Positions 1 to 64,000 of a DNA stretch of 64,000 nt are shown here, piece by piece. The stretch is from Siderastrea radians. Its lineage: Eukaryota; Cnidaria; Anthozoa; Scleractinia; Rhizangiidae. The DNA lies in NCBI GenBank assembly GCA_964017195.1, contig OZ024892.1:11189801-11253800 (forward strand), read 5' to 3'. Made by a program: the position numbers and the translations under genes. The notes below the pieces were generated by a model. The model did no database searches. It had not been told where the DNA came from and saw nothing but the letters and a program-made list of their open reading frames with translations. Every line of letters begins with the position of its first letter. Position 1 is the first letter of the stretch.

Positions 1-119
1 GTTTACAGTTAGATGAACAACAATGTTCTTGGTCACCGAGTAAAACTACGAAAAGAAAGAACTTGACAGAACAAACAGAACTCGAAAGTCAAGTCAAACA
101 AAGTTAAACAGCACTTCAA

Positions 120-520
120 GCTCAGTCATCTTCGTCCGAATCACTAACCACAGGTCGTTTTGGAAGAGATAGTGGTGGAGATTTCTGACCGACAACAATT
201 ATGCATTTGTTGAAGACAGCTCCCGAGGAAAGATGGGTTCTGTTTCCTGACTTTGACAAACAAATGACATAAAAGATTGTTAAGTTCCTCGGCGGGAATT
301 TGTTCAATGGCCCTTGGTTCTGTAACGGACTTGAGGTCAGTTTTTGTCTTTTCTGTTGTATTTTAATACGTTTCGATTTTCTTCAATAAATAAAGAAATT
401 TCACTGTCGTCTAGGTCATGGCTTGTCTCTAGGATCTCGTTTTCGTTAAAAACCTCAAAATTTGGTAAGCATTCATTGTTTTCTTCCGGAAAACGACCAT
501 TTCGGCCATTTTTTCATCGT
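120..520 (-). pseudogene. Decayed recombinase-like (DUF3504/KIAA1958 type) fragment
   Basis: Read on the minus strand, broken frames around 430-350 and 310-240 contain blocks such as SLFIEENRN and IPAEELNNLLCH. These resemble the N-terminal region of DUF3504/KIAA1958-type proteins, which are Crypton-derived tyrosine-recombinase relatives common in cnidarian genomes. Stops and a frame change separate the blocks, so no intact gene is present. A 61-codon frame ends at 122 with an acidic tail (SDSDEDD) and could instead be the last exon of an unrecognised gene. The family call rests on recall of the motif pattern only. Confidence 0.35.
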
Positions 521-1198
521 TCACCTTGTAAGCCTAATGCCTGACGTGGCATTTGTAGAAAACCTGTCAAACCGGTCTTCTGGAGTACAAATACCGTGGG
601 ATATTTGTACTTGTTTTGGGTGTTATTTGTACTCTACTGAATGCAGTTGAGTAATAAAGTCAAATATTATAATAGTCACATTGACTAGGTTGATGTCTGA
701 CATTAACAGTTACACCTGGTGATGAGAAATGTAGAACTTACCCGAGGTGAACAAATTAGGGCTTGGAAAACCAATACAGAAACCTTTAAAAATGTTGGGA
801 TAACCCTACAGTTATGTAATGTTATGTCCCATCCAGGAGAAGTAGGAATTCTGCTGTTTCTTTGTGACACAAAATTGTGCTCTAAACACTGGTCTTATTA
901 GCAGCAAGGCTCACTAGTTGTCGTACGTTCCATCCTTAACCACTTGTCTGCATTCGTCATTTTCTTAAAATTGATATTATTCTTGGAAATTATTGTACCA
1001 GCATATGGCCTTATGTAAATAGTATGATCACAGAAAACAAACTTGCAATATGGTGTGTGTAACTGAATTGGTTGACATGAACCAATCCAGAGAGTGGATG
1101 ATTTGCAAAGCTGGTATACTGGAAATTGTCATACCATCATATGACCCTATTGACTAACAATTTAATAGAGAACAAACTCTTGGTCCAGTATGTGTAAA
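521..1198. other. No recognisable gene
   Basis: Only short open frames (60 codons or fewer) without recognisable motifs. Probably intronic or intergenic sequence upstream of the exon at 1778. Confidence 0.5.
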
Positions 1199-1525
1199 GC
1201 CGGGGCCAAACAAGAGCGAGAGTTGCCAAGAGTTGATGAGAGTTTAAACTCTCGATCTTGTTTGGCCTCAAACTCTCATGTGCTCTCGGCGACTCTCGCT
1301 GACTCTCGCCCGCTCTCATCGAATTTGAACCTGCTCAAATTTTGTTGAGAGTCGCTGAGAGTTTTCTCTCGTTTGGCCCACGTTTGTCTTGTCACGTGAT
1401 GAACTCCTGTCAGCTCTTGTTCTCGTTTGGCCTGGCGGACGATAGTCACCAAGAGTTGGAGAAAATTCTTGTTCAACTCTCATCATTTAAACTCTCGGCA
1501 ACTCTCGGTCTCGTTTGGCCCGGCC
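1199..1525. repeat. Palindromic MITE rich in GAGAGTT
   Basis: The two ends are inverted copies: GGCCAAACAAGAGCGAGAG on the left, and on the right a block that reverse-complements to GGCCAAACGAGACCGAGAG. The interior is packed with ACTCTC/GAGAGT words in both orientations. Small size, terminal inverted repeats and no coding capacity fit a non-autonomous DNA transposon. Open frames on both strands here are products of the repeat and not genes. Confidence 0.6.
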
Positions 1526-1777
1526 TTAAGGCTGGGCAGGATGACACAAGCTGGTCTTTAAAAAGTGATTTGGGGGTGCATTTTACCTTTCACCTACCTG
1601 TACCATTGACTGAGTGAGGTTAGGCCAACCAAAAAGCTATTTGGCTTTTGGTTATGGCACATAAAACGTAACTGTAGTTGGTTCATATACCCCAAAGTTA
1701 AGCCAAGTAGTTTTGGTCTGACCCTAGCACAGTCAATAAGTGCATATTACCATGCTGATATGCCTTTTATTATCCAG

Positions 1778-2027
1778 ACACTACATGGAAAACAAAAACT
1801 GGTGGAACAATGAGATGGAGGAGGAGTGGAAGCGTGAGGCGCGTCAGCAAGTTATGCAGGCATTTTCAAGAGCTGAAAAATCACTTAAACCTCCTGTAAA
1901 AGAAATGTTTTTGGATGTATATGACACTATGCCTTCTCGTCTACAAAAGCAATATCAGGAGTGTATGGACCATGTAACAAAATACCCACATGAGTACCCC
2001 ACAGAGCTTTATGCAGAAGATAAGTAA
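1778..2027 (+). CDS. BCKDHA: Terminal exon of BCKDHA-like E1 alpha subunit (branched-chain 2-oxo acid dehydrogenase)
   Basis: The frame encodes about 83 residues ending in TAA at 2025-2027. It begins with RHYMENKNWW and contains MQAFSRAEK and FLDVYDTMP, the pattern at the C-terminus of the E1 alpha subunit of mitochondrial branched-chain alpha-keto acid dehydrogenase, the thiamine-diphosphate decarboxylase step of Leu/Ile/Val catabolism. A 3' splice acceptor is visible at 1771-1777 (TATCCAG after a T-rich stretch). The exon therefore starts at 1778 within a split Arg codon, and the Met codons upstream are intronic. No earlier exon was recognised in 1-1777, so they presumably lie beyond the window. 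This is the only clear host gene seen. Confidence 0.82.
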
Positions 2028-2715
2028 AGTGAAATACAGAGCAATGGAAGCCACAATAACATTTGCTTTTTAAGGGACAGAGGCGACATCAGTGATCAGA
2101 AGCGTAGTGAACAGATTGTGATTGCCTTTGAACTAAATGAGGGTGTGGACTATGTATCTACTGTATTTGAGGACCTTTTTTACCATAATTTATTCATAGT
2201 TTCCAGTGAGGGATCTAGAAAAGGGTCTGGGGGTCCCCAGCACCCCCACCCCACCCCTAACCATCTTTTTCACAAAACATAAAATCCAAAGGACTGAAAT
2301 TTCACTCCCCCCACATCCCAGCCCTGAACACTTTGTTGCTCCTAGCATCCACCTTACAAAATGGTCTGGATCTGCCACTTGCTTCTGGAAATGTGTAGCT
2401 CCAGAAAACATCCATATCTACCTTGAAAGTCTGATCACTGGAAATTCTGAGGGATGGGGGTTCCCAAAAGCCAAATTTTTTTAAAGGAAATTACAAACAT
2501 CAAGCTTAACCAGAATTTCCAGAGGGCTAGGGGATGAAACTGAGAAATCTGCTGTGATGGGTACGGGGGTATGGATATTTTCAGGAAGAACACATTCTGA
2601 AAATGGTCAAGAACAATTGACTGGTCGTGTCTCTGACACGAAGTCAAAGAAAGCTTGGAGGACTAAAATTTTTCACTCATGGTTGTATTTAATGTAACTA
2701 AATGCCTAGAGAATA
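2028..2715. other. 3' flank of the BCKDHA-like exon; low-complexity sequence
   Basis: Follows the stop codon and presumably contains the 3' UTR. A C-rich stretch (2230-2330) and a degenerate repeat-like block run to about 2650. Short open frames on both strands show no domain. Confidence 0.4.
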
Positions 2716-2834
2716 TTTAAAAAAAATTTTTTTTTTAAACCGATCTGACTTTTTCTTCTAAATTTTCGGTGGACAGAAGTCACCGAAAATTTAAAAGAAA
2801 AAGTCAGATCGGTTTAAAAAACTTTTTAAAAAAA
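2716..2834. repeat. Near-perfect hairpin (MITE-like)
   Basis: Left arm 2716-2771 and right arm 2781-2834 are inverted copies around a 9-base loop. The core, AAACCGATCTGACTTTTTCT, is found again as its reverse complement about 80 bases on. The hairpin is bounded by A/T homopolymers. Confidence 0.75.
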
Positions 2835-3009
2835 GTCTACTACCGATTGCAATACTGGTTCAAGCCTAGAGCATAGCTGTTAGCTAGTATTCACAGTTAA
2901 ATAATCACTACTCTAGAAGGTAACTAAGCACAGTAATAAATGTAAAGAAGATCCTCGCAGTTATTAACGCAACTTATGCAGTTGCGAAAAGAAAGCCTGA
3001 AAAAATCAG

Positions 3010-3080
3010 GCTTGCCGGGATTCGAACCCTGACCTCTGCGATACCGGTGCAGCACTCTAACCAATTGAGCTAACAAGCCA
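3010..3080 (-). tRNA. tRNA-like head of SINE, inverted copy
   Basis: The minus strand folds as a cloverleaf of about 71 nt: acceptor GGCTTGT/GCAAGCC, D arm with AGCTC...GAGC, and a T arm with GGTTCGAATCCC (a perfect B box). Loop position 33 is C and not U, and A31-C39 does not pair, so it is more likely a pol III promoter of a SINE than a functional tRNA. The triplet at the anticodon position would be GGT (Thr). Confidence 0.6.
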
Positions 3081-3223
3081 GCTGGGAGCTGGTCATTAAA
3101 TTGGTTCGTAATATACCCGGGAAAGATGAAGATGAAATTAGGAATATATGAAATTCATATCATAATTTCATCTTCATCTTTCCCGGATATATTACGAACC
3201 AATTTAATGACCAGCTCCCAGTT

Positions 3224-3294
3224 GGCTTGTTAGCTCAATTGGTTAGAGCGCTGCACCGGTATCACAGAGGTCAGGGTTCGAATCCCGGCAAGCC
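3224..3294 (+). tRNA. tRNA-like head of SINE
   Basis: Plus-strand partner of the inverted copy at 3010-3080, with the same acceptor stem, A box (TTAGCTCAATTGG) and B box (GGTTCGAATCC). Two of the five anticodon-stem pairs are lost (CTGCA against CACAG), which argues against a working tRNA. It is followed by TGATTTTTTTTTT, which would stop pol III. Confidence 0.6.
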
Positions 3295-3366
3295 TGATTT
3301 TTTTTTTCAGGCTTTCTTTTCACAACTGCATAAGTTGCGTTAATAACTGCGAGGATCTTCTTTACA

Positions 3367-6300
3367 TTTATTTCTTCATTCTGCAGTTCAAATATATGAA
3401 TTTCAGATATTCATAATTTCATAAGCACAGTAAGTTATAAAATTGCTTTATTTTAATGTCCAGTAAGCGGGCAACCCATTTAATTTCACCGTTTTAAGTT
3501 TGGGCTCTTTTTTTAGCACGCTCAGATAACGTGTGGACTTAACGAAGGCACAACAGAAATATTTTAACAAAAGAGAGCTTACTTTGGAGCTTTTTTCTTC
3601 TTTATTATTGACTTAAAAGACCTACACATGTCCCAATTTGGGAGACAAAATAATACCTGTCAAAAGTGTTACAATGCTTTATACCAGGGTGTTTTTGTGT
3701 TGTTCTAGAAAATGAGACTATTAGATGTGGTAATTCTGTTGACCTGTGGTCAGAATAGAATTTTTTTCCCTTTAGTTTAAAAGTTGTGAATGTGGAGTAT
3801 TTATGGTGTGTACGTATATTTGTAATGGTGGTCAGAGTGGGTAATAAAATATTCTGTTTTAATCCTTATTTTGAAACTGACCCTTTCAGCATTCATAGTG
3901 ACTCAAAGTAAAACTGAAAACAAGTAAATACACGAAACGAGATTAAGAAAAGTAAAATAGTTCAGTTTAGATCTCCATTGACCCTTCAAGCCCCATCATT
4001 AAATATTAGTTCATTATAACATACATGTGTTGAGAATTAAGGAAATGATCACCAAAGAAGAGTCATCTTGATGTTGAAACAAGTTCTCCCAAGTAGTACT
4101 CAGTGAAATGTATGGAGGTCCAGGAAGGAGAATTTGTAAAATGATGCCGGGGCTTAAGCTCACAAGTGTTCATGAATTGGTTTCCAGCATGCTATCCCCA
4201 AATTCTAATTGCACAATCCATCCCACGAAAATTATTAATTAGAAGCAGTCTAACCCTTCAGTGCATTGCACTGTAAACCCTCAATTAAAATCTCTACCAT
4301 CTGTACAGGCTTATCTAACATACTAAGTAAATCAATGTTGGCAAACTTTTCTTTCTGTACTTTAATATTTTGCCAGGAAAATAACACAACCAACAGCATA
4401 TTAAAATTTGCTGCAGAAAAGTAACTTGGAAAAAAATGTTTGTATTGGCGACAGCTAACACAGGTACATGAACTCATAAATACAACAACCACATCATTTC
4501 ACTGATCGTCGAACTTTTTAAGTTCTTGACAAGCCCTCTGATAAATACTGATTACAAAAATATCAACTAAACATGTTTGCTAATGTCATTGATTCGTTAA
4601 CTGATTAGATTACATTCATTACTGAGACCCTGGCAACTACTAGTATTCTTTACATGCTCAGGTTTTTAAAACTCATTTAATAATTCATAAAGATAAAACA
4701 AAGAAAATCACGGCATGTAGTACTTCCAGGAACACCGGAACATGGAACATCCCGGAACGCCCCCAAAACCCGGAACATCCCCGAGAAAAATAGGGACACC
4801 CGAAAAAACCCGGAACACTCCCCAAGAAAACCAGGAACAGCGAAAAATCTCTAAAAAAAAAAAAGAGAGAGAGACTCAAAACACCTCTAAGAAATAGGAA
4901 AAGCAAAGAAACCTGGCTAGGAACAATTTAAAATACCCAAGACACGAGACTTTCCATTACGACATAAGTGCTTCGCCTTTTGTTGCCTTTCTTGAAGATA
5001 CAACGCTTTCGTGGCCCATCCTTTCAGTACAAAGTATGAAATATCATACGATATCAGTAATGGGCTCCTCAGGACGATATCGAGGCCCAAGCGTAATGTT
5101 TGAATATTACTATTAAAAATGGCGTTTCAAAATATAAGACTTTGTATGGGATTTCGAAACGAACATTTTGAGCAATACATAACAGCGAACTAACTGAATA
5201 AAGTTCACGAAACATTACATGGTGTTGTTTACTATCCTTACAACGCGTTTTGAGCAATTTTAGGTCCACTTACTTTACCGCTCGATATGTTTCCGAATTT
5301 GCTCGAATTTACGCACAAATATAGTTCGGGCTCCCATTCTGACTTAGCGACTTGATAAAAGGATGACATCCAAATGATTTCCTCAAAACCAGTTGCACAT
5401 TCCTCGTGTTCCCAAAGAATTGGCCACTGCACAAAATCATAATAGCATCTCAAAATAGGCCGCCATAGATCCGTGAGGATCACAATAGTCTCGTTTGACC
5501 GTCAATGCGCCCCCCCCCCCCCAGCCAATGTGTAAATTCCTCAAATTCTCATCAAATACAAGGAAATTTGCATAGCGCTTTTGTGGAATTCAGAAGCCGT
5601 ACAACAAAGCCGTACACAGAACAGAGTTTCGATAGTGCATAACTTTCAAAAATATACTTTCCAAATCAAGACCGCCCCAGCAACGTCAAATAGCGCAAAG
5701 TATGTGTAAAAGATTCAGTTTCCTGTTCCAGGAGTTTTATTCAGTTCGTCCGGTTAGTTTCCATATAATTCAGAAAAACGTGAATTTGGCGACTTCGTTG
5801 TATTTTTGTGCAAAATGTGAGTTATAACAGCCGCCCAAACTTTTTCATCGTTGCGGATAGCCAAATGCGGTTTGGAACTAATTATAGCGATACACTGAAC
5901 TTACTTTATCTGGAGTTATTGTACTTTTAAGTCAAATTTGGAAAGCGCTGGAGCGGTCCAAACTTTGAAGTCCGTCTGGGGTTGTTATTTTGACGTTCAC
6001 ATGGTACCGGGATTTCTGTTTCTACGATTTTGCGGAAACTTGAAGAGTCAAGGTAAGATGTTATTATAAGCTGATTCTAGAAGTTTTAACCAAATCGTAG
6101 CGCTCAGTTTTGTTAGAATAGCAATTTTATCAAAAAAGTAGTGTTCAATTAAAGCAAAATCACGCAAAAATTAACGAACATTACATCTACATGTTGACAT
6201 GCGTTTTATTCCGCGAAAAATTGCGTGTAAAATGCGAATTTCAAAGTTTCAAGGCAATCGAGTGAGAAATGACAATGTTATTAGAGTTTTTAGAGAGGCA

Positions 6301-8279
6301 TAGTGCGCGTCGTTTATTTCGATCGAGTCACCTTAAACAAGCATGGTGACCTATCTTTTTTCTCACATATCTTTGACCTACCAATCATCCTCTTTTTGTT
6401 CAAAGAGTTAGAAAAAAACATATGTTCGAAAAAAAATTATTACTAGAAACGCGATAATCACGGCGATGAAATCACGACCTCGAGAACACGCACGTGAGGA
6501 AGGTTTTAAGTCAATTTCTACTGATGCTTCGAGCATCTGCCATAAAACATCTAGCAAATTGTTCCTTGTTATCGATACTTTCCATCTAGTACATTGTTTC
6601 AAGATTTGTTTCAATTATGTGCTTCCTGTTCCTACGAAAAGTAGCGTAAACTAATTAATAAACATGTGTTTGTTAGGCGAAATTGCATGGAATCATGGGG
6701 TGACTTGAGACGATGATATCTCGTAAACGAACTGGGGACCTATCCTTTTTATTTAATATTTCAAAACATTGCACGATAGATAACAACTTGTGAAAGTTTG
6801 ACAAAAATCGTACGTTAAATTTATTTCGGGGGAATGACCTTAACTTGCGTGGCTTAAGACTATGTGGGAAAAGTAGATCTCAGCAAAAGCTATCAGAATC
6901 CCAAAAGAAACTTAGGGGTAACCACACATTTTTCAGAGATAATTGAGCTTAAATTTGGAAAGAAATTGCCACATATTCTTTGTATTTTAACGCATTTTGT
7001 AATTATTGATGCATGGTTACCCACATGTTTCTTTTTCAGTTGGATTCCAATAACCCTTGCTAAGACCTACTTTGTCCCCATAGTCATAACCTTTGCAAAA
7101 ATACATCTATATTAGGAGGCACCGTCCTTAAAGACAGCTTCCAAGATTCTGTCGGCTCGCTTCGATTTCGCCACGTAGCTATGTACAATATAGGTGTCTA
7201 TCTCTCGGAGACTCGGACGCACCTATTCTCCGAATTAACACGCATTTATGTTTCGTTAATCCTCGTAGACTTTAAATAAAACCCGAAAGATATGTTCTGA
7301 TGGGTCATTGGTTAGTCTACTTTCGCTAACTCCTTTTGTGACTGGTTTCGTTGGGTTTAGGCGAGAAGATTTGAAGATCTTGTGAAGGTAGGTAAAATGT
7401 GTTTCTATCTGTTCAAGTCCTCATTTCGCTGCGCATTGAATTGCATCGTTTTAGTTTGCACTCAGTTCTCGCAAAATACTCAACAGAAATTTCTACCTTT
7501 TGGAGAAAGTCGGGAAAAAAGGACAAGGTTTGCTTCCACGTAAGAATTACGAGTTAACTGTTTCACATTTTCGAGCAAGAACACGAGGAAAACTTATATT
7601 TTTGTGAGGTATGCCCACAGGCTTACCATCCTCTGTTTGTGTGGTGGGCTGTCCATTTATAATGGCTGTGTCGGTTTATCAAATTAGCAAAACTAAAGCC
7701 GAAATTTAGGAGTTTTAAAACTGAGGGAAATTAATTAAAAACTCATAAAACTGCCGCCATGGTGTTTTGATTTGTGTTTCTGTGTCTATTTTGGCGATTT
7801 AAGGCTCGCGAAAGCGATGTTTTTAAAGTAACGGTCGGAGTCGCTCAAAAGTAGAGAAAGAGAACAAGGCATGTAACTAGGCGACTCGCAAATTACACTA
7901 CCCAGTCGAACATTTCGCCAAAAAAGTCGTATTTGCCCGATTCGCTCACAAAACAAATCTTAGCCCTCGAAAGAATAGTCTTCGAACAAAGTTTTGGCCA
8001 AATTTGAGTTAGATTCGATCGCGGATAGACCTTTAGAATCGAGCCCAGACTTTGGAATACGACCGTCAATCTGCAAGAAATCGGAACTCAAAGGAATTCG
8101 AAGAATGCATTTTTCCGTTAGCATTTGAATTCGCGTGCGACAGACTGCCGCCCCTGGCCTCCCTGTGCGAAACTTTTGGTCCGTGACAAAATCTTCTCTG
8201 TGGTCATGATCACCCGAGTGGAGAGTTTGACCGACAAAGTAACCCAGTTGAAAGACACGCGATTTTTAACCGACGAAGT
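3367..8279. other. Long stretch with no recognisable gene
   Basis: No frame over 100 codons and no domain recognised on either strand. Visible items are a degenerate CCGGAACA/GGAACATCCC simple-repeat patch (about 4730-4850) followed by an AGAGAGAG tract, a C14 run near 5509-5522, and AT-rich sequence. Introns of an unseen gene cannot be excluded. Confidence 0.4.
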
Positions 8280-10330
8280 TAGGTTAGTGCAATCGTGAAG
8301 ACGGTGGACCGGAGTGGGCCGTCAAAATACGTCGTATAAGGCTCATAAGGTGTGTATTTCGCTATGGCCGATGGGATGGGATGATGTGGGAACAAGAGCG
8401 GACGAGTCGCCATTTTGAATTGGGCAGGTGAAGAGGTTTGGTGGAAGATTTAGTCTCGACTGTGTTGTGCTATAATTTTGTGCTGACCTCAAAACATATT
8501 GAGAACAAGTTGTACACAGACATCGATAAGTACACACACGCACGCACGATAGGACAAGGGTCCACATAAAAAGTATAGTAGGTATAGAAGCACACATCCG
8601 CAGAGCAGTGCTGGTTTTGGCCGGACTGAAATATCTGTGCAATACTAGTGAAAGAAAGCAAGGAGGACTGATAATAACAGAAAGTGAAGTCCAGTGGCAC
8701 TGTTGATGCTGGTGGGACCAAAGTGTTGCTGAGGCATCGTAAGGATAGAATCGTTCTCAGTAAATGTTATGAAAGGAAAATTCTGGTGCATGTTGTTGTG
8801 GTTATGTTTTACTTGGAAAGTATCTGGCTGCCAACGTTCAGAAAAGTTATTCGCAGATGGGAAGTGAAGTACCACACGAGGCTGGATCTTCTTGGATAGT
8901 ATAAGCGGCACAGAAGGATATACCAGTTAGTCTTTTTAATTTTTCTGCTTTACTTTTGATTTTGAACCGATTTGTTCGATTTTAGAGTTCGAGACACTGA
9001 CTTGCTGACTCCAGAAGAGCAAACCGGATTTAACGATTATGTCACAAGACATGCTTTAACGTGTCTGAGATAATGCGATGACTTCGCTTTTTACTAATTT
9101 CTCCAGATTCTGACGATGTGTTTGTTTTTACCGATAATCATGTTTTTATAGTGCCATATTCACAACAGTATATAAATACATTGCTCACAACTCTCGGTAA
9201 CGGCATGTTCAGTTGTGGACAACATTTATCTTTAAATTTTTATTTTAATTCAACAAAATGTTCAAAGCGATAAGACAGATGAACTGAGTCATCAGATTTT
9301 AAGCATTATGTCATTCGGTAACGCAAAAGACAAAATACTGTCACAATTTTCGTCACGCCGGTTAGCACGTTGAGATTCTGACGATGTGTTTGTCTTTATC
9401 GATAATCATGTTTTTATAGTGCCCTATTCACAATAGTATATAAATACATCGCTCACAACTCTCGGTAAAACCATGTTCAGTTGTGGACAAATTTATATCG
9501 ACATTTAATTTTTTAGTTTAATTCAACAAAATTAAATATTCAAAGCGATAAGACAGATGACCTGAGTCATCAGTTTTTAAATATTACGTCATTCGGTAAC
9601 GCCCAAAAGGGCGAAATACTGTCACAATTTTCGTTACGCCAGTTAGCACGTTGAGCCAAGTAAAAACATTTATCGAGGGTGGCGTGGATCAAAACGACTG
9701 GTAAATGCCTATAATACGCTTTCTTGTAACCTGTACGATAGCGCATAGCAATGATTTATTCGGATTTGCATTCACGATTTGGCTTAAGGAGCCCTTGACA
9801 TGATAAAAGGAAACTGTGCACAAAACGTGGTTCCCAGGCGTAAGGAAAAGTTCAATTCTTTTGGGCTGTTACTGTGCCCATACTGATGAATCGTAAAGAT
9901 ATGGTTACTTTTGTATTGGGAAATTTATCGCCTATTTTTTGAAACGTGTCTGTTTTGAGGGTTGTGATGGCTTTTTTGTTCAGGGTTTTGAGGAAGACCG
10001 ACCAAAAGACAGCGAAAAAGGCTCTTGAGTGAAGAATGCATGAGGTCATGGGCGTAGTCTGTGGAGCTATGTTTGGTGGGAAGAGGGTGAATAATTCAGT
10101 TGACCTCCTTTCCAGGGTATTCGTCGCCTTTTCGGTTGGTCAAATTTCAGCGTTAGTTACAGTTACGCACTTGTGCTGCAACTTGCTGTTACAGATCCTT
10201 GAATGTTATTGAACTTGCAGTCACGCACGCCTCGCTTGCTTTCTTTTCGAGACGAACCAACACTTCGTCGGTTCTGCACGCATTGCGGGCCTATATATAC
10301 CTCTTTTTTTATTTCCCCTTCGCGTAGACT
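8280..10330 (-). repeat. 2-kb repeat unit, inverted copy
   Basis: This block is the inverted counterpart of the tandem copies at 17.04-18.90 and 18.94-20.96 kb. Shared landmarks include the block at 8345-8420, its complement at 18790-18860 and 20870-20905, the ACCAGCATCAACAGTGCCAC region, and two internal sub-repeats of about 260 bases at 9100-9660. Short open frames here, for example 8645-8911, recur in all copies but show no codon-level signature, so I treat the unit as non-coding. Confidence 0.7.
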
Positions 10331-10369
10331 GAGGGTCGCTGGGCGCAAAAATTCAAAACAAAACAAAAT

Positions 10370-10938
10370 GGAAGACGCCAACTCAGGCCAGCCTAAGCCC
10401 AAGAAGAAAAAGACCGAAAAGGGAAATGAAAAACGGTGGTGGTACCAGAAAAGTTCAAAAACTTAAAATTCTCACATTTGTGGGGGAAGAAGGCTGATTT
10501 TTCAGGGTAAAGAATTCTGTGAGATGAAAATACATTTTCGAGCTTCTATTACATTGAATGGAATAAACTACTCAACAATTCATTACCATGCCATTGATTC
10601 CTTTCAGTACTGATTATTTCCTAAACCTAGTCACAGACAAAAGCCAAAAAGTTTAGTTATAAATCCCCTACTTTTTCAGTAGTTCGTTTTAATCAAATTT
10701 TTTGGCTGAAAAAAAAGCAATTCAACGTTAATCGCCTTCGCTGTTTTGGTCAAAGTCCCGAAGGGCACTGTTACAAAAATCATTTTTTCTTCCAACTTGT
10801 CTCTCAGTTTTACAAGTTCCACCAAAATTTGCGAGACAAGATGTACGAAACATTGCCTAGCATAGAAGTTTTAGAACGGCAAATATGTTATTTTACAGTA
10901 ACTCAATATAAAGAAAATGTACGAGAAATATTAAGTTA
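10370..10938. other. Continuation of the inverted arm, no gene
   Basis: 10370-10450 is the inverted copy of sequence at 15565-15611 plus 16134-16190; the right copy is interrupted by the MITE at 15612-16133. A lysine-rich open frame here (10203-10466) arises from this repeat. The remainder to 10938 is AT-rich without recognisable features. Confidence 0.45.
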
Positions 10939-11389
10939 GGGACCGTTCATTTTTTACGAGGTAGGGGGGGCTGGTGGGATTTGGGGGGTCACGTAAAAAA
11001 AATGGCCTTAAAGGGGGGTCATCTAAAAAAATAAGGGAAAAGGGGGAGGTCACGTGAAATATTTTTGTAATACTTAAAGATGGGATATGTTGTACTATTT
11101 TTTAAAAATATATCCCCACTGAAATGCACAAGTAAGATTTAAAAATCTATTAAAGAAGTTCCTTCTGCTTTTAATAACGTTTCCACGGCTACAGACTACA
11201 ATTTTAAAGCTAGGGAACTTTAATAAACCAACAAAGTTTTCTTTCTATTTAGTTACTTAATTTTCATTTCTGTATTTTTAGTGGTGGCTCGACCAGAATA
11301 GCCTAAGCTACCTGCAAGCTGCTATAAAGGCCTGTAAACTATCTTGAATGAATAAAGTTACTGTTACTACATTATATTGCTTTTCTCTG

Positions 11390-12238
11390 CTAATCTTCTT
11401 CAAGCTCTTCCTCGTCGCTTGTGCTGCTAGCGCTGTGGGAGTCGCTTTCGTTCCTTTCAGGCAGAGCATACTCTTCAGGATACAGGAAGCAGTACACATC
11501 ATCTCTAACGTCAGGCTTGAGCCAGTTTGTGATTATTCTGCTTCCTGCCGTATTGCTGAAGTGGTTTGATTGCAACATCTGTGTAATACATGGTGCATCT
11601 CGTCTATTCAGTAATTCTGCAACATCTTCGACGTTGACGCACTCTTCAGGGATAGCTAGGGAAGGAGGATACACAAGACATTCTGCAAGATCATTGCCTA
11701 GCGGGTTTCCAACACAGATGCCATACACTCGTTGGACGTTGTTTGCATCCCGCTTCTTCTTCCTTTCATTTGATTTTCTTCGGTTTTCTTTCTTTGTTAG
11801 CCCCTTGCTTATATGTTCTTTATGTATGCCCTTATATATAGTGTGGAAACTTTTCTTGTTTTCTTCTAGCATTTCCATATCCTGCTTGACCTTCAGCAGC
11901 TTAGCCTCAATGCACTTGATCTGCTCCACATTAAAATCGTGAGCAAATTCTTCTCCTTGCTTCAAGGTAAGCCCATTAGGCTGGAAGAGTGTAGAATCAC
12001 GTCCTTTCAAATGTTTCACCATGCCATTCAACTTGTCAAACATGCTTCTGTGCTCTTTGATGAAGAAGTTCAATCTTCTTCCATCACTGGGCTTCAAATG
12101 ATATCCTGGTTTGGAAAACTCACTTGCTTTTTTCGAACACCCATCCGCACTTAGAAAGGTAACCTCTTTTGATTGTAAAACATCGTATGGACAGGATCGT
12201 TCAGTGGTGAACCTATTCTTACAGTTGATCCACGTCAC
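11390..12238 (-). CDS. Unrecognised transposon-associated protein, coiled and acidic-tailed
   Basis: An open frame of 282 codons ends in a strongly acidic tail (SASSTSDEEELEED). The middle is lysine-rich and probably helical (KENRRKSNERKKKR), and a later stretch contains PSLAIPEECVNVEDVAELL. The frame opens with GTG and not ATG, and the upstream edge lies inside the inverted repeat at 12219-12252, so its true 5' end is probably a spliced exon or was cut by the nested insertion. No known domain was recognised. It lies within the block bounded by the 10939/15255 inverted repeats. Confidence 0.5.
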   Translation of the reverse strand: MTWINCKNRFTTERSCPYDVLQSKEVTFLSADGCSKKASEFSKPGYHLKPSDGRRLNFFIKEHRSMFDKLNGMVKHLKGRDSTLFQPNGLTLKQGEEFAHDFNVEQIKCIEAKLLKVKQDMEMLEENKKSFHTIYKGIHKEHISKGLTKKENRRKSNERKKKRDANNVQRVYGICVGNPLGNDLAECLVYPPSLAIPEECVNVEDVAELLNRRDAPCITQMLQSNHFSNTAGSRIITNWLKPDVRDDVYCFLYPEEYALPERNESDSHSASSTSDEEELEED

Positions 12239-12380
12239 GCGTGAACGGAAACTCTAAAATTCAAAACAACGTGACGAGTCACCTTCTCCATATTTGGGCA
12301 TTCGCCTTGTGTTTCTTGAGATTCAGAGAGGGATTTCGAAAATCGGAAGGAGATTTCGAATCTGTCACAGATTTTTCGAA

Positions 12381-12756
12381 ATGTTCAGACCTGGTTATGT
12401 TAATGCCTTAGGCCGGAAGAACAGGCCATGTAGGCCTGTCCACAAGGAAACGAGAAGACGAATAATTGATCGTTATTTGACTGGAGAGGGACCGAAAGCG
12501 ATCTCCACAGCAGCTCGTGCAACTCCTGGCGCTGTTTATTGTATCATTCGACATCATGAAACGTTCAGTACATGTGAGGCGTTCAGTCAAGGGGGACGAA
12601 GTTATTCTTCAAAAATTTCAGACGACGTTGCATGTAGAATCTATTGAATTGTTCAAACTAGCGAAACCTAGGATATATGGATGGGAAAATCGCGAAAGAT
12701 TGTTGAGCAATAGGTTATGCAATAGACGAAGCACAGGTCACCAAAGCGTAATATGA
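12381..12756 (+). pseudogene. Broken paired-box (PAX-type) domain
   Basis: Frame 1 from about 12381 reads a PAI-like subdomain: GYVNALGRKNRPCRPVHKET, then RRRIIDRYLTGEGPKAIST, then GAVYCIIRHHETFS. After a frame change near 12600 a second frame continues with KPRIYGWENRERLL, which matches the start of the RED subdomain of paired domains (compare the AWEIRDRLL signature of PAX proteins). The sequence then runs into a palindrome and no full second helix-turn-helix is read. Paired domains are thought to descend from transposase DNA-binding domains, so a transposon origin fits the setting. The frame change makes this a pseudogene as read. Confidence 0.6.
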
Positions 12757-13170
12757 GAGTTTGTATGGAGCTGAAATTCGATTGAAAATAATCGGCAGTT
12801 TTCCGGGGAAAATACCTAAAAATCAAAATAGAATTTGAAAAACCTTACCTGTTGTGTGTTTGCTGTGTCTTTACCGCTTTTCCGAACTGCTGGAGGCCGT
12901 TTGGGGCGATATTCTGTTTAACGGTCGAAGCGACGTCTTGTCACGTACTGGTTTTACTTTGACGTGATGTCGCATCGACCGTTAAACAGAAAATCGCCCC
13001 AAACGGCCTCCAGAAGCTCGGAAAAGTGGCAAAAACACAGCAAACACACAACAGGTAATGGTCTTCAAACTCTATTTCGCTTTTTAGGTATTTTGCACGG
13101 AAAACTGACCATTTACATTCTGGATCGAATTTCAGATCCATACAAACAACTCACATTACGCTTTGGTTAA
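12740..13170. repeat. Palindrome with about 200-base arms
   Basis: The arms, about 12740-12946 and 12964-13170, are inverted copies around a centre near 12955. Landmarks are ACCGTTAAACAGAA...GGCCTCCAG on the right and the complement on the left, and CAAAGCGTAATATGAG against CTCACATTACGCTTTG at the tips. This is probably a foldback insertion that interrupted the paired-domain frame. Confidence 0.7.
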
Positions 13171-13885
13171 CTGTGGACGAAGCGTCGGCTTTGTCTTTAA
13201 TCAACCTCGCAACTACGAAAAACTGTCATCAGTAATTGCTTGACACGGCAGATGTATCTTGATTTTCGTCCATTTCCTTCGGAGCTACCGTTCTTACACA
13301 AGCGTTCAGCTCCAAGGTTTGTACTCGTTCGGTTGAAACAGGAATCACGCGTCAGCAAAATAATTGACATAATTTCACCACCTTCTAGTCGTCTAAAACG
13401 TTTTTGATCCACTGACGAGAAGCGAACCCAGAGAATAACGCGGTCTCTCGATAAAACAAAGATTTGTCCCGTCACAACCCCTTGCTTCTACAAAGATAGA
13501 AGCTATTTTCGGAAATTTCAATGAGATCTTCAATATTTCCCTTGTGATCTCCGTTACGTCACTGAAAGTAGCTTGTTTATTGGAAGACTCGGATCACGTG
13601 TTGAGGTTTCCGTTCACGCGTGACGTGGATCAGCTGTAAAGGACTCGTCACTTTCTCCATTCTTTCGCATTTTGGAATGAGCCTCTTTGAAAATGCTCAT
13701 GTAGTATTGCGCTCTCTTTCCTTTTGGATTTACAATATAGCCGCCAATACTTGTTTTCCGAAGTCCCTTTGAGATGTCCGCATCTTCAGCAGGGGAGGAA
13801 CTAGTAACCTACCAGAAAAGAAAGACGACGTTTTATATAGATGTTGTGCATTGTGTTGTAATCGCTTATTAAATTCTGTATTCGT

Positions 13886-14949
13886 TTGGTCGAATGCAGT
13901 TCAAATGTAGTTCGCAGCATTTCAAAACGGAGTCATAAGACAAACGGCATCAATAGATGTCACAACACATTATACCTGGTGCAGTTCCACAACGCTGGAG
14001 CGAAAAAAGAGTCTGTCCCTAGTAACAACAACTTTTCCAAGATTGAGAAGTTCATAACTGAACATTACGACGAAGGGGAGAACTACAGGGAGTTTTTAAA
14101 GTTTTCTTGTGGAGAAAAGGTAGGAGCCAATTGTTCTTTTTGTAAAGAATGGACTGGGCCACTCGTCCGAAGCCTTTTCCTGACCATTCTTGTCTTCCCG
14201 AGTACCATTACCTACCGTACAACAACACTCCAAGGGAGGGCCGTAATCCAGACGATTGGCAGCCTAGAAACAGTTGAAGAAGGAGCGTGGCAGTGGCAGG
14301 CTAGTTTTGTCAGATTCAGAAAGTGTAGCAGCATTTTCTGACAAGTTTATTGTTAAGCCAAAGTTTGTTGTTGAACACCTTAAGCATCTTGAGGTGGTAG
14401 ATTTCAAAAAGAAGAAGAGGGCAGAGGAGAGGGCCAAGGAAAGCCAGAAGGCGAAGGAGAAAAATCATGAGGATTATGCTTGGGAGGATTTGTGCGAAGA
14501 TCCGACAAAATTACAAAAGCTTCGAGTGGCAGAGCTTAACAAATACCTCAAGCACCGTAGACTAGACAAGCATCTGAAAAGCACCAAACATGATAAGGTT
14601 AACTGAGGTAATTGCCAGACACTGGCTTCTCCAAATGAATCCTGAAAGAACTGATCTGCTACAAACAAGATTGAGAGAAAAAGACTCAGCTGAAAATGAA
14701 CCTTTGCCAGGCATTGATAACGATGATAGCGATGAAGACGACAACAGTGGAAGCGAAAGCAGCAGTGAAAGAGACGAATCCAATGATGTCATTCTTGCCT
14801 TCATCGATGACGATGAAGAAGTTGCCTTCATCGATGACGAAGAAGTTGAGAGGCCAGCCACAACACGTTCGGGAAGAGCCATAACCAGAAGATCAGAAAT
14901 TGATTTTTCTTTTTTTTTTTGGACTCTTCAACGAATTCAAAGTTTATAG
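13886..14949 (+). pseudogene. Broken transposon protein with SAP-like motif and acidic tail
   Basis: Three frames in succession (13886-14341, 14274-14606, 14590-14949) appear to be one decayed protein. The second frame holds a charged helix, then LRVAELNKYLKHRRL, a SAP-like DNA-binding pattern. A one-base frame change near 14603 leads to EVIARHWLL and an acidic region (DDSDEDD, ESSSERDES, two FIDD repeats) ending at 14949. The first frame contains CSFCKEW, possibly a zinc-binding remnant. It is bounded by the 15255 inverted repeat. The family is one I associate with multi-copy cnidarian transposons, but I cannot name it. Confidence 0.45.
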
Positions 14950-15255
14950 CGAGCTGAAACATTTCTCTTTTGCTGACTTAGTACAGTTAAAAGTGGCAAA
15001 TGCAACTGTAGTATTAATTGTAATATAATGATATTGTCAAAAAGATGGTTTTGTTAACTGTGCAGTATGCATAGCTGGCTTAATTGAGTTTTCTTTTTTC
15101 CTTTTTTTTGGGGGGGGGTCACCCAAAAAATTTACCCTTATTGGGGGGGGGGCATGGGAAAAAATTTATTGACTGAGGGGGGGCGATGCAACTTCTTCAT
15201 GACAGTTCAAAAATCCCACCAGCCCCCCCCCTACCTCGTAAAAAATGAACGGTCC

Positions 15256-15564
15256 TTTAAGTGTCACTTTGCCGTTTTCTATGGAACAGTGCGGGACAAG
15301 AGGTCTCCTTGCAATGCCTTCAGTTCAATTCTAGTCAATTCAATGCAATTCAATTCAATACTAGTTTAACTTCCAAAATCTCATCCAAGGAAATTTTCTC
15401 TCCGGATTTTAACTCATAATTCTGTGTTAACCTGTCATGAAAACGGCAAAATGCAAGCCAGTTAAACGTAACGAATCGATTACGCATGATCTTTTAAAAT
15501 AGCTGCTGTTTTTTGGCAATGGTAAATGGCACACACACACACATGATAAAGAAGAAAAAACAAT
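15256..15564. other. No gene; repeat flank with CA microsatellite
   Basis: Contains runs of TTCAATTC words (15318-15360) and a short (AC)n tract at about 15530-15542. Parts near 15270-15300 resemble the inverted arm near 10850-10900. Confidence 0.45.
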
Positions 15565-15611
15565 TCAACATACCACCACCGTTTTTCATTTCCCTTTTCG
15601 GTCTTTTTCTT

Positions 15612-16133
15612 TAGGCCTAGCTACAAAAATCCCGAAAAATGGTCTAAAAATCTTTCCGGAATTTCTCCAAAAATGTTCTAAAAATCTCCGGTTACACCTC
15701 TAAAAGTCCCATAAAAACTCCTAAAAAACTCTAAAAATCCTATGATGTTAAAAAATTGGGTGACCTGTGGTGAAAAATCGATGGCTTTGGTGGGCTTTCT
15801 GCTAGCGCCCACAGTCTCAGCCAAATCAACAAGCTCTGCTGAGCCCGCCATTTTGAACTCACGGACAGCAAGGAATGCTGGGTTATGGGTAAACCGCTGA
15901 TCGATACAGTGAGAGGGCATCAAGGGGGCATCAAAAAGTTTCGTCACAATCGCTTGTGGCGAAACATTTCTAAGTTTCAAACTTTTTTGTAACGAATGAA
16001 CAAAATAACCTTGAAAATATTCACCAAAACCACTAAAAATCCGTCCAAATCTCTAAAAATCTTACAGTTTTCTAAATATCCCGTAAAGCTCTAAAAATCC
16101 CGAAAAAAGTCCAGATTTTTGTAGCTAGGCCTA
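15612..16133. repeat. MITE with TAGGCCTAGCTAC termini
   Basis: Ends are inverted copies (TAGGCCTAGCTACAAAAATC and its complement). The interior repeats CTAAAAATCC-type words. It interrupts the right arm relative to the uninterrupted copy at 10370-10450, which is direct evidence that it inserted. Confidence 0.75.
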
Positions 16134-16189
16134 TTTTTCTTCTTGGCCTTAGGCTGGCCTGAGTCCACGTCTTCCATTTTGTTTACTAT

Positions 16190-17039
16190 TGATCACTGAC
16201 GTCCTTTCAAATGGCTTGAATTTTGTGTCGCTTCACGGACCGTTGTTTCACTCCGCGGTTTGAAAAAAATGATCGCGTGATCACAAGTTTGTTCACCACA
16301 AGAACTACGCTTGTTGACTCACGGTTTCCCTGCTAGCAGAGGTCTCTCACGGTGAGAGAAAAATGAGAGGAAGGAGAGACCTCTGCCTAGCCTCCCACGC
16401 AGTCGTTTTTAGGGGAGTCGTAATACGACTCCCGTAAAAACGACTGCGTGGGAGGCTAACCTCTGCCGAGATCAGACGCGTTTCCTGTCGCGCATGCGCT
16501 AGCATTTCCTTAACAACGCGTGACATTTTGGTCACGTGTAACATGACCTTCGCAAACCGGATTGCGCGCGAAAGGGCAGCAGCCGCGGCAGCGCAATGTG
16601 TGAAATCTTTGAGAGCTATATCGGGAAATGCCACGAACTCCTCAACATACTTTTCCGAAGACACCAGTAAAGCCAGCAGTAAACAGGAAAAGACGGCAAC
16701 TTTTGTGTGGATTAAACTTAAAGTTAAGCAGACAGAACAGTTGGCAAGCGCGATCGTTAAATTCCGGAGATCTGAAAGGCAAAGATTGTCGCTTAGCTTC
16801 GGTTGGAGAGAACGCCAGACTTTCAACGGGAATCGACACGGCTGTGTAAAACGTCTAAAAAGTGCTTTCGGCGCATTGAATCTCTGATTAACCGAAGTAA
16901 AGGTTGTGAAGAGGAGAAGACGGATTAATCCAGTGAATGTCACAAGAAAACAAAGTCCGAAACCAAGAATGTTCGTGTTCGTGGAGAAAGCAATCGCTTC
17001 AAGCGTGGAGCAAAACAAAGCCATTGTTTACAAACTTAC
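16190..17039 (+). pseudogene. Decayed cysteine-rich transposon N-terminus (tentative)
   Basis: Between 16528 and 17024 several plus-strand frames read partial blocks such as TPQHTFPKTPVKPAVNRKRR and GKDCRLASVGENARLSTG. They recall zinc-binding N-terminal domains of multi-copy cnidarian transposon proteins. Stops, including one directly after GIDTAV at 16849, break it. The 225-codon minus-strand frame over the same bases is an antisense reading. A short inverted repeat with AGGGAGTCGTAATACGACTC lies at 16410-16440. Confidence 0.25.
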
Positions 17040-18900
17040 TGTCAGAAACATAGGCCCGCAAAGCGTGCAGAACCGACGAAGTGTTGGTTCGTCTCGAAAA
17101 GAAAGTACGCGGGGCGTACGTGACTGCAGGTTCAATAACATTCAAGCATCTGTAACAGCAAGTTGCAGGAAAAGTGCGTAACTGTAACTAACGCTGAAAT
17201 TTGACCACCTCAAAAGGCGACCAATACCCTGGAAAGGAGGTCAACTGAATTATTCATGGCCCCACAGACTACGCCCATGACCTCATGTATTCTTTACTCA
17301 AGATCATTTTTCGCTGTCTTTTGGTCAGTCTTCCTCAAAACTCTGAACAAAAAAGCCATCACAATTCTCAAAACAGACGCATTTCAAAAAATGGGCGATA
17401 AATTTCCCAATATAAAAGTAACCACATTTTTACGATTGATCGGCATGCACAGTTTCCTTTAATCATGTCAAGGGCTCCTTAAGCCAAATTGTGAATGCAA
17501 ATACGAAATAAATCATTGCTATGCTCTATCGTACAGGTGCATTATAGGCATTTACCAGTCGTTTTGACCCACTCCACCCTCGATAAATTTTTTACTTGCT
17601 CAGCGTGACATGCTAACTGGCATAACGAAAATTGTGACAGTATTTTGCCCTTTGCGTTACCGAATGACGTAATGTTTAAAATCTGATGACTCAGCTCATC
17701 TGTCTTATCGCTTTGAATATTTAATTTTGTTGAATTAAACTAAAAAATTAAATGTCGATATAAATTTTTTCACAACTGAACATGCTTTTACGGAGAGTTG
17801 TGAGCGATGTATTTATATACTGTTGTGAATAGGGCACTCTAAAAACATGATTATCGATAAAGACAAACACATCGTCAGAATCTCAACGTGCTAACCGGCT
17901 GGATAGTATTTTGTCTTTTGCGTTACCGAATGACGTCATGTTTAAAATCTGATGACTCAGCTCATCTGTCTTATCGCTTTGAATATTTTGTTGAATTAAA
18001 GTTAAAATTTAAAGATAAATTTTGTCTACAACTGAACATGCCGTTACCGAGAGTGGTGAGCGTTGTATTTATATACTATTGTGAATATGGCACTATAAAA
18101 ACAGATTATCGATTAAGACAGAATCTGGAGAAATTAGTAAAAAAGCGAAGTTGTCGCTTTATCTCAAACATGTTAAAGCATGTCTTATGACGTAATCGTT
18201 AAATCCGGTTTGCTCTTCCGGAGTCAGCAAGTCAGTGTCTCGAACTCTAAAATCGATCCAATCGGTTCAAAATCGTATATCCTTCTATGCCACTTATACT
18301 ATCCAAGAAGATCCAGCCTCGTGTAGTAATTCATTTCCCATCTGCCAATAACCTTTCTTAACGTTGACAGCTAGATACTTTCCAAGTATTAAACATAACC
18401 ACAACAACATACACCAGAATTTTCCTCTCATAACATTTACTGAGAACGATTCTATCCTTACAATGTCTCAGCAACACTTTGGTCCCACCAGCATCAACAG
18501 TGCCACTGGACTTCACCTCCTGTTATTATCAAGCCTCCTTGCTTTCTTTCACTAGTATTGCACAGATATTTCAGTCCGGCCAAAGCCAACACTGCTCGGC
18601 GGACGCGTGCTTCTATACCTACGATACTTTTTACGTGGACCCTTGTCCTATCGTACGTCCGTGTGTACTAATCGATGTCTGTGTACGACTTCTTCTCTAT
18701 ATGTTCAGAGGTCAGCACAAAATTATACCACAACACAGTCGAAGCAAATCTTCCACCAAGCCTCCGTCACCTTTCTTGACCTGCCAATTTAAAATGACGA
18801 CTCGTCCGCTCTCGTTCTCACGTCATCCCATCCCGTGAGCCATAGCGAAATGCACACCTTGTGAGCCTTACACGACGTATTTTGACCGACCAAACCAGTC
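17040..18900 (+). repeat. 2-kb repeat unit, tandem copy 1
   Basis: Starts at ATAGGCCCGCAAAGCGTGCA and ends near the GACCGACCAAACCAGTC block. Contains two internal sub-repeats of about 260 bases, each with GATGACTCAG, TGACGTAAT-like and TATTTATATAC words and a direct copy of the TCGTCAGAATCTCAACGTGC region. It is the direct repeat of the copy at 18940 and the inverted repeat of 8280-10330. Confidence 0.7.
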
Positions 18901-18939
18901 CACGGTCTTGTCACGACTGCTCTAAGCCGACTTCGTCGG

Positions 18940-20960
18940 TTAAACATAGGCCCGCAATGCGTGCAGAACCGAGTAGTGTTGGTTCGTCTCGAAAAGAAAG
19001 CAAGCGAGGCGTGCGTGACTGCAGGTTCAATAACATTCAAGCATCTGTAACAGCAAGTTGCAGCAAAAGTGCGTAACTGTAACTAACGCTGAAATTTGAC
19101 CAACTGAAAAAGCGAACAATACCCTGGAAAGCAGGTCAACTGAATTATTCACCCTCTCCTCACCAAACATAGCCCCACAGACTACGCCCATGACCTCATG
19201 CATTCTTCACACAAGATCATTTTTCGCTGTCTTTTGGTCGGCCTTCCTCAAAACCCTGAACAAAAAAGCCATCACAATTCTCAAAACAGACGCATTTCAA
19301 AAAACGGGTGATAAATTTCCCAATATAAAAGTAACCACATCTTTACGATTGATCAGCATGGGCACTCTAACAGCCCAAAAGAATTGAACTTTTTCCCACG
19401 CCTGGGAACCACGCTTTGTGCACAGTTTCCTTTAATCATGCCAAGGGCTCCTTAAGCCAAATTGTGAATGCAAATACGAAATAAATCATTGCTACGTACA
19501 GGATACAAGAAAGCGCATTATAGGCATTTACCAGTCGTTTTGACCCACTCCACCCTCGATAAATGTTTTTACTTGGCTCAACGTACCGTGCTAACTGGCG
19601 TAACGCAAATTGTGACAGTATTTTGCCCTTTGCGTTACCGAATGACGTAATGTTTAAAATCTGATGACTCAGCTCATCTGTCTTATCGCTTTGTATATTT
19701 AATTGTGTTGAATGAAACTAAAAAATTAAATGTCGATACAAATTTATCCACAAATGAACATGCTTTTACCGAGAGTTGTGAGGGATATATTTATATACTG
19801 TTGTGAAAAGGGCACTATAAAAACATGATTATCGTTAAAGACAAACACATCGTCAGAATCTCAACGTGCTAACCGGCGTGACGAAAATGTGACAGTATTA
19901 TGTCTTTTGCGTTACCGAATGACGTAATGTTTAAAATCTGATGACTCAGCTCATCTGTCTTATCACTTTGAATAATTTGTTGAATTAAAATTAAAATTTA
20001 AAGATAAATTTTGTCCACAACTGAACATGCCGTTACCGAGAGTTGTGAGCTATGTATTTATATACTGTTGTGAATCTGGCACTATAAAAACAGATTATCG
20101 ATTAAGACAAACACACCGTCAGAATCAGGAGAAATTAGTAAAAAGGCAAAGTCGTCGGTTTATCTCAAACACGTTAAAGCATGTCTTATGACGTAATCGT
20201 TAAATCCGGTTTGCTCTTCCGGAGTCAGCAAGTCAGTGTCTCGAACTCTAAAATCGATCAAATCGGTTCAAAATCAAAACTAAAGCAGAAAAATTAAAAA
20301 GACTAACTGGTATATCCTTCTGTGCCGCTTATACTATCCAAGAAGATCCAGCCCCGTGTAGTAATTCATTTCCCACCTGCGAATAACCTTTCTTAACGTT
20401 GGCAGCTAGATACTTTCCAAGTATTAAACATAACCACAACAACATGCACCAGAATTTTCCTCTCATAACATTTACTGTGAAAGATTCTATCCTTACGATG
20501 TCTCAGCAACACTTTGGTCCCACCAGCATCAACAGTGCCACTGGACTTCACCTCCTGTTATTATCAGTCCTCCTTACTTTCTTTGACTAGTATTGCACAG
20601 ATATTTCAGTCCGGCCAAAGCCAACACTGCTCGACGGACGCGTGCTTCTATACCTACGATACTTTTTATGTGGACCCTTGTCCTATCGTGCGTGTGTGTG
20701 TGTACTAATCGATGTCTGTGTACAACTTCTTCTCTATATGTTCAGCCGTCAGCACAAAATTATACTATAACACAGTCGAAGCAAATCTTCCACCAAGCCT
20801 CCGTCACCTTTCTTGACCTGCCAATTCAAAATGGCGCCTCGTCCGCTCTTGTTCTCACGTCATCCCATCCCATCGGCCATAGCGAAATACACACCTTGTG
20901 AGCCTTACACGACGTATTTTGACCGACCAAACCAGTCGACCCTCTTGTCACGACCAGATA
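18940..20960 (+). repeat. 2-kb repeat unit, tandem copy 2
   Basis: A second copy of the same unit, starting ACATAGGCCCGCAATGCGTG. Differences from copy 1 are mostly substitutions and short indels, for example an additional stretch at 20275-20310 that is also in the inverted copy near 8920-8980. This suggests copy 2 is closer to the full-length unit than copy 1. Confidence 0.7.
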
Positions 20961-21667
20961 ATAATTGAACGGCTTTCTTCTCTTTCCATACGCTGTATAT
21001 CTCGATCTTGCTTAGTACGCCATATCGTCCGCCATATTGAAAATTGCTATTAACCGCAGACCCTTCTTCTGCGATCGCCTAATACGTTGCCCGAAGGGCA
21101 ACGGCTTTTCTTCGGAAAGGGAAGCTTTCCGAACGAGGCACTAAGTGCCGAGTTTATTTAGTGTAAGTCGATCTCAGTGATCCTAAGAGCCCACAGTAAT
21201 TTGACCTGCGGTAAAAATATAGGCAACGTGAGTAACGCAAGTTCGCAGCAAATTATGTCGGTTGTCTTTCGCAAGGAAAACTAAACGTTCTGCTCAGAAG
21301 AAGAATGAATAGTATCTCACAATTCTTTGCATTTGCAACTATATTATCAAACTCTGAAGTGACGTCATCAGTCTCTCGAGGGATCGATGGAATGAGATTC
21401 ACTCAAATGGCGACAGCTTCGTCTGTAACATGTAACAACGCGAAATACTCTGTTTCGTAATAACGCGTCTGGCCTAGTGCTCACGCTGCGTATCAATGGA
21501 AGAATTTAGTGTTCAGCTGAGTTTGCCTATACTGCACTTTATTGCAAGGAAATTCGCTTGAGTTTACTCGAAAGTTTGCCCAGATGAAGGGTCTGGTTGT
21601 TCTAGAAGTACATCGATGATCCCTCAGTTGAGGAACAGTTCGTCTGTTTGTGCAGTCCTACTTGATT
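20961..21667. other. No recognisable gene
   Basis: Short hairpin near 21085-21155 (GCCCGAAGGGC, GGAAAGGGAAGCTTTCCG, GGCACTAAGTGCC). Nothing else recognised. Confidence 0.45.
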
Positions 21668-24240
21668 CCCCGGGGGGGGGGGGTACTCTGCAACTTTTTG
21701 GGCGGGGGTGTGCCGCTGGGACTCTGAAACCCTTACCCTAAACTAGACCAAGTTGAGGTGCATTTTGCAACCCTATACTAGACTAAACACCACAAATCAG
21801 TAACCCATTCCCAGACTAGCTATTTTTGAGAAACTCCATTACTAACACAGTCCAGCGAAAACAAAATGTGACGTCAGAATTTTTTTTTTGGCCCATTTCC
21901 TCTGCAAGAATTTTTTTTTTTTGGCTACAGCCCTATGGATGAATTTTTTTTTGTTTTTGAATATTTTGCTTATGCACAATTTGCTATTGAATTAATTAAA
22001 AACAATGCAACTTTGTTTTACTATTAAAGCGCCTTCGACAGACATGAAACATGGGTAAGTTTATACCTGCTCTGAAGCAAAGATGGCGTAAGCATTGATC
22101 TTTACTACGGTGACTACTTCATTGTTGCGGGATAAAATCGATCCTCAATGTCTCATTGTTTCCCCAGGAGGGGTTACTCAAACTCCCTTACATAAGCAGG
22201 AACCCATGTGACATATTAAAGCTAGATAGGTATGTGCGGCCCCAAAGGGTATGGTTTTCGCGCCTTTTTGGTCTGAAATGGAATTAACATTTTCACCACT
22301 TTGCCCTGAAATAGGGAACGGATTGTGCGTTCTTGTCTGGAATTGGGTAGGGTACTTTAAAAGAAGATACTTTTATAGTATTAGTATCATCCCTTGAGAA
22401 GTGCGTTTTGATTAATATTGGTTCGGAAATACAGCATCGAATTCTGATACGGTAGGGAAAATCGTATGTTTTGTTCTGAAATGGGGTAAGAGTTTCAAGA
22501 AGTGCGCCGCACACTGACAATCCTAAGGGTTGTTTCGCAGTTTGAGGGCGCAGCGGTCTTGATCGCAAGGAGTCACATCAATAGACGTGATCCCTCCGAG
22601 CCCCCATTCCCAGGGAAGTGCAGCCCCCTACCCCCAAACACCCCCCACCGTCGTTCTCTTGCACTGTTGTTTCTCAATAGGAGGGCATTATCGGGGGGCT
22701 GTATCAGTAAGTAGGGGGCTGCAATGACTACGATGGATTGTGGGAGAGGAACAGAAGAGGGCAAGGACTAAGGAAGTGCACTGGAAAAGCCTTCCACTCC
22801 CAGTGGCTTCCTACTCTCCCACTGAGTCTACATCCTAAAAAAGCTGTTACATTAAATTATAACCCTTAACTTCCCAACAAAGGGTTAGAAGGAACCTGTA
22901 TGTATTTTATATCAAAAGTTTTAAAGGCAAATTTATGAGCTACGTTTTTGAAAAGAATTGTTTTTAAATTAAGGAAATAACAGTGTATGTACTGTATATT
23001 TTATAAATTAATAATCTTTCTGGACACCACTGTTTGTATCAAATCATTTCATATGAATACGTCTTTTATAAAAAATCCATACATGTATATCAATAATATT
23101 TCACAATTTTTCACTGTAAATCGCTATTTACTTTTGAAACCTCCTTCAGTAAATTAAATTTTAAAGCGAACATTATTAAAAAGTGTTTATCATAAATTAT
23201 AATAAAGTTTCGATATAACGCGCGCTCTGATTGGTTGAAACAGCGTGCCTTATCAGAGTACAGATGCACGGAGTAGCCCGTGACGCCATTCTGCGCGCGC
23301 TGGCAAGCTGAAATCCTTTCTTGCGCGCGCTTGCAAGCTGTGAAAAAAACTTGATTTCTTGCAATTAAAAGCCAGTTTCTTTACAAATGTGAGCAAAGCT
23401 TTATTATAAAACAAATAAAAAGGCCAAAACCGTGCTTTGTTCTGTGATAAAGCACTCAAGGAAGTGACGAGAGCACTCAAGAAGTGGGGAGAAGCACTCG
23501 CCTGCGGCTCGTGTTCACCCTACACTTCTTTCGTGCTGTCGTCACTTCCTTGCGTGCTTTATCACAGAACAAAGCACGGTTTTGGCTTTTTTATTTGTTA
23601 ATTATAATAAAGTTTCGATATAACGCGCGCTCTGATTGGTTGAAACAGCGTGCCTTATCAGAGTACAGATGCACGGAGTAGCCCGTGACGCCATTCTGCG
23701 CGCGCTGGCAAGCTGAAATCCTTTCTTGCGCGCGCTTGCAAGCTGTGAAAAAAAACTTGATTTCTTGCAATAAAAGCCAGTTTCTTTACAAATGTGAGCA
23801 AAGCTTTATTATAAAACAAATAAAAAAGCCAAAACCGTGCTTTGTTCTGTGATAAAGCACTCAAGAAAGTGACGAGAGCACTCAAGAAGTGGGGAGAAGC
23901 ACTCGCCTGCGGCTCGTGTTCACCCTACACTTCTTTCGTGCTCTCGTCACTTCCTTGCGTGCTTTATCACAGAACAAAGCACGGTTTTGGCTTTTTTATT
24001 TGTTAAATAAACTTAAAAATGTAAAGTAACGTAACAGTACAAGCTATGTATTTAGTAAAACAAAGTTGCATCGTTTTTAATTAACTTCAATAGCAAATTG
24101 TGCATAAGGAAAATATTTTCTCAAAAAAAAAATTCATGCATAGGGCTGTAGCCAAAAAAAATTCTTGCACAGGAAATGGGCCAAAAAAAAATTCTGGCAG
24201 GCTAAAAATCCCCCACCCCCCCCCCCCATCACTTTTCTAA
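21668..24240. repeat. Composite repeat block with inverted flanks
   Basis: A G-rich start at 21671 and a C-rich end near 24226 bracket inverted copies: 21865-22020 (TTGGCTACAGCCCTATG and following) matches the complement of 24055-24205. Between them are a degenerate repeat (22150-22510), a C/G-rich patch (22595-22720), AT-rich sequence, and the tandem 400-bp units at 23197-24004. No coding sequence is recognised. Confidence 0.6.
23197..24004. repeat. Two direct 400-bp repeats, each ending in a hairpin
   Basis: Units 23197-23596 and 23600-24004 are almost identical (AATAAAGTTTCGATATAACG at the start of each). Within each unit the last part folds back, with GCCAAAACCGTGCTTTGTTC and its complement about 150 bases later, and GCACTCAAG...CTTGCGTGC. 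GCGCGCGC-rich words recur. Confidence 0.8.
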
Positions 24241-24285
24241 TGGTCCGTCCCTTAAGTCAGTTGAAACCTGTGACCAGACCTCTGA

Positions 24286-24570
24286 ATAAAAGACGCACCA
24301 TTCACGAAAAACGAGGCACCATTTTAAAAAACTGAGGCACCGCTAAAAGAAAACAAGGCACCATTTTTAAAAAAGAAAAGGCACATTTAATAAAATTGTG
24401 GCTGCATTTACATAAATGAAGGCACCATATATATGAAAAAAAGGCACCATTTTTTCACAGGAAAGTCACCATTTACAAAAATTCGGGCACCATTTATAAA
24501 AAGTAGGGCACCATTTACAAAACTAAGGGCACCATTTATAAAAATTAAAGCGCTATTTACTAAAAAATAA
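24286..24570. repeat. Degenerate minisatellite, GGCACCATTTATAAAAA
   Basis: About ten copies of a 22-28-base unit, core GGCACCATTT followed by A-rich spacer, with gradual divergence towards both ends. Confidence 0.75.
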
Positions 24571-25329
24571 AGGGACTGAATTTTGGCGGTAACGGCACCT
24601 CATACCAAACTGCACTAACTCCTCGGTGATTTGGGAAAGGGAGATAGATCAGTAGTGGACTTTCAATACTTCGATGAGTTCAAGGTCATCTTCCTGTAAT
24701 TTTTCAGATGTCAGGCCTCTTTAGGTTTTGCTAATTTTTGCATTTCGTCGCAGTATCGTCGCAGTATCTGTGCCATGCGGTCACGCAACTCGTTCGCAAA
24801 TTGTGTAAAACTCCGCGGAATATAACCCGTAACTTGTTTACCCCCTTCACTCAGACCCTCAGTGATTTTAAAAAAAAATTCTGTCAATGATGGAGCATTT
24901 TAAATCTTGATCTAAAGCGACTCCTGGACGGTAACTCCTTCCAAACTTGTTAACTTGTTAACTTTTCTCAGCTCCTTCACTGCAAAAAATTAAAGACTTT
25001 TGTGCGGCAAAACCTGAAAAGTCCCAGAGCACGTGAATAAAACATGTTCGAATGGCGTCAAGAACCTTGTCAGTTTCGCGACTTAACTGACAAGGTTTCA
25101 TTGGTCTAAAGTGACACGTAACCAGACAAAACCGTTAAGTTTAAAAAAGTAAACATACGCGAAAAAATCGTCTCGCTTCAGGGTTGAACGAAAATGGTAG
25201 TATTTGCGAGATACGTAAAAAAAGAACTTATTCAAGTGTAACTGATCCATTAGAGCGCGCGCTCTGACGCGTACTGTCCAATTACTTAGGCATGACGCGT
25301 ACACTGTCCAATTACACCAGGTGTACGAA
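24571..25329. other. No recognisable gene
   Basis: Only short frames. The last 100 bases carry degenerate words of the satellite that follows (for example TGACGCGTAC...CTGTCCAATTAC twice at 25264-25316). Confidence 0.4.
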
Positions 25330-27255
25330 GAACGCTCAACACTCCAGTAGAAGGTTTGTCTGTATTGTCCGACTGCTAAGCGTGACTGCATCAAGAGCTC
25401 TCAGAGAACCAACGTCAAGCTTGACTGTATTGAACGGTTAATAAGCGTGAGAGTACGAAGAGCACTAAGCAATCGAGGAAAAGCGTTGTCTGTATTGTAC
25501 GAGTAATCAGCGTGAGTGTGCGAAGAACTCTCAACAATCGCAAAACAGTCTTGTGTGTATTGTACGAGTAATAACCATAAGTGTGCGAAGCACTGTCAAC
25601 AATCGTGCAACAGGCTTGTGTATTGTACGAGAAATAACCGTGACTGTACGAAGAGCTCTCAACAATCGCACAACAGGCTTGTGTGTATTGTACGAGTAAT
25701 AAGCGTGAGTGTACAAAACGCTCTCAACAATCGCACAACAGTCTTGTGTGTATTGTACGAGTAACAAGCGTGAGCGCACGAAGCGCTCTCAACAATCGAA
25801 CAATAGGCTTTACTATTTCATGAGTAATAAATGGTGAATAACGAACAGCTTTCAACAATCGCGCAACAGGCTTGTGTGCATTGTGCGAGTAATACGTATC
25901 AGTGTGCGAAACGCTATCAACAAACACGCAAAGGTTCGACTGTTCGACGAGTAATAAGCGCGAGTGTACGAAGCGCTTTCAACAATCGCACAAAAGGCTT
26001 GGTGCGCGATTGTTGAGAGCACTTCGTTCACAACTTCTTACTTTTAAGCTTAGTACTCGTACAATACACACAAGCCTGTTACACGATTGTTAAGCGCGCT
26101 TCGCACACTTTACAACCACTTTTACTATAAAGAAGCGTAAAAAAGAAAATGGTTGTTTTAATGTAAAGTGTGCGAAGCGCACTTAACAATCGTGCAACAG
26201 GCTTCTGTGTATTGTACGAGTACTAAGCTTAAGAGTACGAAGTGCTCTCAACAATCGCGCATCAAGCCTTTTGTGCGATCAAGCCTACTGACACTCACAG
26301 TTATTACTCATGAAAACAAACAAGCTTGCTGTGCGATTGTTGAGCGAGCTTCGCACACTTACGCTTATTATTCGTTAGCCTGTTGTGCGATTGTTGAGAG
26401 CGCTTTGCAGTCTCACGCCTATTACTCGTACAATACATACAAACCCGTTCCACGATTCTTGAGCGCGGTTCGCACACTCACGCTTATTACTCGTACAATA
26501 CACACAAGCCTGTTGTGCGATTGTGAGAGCGCCTCGCACACTTACGGTTATTACTCGTACAATATACACAAGCCTGTTGTGCGATTGTTGAGAGCGCTTC
26601 GTACACTCACGCTTGTTACTCGTACAATACACACAAGCCTGTTGTGCAATGGTTGAGAGCGCTTCGCACACTTACGGTTATTACTCCTACAATACACACA
26701 AGGCTGTTGGGCGATTGTTGAGAGCGCTTCGTACACTCACGCTTATTACTTTTACAATACACACTGGCCTGTTGTGCGATTGTTGAGAGCACTTTGCAGT
26801 CTCACGGCTATTACTCGTACAATATATACAAGCCTGTTCCACGATTGTTGAGCGCGCTTCGCACACTCACGCTTATTACTCATACAATTCACACAAGCCT
26901 GTTGCACGCCTGTTGAGAACGCTTCATCACACAAGACTGTTGTGCGATTGTTGAGAGCGCTTCGCACACTCACGCTTATTACTCGTACAATACACACAAG
27001 CCTGTTGTGCGATTGCTGAGACCGCTTCGTACACTCACGGTTATTACTCGTACAATACACGCAAGCCTGTTGGGCGATTGTTAAGAGCTCTTCGTACAGT
27101 CACGGTTATTACTCGTACAATCCACGCAAGCCTGTTGGGCGATTGTTTAGAACGCTTCGTACAGCCACGGTTATTACTCGTACAATACACACAAGCCTGT
27201 TGGGCGATTATTAAGAGCTCTTCGTACAGTCACGCTTATTATTCGTACAATACAC
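25330..27255. repeat. 65-bp satellite array with orientation reversal
   Basis: The unit is about 65 bases and contains GTGTGTATTGTACGAGTAAT and CTCTCAACAATCGCACAACA. From about 25330 to 26015 copies read in the plus direction (about 10 units). From about 26010 to 27255 most read in the minus direction, with short switches near 26100-26270. Divergence between units is moderate. Open frames in both directions within it follow the repeat and do not indicate genes. Confidence 0.85.
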
Positions 27256-27881
27256 GCTTGTTTGTGAAAAAAAATAGAAAAATAGTAGATTCGCTAGCAA
27301 CCGTTGTAATGTAGGTGTTGAGTAATGGGATCCCTCGTTAAAGGGTTCCCAAATCACCACTGAAAACAGTGGGTATAAAGGGTGGGGAAATTGTGTGTGT
27401 GGGGAGGACGTTGTGAGTCAAAAAATAAACAAATTAAATAAATGGTAAGTAAATTGTTTGTGAAAAAAGGAGAAAACAAAAAGTAAATACATGAATAAAA
27501 TAAATTGAATAGAAAAGAAATTCGTGTAACATTAGTAATAATAATAGTAAAAGAGGTTACAAAACAAAAAGGTAAGAATAAAAGGTGGAAAAAATTAGAA
27601 GCATGGCATTATAGAAATTAGGAAAGATGGTTGAAGGAGGTTAAATAGATATGGTTGATAAGTATTTGACAAGGGCGTGGGTATATGCTACGTTAGTTTT
27701 GATATGTGGGATTGAAATCTTATAGGCAAAGTTAACCTGGCTTGGGGATAGTGAATGCCCAGATTATGGATGGTTATAATTATTAGGGGGATTGTTTGGT
27801 TATAAATGAGGAAGTACATGAAAACTACTTATTTTGGACAGGAGGTGATATTATTGGGTTTGCAATTGATACTAAAGAATA
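27256..27881. other. AT-rich stretch, no gene
   Basis: A/T-rich with AAATAAA words and no recognisable frame or repeat structure. Confidence 0.45.
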
Positions 27882-28140
27882 TATCAAAAATAAAACACAA
27901 ACAGCGGTAATAAACATCATAAACTTACGCATTTTTATATAAACTTGACGTTTCGTATGCTAGACAACATACATTTTCAAAAGTGACCGTTACAATTTTG
28001 ACAATTGAACCTTTTATACAATAGTGTTAAGGGGCCTGGAATCAAGATTAAGAAAACAATCTTAACAGTGAATCTATAAAAAGCTACAGCTAATTAATAA
28101 AGCATCAGTTTCCACCGCTGTTTGTGTTTTATTTTTGATC
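27882..28140. repeat. 260-bp inverted-repeat element
   Basis: Ends are inverted copies (ATCAAAAATAAAACACAAAC and complement, about 25 bases). The interior contains TTGACGTTTCG...TTTTCAAAAGTGA, a pattern seen near the ends of Penelope-like elements, so it may derive from one. Confidence 0.65.
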
Positions 28141-28231
28141 AAGCTACGATGGCCCAGGAACAAAAGTCTTTATAAAGAATATATCGTTCTTAAAGACTCT
28201 TTCATATTAAACTAGTGTGTTATTGAAGATG

Positions 28232-29040
28232 TGGTATTTCAGTTTATGCTCTGTTGGACTATGCGCATAGAGAGGAAGTGGACAAACAGGTGAAAGACAT
28301 TTTAACCCCGGGGGTTATCGAGCCTAGTTCCAGTCCCTGGCTGTCCCTTGGGGCAGTGGTTCGTAAAAAAGATGGGACGTTCCGTCTGTGTATTGATTAC
28401 CGGAAATTAAACTCAATCACACACTGTGAGGCGCACCCCATTACCAGAATGGATGACATCTTGGATTCCTTGAATGGCACAAAAATGTTCACAAACTTGG
28501 ATGTCCGCAGCAGTTACTGGCAAGTTTCTATAGATCCTAAGGACAAACCCAAGACCGCTTTCGCTACTCGGGTTGGCCAATTTCAATTCACAAGGTTGCC
28601 ATTTGGATCAAATTTCGCTCCTTCTACCTTTCAGCGTATGATTGAAATAGTTTTCTCAGGTTTAATCTGATCACTTGTCTCTGTTATCTAGGTGAAGTCA
28701 TTATACACTCTAAGGATTTAAACCAACATTGTGAGCGCTTGACGGAAGTTTTATCGCGATCTCGACAGTAAATTTGGCGTCAAAACTTCTGAATGCACTT
28801 TTGAGGCACCAAGAGAGTTTGCTACCTGGGTCACGTGATCTCTGCGGAACGGATTTCCCCAGATCCAACGAAAGGGGAGGCAGTTCAGAACTTGTCGTCA
28901 CCCAAATTCCCGGCCCAAATTGGTCAACGATGTTAGGAGTTTTCTCGGTCCAGCGGGATACGACTCGGATATTACAGGACGTTCGTTCCAGGTTTGGCTA
29001 GCGTAGTAGCTCCGCTTACTGACTTAATAGTAAACCAGAG
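28232..29040 (+). pseudogene. Ty3/Gypsy-type reverse transcriptase fragment, broken
   Basis: The frame 28254-28670 contains GVIEPSSSPW, VVRKKDGTFRLCIDYRKLN, FTNLDVRSSYWQV and FQFTRLPFGSNFAPSTFQRM, the fingers and palm of Gypsy reverse transcriptase up to the region before the YxDD motif. After a stop at 28668-28670 the homology continues in other frames, for example VCYLGHVIS and RTFVPGLASVVAPLTDL read across 28800-29020. No LTR, gag, RNase H or integrase was found, so this is a short broken piece that leads straight into the Penelope-like remnant. Confidence 0.8.
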
Positions 29041-30230
29041 GTTTTTGCCACATTTAAATCCATCTTTGTCTGGCGGAGGTTTATCGATGACATTTTCATG
29101 GTGTGGACGGAGGGCGAAGAACATCTCAAGACGCTCATTAACTACTTAAACTCAATCCACCCAACCATCAAGTTTACTCATGATTATTCAAGTTCCTGCA
29201 ATCAGACCTTCCCGTTCCTGGACGTTCAAGTTCATCTTCATAACAACGAAATCCAAACCGATCTTCACACGAAATCCACAGACAAGCATCAGTATCTTCT
29301 AAAGTCTTCATGCCATCCTAATCACACCAAGCAAACTATCCCTTTTAGCCTGGCCTTGCGATTGCGTCGCATATGCTCCACAGACACCTTCTTTGATCAA
29401 CGCAGTAAAGAACTCATTGCTTATCTCGTTAAGCGCGGCCACAATCAATCTTTCCTCACAAAAGATTAATCGCGTCCGCTGCATCCCAACGAAACCTTGA
29501 AACCACGACAACAAAACAACAACACAAACCGAGTACCGTTCGTTATTACCTTCAATCCCGCTCTTCCTAACCCTGCTTCTACTGTACGGAAACATCTGGG
29601 CATTCTCCAATCTTCAAACCACTGAAAGCAAACATTCTCCTCCCAGGCAGTCCTCGCTTACAAAAGAAGTGCCAGTCTGCGTGATCTATTGGTTCGCACA
29701 AGATTGCGTGACTCCAAAAATCTGAAAAATAAAGATCAAAGACCAACCGCTGGCATTTACAGATGTAAGCATCCACGTTGTCTCACGTGCCCTTTCTTAT
29801 AAGAAGGGCAAGACAAATACATCTTTTTCTCTACTAAAGAAGAACGACGTATTAAAGACACTTTAACTTGTAAATCTAAAAACCTTATTTATTTAATTGA
29901 ATGTAAAAAATGCGCTACACGTAACTTGCCTTGTTAATAAGTTTTAATACGTTGGGGTATTTGGGAAGACTAAACGACATCTTCACTAACGCTTTGGCGA
30001 ACATCGTCGTTCCGTCCAAAATCATCAACAGCTTGCTAACCCTACCCCCGTTTCGGAACATTTTAACTTACCCGGGCACTCCGTCAACGACATCCGTCTC
30101 ATTCCCTTGGAACTATTAAATACATACTAACCGCGACTCCGTAAGAAAAGCACGTGAGGCACACTTAACTGACAAGGCTAAGACACTGGAGCCGCAAGGA
30201 TTAAACAGAAGTGATGAGCTACATAAATGA
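29041..30230 (+). pseudogene. Penelope-like retroelement remnant (RT plus GIY-YIG region)
   Basis: RRFIDDIFMVW near 29070 is the catalytic-aspartate motif of Penelope-like reverse transcriptases. It is followed by FPFLDVQVH and the thumb region up to about 29470. Further frames read KNLIYLIECKKC near 29880, the start of the GIY-YIG endonuclease domain, and then its C-terminal part near 29960-30200. Stops and frame changes separate these pieces, and the RT N-terminus is missing at the junction with the Gypsy fragment. Confidence 0.75.
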
Positions 30231-31657
30231 CACTTCTTGTTCAGCTACCAACCTATTATATTCATTTGTTTTAAATTTTTAAACTTTTATGTTAACGGTC
30301 CTGTAACGTATTTACTCATTATTGTGGAAGTTTGATTTTTTTCAACTTTTCTGCCCTCGCATCATCGAATTATGCTATTATTGTAGCTGCACGGTCTTCG
30401 CAAAAGTCCATCTTAGAGGATGAGTTTAACTAAAAGGATGACACCAGCTCACATTATTTACTTGACAGTCCCACTTAAATAAAATTTGACTAAGAAAGTC
30501 GGACTACAGCGAATCATTTTTAATATTTTTCAACTGACAAGCACTGAGGCCATGTCGAGTTGCGAGGACCGATTTGTCAAAATTGGGGTAGTTTTCCACG
30601 TGCTTTATTTTGAAAACGAAGTCGGTGACCCCCCAATTTTTTTACATTTCTGACATAGGTTACTCATTATCTGGCTGTAGCCAAAGTATGAAAAAAACCT
30701 GTATTGCAGAAGTTTTTCGCGCGAACGTCCTTAAGCTTACCATAGTACCTGGTTTGACAGCAAGCCGTTGGAGCGGAATAAACTTACATATGCAATTTCC
30801 AAAAGCGGCGAAATATTTTAACATCGCTTGTTTCTTTTTGAAACAAGCGCGTAAAATTTGCGAGGAATATTTATCCCTTTAAATCATGTTAAGTGAGTAC
30901 AACCGGTGAACAATATGTACTCGTGTGTTCAAAAAATTGGCTATATTCTCACATCCTCTGTTGTAAACTTTTATGAAGTTTTATCGATTTGAAACTCCGC
31001 CGCGCCAGAAATGCAAAGCGCGGGCGAAGAAAGCGCTTTCAGCGCGTAGGTCACAAGTCAAGCCAGGCAAACTAAAAGTTGTAAGTTCAGGGGGAGTGTA
31101 GAGGGGCATTTTTCCTGAAGAGCCATATGTTTTATCGGACGTTGATACAAAAACTATAGCTCGTTATACCCATGAAATAAAACCCGAAACGCGTGACGAA
31201 ACCCTAAGTGCGTCTGCGTGGGAGGAAACATTTTGGCGGGAACAACGGCACTCTCTCCCCAGGCCTTTTCTGCCACTGGCGTTGCCGTTGCGTGAAAAGC
31301 GTCGCTCAAATTCATCAGCAATACAGCAAGCGAATAAAATAACGTAAAATGGACTAAAATAAAATAAGCGGGAACGACTAATAGATTACACCTAGTGGAT
31401 AATAAAAAAGGGACAAAATAAGCTTAATGCTTTGCATGCAATAAACTGATAAGGACTACTACAAGACAGAAAGTAAACTTCAAAATCCTAACTTAACAAG
31501 TTGCGTCAAAACTAATAAGATCAGACTACAATCATGCAAGGGAAATTAGGGAAATTCCATTGAAAAAGAACATAGTTATCTATAGTTGAATCTAAGCAAC
31601 TACACTCTTTTTTTATATAAGAACCTTTCTTATAAGAACGTCGAGCCTGGGATTGGC
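30231..31657. other. No recognisable gene; left flank of the provirus
   Basis: One 90-codon frame (30610-30882) without motifs. The last 50 bases contain TATAAGAACG-type words also present in the right flank (54150-54170, 54430-54460). This suggests the provirus sits in an older dispersed repeat. Confidence 0.45.
31652..31657. repeat. Left target-site duplication ATTGGC
   Basis: Identical to 54138-54143 on the other side of the provirus. Six bases is the usual Polinton integrase footprint. Confidence 0.9.
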
Positions 31658-31911
31658 AGTAGTAAGGGGGGCTCACTTAGGCAAATGGGCCTCGTTTTGA
31701 TGTAAGGATGACGTCATAACCGGAACCGGAAGTCACGTGTTTTTAAGAGGGGAAACCGCTGACCAGATGAAAAAAAGGAATCGCGGGCTCATGGGAACCG
31801 GAAGTCACGTGTTTTGAGATGAGAAACCGCTGAGCAATGTGAAAAAAGGATCGTGGGCTCAAGGTGGGTTAAAACCGCTGAGAAAACGCGGGCACAAAGT
31901 CCAAAGTCCAA
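31658..31911. repeat. Left terminal inverted repeat
   Basis: Matches the complement of 53726-54137 with rearrangement. It holds two copies of a roughly 65-base module: ACCGGAAGTCACGTG, then GAAACCGCTGA, A-rich, ATCGCGGGCTCA or ATCGTGGGCTCA. It also has a TGACGTCA site at about 31707, and the inner edge TGAGAAAACGCGGGC...CAAAGTCCAAAGTCCA. The motifs match ETS (CCGGAAGT), E-box (CACGTG) and CRE (TGACGTCA) consensus sites. In Polintons the TIR is the replication origin region. Confidence 0.85.
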
Positions 31912-32307
31912 TTTTAGCAGCGAGGACGGTCCTTGACTGAAAAAAACAACAAGAAAATAAAAAAAAATAATTTATTGTCATACTTTTTTTCACAATAAGT
32001 GAGAAAAAAAAAATAAGGGTTCCATGATGACTTTGAGTTCCTCTTTGATGTGAGTGTTCCTTTGAGTTCCTTTTAACAGACGACAATTCGTTAATGTTCA
32101 ATAGAGGGTCCCCACCATTGTTTTTGACATCGAGTTATTCTTCGCCATTGGTTGTTGTCACGGATCCATTGTTGTAATTGACGTCGATATGCTTGATTTC
32201 TGATCAAAGGTACGGTAAAGGAACTGTAGAATGGGGGTGGTGGTGGTGGCGCCCCATGTTCTCGATCACAGTGATCACAATCGACGATCTTGTTTGGGCA
32301 ATGTCTT
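31912..32307 (-). other. Left sub-terminal region; small uncertain open frame
   Basis: A/T-rich to about 32040, including AATAAA-like words on the minus strand suitable for PolB mRNA 3' ends. An open frame at 32091-32501 (minus) overlaps the end of PolB in another frame, and its last about 70 codons lie here, with CDHCDREHG and a poly-proline run. It could be a small gene or chance; I could not recognise it. Confidence 0.35.
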
Positions 32308-35300
32308 TCACTGGTAGCCATAGGGGTAGGTGTTGAAGGTGCGGGGATCGATGACTCTTTTGTCATATACCAGCTGGTACCATTTGTGTTGAGGATAGGT
32401 AGCCAAACTGTAGTTTTTCGGTTCCCGGACAATGTGGTGACTTTTGGTGACTTGGATTTCGCGTGGTTTGGGAAGGAGTTTCTGGATTTCATCTTGGACA
32501 TTCTGACGCATGACGTCGTAATTCAACTGGGTGTGTCCTTCACTGTTGAGTCGGAAGCCTCTGACCTTGCATTCCACCTTTCCTTTATTAGTAGTATACC
32601 CGTAGTTCTTGGGTCCTCCACTGACAAATTCTTGGATGTATTCATCATCAGCTAATTCGGAGTCGAAGTCCCCTAGATAGGAACCCAAGGTAGGTTGGAA
32701 TTGAGTGGGTGTTTCCTCCAGGTAGATGACGGAGTCGGTGTCAAAGTAGAGGACTCTTTCCCCTAAGGCTTCCAGGGCGTTATACAATTTAAGGCGGGCG
32801 TGGCAGGTGGTGAAGCAGGCCACAAAAATGTTGAGGTTGGGTGAGACGCGGATGTCCTCTTTTGGTTTTGGTAATGTACTTCGACGATGTTGTTATTGAT
32901 AACGGACACGTGACGTACGTCTAAGGCATCGGTATCCAAGAAACAGTGGAAGGCATGAGGATCATCAAAGGCTTGAATTTGGGTCTTGTTGAGGCGTTGT
33001 CCAAACTTGCCCCACATAGAGTTCAACATCAGCTTGGCTAATGTTCGTAGGCCGGGGTTGTATTCGATGTTGTTGTATTCCAACTGGATACCCTCCTTCT
33101 CATAGTAATCCTGAATGTACTTCCTTTTTTCTTCTTCGGACATGTTTTGTTTAGGCCACCCACTAGCTTCTTGTTTGATTTTAAGCCAGGTGTTGACATA
33201 ATCGGCGAAGAGGCCCTCACAGGTTTGTTCAAAATGCCAGACTTCATAGATGTATTGGACTTGGTACCCCAATTCGACGGCTTTCCTTAATTCGGGACTG
33301 CACCAGGTACTGGTGAGGGCGCGTTGTTCGTCGGGGTGAGGGCAATGATAGGATCTGTCCAAAAGAGGTTTGTCCATTTCTTCTTCCACACAACGGGCAC
33401 AGAGGGGAAAGAGCAGTTTGTCGTCATGACGGTAAGGCAGCACGGGATGGTACAATTCACGGGGAGGCAGGACTTTGCATTGGATTAGCCCAAAGTACTG
33501 AAGAACGTCAGTGTGACCCGGTTGAGAAAGGATGGTGGGATGTCCTTTGGGGTAGGTGGAGGTTTTGTTCACCCACGGGTACAAGGAGGTGACATCGATG
33601 TAGTGAATTTTTTGGCCGGGGGTAATATGATGGTAGAGTTTGATGGCATTGGTACGACCTCCACAGAAAGCGTCCCGAGGTTGAAGAGGTTGGATAAAGT
33701 TGAGTTCCCGGACGAAGGAGTCGATCTCTGGTTGGGTTTTTAGTAGGTGCTCCCATTCACATCCCCACATTTGAATGACGTTGTACCCTTGCTTGGTAAG
33801 CTTTTGGACTTTGTCTTGGGTGACGTCATAGAGGTCCTGCATGGTTCGATCATAGTTGCGGGGATGTTTTTCGTAGCGATGGGGATAACAGGTAGGGCAT
33901 CCGTGGGTGAAACACCCTTGAAATTCGTAGACGGTGTGGGTGTCGGGGCAATAACCATCCACATGGAAGTTGGTCCCGGGGATCTTATACTCGCCTTCAT
34001 TTCGGACATGTTGTATGTACTGACGATGAGGGTCTGGATTGGCACTGGCCAAGAGATCGGCGGGGGTAAGATCTTGGAGGGCGCGTTGACGTAGTTGGTG
34101 ATCGCACCAGGTTAACCAGTGAAGGGCTGGGATGGACTGGTTGATGTTGTTTCTCCACCCCTTATGACCGGCGGGTTCGCTGGCAATACTGTTCGGGATC
34201 ATCCGGTTCATACGTAAATCTCGATTACAAGCCGAGGCAATGGTGACGTGATCGAAGGGATTGAAGCCTGTTAAGTCTTCAAACATGCGTTTGAAAGTCA
34301 GACATCCTTGTTTCAAGAGTCGTACATCGGAGCTGCAATAGTCCAACAACTCTTTTTGGAAATTAAACACCACACCCTGGTCGCGTTGTTCTTGATGCCA
34401 GGTTTCGAAGGCTTGTCTTCCTTCGAGTGACATGGTCTCAGGCATGTAGTAATCGCGTGAGGGGAGGATGCCCACGTAGTTTTGATGCTCATCACCGGGT
34501 ACGTTGAACTTGTGTGGGAAATACCCTTTGCAGAGTTCTGTCAAACCAAAGGTTTTGGGAAACGCGGAGAGGGGCATCTGGAAGAAACTCATCGAATCAA
34601 TGAACCGGATGCGATCGTGCTTGATTTCTAAGAGTTTACATCCGTTGCGGAGTTGTTGGACGATGCGGTTGTTAACATAGTATTCTTGGATGATAAAGTA
34701 CCCATCGTACCCTTGAAAATTATGAGCGATGACATTGACTTGACGGGTATCGTGGAGGGTCAAGGTATCCAACCATTCCAGAAAGTCACGGATACAGGTG
34801 GGACCTGGGAAAGGCTTGGGTTCATTGTTGTCTTCGGTTTCGGCCACGACGAGATTCGCAATGTGTTTTTCGCGGGGTTGCATGGCTTCGATATCAAAGA
34901 AGACGTGTAAGGGAGGCAGGTCTTCCTCGTCCTCGGAGGAGGCATGGGGTTCCGCGGCGGCGGCGGCACCTCGTTTGGCGCAAGGGCCTTTTTGACGGGT
35001 CCTCTTTCTCTTCTTTTCGTCTTGAGGTTTGGGGCTCTTTGTATAAAACAACGGTGGTCGTCAGCGTGGACGTACTGATGACAAGACGGGCAATCCACGT
35101 GGTAACAACGGTGACGTTGAATGCGGGACAAGCCCACATTTTGTTGATAACAGTGAGGGCATCGGTGTCGTTGAGAGCACACGGAGGACTGGAGGTCCGT
35201 GGCGGGTTTGCCAGCATGGGTCTTGCTGGCATGGGCTTCCAAACACGCGGGTCCGAAAAAGTCCCGATGACACGACTCGCAACGTTGAGTGGCTTTGAGG

Positions 35301-36487
35301 TGTCGGGGGTAAGCATGTTGAAAGTCTGGACAATCTTTCTGTCGACAGGCTCCGCACACCTTGGTCTTGGTGCATCGATGACGTCCCTCGGTGTTGTAGG
35401 GTTTCCAACAATCCGCACACACATAACTGGACCCGAAAAACCCCGGCAAACGAGTGATCACGTCGTAATGGTCTTGGTTGTGCAACAGGATCAGTTGTTT
35501 GTCTCGTAGGGGTCCAAACGTCGTGATGTGGAACGATCGATGCGCATCCACCAGGAGGATCTGATAACCGGTGAGGGACGGAGCTTGACTGAATTGGGTC
35601 AAGGCATCATAGCCACAAGGACCGAAGGGTACCTTGGCTTCGTGATGAAGTAAGAGAGCCATTTCTTTTTGAATTTTCCCTCCATGTCGAATGGATGACC
35701 ATTTCGGGTGCTGGTCCACGCGAGCTTTGGCGGTGACAAGGGCTCTGGCACAGCAGAGTTGATCGTCGTTGGTAATCCGGATGATCGAATGGGAATTTTT
35801 TCTCAACAGCTCCATGGTGGGATGACCTGGTTTCCCACGACGGGGTCTGCCGGTGCCTTGAGGAGCATGATGGACTTGAGTGATGGAGACTTGAAAGGAG
35901 TCATCCATTTCAAATTGTTCGTTGCTGTTGAGGGCTTGGGCTAAACGTTGGAACAGGGCCTCCACACGCTCTGTGTCTCGACGCCATTCACCTGCACGTA
36001 ATCCCCAACCCTGAAAATTATTGTGGAGCCTGTCCGAGGCGATGGTAAAGTACAGACGATCTTGATCGTGGAGGTCGGGGGTGGTGGTTAACACTTGATC
36101 GACGGCTCGACGTAATCCATCTTGGAGAGCTTGGGTAATGTTTTGACCTGGAATCAAGGTCCCCCTTTGACGTAACTGGGTCTTGAAATGACGTTCTTGT
36201 ACCCCCATGCGATCACTCCTCCGATTCACAAACGGTTCTAAGTCAAATTGGAAGGTAACTTGCGCAGAGGGATCCAATCCACCCCCGCTTTGTTCCCATT
36301 GGTCCAAGGCCTCTTCACAAATGTCGTCGTCACTGTCGGCCATGTTTTCGGTCGAAATCAAAGGTCCCACACAGGAATTTGTGTCGTCTTCTGAATCACT
36401 TATCTCCAAACCAAGCATTGACATGATCTCACGTGTAGCGAGGCCGCTTGGCCCCGCCACATTGTCGTCGTCTTCGTGAGAGGACAT
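32308..36487 (-). CDS. polB: Protein-primed family B DNA polymerase, interrupted by two frame breaks
   Basis: Three overlapping minus-strand frames make one polymerase of about 1,390 codons. N-terminal part (ATG 36487 to about 34990): LCCARALV and a later HYDVI, reminiscent of an OTU-like fold, then a Cys/His-rich zinc region. Middle part (about 35050-32870): exonuclease motifs FFDIEAM, HNFQGYDGYFI and LLDYCSSDVRLL; an endonuclease-like insertion with YEFQGCFTHGC; palm motif A YIDVTSLYPW; and motif B KLMLNSMWGKFGQR. C-terminal part (to TGA 32308): motif C DTDSV and KVRGF. The enzyme would replicate the linear genome by protein priming at the inverted repeats. The frames disagree by one base near an A5 run at about 34989-34993 and again near A4 runs at 32860-32869 (minus-strand sense). 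These could be disabling mutations, assembly indels or recoding. A TATA-like CATAAAAAC lies at about 36519-36527. Confidence 0.9.
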
Positions 36488-36715
36488 GATCAGATGAACT
36501 CACTGGAGATCGGGGTTCTGTTTTTATGGAGAACCAAAATGTCACGTGGGAGGGGAAGGAGCCAATGACCTTACCCGGACACAGGGTGTCCTAGGGAGGG
36601 GTGGGACGGGGTGGGGGGACCCCCCTCTCCCCTCTCTAATGGGGGTCCCTGGTGCATCACGGGAATGAATGAGAGACTATAAAACAGATCGATCCTCGGG
36701 CTGGAACATCTCAAC
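36488..36715. promoter_or_regulatory. Divergent early promoter 1 (PolB / basic-repeat gene)
   Basis: Between PolB (minus) and the 36716 gene (plus). From left to right: a minus-strand TATA-like box (36519-36527), CACGTG (36543-36548), GCCAATGA with a CCAAT box (36562-36566), the palindrome GGGGGGACCCCCC (36613-36625), GGTGCATCACGGG, and a plus-strand TATAAAA (36678-36684), 32 bases before the ATG. The same modules in the same order but inverted occur at 51.64-51.89 kb. GGGGGACCCC fits the NF-kB consensus GGGRNWYYCC. Confidence 0.75.
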
Positions 36716-37126
36716 ATGGACTCTCGCCATGAGAAGCTGTTGGAAAGATTCGGAGAGTTTGAGGTAGATTTAGAAGTGGAGGAGGTCTTAGAGAAAGTGA
36801 AGAGGGAGTTGTTGCTGAAGGACGAAAGCTTTAGTGAGTTTGCTGAACGATTGAAGCAGCTGGAGCCGGAAAAAGTCGAAGCCCAGAGACGCCGAGCAGA
36901 ACAGGCGCGTCCGTATCATCAACGGTGTTACCCTCAAATGACCTGCGATTGGTTCATCGAGGGGCTCGACTATTGCTGTGATTACTGGAGGTACCAGTTC
37001 AAGAGACCACGGACACCTCCGCCAGCACCACCACCATCGCCCCATGTCTACAGAAAGAGAGGGCCTCCGCCGCAGCAACCGACGACGACGCACGACGTAC
37101 CGACCAAACAACGACGACGACCTTAA
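36716..37126 (+). CDS. Small putative early protein, overlaps basic-repeat gene
   Basis: A 136-codon frame from ATG 36716, 32 bases after TATAAAA. The N-terminal half is acidic and likely a coiled coil (FEVDLEVEEVLEKVKREL). Then comes a Cys/Trp-rich stretch (RCYPQMTCDWF, LDYCCDYW), then a proline-rich and basic tail. I do not recognise the family. The last 80 bases overlap the next gene in another frame. A GT-AG pair, donor GAG/GTACCAG near 36990 and acceptor CCGCAG near 37077, would join the N-terminal domain in frame to the downstream basic-repeat protein, so this may be exon 1 of a longer spliced product. Confidence 0.6.
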   Translation: MDSRHEKLLERFGEFEVDLEVEEVLEKVKRELLLKDESFSEFAERLKQLEPEKVEAQRRRAEQARPYHQRCYPQMTCDWFIEGLDYCCDYWRYQFKRPRTPPPAPPPSPHVYRKRGPPPQQPTTTHDVPTKQRRRP

Positions 37127-38243
37127 CGACTCTGACCCAGACGAGGACTTGAACGACGACTTGAACGACATAGACTATGTTCCCGACAATGACTATGACC
37201 CGAACGACGACGACGACGACGACGAAACGACAGAGTTACTGACGAAAGACGAACGACGACGGAGACGGAACGCAATCAAAAAAGCTAGGTACAAGGACCG
37301 TTACCCAGAGAAAGCCCGAGCGAGGAATATTGTGAAAAAAGCCAACTACCGAAGTAAGTATCCTGAGAAAGTGCGTGCTGCCAAAAAACGATACCGAGAA
37401 CAATATCCGGATCGAGTGCGGGAGGCCAAAAGGCGTTATGAGGAGACGCATAAGGAGCAACGGAATGCCTGCAAAAAAAGATGGGCCCAAAAGAACCGAG
37501 CACGTTGTGCCGAATACGACCAGAAGTATAGAGAGAAACATCGGGAACGTTTGAGAGCCCAAGCGCGTGAATATCGTCAAAAGAATCGTGTACGAATATT
37601 GGCGTACAAAAGGATGTACAATAAAAGGGCCAAAGCACGGGCGGCTCGTCGGGCATATCGTGCTGCGAACCATGAGAAACTGCATGCGCAAAGAAGAGAG
37701 TACTACTGGGCGAACCGCGAGAGGTTCTTGGAGCTCGCTAAAAGGTACTACTACAACAAAAGGAAGCACGTGCCTCGCCCCAAAACGCCAAAAACACTGC
37801 GGGTGGTATTGACTAATTGTAGGACGCAACCTTCTCTGGAAACGTATTTGAATGACTTTTGTGCCTCCTTACCTTCTGTAGAGAGGCAGAAAACGGAAGA
37901 GAAAATCAAAGCATTAGGACCCTTGAAACTGACCATTCCCTTGGAGGACTTTAAGAAATCCATGCCTAAAACGTCTGAGAACTTTTCTTTTTGTGAATCA
38001 TTTCTAGATTCTTATACTCTCACGGATATGGATTCGGGGGTCACGCAAGTCATGAACCCCCCTGACTTGGAGGACTTTTCGTCTTTGTTGCAGAACATAA
38101 CGCCTGACGAGTGGACCGAGTTACTGAAGGATGTGGAGGACTCTTGTTCCTTTGATTTGGAGGCATTGGTGCCCCCTGAAGACCTCGTTCATGACCTGTC
38201 GCCCGATGAGGGCGTTGATTTGATGTTTGATTTGGTGACTTGA
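37044..38243 (+). CDS. Basic tandem-repeat protein with acidic N- and C-terminal regions
   Basis: From ATG 37044 the frame has 399 codons. Order: short basic start, an Asp/Asn-rich acidic segment (residues about 25-60), then about ten degenerate repeats of roughly 16-20 residues of the type KKxxYRxKYPEKVRAAKKRY (residues about 65-255), and an acidic, hydrophobic-spotted C-terminus (SFDLEALVPPEDL, VDLMFDLVT). Basic repeats suggest nucleic-acid binding, and the acidic tail resembles transcriptional activation regions. Both roles are inferred from composition. It shares an early-type divergent promoter with PolB and is one of three plus-strand genes of the provirus. Translation could start here or arrive by splicing from the 36716 frame. 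Confidence 0.65.
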   Translation: MSTEREGLRRSNRRRRTTYRPNNDDDLNDSDPDEDLNDDLNDIDYVPDNDYDPNDDDDDDETTELLTKDERRRRRNAIKKARYKDRYPEKARARNIVKKANYRSKYPEKVRAAKKRYREQYPDRVREAKRRYEETHKEQRNACKKRWAQKNRARCAEYDQKYREKHRERLRAQAREYRQKNRVRILAYKRMYNKRAKARAARRAYRAANHEKLHAQRREYYWANRERFLELAKRYYYNKRKHVPRPKTPKTLRVVLTNCRTQPSLETYLNDFCASLPSVERQKTEEKIKALGPLKLTIPLEDFKKSMPKTSENFSFCESFLDSYTLTDMDSGVTQVMNPPDLEDFSSLLQNITPDEWTELLKDVEDSCSFDLEALVPPEDLVHDLSPDEGVDLMFDLVT

Positions 38244-38471
38244 ACATTCGTCTCAGTATTTGACTGAACCAATGAGACAGTGACATTTTGATTGTTTTAT
38301 TTTATCAAAAACATGTAACACGTGGATCATTTTTGTCTACACCACAATGGATTCTGTCTGTCTCCAAATGTGATTGACACTACATCTTGTTTGAGACAGT
38401 AGAACCAACCAATGTGACATTTTTTCATTTTTTTTTTATTGACACAACATGTAACTGGTTTGCCATTAAAT
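38244..38471. terminator. Convergent 3' region between basic-repeat gene and PLA2 gene
   Basis: No coding sequence. A minus-strand AATAAA (about 38433-38440, read as TTTTTTATT on plus) would serve the PLA2-side transcripts. A degenerate pair of CCAATG(A/T)GACA...ATTTT blocks is visible at 38270-38300 and 38408-38440. No canonical plus-strand AATAAA is seen before 38320. Confidence 0.45.
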
Positions 38472-38831
38472 TTACAATTTCAAACGTTTCTTGGCTTGCA
38501 TGATTTTCTTGACCACCCGTTCCGTTTTGTTTTTCTTGCCGGGTAATCGATCAATGGCTTGGATCATCTTGGTATCGGCTTTCCATTTATCTTGCAAATT
38601 CTTGGCACGGCTGTAATCAATGTCGTGTTGCTTAGCAATTTGGTCCAAGCGATTGATCCCGGGATCCCCACGTTTCAGACGTTTAGCCAAATGGGTGCCA
38701 GGGCCCATGTACTGATAACCGGGCCAATGAAATTCCTTCCCCGTTTTCGCAATCCATTTTTGTACATCCAAGGCCCCTCCTCGTTGGGGGCGTTTCCGTT
38801 TAATACCCCTTCTCCTCCTCTTGGTGGGCAT
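38472..38831 (-). CDS. Virion phospholipase A2-domain protein
   Basis: 119 codons. After a basic N-terminus (MPTKRRRRGIKRKR, possible nuclear signal) come the calcium-binding loop YMGPGTHL (residues 41-48) and the catalytic helix DQIAKQHDIDYSRA (about 63-76) with the His-Asp pair at 69-70 and Tyr 73. This is the arrangement of parvovirus VP1-type secreted-like PLA2 domains, which in parvoviruses help the particle leave endosomes. A capsid-associated role here is inferred from the family. The ATG is 3 bases from the stop of the next upstream gene, so the two are probably co-transcribed in the late block. Confidence 0.85.
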   Translation of the reverse strand: MPTKRRRRGIKRKRPQRGGALDVQKWIAKTGKEFHWPGYQYMGPGTHLAKRLKRGDPGINRLDQIAKQHDIDYSRAKNLQDKWKADTKMIQAIDRLPGKKNKTERVVKKIMQAKKRLKL

Positions 38832-38834
38832 GTT

Positions 38835-39491
38835 TTATTCACTGTCGTACTGCAAACGTCTCCGTCGGGGCTGTTTGGGTTTAGTCCAATCTTCCAAACC
38901 GGGTAAAGGTTTCAATCGTTGCACTTCACGGGAGACGCCTTTGCCTTTGCCTTTGCCTTTACCTTTACCACTCTCAGCTAACTTTTTTTCCAAGGCCTTG
39001 CGCTGTTCTCGAATGACTTGTAAACGCGTCCGGGTATCCCCTCGACTGGTAGAAGGTCTCTCTTCTCCTCGACTGGTAGAAGGTCTCTGTTCTCTCGTGC
39101 CTTCCCTGGTAGCAGGGGTAATGGTGGGTTTGGGAGCCGACGGACCTCCTTTTATCATGCGCTTCAACCATTGTTCGACGGGTCCCGTTACCAAATCCCC
39201 GGCTTCTTCTTCTTCTTCACCTGGTGGACCACCCGGGGCACCCGGGGCACCAACCCCCACCCCGCCAGGAAATTGACGAATGCGTTTGGTTAACTTGATT
39301 AACTCTTGACTCAACGGTTTGGTTTGAGCATTAACCAGGGCTGGAGGTAATTGGGGGTTGGCTAATAACACATGTTTTTGGGCGGCGAGCGTCGCGGCTT
39401 TGTTCAACAAGGCATTTTCGGTGAGTTCTCCTTTGTAATATTGAATGAGTTGTTCCAAGTCCTTTTGGGGAATCATGTAGACCTCGTCCAT
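38835..39491 (-). CDS. Conserved Polinton minor structural protein
   Basis: 218 codons from ATG 39491 (an upstream GTG at 39518 is less likely). N-terminal block MDEVYMIPQKDLEQLI with LTENALLNKAATLAAQKHVL is a pattern I know from Polinton/adintovirus structural-block genes of unknown function. The middle is Gly/Pro/Glu-rich, then a tandem repeat (RPSTSRGE twice), a likely helix, and a GKGKGKGKGKG run before a basic C-terminus. Sits between the helical 105-residue protein and the PLA2 protein, as expected for the structural cluster. Confidence 0.7.
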   Translation of the reverse strand: MDEVYMIPQKDLEQLIQYYKGELTENALLNKAATLAAQKHVLLANPQLPPALVNAQTKPLSQELIKLTKRIRQFPGGVGVGAPGAPGGPPGEEEEEAGDLVTGPVEQWLKRMIKGGPSAPKPTITPATREGTREQRPSTSRGEERPSTSRGDTRTRLQVIREQRKALEKKLAESGKGKGKGKGKGVSREVQRLKPLPGLEDWTKPKQPRRRRLQYDSE

Positions 39492-39553
39492 GGTCTTCCA
39501 ATGCACGACAGCTGTCACAACAGGTGATATTTATGCTTCCATGTCTTGACACG

Positions 39554-39871
39554 TTAACGAACACATTGACATAACACCTCGTGAAGTCCTTGAAACAACC
39601 CTTGTCCTTTTTGTCGGACTAACCACTGACGACGTTTTTTGACGGAATGTCGACGACGTCCCAAATCACGTAGTACCTTTTTATAGGGTTGAAGTTTAGC
39701 CAGCATGGGTGGGGTGACAGGAATCTTGTTTTTTAAAAAGTTCAACACCAGTTCACTCACAGCATTGATTTGATCGGCATTGGCATGTTGTAACAACTCT
39801 TGACGTTTGGAACCATTGGCTTCTTGTAACATGGACCGTAAAAACGGTAATTGACGTCGAAGACGTTGCAT
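39554..39871 (-). CDS. Conserved small basic helical Polinton protein
   Basis: 105 codons from ATG 39871. Contains RLRRQLPFLRSMLQ, AVSELVLNFLKNKIPVTP and KVLRDLGRRRHSVKKRRQWL, the pattern of a short, basic, all-helical protein found beside the structural genes of many Polintons. Function unknown; a core or scaffold role is plausible from charge and position. A short gap separates it from the mu/pX-like frame on the right and the structural protein on the left. Confidence 0.7.
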   Translation of the reverse strand: MQRLRRQLPFLRSMLQEANGSKRQELLQHANADQINAVSELVLNFLKNKIPVTPPMLAKLQPYKKVLRDLGRRRHSVKKRRQWLVRQKGQGLFQGLHEVLCQCVR

Positions 39872-39874
39872 CCT

Positions 39875-40042
39875 TTATCGATGACGACGACGATACCGTT
39901 GATTGGCTTTTTGAATCGTGCGTTTTATACGTTTATCCGTTTCCAAGGCCACGGCTTTCCCCAATCCTGCCATGGCGGGCACCAATAGATTTAAAAAACC
40001 GCCTCGTTGACGACGGCGTCGTCGTCTTCTCCTCCTCACCAT
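39875..40042 (-). CDS. Small Arg-rich protein resembling adenovirus mu/pX (copy 1)
   Basis: 55 codons. Begins with MV and nine arginines, then QRGGFLNLLVPAMAGLGKA, then a second basic helix ending RYRRRHR. The layout of a poly-Arg stretch, RGG and a hydrophobic helix recalls the C-terminal half of adenovirus pX, a DNA-condensing core peptide. A paralogous gene lies at 45173-45361. The ATG overlaps the stop of the preceding gene (ATGGTGA), suggesting coupled translation or a polycistronic message. Confidence 0.7.
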   Translation of the reverse strand: MVRRRRRRRRRQRGGFLNLLVPAMAGLGKAVALETDKRIKRTIQKANQRYRRRHR

Positions 40043-40209
40043 GGTCGACCCGTCAACAGACGTTGAAGGGCTTTGTTTTGTTTGATGGCATCCCGCGACT
40101 CTTTATAGCCTTGACGGGTATTGCGTTTCAAATCTTGCCACCAACCCCCACCTTGTTGTCGTCGTTTCCTTTTTCTGCGTCGTCGTCGTCGTCGTCGTTG
40201 GACGGCCAT
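40036..40209 (-). CDS. Small Arg-rich virion protein
   Basis: 57 codons from ATG 40209 to TGA 40036. MAVQ is followed by a run of nine arginines coded mainly by CGA, then RKRKRRQQGGGWWQDLKR and NKALQRLLTGRPW. Short basic peptides with a GGG-Trp step occur next to structural genes in Polintons. A role in DNA packing is inferred from charge. A TATA-like CATAAAAAG is at about 40242-40250, some 35 bases upstream. Its stop overlaps the start of the next small gene. Confidence 0.65.
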   Translation of the reverse strand: MAVQRRRRRRRRKRKRRQQGGGWWQDLKRNTRQGYKESRDAIKQNKALQRLLTGRPW

Positions 40210-40814
40210 GGTTCTAAGAGTGTGGGACTAGGAGGGAGCGGCTTTTTATGGATCCAATAATCTTTGGGTCTCAAGGGACGAGGACATCCATCTACATAGC
40301 ATAAGGCTTCCAAAGGTTGGTACACAAAATGACCATGGTAATCTTGCACACATCGTTTGGGTAACGGAGGGGTGAAATCCACAATGGTATCATCCAAGGT
40401 TTGCATCTTGATTAAAAATCGTTCCAGATCCTCCAAGGGAATACCCCGCACATGGGTTTTCAATTCGGTCAAGGCTTTGGCATAGGTGGTAAACGCAAAT
40501 CGACTCATGGTCACTTTAAATCGGTATTGTTTAAAATCATTCCATCCTTTGACCACGGTGCCTACGGCCGCCAAACAGGCTACCAACGTACTATTTTCCA
40601 AAAGCGGACCCGCAATCATGCCTGCAGCCATCAGGAGTAATGCCATACCATTGAACAAGGCATTGATACACTTGTAATGATTCAACATTTTTCGATAACA
40701 CCACCATTGTTGATGATAAAAAGCATACAAGGAATCCATCCGTTGTAATAATTCCGGGGGGAAGGGAAGTCCATGATGTTTCGATCCATTCAATAACGAC
40801 ACGATGGTTTTCAT
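40128..40814 (-). CDS. Membrane protein of the structural block
   Basis: 228 codons from ATG 40814 (a GTG two codons earlier is in frame). Residues about 48-90 form two adjacent hydrophobic segments (NALFNGMALLLMAAGMIAG and LVACLAAVGTVVKGW), followed by a conserved-looking helical block (FAFTTYAKALTELKTHVRG), a Cys-containing region and an acidic tail (NDDDDDDAEKGNDDN). This matches a two-pass membrane protein common in Polintons whose role is unproven. The last 27 codons overlap the Arg-rich gene in another frame. Confidence 0.7.
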   Translation of the reverse strand: MKTIVSLLNGSKHHGLPFPPELLQRMDSLYAFYHQQWWCYRKMLNHYKCINALFNGMALLLMAAGMIAGPLLENSTLVACLAAVGTVVKGWNDFKQYRFKVTMSRFAFTTYAKALTELKTHVRGIPLEDLERFLIKMQTLDDTIVDFTPPLPKRCVQDYHGHFVYQPLEALCYVDGCPRPLRPKDYWIHKKPLPPSPTLLEPWPSNDDDDDDAEKGNDDNKVGVGGKI

Positions 40815-40816
40815 CC

Positions 40817-41749
40817 TCACGGCGAAACACGGGACGAAGAGGTTTGTACGCTCGGTGCTCCTCCTTGTTTATAACTGGTCACAATGCTATTGGTCATGGT
40901 GACATTAGCAATTTCACGTCCTTGGGCCAACTGTTCTTGATCTTGTAACAGCATACGTAAACGTCTTTGTAAATCCGCTTGACGCAAAGTACGAGGGGGT
41001 GGAGTCTGAGATCCTCGAGGAGTGGATGGACTGGAGGAAGGTGTCCTAGGTGTACCGGGGAAAAGTCGTCGTCGTCTACCACGTCGACCACCACGACGGC
41101 CACCACCGCTACCACCACCGCCACCACCACCTCCTCCACCAGCACCACCTCCACCACCACCACCACCACCACCACCACCACCACCACCACCAGCACCAGC
41201 ACCACCAGCACCAGCACCACCAGCACCACCACCAGCACCACCAGCACCCCCAGCACCCCCAGCACCACCACGCCCACCACCACTACCACCACGTCCACCA
41301 CCTCTAGTCCTAGGACCACGACGACGTCCCCCACCTCCATCACCACTTCCCCCACGTCCATTACCATTACCCCCTGCACCCGCTGCTGTCCGAGCACCTG
41401 CCACTGTTCTTCTTCGAGGATCGGGTGACACGCGTGCGCTTCCCCAAGTAGGTGGGCTGTCCGGGGAAGACGGTGGGGTGGTATGTATGCTACGGTAGGA
41501 TTGACTTCCTGGACTTCCTACCCCGGCTGGGGAAGAGGTCTGCATAGTGGGGAGAGATTCCATAAACTGAAATAGGGGCTCGGCTTCCATTTCCTCCATG
41601 GCGACGTCGAGAAGGCCTTGGTCTCCCGTGAAATACAAATCTTGCCAGGCCCTTGGGGACATTTGATTGCCGCTGGCCGCCCCCACCCCCGCAGGGGACA
41701 CGGTATCGTACGATTGCGGAGGTTGACGGTCATCATCATCATCGGCCAT
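40817..41749 (-). CDS. Gly-rich structural-block protein with conserved C-terminus
   Basis: 310 codons from ATG 41749; a TTG 9 codons earlier is not needed. Acidic start (MADDDDDRQPP), Ser/Pro-rich region, then a long Gly/Arg-rich segment (codons about 120-240) coded by GGT/GGN repeats at about 41060-41370, and a C-terminus with a helix (LRMLLQDQEQLAQGREIAN) and TNSIVTSYKQGGAP, a terminal motif seen in Polinton proteins at this position. The poly-Gly tract probably varies between copies. A CTATAAAG box at 41785-41792 lies 36 bases upstream. It abuts the membrane protein gene by 2 bases. Confidence 0.7.
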   Translation of the reverse strand: MADDDDDRQPPQSYDTVSPAGVGAASGNQMSPRAWQDLYFTGDQGLLDVAMEEMEAEPLFQFMESLPTMQTSSPAGVGSPGSQSYRSIHTTPPSSPDSPPTWGSARVSPDPRRRTVAGARTAAGAGGNGNGRGGSGDGGGGRRRGPRTRGGGRGGSGGGRGGAGGAGGAGGAGGGAGGAGAGGAGAGGGGGGGGGGGGGGGGAGGGGGGGGGGSGGGRRGGRRGRRRRLFPGTPRTPSSSPSTPRGSQTPPPRTLRQADLQRRLRMLLQDQEQLAQGREIANVTMTNSIVTSYKQGGAPSVQTSSSRVSP

Positions 41750-41786
41750 GGTTGCTTGCTTATTTTCCTGTTCCAAGGGGCTCCCT

Positions 41787-42440
41787 TTATAGTCGTTTTT
41801 GATAGGTGCGAGTCCATCCTTCGTCTTTTAACAGGTGACTCAACAAACGTTGTTGATCGGAGGAGGCGGGGTGTAAATCCAAGACCAAATACCCATACGG
41901 TCGTGTGGTGGCTTGATGAAACGTCTCCAACGTGTCTTTCCAAGTGGTAGGAAACGATTGAAGCATGACATTGCGTACCCCTAATTGATCTCGGGGGCTC
42001 TTGAACGCCACGATGTAATGGGCATTGCGGGATATACTTTTGGCATAGCGACCCACGGGAAACATGTCTTGGCACAAGTATAGGACGGTCATCCCTTGAT
42101 GATGTGAATGTTTGGTGAATAAATCCAACACGCGTTTATCGTGACTCCCTTCGTCCATTAAATCATCCAAGACCAGGACCCCATGTCCTTCAGGAAACCA
42201 TTGGACCAATGCCTCATGATCGGGAATCCCTTCGTGAAACACCACCCCTTGATCTTGCATGCTTCGAAATCGATCTTGCCAGGCCCCATAACAATAATGC
42301 CTTTGGGTCGGTGGGGTTTCAAACAACTCTGGGTTGTCTACCAAGAGTTTTTCCGTAAACACAGTTTTACCACGTCCCGAAGGACCCACCACCAAGATAG
42401 AGGAAGGAGTATGAAAACGAAACGGTTTCCCCGTTTGCAT
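41787..42440 (-). CDS. FtsK/HerA (A32-type) genome-packaging ATPase
   Basis: 217 codons. Walker A GPSGRGKT (residues 19-26), Walker B VLVLDD (about 88-93), and a sensor region with LYLCQDMF and SRNAHYIVAFKSPRD, the pattern of Polinton, adintovirus and virophage packaging ATPases that drive DNA into the capsid. The ATG at 42440 is preceded 34 bases upstream by AATAAAAAGG (42474-42482), a TATA-like box, which falls in the trailer of the tRNA-like gene. The start is therefore well placed. Confidence 0.92.
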   Translation of the reverse strand: MQTGKPFRFHTPSSILVVGPSGRGKTVFTEKLLVDNPELFETPPTQRHYCYGAWQDRFRSMQDQGVVFHEGIPDHEALVQWFPEGHGVLVLDDLMDEGSHDKRVLDLFTKHSHHQGMTVLYLCQDMFPVGRYAKSISRNAHYIVAFKSPRDQLGVRNVMLQSFPTTWKDTLETFHQATTRPYGYLVLDLHPASSDQQRLLSHLLKDEGWTRTYQKRL

Positions 42441-42459
42441 GATGACGAACTACCCTTAG

Positions 42460-42469
42460 AAAAAAAAAA
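42460..42469 (-). terminator. T10 pol III terminator of the tRNA-like gene
   Basis: Ten A on the plus strand, so T10 on the RNA-like strand, 13 bases after the acceptor end. The predicted primary transcript is about 110 nt. Confidence 0.75.
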
Positions 42470-42482
42470 GGCACCTTTTTAT

Positions 42483-42573
42483 TGGAATCGGTGGGACTCG
42501 AACCCACGCACAATCCCCCTACACCTATTTTTTCGGGGGGATCCAAAGGCTCTACCCACTGAGCTACGACTCC
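42483..42573 (-). ncRNA. tRNA-like pol III gene with abnormal anticodon region
   Basis: Minus-strand RNA of about 91 nt. Acceptor stem GGAGTCG/CGATTCC (7 pairs, one G-U), T8-A9, D arm GCTC-AGTGGGTA-GAGC, T arm GTGGG-TTCGAGT-CCCAC, discriminator A: all canonical. A box TAGCTCAGTGGGTAGAGC and B box GGTTCGAGTCC are intact. Between D and T arms lie about 44 bases instead of about 23. They can fold as a weak anticodon stem TTTGG/CGAAA (one mismatch) with U33 and triplet CCC, or as a stronger 7-pair hairpin ATCCCCC/GGGGGAT with a 16-base loop. It is either a non-standard tRNA or a pol III small RNA built on a tRNA scaffold, as adenovirus VA RNAs are. It lies between the ATPase and protease genes. 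Confidence 0.75.
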
Positions 42574-42601
42574 GACACCGTTTTCCAACGAACTTTTTTA
42601 T

Positions 42602-43141
42602 TTAATGATTACATTGATGATACGGATGACAACACAGTTGATACCATCTGGCCTCTTGGCCTACAATCAATTGTTGAAGGCGTTGACCCGCTTGATGGTC
42701 ATTGCTTACATAATCATGATCCGAAAACTCATTTAAAAACTCTTGCAAGGTTCGTCCACGGGCTTTGGCTTTCAAATACAACAAGGCGTAATCACCACAA
42801 CTCTTGCTTGAAATGGCTTGGAGGGACTTGCCATTGGTCACTACATACTTCCAATGTTGGACGATCCAATCTCGGAACGGGGTAGCTTGCACGTACGTGT
42901 CCATGGGCAAAGCATAACTGTCCAGGACTTCACACACCTTTCCATCGGTCCACACCGCTAACCAATGTTGTCCCGGTTGATCGTGTGGGTCCGTATTCAC
43001 AATGTACCCTTGGGGTTGGGTCTTGACAGGAGTCTTGGGTAAACGATCACAGGCCACCGTCCCGTAAAAGACAGGGTTCAATTGGGGGTCGTCTCGGGCT
43101 AAATAATCCAATTGCACATTATTCAAGGCCACATGTTCCAT
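42602..43141 (-). CDS. Adenain-like cysteine protease (capsid maturation)
   Basis: 179 codons. GQHWLAVW supplies His 59, EVLDSYALP supplies Asp 74, LQAISSKSCGDYAL supplies the oxyanion Gln (108) and catalytic Cys 115, in the order of C48/adenovirus-type proteases found in Polintons. It would cleave structural precursors during virion maturation. GG-X-type motifs in the small basic proteins of this element could be substrates, though that is a guess. The ATG lies 3 bases after the capsid gene stop. Confidence 0.9.
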   Translation of the reverse strand: MEHVALNNVQLDYLARDDPQLNPVFYGTVACDRLPKTPVKTQPQGYIVNTDPHDQPGQHWLAVWTDGKVCEVLDSYALPMDTYVQATPFRDWIVQHWKYVVTNGKSLQAISSKSCGDYALLYLKAKARGRTLQEFLNEFSDHDYVSNDHQAGQRLQQLIVGQEARWYQLCCHPYHQCNH

Positions 43142-43143
43142 CT

Positions 43144-44544
43144 TTAGTGCTGGTAAATGTTATACAACACGGCTCCGTTCCTGTCAATCTCCAGCAAATT
43201 CTCAAATTCTCCATACACGAGTACGGTTATATTGGTACCGGGTTGGGCTCCAAATTCCAAGACCAGTTGTAAATCGCCCGTTTGCTTGGGGTTGAGGTTT
43301 TGACTGTCAGCACATCCATTGGCGACATTGTCAAACATGTACAAGGTACAATTTTTAGCTTGGCCCCAATCCAGTAGTTCTACCATGTTGCCTTTCTTTT
43401 TACACCAAGCACCACTGGCTTGCAGAAAACGGAAGTAGCCTAGATTATCTCGAGTGGCATTGTTGTGCACTAACTGTAGGGTTTCATAAGGGTATTCTTC
43501 TCCTTTGACAATCTGTTTAATGGAACTCAGACCAAATTTCTGGAAGCAGAAAGGATCTCGGGTCACATCTCCATTGAAGGCGCGGCTGTCCAACAACCCT
43601 ACAATCAATCGGTCAGGTATTCTGTTTTGAAACAGGTTAGGAATATCAAAGCGGACCACGTTGCCTTGCATGCTGAAGGTCCGGATTTCACTGCGGACGG
43701 TCGGGTAAGCAGCCACTTGGCCTTCATTGTGTCTTTTTTCAGATAAACTCCTGTAGATGGCGTCATTCAAACGCAGTTGGCAGAGATGAAACCGTAGTTT
43801 CACATCGCCTTCCATCAATCGGCCAGCTAGAGCCACTCCATTCAAAAACAGGCTGGGGCTGTTGAAATGAAATTTCATCTTGATTTCTATGCCTGGCACC
43901 AACAGTTTGCCGGTATGAAAGACTTCCAGGTGCGGGGTAAACACCAGACTGTGGGTGACACCTCCAGCATACTTTTCCACTTCAGCTACCATGGCAGCCA
44001 ACGCCCCTTTGTGATTGGCACTGAGATCACGCCAATTTTGATGCGGTGTGGCACTGTTGGTATTGTTGGCAGTCCATTGGGGTGGGGAATCCACTTGATT
44101 GTACCAGCCTTGGGGTCCTAACACGGTCTTCCCATCTTCTCGGTCATAATTCAGCAAGGTTTCCAGGTAAGCTTTGTAATGATAAGTGTCGGATTGAGGA
44201 CTGATCAACGTGCCATTCAACTGCAAGTCAATTTGCTTGATGATGGAATGGGCTAAATTATTAACGGGCCACAATTTCTGATTGGCCACCAAGTTCCCGG
44301 CATCGTCCTTTTTCAAACTCAATTCCATGGTAAAGTAACTGCGTCCCAAATCCACAAAATCGTCCAACCCCGGAATGATGAATTCCATGGGATTGATACC
44401 CGTGGTGGTGGGTTGAATGGTGACCATGCGATAGGCATTGATGCTAATGTCGGTCGGTGGCACCTTGAAAATCCGTAACGCGGGGTTGACGGTCCCTTCG
44501 GAACGCGGATGCGCCGGGGCGGTTTGTGTACTCACGTCAGGCAT
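43144..44544 (-). CDS. MCP: Major capsid protein, double jelly-roll (hexon-like)
   Basis: 466 codons. Features match Polinton/adintovirus hexon-like proteins: an N-terminal strand region DISINAYRMVTIQPTTTGINP, FIIPGLDDFVDLGRSYFTME, LNGTLISPQSDTYHYKAYLE and LNYDREDGKTVLGPQGW, and a C-terminal half with RLMEGDVKLRFHLCQLRLND. Length is within the usual 450-650 range. It should form the pseudohexameric capsomers of an icosahedral particle. A CTATAAAAA box at 44596-44604 lies about 52 bases upstream of the ATG, inside the preceding gene. The frame is fully open, which supports a young insertion. Confidence 0.92.
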   Translation of the reverse strand: MPDVSTQTAPAHPRSEGTVNPALRIFKVPPTDISINAYRMVTIQPTTTGINPMEFIIPGLDDFVDLGRSYFTMELSLKKDDAGNLVANQKLWPVNNLAHSIIKQIDLQLNGTLISPQSDTYHYKAYLETLLNYDREDGKTVLGPQGWYNQVDSPPQWTANNTNSATPHQNWRDLSANHKGALAAMVAEVEKYAGGVTHSLVFTPHLEVFHTGKLLVPGIEIKMKFHFNSPSLFLNGVALAGRLMEGDVKLRFHLCQLRLNDAIYRSLSEKRHNEGQVAAYPTVRSEIRTFSMQGNVVRFDIPNLFQNRIPDRLIVGLLDSRAFNGDVTRDPFCFQKFGLSSIKQIVKGEEYPYETLQLVHNNATRDNLGYFRFLQASGAWCKKKGNMVELLDWGQAKNCTLYMFDNVANGCADSQNLNPKQTGDLQLVLEFGAQPGTNITVLVYGEFENLLEIDRNGAVLYNIYQH

Positions 44545-44546
44545 GT

Positions 44547-44777
44547 TTAACGTCGTCGTCGTCGTCGAGTGGTACCCCGTCGTCGTCGTGAGGGGTTTTT
44601 ATAGCGTCGTCGTGCTAAACGTTGTCTCAAATCAAACCCGGGGACTCTCATCACCTCGGCACTCAACCAGCCACCACGTTGTCCTCTCCTGAGTTTCCAA
44701 AACGGATACAGTCCTCCCCATTGAGACAACCCTCGATTACTACGAATCCGCCGAGGTCGTGAATGCACGGGTTCCAT
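44547..44777 (-). CDS. Small very basic protein upstream of capsid gene
   Basis: 76 codons. MEPVHSRPRRIRSNRGL, WGGLYPFWKLRRGQRGGW, and a C-terminal run RRRRGTTRRRRRR coded by CGA/CGT repeats. Probably a DNA-binding core protein by composition, analogous in place and charge to adenovirus core proteins. Three bases separate its stop from the capsid ATG. Confidence 0.65.
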   Translation of the reverse strand: MEPVHSRPRRIRSNRGLSQWGGLYPFWKLRRGQRGGWLSAEVMRVPGFDLRQRLARRRYKNPSRRRRGTTRRRRRR

Positions 44778-44779
44778 GT

Positions 44780-45106
44780 TTACACTCCCAAAATATCACG
44801 CGCACGTTTGACTTGCTTGGGAAACAAAGCACTAGCCACACGCACGGCGTCTTTCACGTTCTTCTGATTCAAGGCTTTCTTGGCTTGTTTGGTGATTTCT
44901 TTTTTGATGACTTGTTCGGCTTTGCGTTTAACACCGCGTGTTAACCCTGCATTCAATCCTCTCTTGATATTACTAGGCAGTTTTAAAGGATTTCGCGTCC
45001 TTTTAAGGCCTTGGAACCCACCACGCATGACCTCCCTCATCAACCCACTGCCATGTTGATCATACCACTCGTCTGTCCGAAATCGTGTCAAACTTCCCCC
45101 TCGCAT
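44780..45106 (-). CDS. Minor virion protein with basic amphipathic helices (pVI-like position)
   Basis: 108 codons. MRGGSLTRFRTDEWYDQHGS at the N-terminus, then MRGGFQGLKRTRNP, then a long Lys/Ala-rich helix (KRKAEQVIKKEITKQAKKAL). RGG-type steps and amphipathic basic helices are features of minor capsid/core proteins of adenovirus-like elements. Homology to pVI is suggested only by layout. A GTATAAAAAG box lies at 45161-45170. Two bases separate it from the next gene. Confidence 0.6.
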   Translation of the reverse strand: MRGGSLTRFRTDEWYDQHGSGLMREVMRGGFQGLKRTRNPLKLPSNIKRGLNAGLTRGVKRKAEQVIKKEITKQAKKALNQKNVKDAVRVASALFPKQVKRARDILGV

Positions 45107-45172
45107 GGTTGTCTTCTTTGCTCTTTCACCAAGGTCTATGCTTCACGTCACCCCGTTTGTCTTTTTATACCG

Positions 45173-45361
45173 TCATCGGCCTTTCTTTTTCTTCCGAGTG
45201 GTCGCTGCTTCGATGGCTTTTTTACCACCGTAACCCGCCGCACCACCCACCGCTCCCAACGCGGCGGCTTTCCCCACGGCCATCAAGGCTGGCACGAGAG
45301 CGGCCAGAGGCAAGAGACCGCCTCGTTGCCTTCTTCTTCGACGTGCTCTTGTCTTGGGCAT
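45173..45361 (-). CDS. Small Arg-rich protein resembling adenovirus mu/pX (copy 2)
   Basis: 62 codons. Basic start (PKTRARRRRRQRGG), hydrophobic helix (LLPLAALVPALMAVGKAAAL), Gly/Ala-rich turn, basic end (TTRKKKKGR). It shares RRRQRGG-hydrophobic-VGKA with the 39875-40042 protein, so the two are likely paralogues. A CATAAAAAG box lies at 45388-45395. DNA condensation plus membrane interaction would fit the amphipathic design, but this is inferred. Confidence 0.7.
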   Translation of the reverse strand: MPKTRARRRRRQRGGLLPLAALVPALMAVGKAAALGAVGGAAGYGGKKAIEAATTRKKKKGR

Positions 45362-45390
45362 CTTTGACTGACCATCCCCTTTTCCCCTTT

Positions 45391-46440
45391 TTATGTCTTT
45401 TTGAAGTGCAAGGTGACCAGGGTGTTGCCTTGGCCAAACCTGACCAACTTATCCTCGGTGCCAGACGTTTCGGTGACTTGCATTTGAATGATTTCCACCA
45501 CTTCATTACGAGGCGGTAGGTAATGAATGTGCAACGGTTCAAAGTACATGGTACCTCTGCCTTCCCGCTTGTAATGGATTTCTCGCAACAAATCGGTCAC
45601 GCGATTGCCCACCATCATACTGCCTGCCACGTCCGAGTACACGTGCAACGATCGCGAGGGATCTCCCACCACTGAACGAAACGCCACATTCAAGTTGGTG
45701 AAACGCCACCCACAACTCATACTCAATCGTAAATGATCCGGTGAAAAGGAACGCACCGTCCAAAAGACCGGGTTGTGTTGATCGTCGTCCACATCGTTCC
45801 AATCGTTGTCAACGGGTTTTGTCATGTTGGGGATTTGATCCCCCATGAAGTCTTGTTGTAAGTTGGGTCCCAAAATCAACCCACTGCTAATTTTACGTAA
45901 CCATCCCATCTTGACAGCCAACTTGGTGTAGATGTACAGGGCTGGCGTGTCGGTTTTGCAATGACAGACATTGGTGTTGTCGATGATGAGATCGTCGCCT
46001 TCCCAACGAAACTTGACGTATCTGTGTTTGCCTTGATCATTGGTAAATCGACCTCCTTGAATCGCCGTTTCCTTGCGTCGTTGTTCCAAGTGAGCAATGG
46101 CGGCTTTCATGAAACTCACCCCATCCACCACCCAATCCAAATGTTGAATGTCATTGATGAGGGTTTGTGCGCTATCTCTTCGCCCGACCGTTTCCCCGTC
46201 TTTTCCACCCGGTTTGGGATAGGTTTGGTCCCAGGTCGTCGACACGATGTACCCATCTTTTTGCACCAACTCGTACAAATTGACGTGCGTATCCGGTAAG
46301 GAAATGGCACTCAAACCCACTTGCCATCCACCTCCTTGTAACCGTAACGGTTGAGGTAAACGAATCTTGAAGGAATTGGCTTGGTTGTTGGGAAATTCAC
46401 GTCGGTTGACATGACTCGGTAACGTCACGTAGAACGACAT
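45391..46440 (-). CDS. SFYVTL-family virion protein 1 (candidate minor capsid/penton)
   Basis: 349 codons. N-terminus MSFYVTLPSHVNRREFPNN, RLPQPLRL and WQVGLSAISLPDT; C-terminal half with LHVYSDVAGSMMVGNRVTDL, LREIHYKREGRG, FEPLHIHYLPPRNEVVEII and GNTLVTLHF. The family recurs in Polintons beside structural genes. I think it is a minor capsid or penton-type protein, but the exact role is not established from sequence. Its neighbour (46454-47497) is a paralogue sharing all these blocks, and a third, diverged copy lies at 52614-53666. Confidence 0.7.
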   Translation of the reverse strand: MSFYVTLPSHVNRREFPNNQANSFKIRLPQPLRLQGGGWQVGLSAISLPDTHVNLYELVQKDGYIVSTTWDQTYPKPGGKDGETVGRRDSAQTLINDIQHLDWVVDGVSFMKAAIAHLEQRRKETAIQGGRFTNDQGKHRYVKFRWEGDDLIIDNTNVCHCKTDTPALYIYTKLAVKMGWLRKISSGLILGPNLQQDFMGDQIPNMTKPVDNDWNDVDDDQHNPVFWTVRSFSPDHLRLSMSCGWRFTNLNVAFRSVVGDPSRSLHVYSDVAGSMMVGNRVTDLLREIHYKREGRGTMYFEPLHIHYLPPRNEVVEIIQMQVTETSGTEDKLVRFGQGNTLVTLHFKKT

Positions 46441-46453
46441 TTTTCTTTCTTCT

Positions 46454-47497
46454 TCACACTACCACTTCCCTTTTAAAGTGGAGGGTCAAGAGGGTATGTC
46501 CTTCACCAAACTTGGCCAGATCCCCATTGATTTCGGCCATCTGGGTTTCCACGATTTCTACCACTTCGTTGCGTACTGGGACATATTGAATATGTCGAGG
46601 TTCAAAGTGCGTGGTGTTTTGAGGTTGGTACTTGATTTCTCGTAAGAGATCAGTGATACGACCCCCCACCATACTGCTGGTGCCTACATCACAATACACA
46701 TGCAAAGGACGCGCCGAGGGAAATTCCAACGAAGGACGAAAGGTCTTGTTCAAATTCACAAACCGCCAAGGGCACGATAGACTCAACTTCACATAATCCC
46801 CCTCCACTTTCCAAAAGATGGGTTTGTTGGCGGCATCGCGGATATCCGTCGGGGTGGGAATGGTGGAAATGCCTTGAAATTCTTGCAAGAGATTCGGACC
46901 CAATCGATACTGACCGGGGGACACTTGTTCAATCCATCCCATTCTCAGGGCCAAGGTTCTACCCCATGACACGTGCGCTACTTGTCGTTTGTAATCCACA
47001 TTGGTCGTATTCAATAACAAATCCCCTTCGGAGGTCCATTCAAAGGTCGGGTACAATTTGACGCCATTGTCCTCGGTCCATTTGTTTTTGGGTTCGGTTT
47101 GTTTCGCACGGCTTTGCTCGTAACGGTACACCAGTTGATGAAAAAAGTGCGATCCCGTCGACGAGGCCAATTCCTTTCTCATATCTCGACCGTAGACAGT
47201 GAGTTCGCGACGTTGATGCCACCATCGATCGTTGCCTTGATCGTCTTGGGCATACACCCGTTCGTGCCATCGTACGTACAACAGAGGATGGGATTCGCCC
47301 ACGCCTCCTTCTTCCGCTATCACTGGAATGGTAGGTAAGGATAAACTCACCATACCCACCATCCATCCTCGTCCCATAAATCGGATGGGTTTAGGCAATC
47401 GGTTTCTGAAATGATGACTCTTGTTCCCAGGAAACTCTTTGGTACTCGCATGACTCATCAACGTCACGTAAAACGAAGAGTTGGGCACCAACGTCAT
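46454..47497 (-). CDS. SFYVTL-family virion protein 2 (paralogue)
   Basis: 347 codons. SSFYVTLMSHASTKEFPGN, RLPKPIRFMGRGWMVGMVSL, LHVYCDVGTSSMVGGRITDL, FEPRHIQYVPVRNEVVEIV and GHTLLTLHFKR align block for block with the adjacent gene, indicating a tandem duplication. Central regions differ more, as expected if they form distinct surface parts. The stop is 14 bases from the next ATG, and only 3 bases separate this ATG from the integrase stop. Confidence 0.7.
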   Translation of the reverse strand: MTLVPNSSFYVTLMSHASTKEFPGNKSHHFRNRLPKPIRFMGRGWMVGMVSLSLPTIPVIAEEGGVGESHPLLYVRWHERVYAQDDQGNDRWWHQRRELTVYGRDMRKELASSTGSHFFHQLVYRYEQSRAKQTEPKNKWTEDNGVKLYPTFEWTSEGDLLLNTTNVDYKRQVAHVSWGRTLALRMGWIEQVSPGQYRLGPNLLQEFQGISTIPTPTDIRDAANKPIFWKVEGDYVKLSLSCPWRFVNLNKTFRPSLEFPSARPLHVYCDVGTSSMVGGRITDLLREIKYQPQNTTHFEPRHIQYVPVRNEVVEIVETQMAEINGDLAKFGEGHTLLTLHFKREVVV

Positions 47498-47500
47498 TGT

Positions 47501-48649
47501 TTAGTCGCGTCGTCGTCGTCTTTTGGGTGAGCTTGTGTTTTTCTGGGGCGGGCTTGTCTTTTTCCTCTGGGGTGGTTGGAGAGACGTCACGTCTTGACTT
47601 GCAATCCAACTATTGTACTTGTCGGGCCACCCTTTCCACTTGACCAACCAACGATCTTTTTGTCGCTTAAGTACCTTTTCGATGCGAAACACGTCGGATA
47701 CATGGACTTTTTGTAAATCCTCTTCATAAAACGTACCTTGGACGGGGGTATCATCCCATTCGTGAATCTTATACGTGGGCACAGGGCCCGGGATCACCCG
47801 ATGCACCACAAACACTTCTTCGGTCCAACCGGGTAAATACCCTTTTTCAAAGGTACGATGAATCTTATTGAGACGGACACGATCCCCGACTTTGAATGTA
47901 GGTTTTTTCTGGCCTTTCCATCGTTTGGCATACAATCGTTTCCACACGGCTTCTTCGTTGTCCCATGTCACGTCTTGAGGGGCCATACCAATACTTCGAT
48001 GACGGGTGGCATTATAGCCTTGCACCAACTCGGGTAAGACATCGTCAAAGCGTAAGGTGTTGGCCGCAGTAAAATAACGGTACAACCGTTCTTTCAAGGT
48101 CCGATTAAATCGTTCCACGACACTGGCTTTCGCATCCCCTTCCGTCGAAAAATGTTGAATGCCTTGCTCGTCCAGCCATCGTTGAAAGGTCCGATTATAA
48201 AATTCTTTCCCTCGATCCGTTTGCAATCGATTAGGGTGACGTCGTCCTTTCAAAATCTTCTCAAAGGCATGAACCAACGCCACCCCAGTTTTGTCTTTCA
48301 ACGGTTGGACCCACGCATACTTGGACAAGACATCCAACACCGTCAACAAGTAGCGTATACCCCGATTATATTTGGCCAACGGTTGCACTTCCACTAAATC
48401 TGCCACCCATTGATCATCTAATCCCCCGACGATCACGGGGACGGTGGGAAAACGACGACGTCGAGGTTTATGTAAGGTATAAGCCAAATCCCGTTCCAAC
48501 ACCCGTTGAGCTTTTTTCAAAGGGAGACGATGGGCTTTAGCAAACCTTTGCACCCCTCCTAAACTGCCGGGGGCTCGAGGATCGTGGTAACGACTCAACC
48601 ATGATGGGGAGACATCCTTTTTCTTTCGAGGGGCCATACGTTCTGGCAT
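47501..48649 (-). CDS. Retroviral-type integrase with C-terminal chromodomain
   Basis: 382 codons. The rve core has Asp 84 (WVADLVE), Asp 145 (QTDRGKEF) and Glu 179 (ASVVERFNRTLKERLY). It is followed by an SH3-like region (FKVGDRVRLNK) and a chromodomain (residues about 313-343: FRIEKVLKRQKDRWLVKWKG then WPDKYNSWI), then a basic tail (SPKRRRRRD). This enzyme inserts the element and creates the 6-bp duplication seen at the ends. The chromodomain may direct insertion to marked chromatin, as in chromoviruses. All catalytic residues are present. Confidence 0.93.
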   Translation of the reverse strand: MPERMAPRKKKDVSPSWLSRYHDPRAPGSLGGVQRFAKAHRLPLKKAQRVLERDLAYTLHKPRRRRFPTVPVIVGGLDDQWVADLVEVQPLAKYNRGIRYLLTVLDVLSKYAWVQPLKDKTGVALVHAFEKILKGRRHPNRLQTDRGKEFYNRTFQRWLDEQGIQHFSTEGDAKASVVERFNRTLKERLYRYFTAANTLRFDDVLPELVQGYNATRHRSIGMAPQDVTWDNEEAVWKRLYAKRWKGQKKPTFKVGDRVRLNKIHRTFEKGYLPGWTEEVFVVHRVIPGPVPTYKIHEWDDTPVQGTFYEEDLQKVHVSDVFRIEKVLKRQKDRWLVKWKGWPDKYNSWIASQDVTSLQPPQRKKTSPPQKNTSSPKRRRRRD

Positions 48650-48948
48650 TCACCCCATAAGGTCGATATGGTGGGGACCGTGTGGGGATGCGCCTTTTGA
48701 ATGATTCGATACCATCGCCATGCCTCTGGGTGGTCTTTTAACCATAAGACAAACACGACCCATCGATACAAGTTGCGGTCGACGTGGGTTTCTTCAAAGA
48801 GGTGGAGAGGATGCGTGTCCTCGGGACAAGGGGGTATGGGGATTTTAGTACCGGGTTGGTGATCATATAAGACTTGACAAAGGGTTTGATGACATTGCCA
48901 TTGTACCAGGGACAAGACAGAATCCCACGCATAACATACAGACTCCAT
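48595..48948 (-). CDS. Unrecognised Trp-rich protein overlapping integrase start
   Basis: 117 codons from ATG 48948. Contains CYAWDSVLSLVQWQCHQTL, YRWVVFVLWLKDHPEAWRWY and ends with a basic segment. No family recognised. The hydrophobic Trp-rich stretch (residues about 60-80) could be a helix bundle or a membrane-associated segment. The last 18 codons overlap the integrase in another frame. It sits between the GRF zinc-finger gene and integrase and has the same direction. Confidence 0.55.
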   Translation of the reverse strand: MESVCYAWDSVLSLVQWQCHQTLCQVLYDHQPGTKIPIPPCPEDTHPLHLFEETHVDRNLYRWVVFVLWLKDHPEAWRWYRIIQKAHPHTVPTISTLWGECQNVWPLERKRMSPHHG

Positions 48949-48983
48949 GGACTAAATAAAAACATTTTTATTCGTTCTCTCAT

Positions 48984-49835
48984 TTAAAAGAGACCTAGAC
49001 GGCCACAGCTGATGGTCTCTAGACCTTTCTGCCAGTTCTCCACACTGTCACTGTACTTAGGGGGTGGTGGAGCTGGGGCTACCATCATTTCTTGACGGTT
49101 CTTGAGATCTTGAATTTCTCGTAACAGTTGTTTCTCATAATCTGTCAGGGGTCGATCCTCTTTCCTTTGGACTGGAGGTGGTGGTGGGCCAGGGATGTCT
49201 ACTCCACGTTTGGGATATCCTTGAGCATCACGGGTGGGTGGTTCAGCTTGTTGATCGGCTTTTTTGGGAGGGTTGTCATGAAACCAACTCCAGTACTTGG
49301 GACCCAAGGGTTGATCGGCCCACCGGAAGAAGCCACACGTTTTCTTGGAACAAGTCAGAAACAAGCGATCGGGGTTCTGAGTCGAATGGCTCTGTTGAAG
49401 CGTAGCGGGTTCACGGCAAAAGCATTGCAAACCACCCCACATGTCCAACACTTCTACATGAGGTTGACTATACACGGCTTTCATATACTCCAGAACTTGA
49501 TCTTGTCCACAAAACAGCAAACACGGTTGCATGGGACATTTCACATACTTCCATCCCTTTTGAGATTCTCGGGCCTCCAAACGCACCTCATGGCAAGGGC
49601 ATACCATAGTGTCCACCGAACTGGGAGGAGGATCTTCGGCATACGTCACCATGTATTCAGCCGGGGACACCATATCATTCAATTCTTTCATCATATCTTC
49701 CACCGCAGCTCGGGTGTCTTCCACGACCTCGCATACCACAGGATCACAGTCCACGGGCGTCATATGTTGAATGGCCTTCTTCTTCTTCTTCCCCTCTGGG
49801 GGATGGGTTGGCTTTCTCTTCCGATCAACAGACAT
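48984..49835 (-). CDS. Double GRF-type zinc-finger protein
   Basis: 283 codons from ATG 49835, which is about 36 bases after the TATAAAAAGG box (49871-49880). Basic start (RKRKPTHPPEGKKKKK), then two Cys-rich modules: CPCHEVRLEA...VKCPMQPCLLF (residues about 79-109) and CFCREPATLQQ...LTCSKKTCGFFRW (about 138-172). The second is a near-ideal GRF finger (CxC...C...CxFFxW), a single-stranded nucleic-acid-binding module known from APE2, NEIL3 and TOP3A. A proline-rich linker and a short coiled coil (DYEKQLLREIQDLKNRQEMM) follow. A role in replication or DNA protection is plausible. The first finger lacks the Trp. Confidence 0.75.
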   Translation of the reverse strand: MSVDRKRKPTHPPEGKKKKKAIQHMTPVDCDPVVCEVVEDTRAAVEDMMKELNDMVSPAEYMVTYAEDPPPSSVDTMVCPCHEVRLEARESQKGWKYVKCPMQPCLLFCGQDQVLEYMKAVYSQPHVEVLDMWGGLQCFCREPATLQQSHSTQNPDRLFLTCSKKTCGFFRWADQPLGPKYWSWFHDNPPKKADQQAEPPTRDAQGYPKRGVDIPGPPPPPVQRKEDRPLTDYEKQLLREIQDLKNRQEMMVAPAPPPPKYSDSVENWQKGLETISCGRLGLF

Positions 49836-50049
49836 CGTGCTCAAGGTTGATTTCACCCCTACCGACCATGCCTTTTTATACCCATGACCCTTGGCTGTCA
49901 TTGGTCAGCTTATCCTACCCATATAAGGACGTCTCATCGTCCCATTGGTCAGCTTTTGCCTCTCCAACTAAGGACCTCTTGTCTTCCCATTGGTCCGTTG
50001 TCTCTATTTAAGGCGGTCCCTTGGTCTCTAGATCTTCATTCTCAAAGCC
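49836..50049. promoter_or_regulatory. Divergent promoter 3 (GRF gene / SLOG gene)
   Basis: Minus TATA box TATAAAAAGG (49871-49880) and plus TATTTAA (about 50005-50011) face outward. Between them are three inverted CCAAT boxes (ATTGG at 49900, 49944 and 49989) in a degenerate 45-base tandem repeat, CATTGGTC(A/C)G...CC...AAGGAC. No GGGGGGACCCCCC palindrome or CACGTG is present, unlike promoters 1 and 2. Confidence 0.75.
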
Positions 50050-50745
50050 ATGCCCCCAGACATTGACATGATCGGAGAACACGATGTGGATGCTTTGGAA
50101 CTGCAGATTGGTCATGGCCATGTGGTGTACACCGGGGGAGCCAAAGGTACGGATGCACTGGTCGAACAACTGGCCAAACAGTTTGGAATGCAACTAGAAG
50201 TTCTGGTCCCCCCAAACCATCCTCGAGCTACCTTCATCACCCCGTCGACCGTGGAAGTCTTGATGTTGGCCAACCCTCATCTTCACCAGGCAGCTGAGAA
50301 ACTAGGCAAACAAATGCCCAGTCATTTTTACACCCTGCAATTGCTGCAACGCAATTATCAAATTGCCAAAAAAGCCCATACCATCTATGCCTTTGGCATC
50401 TTGGAACAGGATCATAAACGCGTGAAAGGAGGTACTGGTTGGACTGTGCAATTGGCTATGGATCAAGGCAAACCCGTCTACCTGTTTGACATACCCAGTC
50501 AATCATGGTACAGGTCCGACCATTACTACCAAGTCAATGAGAATGCCGCCACCCTAGTCACTGGCAGTCAATTTGTTCCTTGGGGACCTAAAAAGCCCAC
50601 CCTTCATCAAAGCAGTGCTATTGTGGGATCCCGGGATGTGGACGAGAAAACCCGAGCCGAAATTCAAGCCTTATTCAATCGCACCTTCTGTCTACCCGAG
50701 AACATTGATCAATTACGTATGGAACTGGAAGACTTTCATTTGTAA
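50050..50745 (+). CDS. SLOG-superfamily (YspA/DprA-like) Rossmannoid protein
   Basis: 231 codons, ATG about 40 bases after TATTTAA. GHVVYTGGAKGTDALVEQLA (residues about 24-43) is the GGA-G-D nucleotide-binding loop of SLOG/LOG-like folds. The strand-helix unit KGGTGWTVQLAMDQGKPVYL (about 137-158) is the GGTG-type second loop typical of YspA-like members. SLOG domains bind or process nucleotide ligands and NAD-derived signals in bacterial conflict systems and in TRPM2-type channels. The C-terminal 45 residues are outside the core and end acidic. I have not seen this domain named as a standard Polinton gene. A role in intercepting a host nucleotide signal is inferred. Confidence 0.7.
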   Translation: MPPDIDMIGEHDVDALELQIGHGHVVYTGGAKGTDALVEQLAKQFGMQLEVLVPPNHPRATFITPSTVEVLMLANPHLHQAAEKLGKQMPSHFYTLQLLQRNYQIAKKAHTIYAFGILEQDHKRVKGGTGWTVQLAMDQGKPVYLFDIPSQSWYRSDHYYQVNENAATLVTGSQFVPWGPKKPTLHQSSAIVGSRDVDEKTRAEIQALFNRTFCLPENIDQLRMELEDFHL

Positions 50746-51071
50746 TTGTACATAGCCTTTTTTAATTTCTTAGTTTTTATTTTATTTTTTTTTTCAATAT
50801 TTTTTAGTTTTTATTTTTTCCAATTGTACATAGCTTTTAGTTTTTATTTTTTCAAAACTGTAGATAGCTTTTTTTTCAATTGTACATAGGAGCACCCCCA
50901 CCCAGCGTGGCAAAGAACACAGACCACCCATTGTAACACCAACTCTTTTTTTTTAATTAAAAAATAAAAACTGACAACACTGAGTTTGCACGTTCATCAT
51001 AAATAAATGTCTCTTGACTCACAGTAGCCTTGACTCACAATAAAAACAAATGTCCCCAGAAATAAAAATGT
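50746..51071. terminator. AT-rich 3' region with repeated TTGTACATAG words
   Basis: No coding sequence. AATTGTACATAG or a close form occurs four times (50745, 50820, 50853, 50879), alternating with TTTAGTTTTTATTTTTT. AATAAA words for minus- and plus-strand transcripts occur near 50960, 51000 and 51040. Confidence 0.55.
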
Positions 51072-51636
51072 TCATTGTCCCAAACAACGCCTTACGGTCT
51101 CCATGGCTTCCCTCTCCATCTCTTCCAACCGCATGTATTCATCCCTCCGTTCCTGTGCGACAACTTTAAAAAAATACGCAATGGCGGCCCATTCGTCATC
51201 TTTCTGCACGCGCGGCAAGTGGTCGGCCAAGAAGGCGTTCACTTCTCTGAATTGTGCCAGTGTGATGGGCCAGTACCTCTCCTGCGTCGTCCAAACCAAG
51301 CGGTTGTGAATCCAGGGGATTATCCTTTTCCGTAGCGCCTTCTTTAACAACCTGTAAGTGACTGACTGACTGCAAAGGACGCCCATTTTCCGTCTCCAAG
51401 AAACATAATATCAGCAAACGAAGAAACGCAGCCACGCGCTGTCTGGTAAGGGGTCGCCACGCTTCCTCCCTCCTGGCGTACATGCTCATGGTGTACCGTT
51501 CAATGGGTGTTCTCTCCGGTCCAACTCTCCTCCTTAAACTGTCTTCTCCGCCCACATTCACCTCACCGGCTAGCGAGCCCAAGGGCCTTCTCGTTTCAGA
51601 CATTTTTTGACCGCAACAACAAACATAAGTCAACAT
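51072..51636 (-). pseudogene. Small unrecognised gene split at a CAGT tandem repeat
   Basis: Two overlapping minus-strand frames. The first (ATG 51636 or 51603) reads an Arg-rich N-terminus, YTMSMYARREEAWRPLTRQR and LRLLILCFLETENG. The second, offset by one base, reads WIHNRLVWTTQERYWPITLA, DDEWAAIAYFFKVVAQERR and a helical C-terminus to 51072. Both pass through CAGTCAGTCAGTCA (about 51355-51370), and the frames differ by exactly the phase of one 4-base unit. The protein family is not recognised. An all-helical make-up with WAAIAYF could recall BCL2-like folds, but this is weak. The gene lies behind divergent promoter 2, a likely early position. Confidence 0.6.
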
Positions 51637-51893
51637 AGACCGAACTCAAAGCTAGGAGTGACGCCCTGGGGCCTCCCTTGACTTATATACCCTGATCCGC
51701 GCAATGCACCATGGTCTATCTAAGGAGGGGGGAGGGGGGTCCCCCCACCTCTTCCCCTCCCACAGCATGATGGGTCTTTCTCTCATTGGCCCATTCCCTC
51801 CCACGTGACCCTTTGATTTCTCTATAAAAACCACCGTCTCATTTCATGTTTTTTCAAACTCATGGATGATCCAGGCCAGAAGCCCAACAAGTG
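51637..51893. promoter_or_regulatory. Divergent early promoter 2, inverted copy of promoter 1
   Basis: Reading right to left it repeats the module order of promoter 1: plus-strand TATAAAAA (51823-51830), CACGTG (51802-51807), inverted CCAAT (51785-51789), GGGGGGTCCCCCC (51733-51745), ATGCACC (about 51704-51710), and a minus-strand TATATAA near 51682. Flanking bases also match (GGGAGGG next to CACGTG; GGCCAATGAG against GCCAATGACC). Two small upstream reading frames precede the zinc-finger ATG. The one starting at 51862 ends in TGATG, overlapping the ATG at 51894. Confidence 0.75.
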
Positions 51894-52490
51894 ATGGCTC
51901 AACCCAAACCATGTGTGATCTGTTTGACGCCTGTCACCGATAATACCAAGTTGAGCTGCTGTGGTCAACCTTGTCATACCCCCTGTGCCAAGGACTATCT
52001 CAAGAACCCTAACTACGCGTCCTCCTGTCCTAGCTGCCACCGATCCGCTCCCCGGAGGTCTCTTTCCACCGATCCTCCATCCAACCCATGTGTATTCTGT
52101 GCGATACAAGTCTACAATTCTGCCAAGTTGAGGTGCTGTGATAAACCTTGTCACCCCTCCTGTGCCATGGAATGCAACACGCCCAACCCAAATCCGTCTC
52201 ACAACCCCCATTGCCCGAACTGCCAACACGCTGTTCCTCTTTCCGTCATGGACACCACCCCTAGACGATATAGCCGCGACCTTGAGTTTAGGGAGGAAGT
52301 TGACAAAGTTCACTGGCCTGGTGGTGATTGGGGGCATGGCACTCTTTATGAAAACGAGAACACCACCACGAGCGGATACTGGGGACTACTCCCAGATCCA
52401 GTTGATACTAACCACAAAACCCTGCACTATCTGGGAAAGAACAAAAGTGACGTCATTCCCCGCATGAAGAGCATTTTGAGTCCCCAGTAA
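51894..52490 (+). CDS. Tandem RING-like zinc-finger protein
   Basis: 198 codons from ATG 51894. Two related Cys/His modules: CVICLTPVTDNTKLSCCGQP then CHTPCAK...SCPSC (residues about 7-48), and CVFCAIQVYNSAKLRCCDKP then CHPSCAM...HCPNC (about 65-110). Each follows C-x2-C...CC-x2-PCH-x2-C...C-x2-C, close to RING/U-box-like fingers. The C-terminal about 85 residues (GYWGLLPDPVDTN and on) are not recognised. RING domains are commonly E3 ubiquitin ligases, so modulation of host proteins is plausible but unproven. The ATG is reached after a 10-codon upstream frame whose stop overlaps it. A plus-strand AATAAA is at 52556-52561. Confidence 0.7.
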   Translation: MAQPKPCVICLTPVTDNTKLSCCGQPCHTPCAKDYLKNPNYASSCPSCHRSAPRRSLSTDPPSNPCVFCAIQVYNSAKLRCCDKPCHPSCAMECNTPNPNPSHNPHCPNCQHAVPLSVMDTTPRRYSRDLEFREEVDKVHWPGGDWGHGTLYENENTTTSGYWGLLPDPVDTNHKTLHYLGKNKSDVIPRMKSILSPQ

Positions 52491-52613
52491 CGACCCCATG
52501 TTTGGTCTCATTTTTTTTTTCTACTTGTTGTTGTTGTCAAACTATAGGAAGGACCAATAAAAAGCATTTGACATTTTCTGTGTTTTTTATTTCATCATCT
52601 CTATATACCACAA
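52491..52613. terminator. Convergent 3' region with AATAAA on both strands
   Basis: Plus-strand AATAAA at 52556-52561 serves the RING-like gene. Minus-strand AATAAA (read as TTTTTATTT at about 52585-52592) serves the capsid-family gene that ends at 52614. Confidence 0.65.
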
Positions 52614-53666
52614 TCATGTCCGTTGACTTTTTCTGGAGAGTTCAAGGGTAATGATGGTTCTGCCTTGTTTGAAAGGAGCCGGTTGTCCATCCGCTGTTTG
52701 AATGTCCATCTCAATACTGTCAAAGATGGTTTTGCCAAGAGGAAAATACATCCGTTGCGTCGTATCAAATTGATGATCGGTATTGCCGGCATCCAAGGTA
52801 CGTAAAAATCCTTTCTCTTGATTTCCCACAATGCTCTGGGACACCAGATCCGTGTAAATCATCAATTGTTGTTGCCCTTGTTGCGGTTTGACCGTTTGGG
52901 TGCTGGGAAAGACTTGTCGACTGAGATTCGGACCCAAGAACAAATAATAATTGAAATCGGGGTGGGTAAAGCTGACGGACACATGACCATACGGTGGATA
53001 TTTGTTGGCAGGACCGGTGGTTACTGTCCATTTGTGTCGATCGTTGTAATCCACGATATTTTTGACCAGATAATTTTTTTCTTGGACCACGCGTTCACTT
53101 GGTGTGCCATCTTTCACCAGTCCCATCAGTCCAGCGAATTTCCATTCCATTTCAAATTGCATGTTGGATGGAATCAGTACATACAACGAATCTAATTCGG
53201 AGGCGATGCTTGTATTGGTGATTTTCACGTAGGGTTGAGCCAGGTTGAGAGCCGCGAGTTGTTGTCGTTTCGCTTGATCGTCCACGTCCATTTTGGTTAT
53301 ATCCATCATGACGTCCATGTGTTGTTTTTCTATTTCGTAAGCGATGGCAATCCATGCTTCTTTCAAATTGGTGTAATACCCTGGGGGTAAATGGATTTGT
53401 TTGGTCACTTGAAGGGGAGCCGTTCCATCCGCACGTTTTGGTATGTATTTCACATCTGTTTTCATCCAATGTTTTTGACTATCTTCTTGCGTCCAATTCT
53501 GCTTGGTTTGATCTCCCCATTGTTGATTAAAACCAGGGTGGGAGATATGAACTAGGGCTGCTTCCCAATCATCTTCTACCAAATAATACGAACGAGGAAG
53601 TCGAGCCGTAAATTTTTGTCCCGTGCCTTGTGCTTGATCACTGATCAGGGTGATGTAAAAACTCAT
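52614..53666 (-). CDS. SFYVTL-family virion protein 3 (diverged paralogue)
   Basis: 350 codons. MSFYITLISDQAQGTGQKF, ARLPRSYYLVEDDWEAALVH, then a C-terminal half with LMIYTDLVSQSIVGNQEKGF, and RMYFPLGKTIFDSIEMDI then RTIITLEL. These match the block order of the genes at 45391 and 46454 (SFYVTL; RLP; W-x-V/A-GL/AL; Y-D-V/L...VG; final TLxF/TLEL) at much lower identity. It is transcribed from the extreme right of the provirus by GGTATAAAAAGG at 53695-53706, 30 bases from the ATG, away from the other structural genes. It may form a different vertex or spike part. Confidence 0.7.
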   Translation of the reverse strand: MSFYITLISDQAQGTGQKFTARLPRSYYLVEDDWEAALVHISHPGFNQQWGDQTKQNWTQEDSQKHWMKTDVKYIPKRADGTAPLQVTKQIHLPPGYYTNLKEAWIAIAYEIEKQHMDVMMDITKMDVDDQAKRQQLAALNLAQPYVKITNTSIASELDSLYVLIPSNMQFEMEWKFAGLMGLVKDGTPSERVVQEKNYLVKNIVDYNDRHKWTVTTGPANKYPPYGHVSVSFTHPDFNYYLFLGPNLSRQVFPSTQTVKPQQGQQQLMIYTDLVSQSIVGNQEKGFLRTLDAGNTDHQFDTTQRMYFPLGKTIFDSIEMDIQTADGQPAPFKQGRTIITLELSRKSQRT

Positions 53667-53725
53667 CGTGATTACTCTCTAACCCCTCTGGTGACCTTTT
53701 TATACCTACCCCCGTTCCACAAATT

Positions 53726-54137
53726 GGACTTTGGACTTTGAGCCCGCGTTTTCTCAGCGGTTTTACTCCACCTTGAGCCCACGATCCCTTTTTCAAACTG
53801 CTCAGCGGTTTCCCATCCTAAAACACGTGACTTCCGGTTGTATGAACCTGCGATCCCTTTTTCCTACTGCTCAGCGGTTTCCCATTCTAAAACACGTGAC
53901 TTCCGGTTGTATGAGCCCGCGATCCCTTTTTCCTACTGGTCAGCGGTTTCCCATTCTAAAACACGTGACTTCCGGTTCCCATGACGTCACTTCCGGTCAT
54001 GTGACTTCCCCTTGAGCCCACGATCCTACTGGTCAGTGGTTTCCGTTACTAGGGGCAACCCAACAACCAATCAGAACACAAAAGCTCTCGACCAATCAGA
54101 AGCCAGAACGAGTGCTATGTGGGCCCACTTTACTACT
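53726..54137. repeat. Right terminal inverted repeat with three to four modules
   Basis: Holds tandem modules of about 69 bases, each with TGAGCCCGCGATCCCTTTTT or a variant, CTGCTCAGCGGTTTCCCAT, and ACACGTGACTTCCGGTT, plus one TGACGTCA (53981-53988). It has more module copies than the left TIR. The outermost 100 bases share only the AGTAGTAA start and short blocks with the left end. Contains TTGGTTGT/ACCAATCAG (inverted CCAAT) words twice at 54063-54105. Confidence 0.85.
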
Positions 54138-54143
54138 ATTGGC
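54138..54143. repeat. Right target-site duplication ATTGGC
   Basis: Identical to 31652-31657. Confidence 0.9.
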
Positions 54144-54520
54144 CAAAATTTTAAGAACATGATAAGAACGTACCCAGGCTAAGATTTTGTTAAGAAAACC
54201 TTTACGTTGTCTTCATATTTGTACAATAAGATATGTGAGAATAAACTACGGTGCAATAATTTGGTCATAGTAATTTACAGCCTATTTGAGCCTCAAATGC
54301 TAGAATTTTAATAAAGCAAACACCTGAAACACGTACAACTTTTAGGAAATTGGTAGAACTTGGCCTATTTGTTCTTTCTTTCATTCAGAACTATGATTTA
54401 CTGAAATACTATACAATTAATTTCAAGAACATTGTTAAGAACGTGTCAGGCTCAAATCGCCAAAAAATAAGAACATCCGGTTTCGGTTCAGCCTCAGCTA
54501 AAAAAATTGACGTTCTTATA
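54144..54520. other. Right flank of provirus, no gene
   Basis: Words such as GTTAAGAACGTGTCAGGCT and GATAAGAACGTACCCAGGCT recur here and resemble 31625-31650 on the left. This indicates an older repeat split by the provirus. Confidence 0.5.
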
Positions 54521-54522
54521 TA

Positions 54523-56036
54523 CAGTGGAATTCCGATTTTTCGACCCTCCAAGGGAAATGAAAATTGTTTCGAAAAATCGGGAGTTCGAAAAATTGAAGG
54601 TGGCGTCAAATCAGACCTGTTTTACCGTGGAATCGTTTTATAAGATCCAAGAAGGCAGACAACAACGGCATATCACTCTTGTTAATGTGTGAACCATCTT
54701 TATTTACCAACAAAACGTGCATTTAAAACAAAACGAAAATTTAAGGATTTAAGCCAATTTCGACAGAACAAAAACCAGTACTGTACTGATACATGTGTTT
54801 GTAATTTTGCACGGACTCTTGACTGCATTTCCGTCCCCTTACTGTATCAGAAAAAAGTACCCTGTATCCACGTTTTTAAGGAACAGCAAAATTTATTAAT
54901 GTGCTACGGCAAGAACTTGAAAAATGCAACTAAACGAAGGAACTTTGACCATGTACAGTAATTCAAGACCCTCGATTGTGTAACGACGGCGTTGTAGTTT
55001 CTTCAAGAGAGTCTATCTTTTTGTCGAGAGTAGAGGGTAGAGGATTTCATGTCGAGGGTACCATGTCGAGGGTGGAGGGTAACTTTTATTCGCAATTTTT
55101 TTAAATTAATAGCGAAAAATTAAACCGAATTAAACTAAAATAATTTAATATAATGTAAGAAAAAAAAAACATTTTTTTAAGATACGGATTGCACGTGGAC
55201 ATTAGATCTTTTTATACGTGGACATCGCCCCAAAAAATAGCGAGTGGGAGAGGGGTGAGATAGTGAATAGCAAGTGCACATCCCAGTTCGTTTTTAAAAA
55301 CCTGATTAGTTTTCAAAGAATTACATTTAGAACCCACAGAAAGCTCATATTCGATCATAAATCTGGTTAGATTTTCCGTGTTACTGTAACATCACGAAGC
55401 CAAGAAATGTGACAAAAAAAGCGAAGAAAAAGCGCGATGTTTTTATAAATGGTTTCACAGCATGGGGTGTAATCCAGCTGTTAAGGAAACTCTCTTGACA
55501 TGTCCAAGCTCAAGACAATAAAATTTCCCTGGCAGAATTGGTCACATTTACTAACTTCTACGGTTTGCCGACGGAAAATATCGGCAAGCAACAGTAGTAA
55601 TTTTAAAAAAATGGGGGAAAAAGTTACCCTCGACCCTCGACATGGTACCCTCGTCCCTCGACCTGAAACCCTCTACCCTCGACAAAAAGATAGACTCTCT
55701 TCAAGATGACTTCAATGACGGATTTGTCACTTGCTTTGTAATAAAAAATGCATGAAAACACCTTCTCCGGAACTTGTTAATTGCATTCAGGTGTTTGTGT
55801 GGCTAAAACCGAATTTTCTTGGTTCCTGAGTTTCAAAGTTCGAGAAATCGAAATTAAATTTTTGAAAGGAAGAAAGAATTAGTTCGAAATATCGGGAGTT
55901 TCGAAAAATCAAGCATTCGAAAAATCGGGGGTAAAATTACAGTGTTTGACTGAAGCAAATCCAAGGGAAACGACTTTTGGTTCGAAGAATCGGGAGCTTC
56001 GAATAATCGAGTATTCAAAAAATCGGAATTCCACTG
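54523..56036. mobile_element. pogo/Tigger-like non-autonomous element
   Basis: Ends read CAGTGGAATTCCGATTTTT and the inverted CCACTG, each directly bordered by TA (54521-54522; 56037-56038), the usual mariner-superfamily target. Interior words TCGAAAAATCGGGAGTTCGA recur near both ends. No transposase recognised. Confidence 0.75.
55003..55709. repeat. Nested MITE, TIR AGAGAGTCTATCTTTTTGTC
   Basis: The left block 55003-55082 (GAGAGTCTATCTTTTTGTCG then a run of TCGAGGGTA words) and the right block 55618-55709 are inverted copies. It lies within the pogo-like element. Confidence 0.75.
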
Positions 56037-56038
56037 TA

Positions 56039-59000
56039 AAAAAAAGAGTGTACAAATTATGGCTACATTAGAGCCTGAAAAATGTGTGCGTCTATGTGTA
56101 TTTTGACAAAAAGAATACTAGAAAGCATGCCAACTCAATAATACGAAACCAACTGAGTGAAAAACAGTGTAATTGCTAAACAGAAAATGCTCTTAAAAAT
56201 GTGTAACAATCTGGGGAATAATCTAAGCATAAAATTACAAGCAAGCTGAAAACCGTATTTTGAAGACAACAATAGACCGGAAGTGACGTAACTTCTGCAA
56301 ATTAAATTTGAGACCAATGATAATTCGATAATATATAGATTTAGCCAAGCCTAAAAGCGGAGCCGCCAAGGAATACTGACTGGTGTTCGTTTCTCAAAAA
56401 TAGTCCTGAAACTTTTCCGTCTGAAAAATATTTCGGGGCTTTTTTTGGCTCGTTCGCTTTCGAAAAGTGTTTCTCAAAAAGCCCGAAATTGTTCCGAATT
56501 GTCCTTCAATATTTTGGGAATCTGTTCTGTAAAACCAAGCTCGAAAGGTCATTCTAGAGGCTGAGCACAGCTTGATTATTTTTTTTTTCGGGCATCAAAC
56601 TGAACACATTTTACTCACAAGCCGTCTTGCTTGGTGTTTGCAATGTTTCCTTATCCTGTCATTAACTGTCAAGGCTTGTCAAATCTCCTTGGATTATTGG
56701 CTGCTCGCTTGAATGAACTTGAAACGGTGCTCATTTACAAAAACAAAATAAAAATTATTCGACTGTTTAAATCAGGGTTATCTTCATCGCGTTCGGATGT
56801 TAACAAATAACATGAACTGCCACTATTAGTCTGGTCAAAAATTTATACTGACATTTCACCGGCATTTTGCTGGGATTACCCGAAAGAAAGGGTTTGGGGA
56901 GCTTCGAAGCACTTGTAATAAACTTATCGAAGAAATGTCGCGTAGGTTTTAGCAGCCGCGAAAAACTTCGAGCACTTTGAGGAACACACGTTACTTACCG
57001 GATAAATAGTTTTAAACTCAAAACTGCTTCGCTTAAAGTTACTTAAGTAACTCGTATATTTCGTTCTCTAACTTGAGACCATCGAGATTGAAAACAAACA
57101 CCAAACATGCTTAAAGTGCAACTAACCCTCAATTTTTTTTCGGCTAAATAAATTCTGTTATCATCTGGAACATTTCTTTGCAAAAATTTTTTGATTTGGT
57201 TAAATTCTCGATTTTCTGTGCCCTGTTAAATTCAAGAAAAATTTGGTTCACGTCCGAGTAAGAGGAACCTGGGGCGAGCCGTAGTTGTGACGTCAGATCA
57301 AGAACCAAGAATTCCACGCCGCTTAGTTTTTAGCTGTGTTTCTCTGACTTTATTTGTTCATCGAAGCCTTCTGACCTTCTAGCTAATTCGAACAAAGTTA
57401 TAGTATGACTAAAATTCCAATTTTGTAATCCAAAGCAGATACTGAGACGAGCTATGCGGATTCTGCTGATTTGTAGATGAATTTTAGCTCTGAATACGAG
57501 ATAGATGCGGAACACGAAGTCGACAGTACACCGCCAAAGGATGAAGAAAGTGCCGTCCTGCCCATATCTGCTAGAAAGCTGCTAGCCAACGAAGAATGAA
57601 TTGCTCAATGCAAAAAGGAAATGAAGGCAAACTAAGAACTGGAACAGCAAATAAAGCAACTTACGATTGGCCTTGGAGGCCCGCGAAGAAACCGGAATGC
57701 TGAGCTTCGCCCGTGAGTGTTTACATTTTATTTCGCATGTCCGGTCTTCACGTTTGGTCTTGGTTTTCCTGCTCTCCGCTTCTCGCATTTGAGATTTATA
57801 TTCAAGCTGAGGGAACCTCTTATAGAAATGGAGATTTTAATAAAGCATTCCTTTCTTCATTTATTTATTTTACATAGAAGTAAATGTGGAAACTGCGATA
57901 TTACTTACGTCTTGTCCATTTCTGTAACCAGCATTAACAATAACAACAATTTATAACACTAGTGAATCAGAAAGGCAATTATTTTCTAAAGGGCATTGAC
58001 GAGAATTATAAGCACGAGAGTTTGTTAGTATCGGTTCAACTGAGATTATCTTACCAATCATTTTTCTCGCGTCAACGTGCAAGCAGTTTCCTCAGATCCC
58101 AGCGCGAGCGGAAATGTACAAATTATGTAAATCAACCGACCCTCGCTTAACTCGCGACTCAAGGCTTCTCCGCTCATCGCTCACACTTCGATCTTCTTGC
58201 GGCCTTTTTTCGCACAAAAAATGGTAATAAAAGAATTAAGAAAGAGACTGCTTGTCCTCTACTTCAACGGAGGATATGAACAAGGGATCTCTGCACAGTA
58301 ATGTTTTGTTATGCTCGAGTGATTTGGTATGACTCAAGGTAAAATTCTCATAGCGAGGCACGTTCATAGACTAGAATAAGGAATAATGGCAATGGCTTGT
58401 TATTGTGGAGAAAGTGCGTTCGGTTCTGCTGAAGGAGGACTTTCTATAAATACGGTCTTTAATTTTAAACCTCTCGCTGTTTTTGGCACCGCTTACATGT
58501 AATTATTTAGCCCTTACCGTGTAGCCAACTTGAATAATTCGCAAAGGTAATAATTTTCTGCGTATCGCGGGTATTCTGTGGTTAATCGGCCGTTGAATAA
58601 TTGGAAATACACAAAAAACTATCGTTTGATCGGATACCTTCTTCTGCGACAACAAATCTTTGCTTAAAATGCATCGAGCGTAGTATCAAGTCTGTCGAGT
58701 GCTTGGAAGGCTGCCGCTTTGCTCGCTATTGCTTTACAAAATCCATTCGTTTCGTCTCTTCACCTCCGGTCGCTTGTCGTCAAAAAATGCTGTATTATGT
58801 AGCAATACGTCTTGTGATTCGTTTCTTTGGTTACTATGTCTCGGAGCAAAACGAACGGTCGACAGTTTTCTGTACAACTTCGAGAGCTCAAGAGAAATAT
58901 ACCTCCGATAGAGATAGTCCGGAAGCCAAGACCCCAAAATTGGGTTTTCGTACAATGATCGGGTCAGAAAAGGTTTGATAGCGGATTTTGACAGAATAAG

Positions 59001-59084
59001 ACCTGCTGATCAATATCAGGTAGTTTGTAGTGTTGAACTGTGGTATAAATTACGAGTTAAGGGGGTATTATACGTCATCCCTTA
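56039..59084. other. No recognisable gene
   Basis: Frames of up to 125 codons (58601-58978) without motifs. A short block near 57480-57700 reads EYEIDAEHEVDSTPPKDEES with stops following, perhaps a decayed transposon ORF. Confidence 0.4.
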
Positions 59085-62000
59085 AATTCATGGAAACGAG
59101 GCTCACCCATTTGACCACTGCTAATGCCTAAACGTAACGTTTATTATGACCGGAACCTTCAAAATATAGTTACATCTTTACGATACGAATGCCAATCATG
59201 CGCAAAATATGCAGATTTAGGTCACGTGACTGAGCACGTGACAGCCGAGAGGCCAAAATAGCCTTTTAGAGCTATGAATAGTATATTTAAACGTCTTCAC
59301 TATCATAAATCTATGAATTATCCATTGATATTCTGCTATTTTCTATGAACGGCTCGTACATTCCACAGTTTCAGCCAAATTCTAGCTTATTCAGCCTGAA
59401 ACAATGAAATAATTACCATTTTTGTCCCATTTACGGGTTAACATGAGAACGAGGCTCAGTTAGGTAACTACTGTATGCATGTTATCTTACGAAATCTCTT
59501 ATTCATAACACATTGTAGGTCAGTGGGATACATTTTGAGGCAAAAATATACAAGATTATAACAATTTTTGGCCTTTACGAGGAATGTTGAGCATGAAAGT
59601 GAGGCTAAATCATTTATCATGCTTCTAATCGCGATTGCTGCTCTACAGAAAGTGATCCTCTTAAAGATGGAAGCCTTAAACATAAAACTCTTTTACAGTT
59701 CAAGCGCTGTTCACTCCTCGTCGCTTTCTTCTGATTCACTGGTGCAAGTCAGACCGTGCGGGTTCTTGCATGCTTCATCGTCTGCCATGCAGTAGCATAC
59801 TTCTGTGCAAGCAAGTCCTGTGTTGTTGCAGGAGCAGTTTCGCAAGCAGGCAGACGTCTTGCACTTGCACGTCGTCAGCTCGAGAAGGCTTTCAGGTGCC
59901 GGTGCTTTTGTGATTAAGAATGGTGCAAGAAGCTCTCCGTCCCTCACCCATTCATGACCCTCTGGTGATTCAAGAACTTGCATCGTTTCAAGAGCATGTC
60001 TCCACACGAATGCCTGGTAGTTTGACCGCTTTGAAGCAGACAATCAGACGTCGGTGGAAGCATTTCGTTTTTCTGCTTTTTCTAGCAGAACATGAGGTAA
60101 CGCAGCTCATCTGCAGTGCTTGTCTTCTTGGATGCTGTATATAGGCTGCAGACATAGGCTTCGCACTTGCCAGCTGTGGTTACGTTCAACTCTTGTTCCT
60201 CTCCGAGAAAAGACAGAGTATCTTGGTGGTCAGTACTACGACAGAAACCATCCCACGCCTTTTTTTTCCCGATACCCGCCAAAGAGCTGGTCGAATCACA
60301 GCCTGTGATTGCATGGAATCTAGGGAAAGAACTACACATCTTTTCGCCCAAGGCATGGGCGATGTCATGCACTGGAATCAAACGGTGTCGATCTTTCATA
60401 CCGGTGCGAAACCACAATTCTGGGCAGTCCAAACTTCTGAAGTGGCTAACACTTAGGACGAGGACATCAGTATCTGGCGACTGGTTAACGAGTCGTCTAT
60501 CTGCCCGTACTGCGTGGTTGGCATGCAAGATCATCCTGGTGTCATCCTCTTCATGGTTTGATCTGAGTGCTTCGACCTCCCTGCACTGACCTCTTGTCAC
60601 AGTCACGGCTTTCTCGCCGTCTCTGAAGCCACCCCCGATCATAAGCTCCTTCTGTGGGGGGAGCTGGTCTTGACCGAGTCTGCAAAGCACAGCCGACAGG
60701 AAATTGCACAGGTTTACCTGGTGTTAAAAATATGTAGCAAAAAATCTGAACATCTGAATCTATAATGAAAGTTCAAACTCAGATCAGACGCAAAAAATGT
60801 CGATTACAACTTCAAACTGCCGGTAACGAAACAGAAAGTTAGTGTTAAGAGTAAAACTTGTTAAATTAAGTAATTTAAGCCATACCTTATTCTTAGGATT
60901 GGCGATGCACATTCCCCATTGCCTGGGTACTGGAGTTCTCACCAAAGGTACTTGCTTCGGCAGACTTGGACATCTGTATGACAGCCATGCCGTCGATGAT
61001 TACAACAGTTTGATTTGGTGATGCTGTAAGTCACTGAACGTTAATATCTTTCTCTAGAAGAGAGCATGGGACGCCCTTTGCCTCTTTTCTAAGACTTCCG
61101 TCTGCGTTTGCGAGTGAATAAGGGACTGGAGACAGTTCAAAGCTCAACACCTCTTTCAGACAGATCTGACGCGTGTTTGATACGATTAGGAGCCTGCCAA
61201 ACAAGTCCCTGTCCGCGTCAACAGTGACTAGCTTGTCGCTGGGTTTGACGCCGATCTTCTTATTGGTGCTGCTGAACGTCTTGATCTTCATGTTGGAAAT
61301 CGGTTCCCACAAACCCACAGCGTTGCTGTTAATGCGCTTCTCGACGAAGGCATTCATTTGCTGCCGGCTTTTCTCGGTACTGCGGACGAGGTTCTGGGTC
61401 ACATCTTCCGGCAGAACTACTCCGGTAGCGATTTTGAGAAGCTCATCTGAATCGTGAGTAAAAGGATCTGTCATCAAGCCTGAAGAAAAACAACCCTTCA
61501 TCTTCTTTACGTCTTCTTCGTCTCGTTGGACTCTCCTCGCAGCTGCTTCCTTGTGCGATGCTTGTATGTTCGCCATCTTGGAGCCCGTACATGGCCTTCA
61601 GAGCTGAAGTAATAGATGCTCGCTCGTGGATAGTTAAAAAACCACCGTTCAAGAGCCGACGGGATCTCCGATAGGCCAATCACTCCTCCGCTTGACTTTG
61701 AGTCGGCGTTGATCAACTGCTCCAGGGCGATGTCGGTAGAAACTTGTAAAAAGGGCTGTCCTGAATGACTTATGGTATGATTCCCTGCAGCAAACTCGTT
61801 GTAGACATCCGGGTGTGTTAGTTCCAGTTGCTGCATGTCGGCGAGATAAACAGGTAAGTAACGAGCATAATTCTGCCTGTTCATAGCAAAGAAATGAGGT
61901 AACATGGCTGCGATGCTGGGTAGATGCAACTTCCAGTTCACGGTTCTCTCTGCCTTTAGAAACTGTAATAGGGAAGTGACCATGGAAACGTACTCATCCC

Positions 62001-64000
62001 AAAATGCGAAGAGCTTGGACCTTGCTCGATTCTCCGATTTAAAGACCCCGAATAGAGACATCAATTCCGTCAGATCTGCTTCTATCTTTCTCACACTCTC
62101 GCGCGCGTAATCCTTCCCGTTCTCCACCGCTCGGACGCAATCCGCAATCTTACTTAGTAAGGGTACTTCTGGGATCTTCGTATCCTGTGACTCATACCAG
62201 GCAACAAACGCATTCCACATGAGACGGAAGAACACTTCTAGACAGAGCTTGTGTGCCCTAATTCCTCGGTTGTTAGATTTCTCCTTCATTAAAGCGGACG
62301 TCGAACCAGCAGCGCATACACCTGACTCAATCAAGAGATCATCAAGTCCAGAATCACCAAACTTCTTCCCTAGCAGGGACAGAAAGTTCAGAGCAATGTG
62401 AAATCCGCCCATGCGTACCACTACGACAGAGAACTCGTCAGGAAATCTCCACTGAATTTCCTTTGCCTTGCTATATATTGCAAGGTCAAAGGTTATCACA
62501 GTGTCGGCTTCACCCGTCGGGCGCTTATCTTCTGTGCATGTTTCAGTACTGTGTAGATGGTAGAATAGTCATTGGATGATCCATTGATCATTAGACAGTA
62601 GCCTATATTGCTGATTATGGGCATCTCGGGATAGAGAATAGCGTTGAATCCAGCCCAGCTTGGAGTTGCTTGCTTGTCCAATACTTCTGCAATGACAGCT
62701 TCTCCAAATTTCTTGGGACAAGTCGAAGAGGAGCCTAGATGAAACCAGCGTTACGAGTGGTGCGTATTTCATCGTTCGTATCCTTGTACCACTTCATGTT
62801 AAGAGAACCAACGTGATCAGTAACAACTGGACGTCTTCCTCGAACAGGACACTCTTCAATGTGGTACACGGTGCCGGTTGCGTGTAATGAACACCGCTTG
62901 GCTCTCTGTTCTACCAGGTTGGGGGGTGGATCTGGACCAAACGTTTTATTCTGATAGATCACCATTGTAGTGGCATGCGTAGTATTCTTGCCGTCCAGAG
63001 CCTCCTCATTTAAATCATTATTATTGGCGGCAATCTAACAAATGCACCAGGCTTGAGGTTAGTTGGTATTACAGTCCCAAACTCTTCTACCTTAGCAAGA
63101 ACTTCCTCTGCAATACTCGTATTCACGGCACGAATCTCATCGTAGGAAACACAATGTCCCATTCTGTTCAGCAGTTCGATAAGGCGCTTGGATGATGTGA
63201 GATGGTGAACACACATAGCCAGGCTCGTATCAGCTTAGGAAGTTTAACACGTCCCTTTGTATTGCAATGAATGACATCTTGTGCGATGCTACATTTCAAA
63301 CAAATTTGAGAGCGGACAATTAATCGAGTCACCTCATGAAGGCCAGAAATTTTTCTAATCTCGTGTATTTTAGCCTCAAAATGTATCCCAGTGACCTACA
63401 ATGTGGTGTAAATAAGAAATTTTGTAAGATAAGATCGATACTTGTATAATTTATACCTTAATGGCAACGAGGGCGGTTTTAATAGGCTATTTTTAGCACT
63501 AAAATAGAATTTTTGGCCTCTCGGAGGTCACGTGCTCGGTCACGTGACCTAAGTTTGCATAGTTTGAGCATGACTGGGCCTTATATCATTGAGAGGTAAC
63601 GATATCAGAAGTTTTTCTCCATAAACAACTCAAGATACAGCCGTAAACAGTAGTTACCTAACTGAGCCTCGTTCTCCGTAAATGGGACAAAAATGGTAAT
63701 TATTTTATTGTTTCAGGCTGAATAAGCTAGAATTTGGTTGAAACTACGGAATGTACGACCCGTTCATAGAAAATAGCAGAATATCAATGGATAATTCATA
63801 GATTTATGATAGTGAAGACGTTTAAATATGCTATTCATAGCTCTAAAAGGCTATTTTTGGCCTTTCGGATGTCACGTGCTCAGTCACGTGACCTAAATCT
63901 GCATATTTTGCGCATGATTGGCATTCGTATCGTAAAGATGTAACTATATTTGAAGATTCCGGTCATAATAAACGTTAAGTTTAGGCATTATCAGTGGTCA
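59085..64000. mobile_element. Long-TIR DNA transposon with FEN/PIN-like nuclease remnant; right end cut by window
   Basis: Left TIR about 59085-59470 and right TIR about 63650-64000 are inverted copies over at least 350 bases, for example TTCAGCCTGAAACAATGAAA and its complement, and GCACGTGAC blocks. The right TIR runs past the window. A direct partial copy of the outer TIR also occurs at 63500-63600. The interior is a broken minus-strand gene (59711-63216). Confidence 0.75.
59711..63216 (-). pseudogene. Transposon protein with FEN/PIN-nuclease-like motifs and Cys-rich tail, broken
   Basis: Successive minus-strand frames read one protein from about 63216 to 59711. N-terminal part: 63010-63216 and 62496-62965. 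Large helical part: 61507-62499. Charged part: 61031-61576, reached through two frame changes near 61540-61650. After an in-frame TGA at about 61031 comes VVIIDGMAVIQ (about 61000). Then 60082-60690 has EEDDTRMILHA, NQSPDTDVLVLSV and ITGCDSTSSLAGIGKKKAW, which together resemble the acidic active-site motifs and helix-hairpin-helix of FEN1/XPG-type nucleases. The C-terminus 59711-60043 is Cys-rich (CKCKTSACLRNCSCNN). This layout is shared with a multi-copy family of invertebrate elements. This copy is inactive as read. Confidence 0.6.

Follow-up and report, generated by a model that had tools for sequence, protein, structure and literature searches.

The window analysed here is a 64,000-nucleotide stretch of the Siderastrea radians genome (OZ024892.1, positions 11189801-11253800), and we searched for DNA copies of its features within the same 805-Mb genome. 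It contains a provirus flanked by inverted repeats near 31.7 and 53.98 kb that encodes a type B DNA polymerase (DNA_pol_B_2 at 3.8e-46), an rve integrase (5.6e-13, with a chromodomain match just under the cut-off), a packaging ATPase and an adenain-type cysteine protease (PRO). This combination of genes and repeats identifies the provirus as a Polinton/Maverick; capsid genes are not among the parts identified. Polintons occur widely in animals as virus-like DNA elements and are probably kin to adenoviruses. PRO and the ATPase are consecutive genes on the minus strand separated by 161 nt, and this gap holds a tRNA-like gene. By the mechanical list of open reading frames, neighbouring gaps on that strand measure 2 nt and 10 nt, with one 4-nt overlap. 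The features of the locus, in the order in which the minus strand is read, are as follows.

31722-53979, minus strand: host Polinton, approximate limits, ~22 kb (terminal inverted repeats, DNA_pol_B_2, rve integrase)
42602-43141, minus strand: PRO, adenovirus-type cysteine protease, the upstream gene (Pfam PF00770, E 0.0023, below its cut-off)
42483-42573, minus strand: tRNA-like RNA gene body, from acceptor to discriminator base A (Rfam tRNA, ARAGORN, 118 of 122 ATPase-selected loci)
42567-42573, minus strand: acceptor stem 5' strand GGAGTCG (read from the sequence)
42555-42566, minus strand: A box TAGCTCAGTGGG, overlapping the D arm (TRGYNNARNN(N)G matched in 117 of 118 copies)
42549-42564, minus strand: D arm, stem GCTC/GAGC (sequence and Rfam; pairs counted over 90 copies)
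42508-42548, minus strand: hypervariable anticodon region, 41 nt in the window copy (68 distinct sequences in 118 copies)
42536-42543, minus strand: 5' strand of the long hairpin, GATCCCCC (from a fold constrained to keep the acceptor, D and T arms)
42512-42519, minus strand: 3' strand of the long hairpin, GGGGGATT (same fold)
42491-42507, minus strand: T arm GTGGGTTCGAGTCCCAC, stem GTGGG/CCCAC (identical in all 87 parsed copies out of 90 and, by eye, in the other 3)
42494-42504, minus strand: B box GGTTCGAGTCC (GGTTCGANTCC matched in 116 of 118 copies)
42484-42490, minus strand: acceptor stem 3' strand CGATTCC (sequence and pairing counts)
42470-42482, minus strand: 13-nt conserved trailer ATAAAAAGGTGCC (first 14 nt the same in 83 of 87 parsed copies)
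42460-42469, minus strand: T10 run, a terminator of pol III type (every one of 118 copies has four or more consecutive T within 40 nt)
41787-42440, minus strand: A32-type packaging ATPase, the downstream gene (weak Pfam PF04665 and PF13191 matches, below cut-off)

The ATPase has 1358 homologues at E <= 0.001, some with a precomputed PF04665 assignment; among the 120 matches listed, the sole named source is Oculina patagonica, a stony coral, at 65-66% identity. Elsewhere in the late block, a 230-residue reading frame (minus strand, 40128-40820) matches exosortase and the two-TM effector domain SLATT_1 weakly, below the cut-off in both cases. The polymerase region (minus strand, 32763-36487) consists of two overlapping reading frames in different frames, only one of which contains DNA_pol_B_2, so the polymerase gene of this copy may be interrupted. 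Three 69-bp tandem copies lie within the terminal inverted repeat region (53774-53980), and outside the Polinton the window holds a partly inverted array of ~65-bp tandem repeats (25296-27358). Two tRNA-Thr(ggt)-like sequences (43.0 and 38.8 bits) at 3000-3303 form an inverted pair with arms of 144 nt, 97% identical and 16 nt apart, perhaps a tRNA-derived foldback or SINE pair.

In a cmscan of the window, minus-strand positions 42573-42483 score 47.7 bits with the Rfam tRNA family, whose gathering score is 29, and ARAGORN predicts a tRNA-Gly(ccc) of 91 nt at the element. The acceptor stem GGAGTCG/CGATTCC forms seven pairs, one of them G-U. An earlier note, made from the letters of this window, had described a tRNA-scaffold gene inside the provirus that keeps canonical acceptor, D and T arms together with both promoter boxes (A and B) and a T10 run, and the Rfam match, ARAGORN and the sequence itself all agree with it. 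Ordinary class I tRNAs have 23 nt between the D and T stems. The same note's overlong, hairpin-forming anticodon region is also present in the window copy: the region is 41 nt long, and with the acceptor, D and T arms enforced ATCCCCC/GGGGGAT forms an eight-pair hairpin, including a closing G-U pair. Folded without constraints, the 91 nt take a minimum-energy structure other than the cloverleaf.

For copies related in DNA sequence, we scored the best 40 of 795 candidates, all at least 94% identical, and cut out 30 as loci. Relatives of PRO and the ATPase lie beside the element in 30 of 30, and no copy away from the two genes was found among these 30 loci (from the best 40 of 795 candidates scored), a set that leaves room for solitary diverged copies. 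A second, broader sample selected by ATPase comprised 122 loci: the best 30 and 40 more of 150 matches, 20 drawn from 150 matches to a distant homologue, and 32 drawn from 150 matches to a divergent ATPase and picked mostly for 216-residue ATPases. Apart from one identical pair these are distinct (121 sequences). The element lies directly upstream of the ATPase in 118 of the 122, in 84 distinct versions, and is always oriented as the ATPase is (118/118; 116 by motif, L104 and L108 by eye). Four loci lack it. L146, L171 and L172 form a sister lineage in which 22-27 nt separate the protease stop from the ATG of the ATPase and no tRNA is present; L166 has a different upstream region. A 34-nt exact pattern spanning the T arm, the acceptor 3' strand and the start of the trailer occurs 547 times in the genome, versus 0 for its reversed control; given these counts and the same position in 118 of 122 loci, the element is more than chance. 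It is a resident of one Polinton lineage. The earlier note would have yielded to absence from related Polintons or to a random SINE or pseudogene; in this one genome related Polintons carry the element, and it does not behave like a randomly captured SINE or pseudogene.

At five of the loci (L024, L026, L031, L033 and L037) the ATPase is ~78% identical to that of the window and the protease 92.7-93.8% identical, so recombination breaks may fall near the tRNA-like element.

We compared diversity across 29 loci that carry the element together with the ATPase (L041, overlooked by the first fit, was left out of the 30); loci had been ranked by ATPase protein similarity, which should bias fourfold sites little. 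The mean pairwise difference over the 50-nt scaffold was 0.022 versus 0.182 at ATPase fourfold sites, a rate about 8-fold slower, and reached 0.317 in the anticodon region; the upstream spacer gave 0.132 (with the L048 spacer mis-bounded) and the downstream stretch 0.065. A column-wise version gave 0.022 for the scaffold (28 loci) against 0.180 for fourfold sites, with none of 100000 fourfold bootstraps as low, and 0.016 for the trailer. Protease rates (fourfold 0.161) were set aside because stretches had been compared without alignment, with at least L048 out of register.

Pairing is preserved as well. Across 90 copies, 4 of 1440 cells in the acceptor, D and T stems hold a broken pair. Four acceptor pairs vary and mostly still pair: A-U/G-U at 3:70, G-U/G-C at 4:69, U-A/U-G at 5:68 and C-G/G-C at 6:67, the last with a two-sided change in L108 and mismatches in L062 and L112. 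All seven acceptor pairs are intact in 110 of 118 copies; the eight imperfect acceptors include L160, L162 and L165, which lack the 5' strand, and L168, a register shift caused by a T-arm deletion. The T arm has a few variants within the L143-L174 loci. All parts of a type 2 pol III gene are present almost throughout, with an A box in 117, a B box in 116 and a run of at least four T in all 118 of 118 copies, as expected from the earlier proposal that promoter and terminator had been retained. The T run varies from 4 to 12 in length across the 118 copies and begins 13 nt past the discriminator in the 87 parsed copies, and about equally far in the L143-L174 loci. A coding reason for the conservation, in the form of an upstream reading frame or an N-terminal extension of the ATPase, was rejected because the 65 distinct armed regions fall into all three frame classes by length and T-run lengths vary. 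These rates and pair counts, taken from sequence comparison, show strong purifying selection on the tRNA-like body, boxes, trailer and T run at the PRO-ATPase junction.

In the related loci L160, L162 and L165 a short deletion took the acceptor 5' strand, and the A box, B box, arm, trailer and T run stay. They constitute a natural test of the need for an acceptor.

The anticodon region behaves quite differently from the slowly evolving scaffold. It is usually self-complementary and takes 68 distinct sequences in 118 copies, of which 103 carry an arm and 15 are armless, with an 11-nt junction in its place (3 of the first 90 copies and 12 of the last 28). The replacement of the anticodon arm that the earlier note proposed stands for the window copy, but not as a fixed hairpin, since the region is hypervariable and sometimes absent across copies. 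The replaced arm, whose hairpin the note stressed, is unlikely to be the functional core because 15 of 118 copies do without it and it diverges faster than fourfold sites. Short spacing between A and B boxes may weaken a pol III promoter, and the armless copies have 20 nt between the two.

A class II-like anticodon stem is possible in 47 of 50 distinct arms, many of them closely related, versus 11.4 in shuffles (sd 2.9, maximum 21, n=500), which suggests descent from a class II tRNA; the arm presumably resembles tRNA-Leu(UAA). This stem has five pairs (four in a few arms), and its five-base 3' strand comes in eight different versions. We also built an ATPase tree from 60 loci, 30 of which were DNA-selected. 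On this tree, in which 23 of 51 inner branches are weak, the four arm classes need 13 changes (minimum 3, shuffled mean 19.8) and class B alone needs 8 for its 9 rows. Arms therefore seem to reassort or to change fast. A working tRNA would show a five-pair stem, a 7-nt loop and a constant anticodon; in the 50 distinct arms the loops range from 4 to 8 nt and vary. The element is not kept for decoding, given that its anticodon region is free to vary or vanish, and a slow scaffold joined to a hypervariable, sometimes absent anticodon region makes either a decoding tRNA or a dead SINE or pseudogene very unlikely.

Traces of the element also appear outside this genome. Among 229 ATPase proteins, N-terminal extensions resembling a translated element occur in P0003, P0004, P0006, P0008, P0121, P0122 and P0126 and, by eye, in P0123; the evidence here consists of translations throughout, and many of the 229 have no N-terminal extension and hence are uninformative. 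The sequences in P0122, P0123 and P0126 differ from the window's type. Signature matches in P0222 and P0223 fall inside the ATPase and were discarded as chance. P0139 and P0146 run from protease into ATPase without a tRNA signature, and P0051, from another lineage, translates a sequence that reads like a tRNA-Asp gene and then a T run ahead of the ATPase. The P0051 lineage was not found in the window's genome, where the best identities are 63-70%. The translated fragments suggest that the element is present in other assemblies too, from proteins that may or may not belong to other species.

Five protein or alignment scans of viral contigs returned no relatives, and phage records gave no ATPase match. 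A D-arm pattern scan picked out 13 viral contigs, 12 with an ARAGORN tRNA gene at the match and one (L099) without, and these were rejected. The scan of bacterial and archaeal genomes returned a single locus, L089, with a 51% ATPase match and no tRNA. The Polinton-type relative of the ATPase sits there on a contig (JACCHT010000004.1) deposited as part of a Bathymodiolus symbiont MAG, probably bivalve (mussel) DNA in a bacterial assembly.

We consider it rather probable that the element belongs to one Polinton lineage as a resident gene for a non-coding RNA, a putative pol III transcript acting through its acceptor, T and D body and not through the hairpin. Host RNA polymerase III would transcribe it from the internal promoter and stop at the T run; RNase P, RNase Z and CCA addition would recognise the tRNA-like body; and the resulting 60-90 nt RNA would work through that body rather than the hairpin, most likely as a tRNA mimic engaging tRNA-handling host factors. 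It could act in trans, in the manner of VA RNAs or TMERs, or in cis as a boundary or processing signal; the trans role is the one we infer. Several observations count against this explanation: L160, L162 and L165 persist as a small multi-copy lineage without the 5' acceptor strand, the armless copies have short A-B spacing, a sister lineage is free of the element, and the free fold is not a cloverleaf.

A possible but clearly less probable alternative is that the element is cis-acting punctuation, excised by RNase P and RNase Z from a joint PRO-ATPase transcript or separating two units through its pol III complex, with the excised RNA having no job of its own. The identical junction and sense orientation in 118 of 118 copies agree with such a role, and a single common origin would give the same result. 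Space also argues for it, as the 161-nt gap exceeds both the 22-27 nt of the element-free lineage and the tiny gaps elsewhere in the block, and acceptor pairing is mostly preserved. Furthermore, tRNA identity and the anticodon arm seem exchangeable, judging by the armless copies and the tRNA-Asp-like translation of P0051, although the latter is a translation in which the upstream gene is not seen. However, every copy has the T run although plain processing could do without a pol III terminator, and the acceptor stem, which a boundary would not require, has all its pairs intact in 110 of 118 copies. Excision would also leave the processed ATPase mRNA capless.

An adenovirus VA-like decoy, in which the extended hairpin is the effector that blocks a double-stranded RNA sensor, is an analogy that we regard as improbable. 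In its favor, armed regions are more stable than their mononucleotide shuffles (mean -10.98 versus -7.30 kcal/mol, 0/200 shuffles), and among 50 distinct arms own halves pair better than swapped ones (6.82 versus 6.22 of 8, 0/10000, by a statistic that ignores relatedness). Two-sided hairpin changes separate L016/L017 and L157, each from L011, and L073 from L087. But the arms hold no more pairs than shuffles do (8.5 versus 8.8), for 6 of the 50 the shuffled versions fold better than the arm itself, and the longest uninterrupted helix is 10 bp, falling to only 3-4 bp in 20 of 65 distinct arms. The region is moreover hypervariable and absent from 15 of 118 copies, and in the cmscan of the window tRNA alone reached its gathering score, with no VA family doing so.

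It is very unlikely that the element is a passenger, a captured tRNA pseudogene or SINE amplified with its provirus. Such tRNA-derived repeats are common, and the window itself holds the tRNA-Thr-like pair near 3.0-3.3 kb, but the scaffold is slow where neutral sites are fast and its changes mostly preserve pairing. A tRNA-derived SINE would disperse independently, and we rejected it because all 30 DNA-selected copies, cut out from the best 40 of 795 candidates, sit beside PRO and the ATPase.

Weakest of all, and scarcely credible, is a working translational tRNA, either of class II or intron-containing, by which the virus would adjust decoding: the class II-like stem of 47 of 50 distinct arms would suit it, and codon compensation has been proposed for the tRNA genes found in Polinton-like viruses (PMC12220804), but the 4-8 nt loops are copy-specific, ARAGORN assigns Gly, Gln, Ser or no amino acid over 30 loci, and the 15 armless copies of 118 make it untenable for them. 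An intron-spliced tRNA was rejected since some copies are armless and the 5' strand of the hairpin lies ~4 bases off a normal anticodon stem, at too great a distance from the D stem.

Beyond the resident RNA gene that we favor, we tentatively offer a wider and, in our view, rather unlikely generalization from these sequences. Animal Polintons may have made the tRNA body a part in its own right, so that its identity and its anticodon arm could be swapped or lost; at the protease-ATPase boundary, its occupancy by pol III or its cutting by RNase P/Z would organise viral gene expression, and the hypervariable, self-complementary arm would be free space that reassorts between lineages.

PubMed Central titles and abstract openings, a set outside of which subscription journals and preprints lie, yielded no tRNA-like or pol III RNA gene in animal Polintons. 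If our favored reading is true, a pol III-type RNA gene kept by selection would be an undescribed kind of Polinton gene within the literature searched. Adenoviruses and Polintons are probably akin, and the gene is a possible parallel to the adenoviral VA RNAs. The element may also serve as a natural experiment that shows which parts of the tRNA body remain necessary to a virus that has given up decoding.

Among known systems, the tRNA-like processing signal of the MALAT1/mascRNA type has an abnormal anticodon arm and is recognised by RNase P and RNase Z within a pol II transcript, whereas the Polinton element keeps its A and B boxes and T terminator. Pol III-dependent viral non-coding RNAs are named in abstracts on gammaherpesviruses, and the TMER/vtRNA genes of murine gammaherpesvirus 68 (MHV68) are likewise tRNA-bodied genes of an animal DNA virus. 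TMER4, which gives rise to a 74-nt processed vtRNA and for which tRNaseZ processing is mentioned, is described as a tRNA followed by two stem-loops (PMC11499242); the Polinton element instead has a 13-nt trailer and then the T run, and the part of it that varies is the anticodon arm, within the body. Adenovirus VA RNAs are described as transcribed by pol III from boxes A and B and ending in a U run, with a hypothesised origin from a tRNA gene (PMC7589676), and the Polinton element resembles them in its boxes, its T/U-run end and its presumed tRNA ancestry. The two differ in architecture: in the VA RNA account of the same source, a terminal stem, a central domain and an apical stem stand in place of a tRNA body and the apical stem is required for PKR binding (PMC7589676), whereas the Polinton element keeps the body and can dispense with its arm. 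Finally, 558 tRNA genes are reported from a collection of Polinton-like viruses and virophages (8300 genomes according to its methods), that is, inside elements of the same broad group; those genes are given amino-acid identities, with few in cryptophytes (PMC12220804). The Polinton element, by contrast, occupies a single fixed junction and no longer has an anticodon that can be read.
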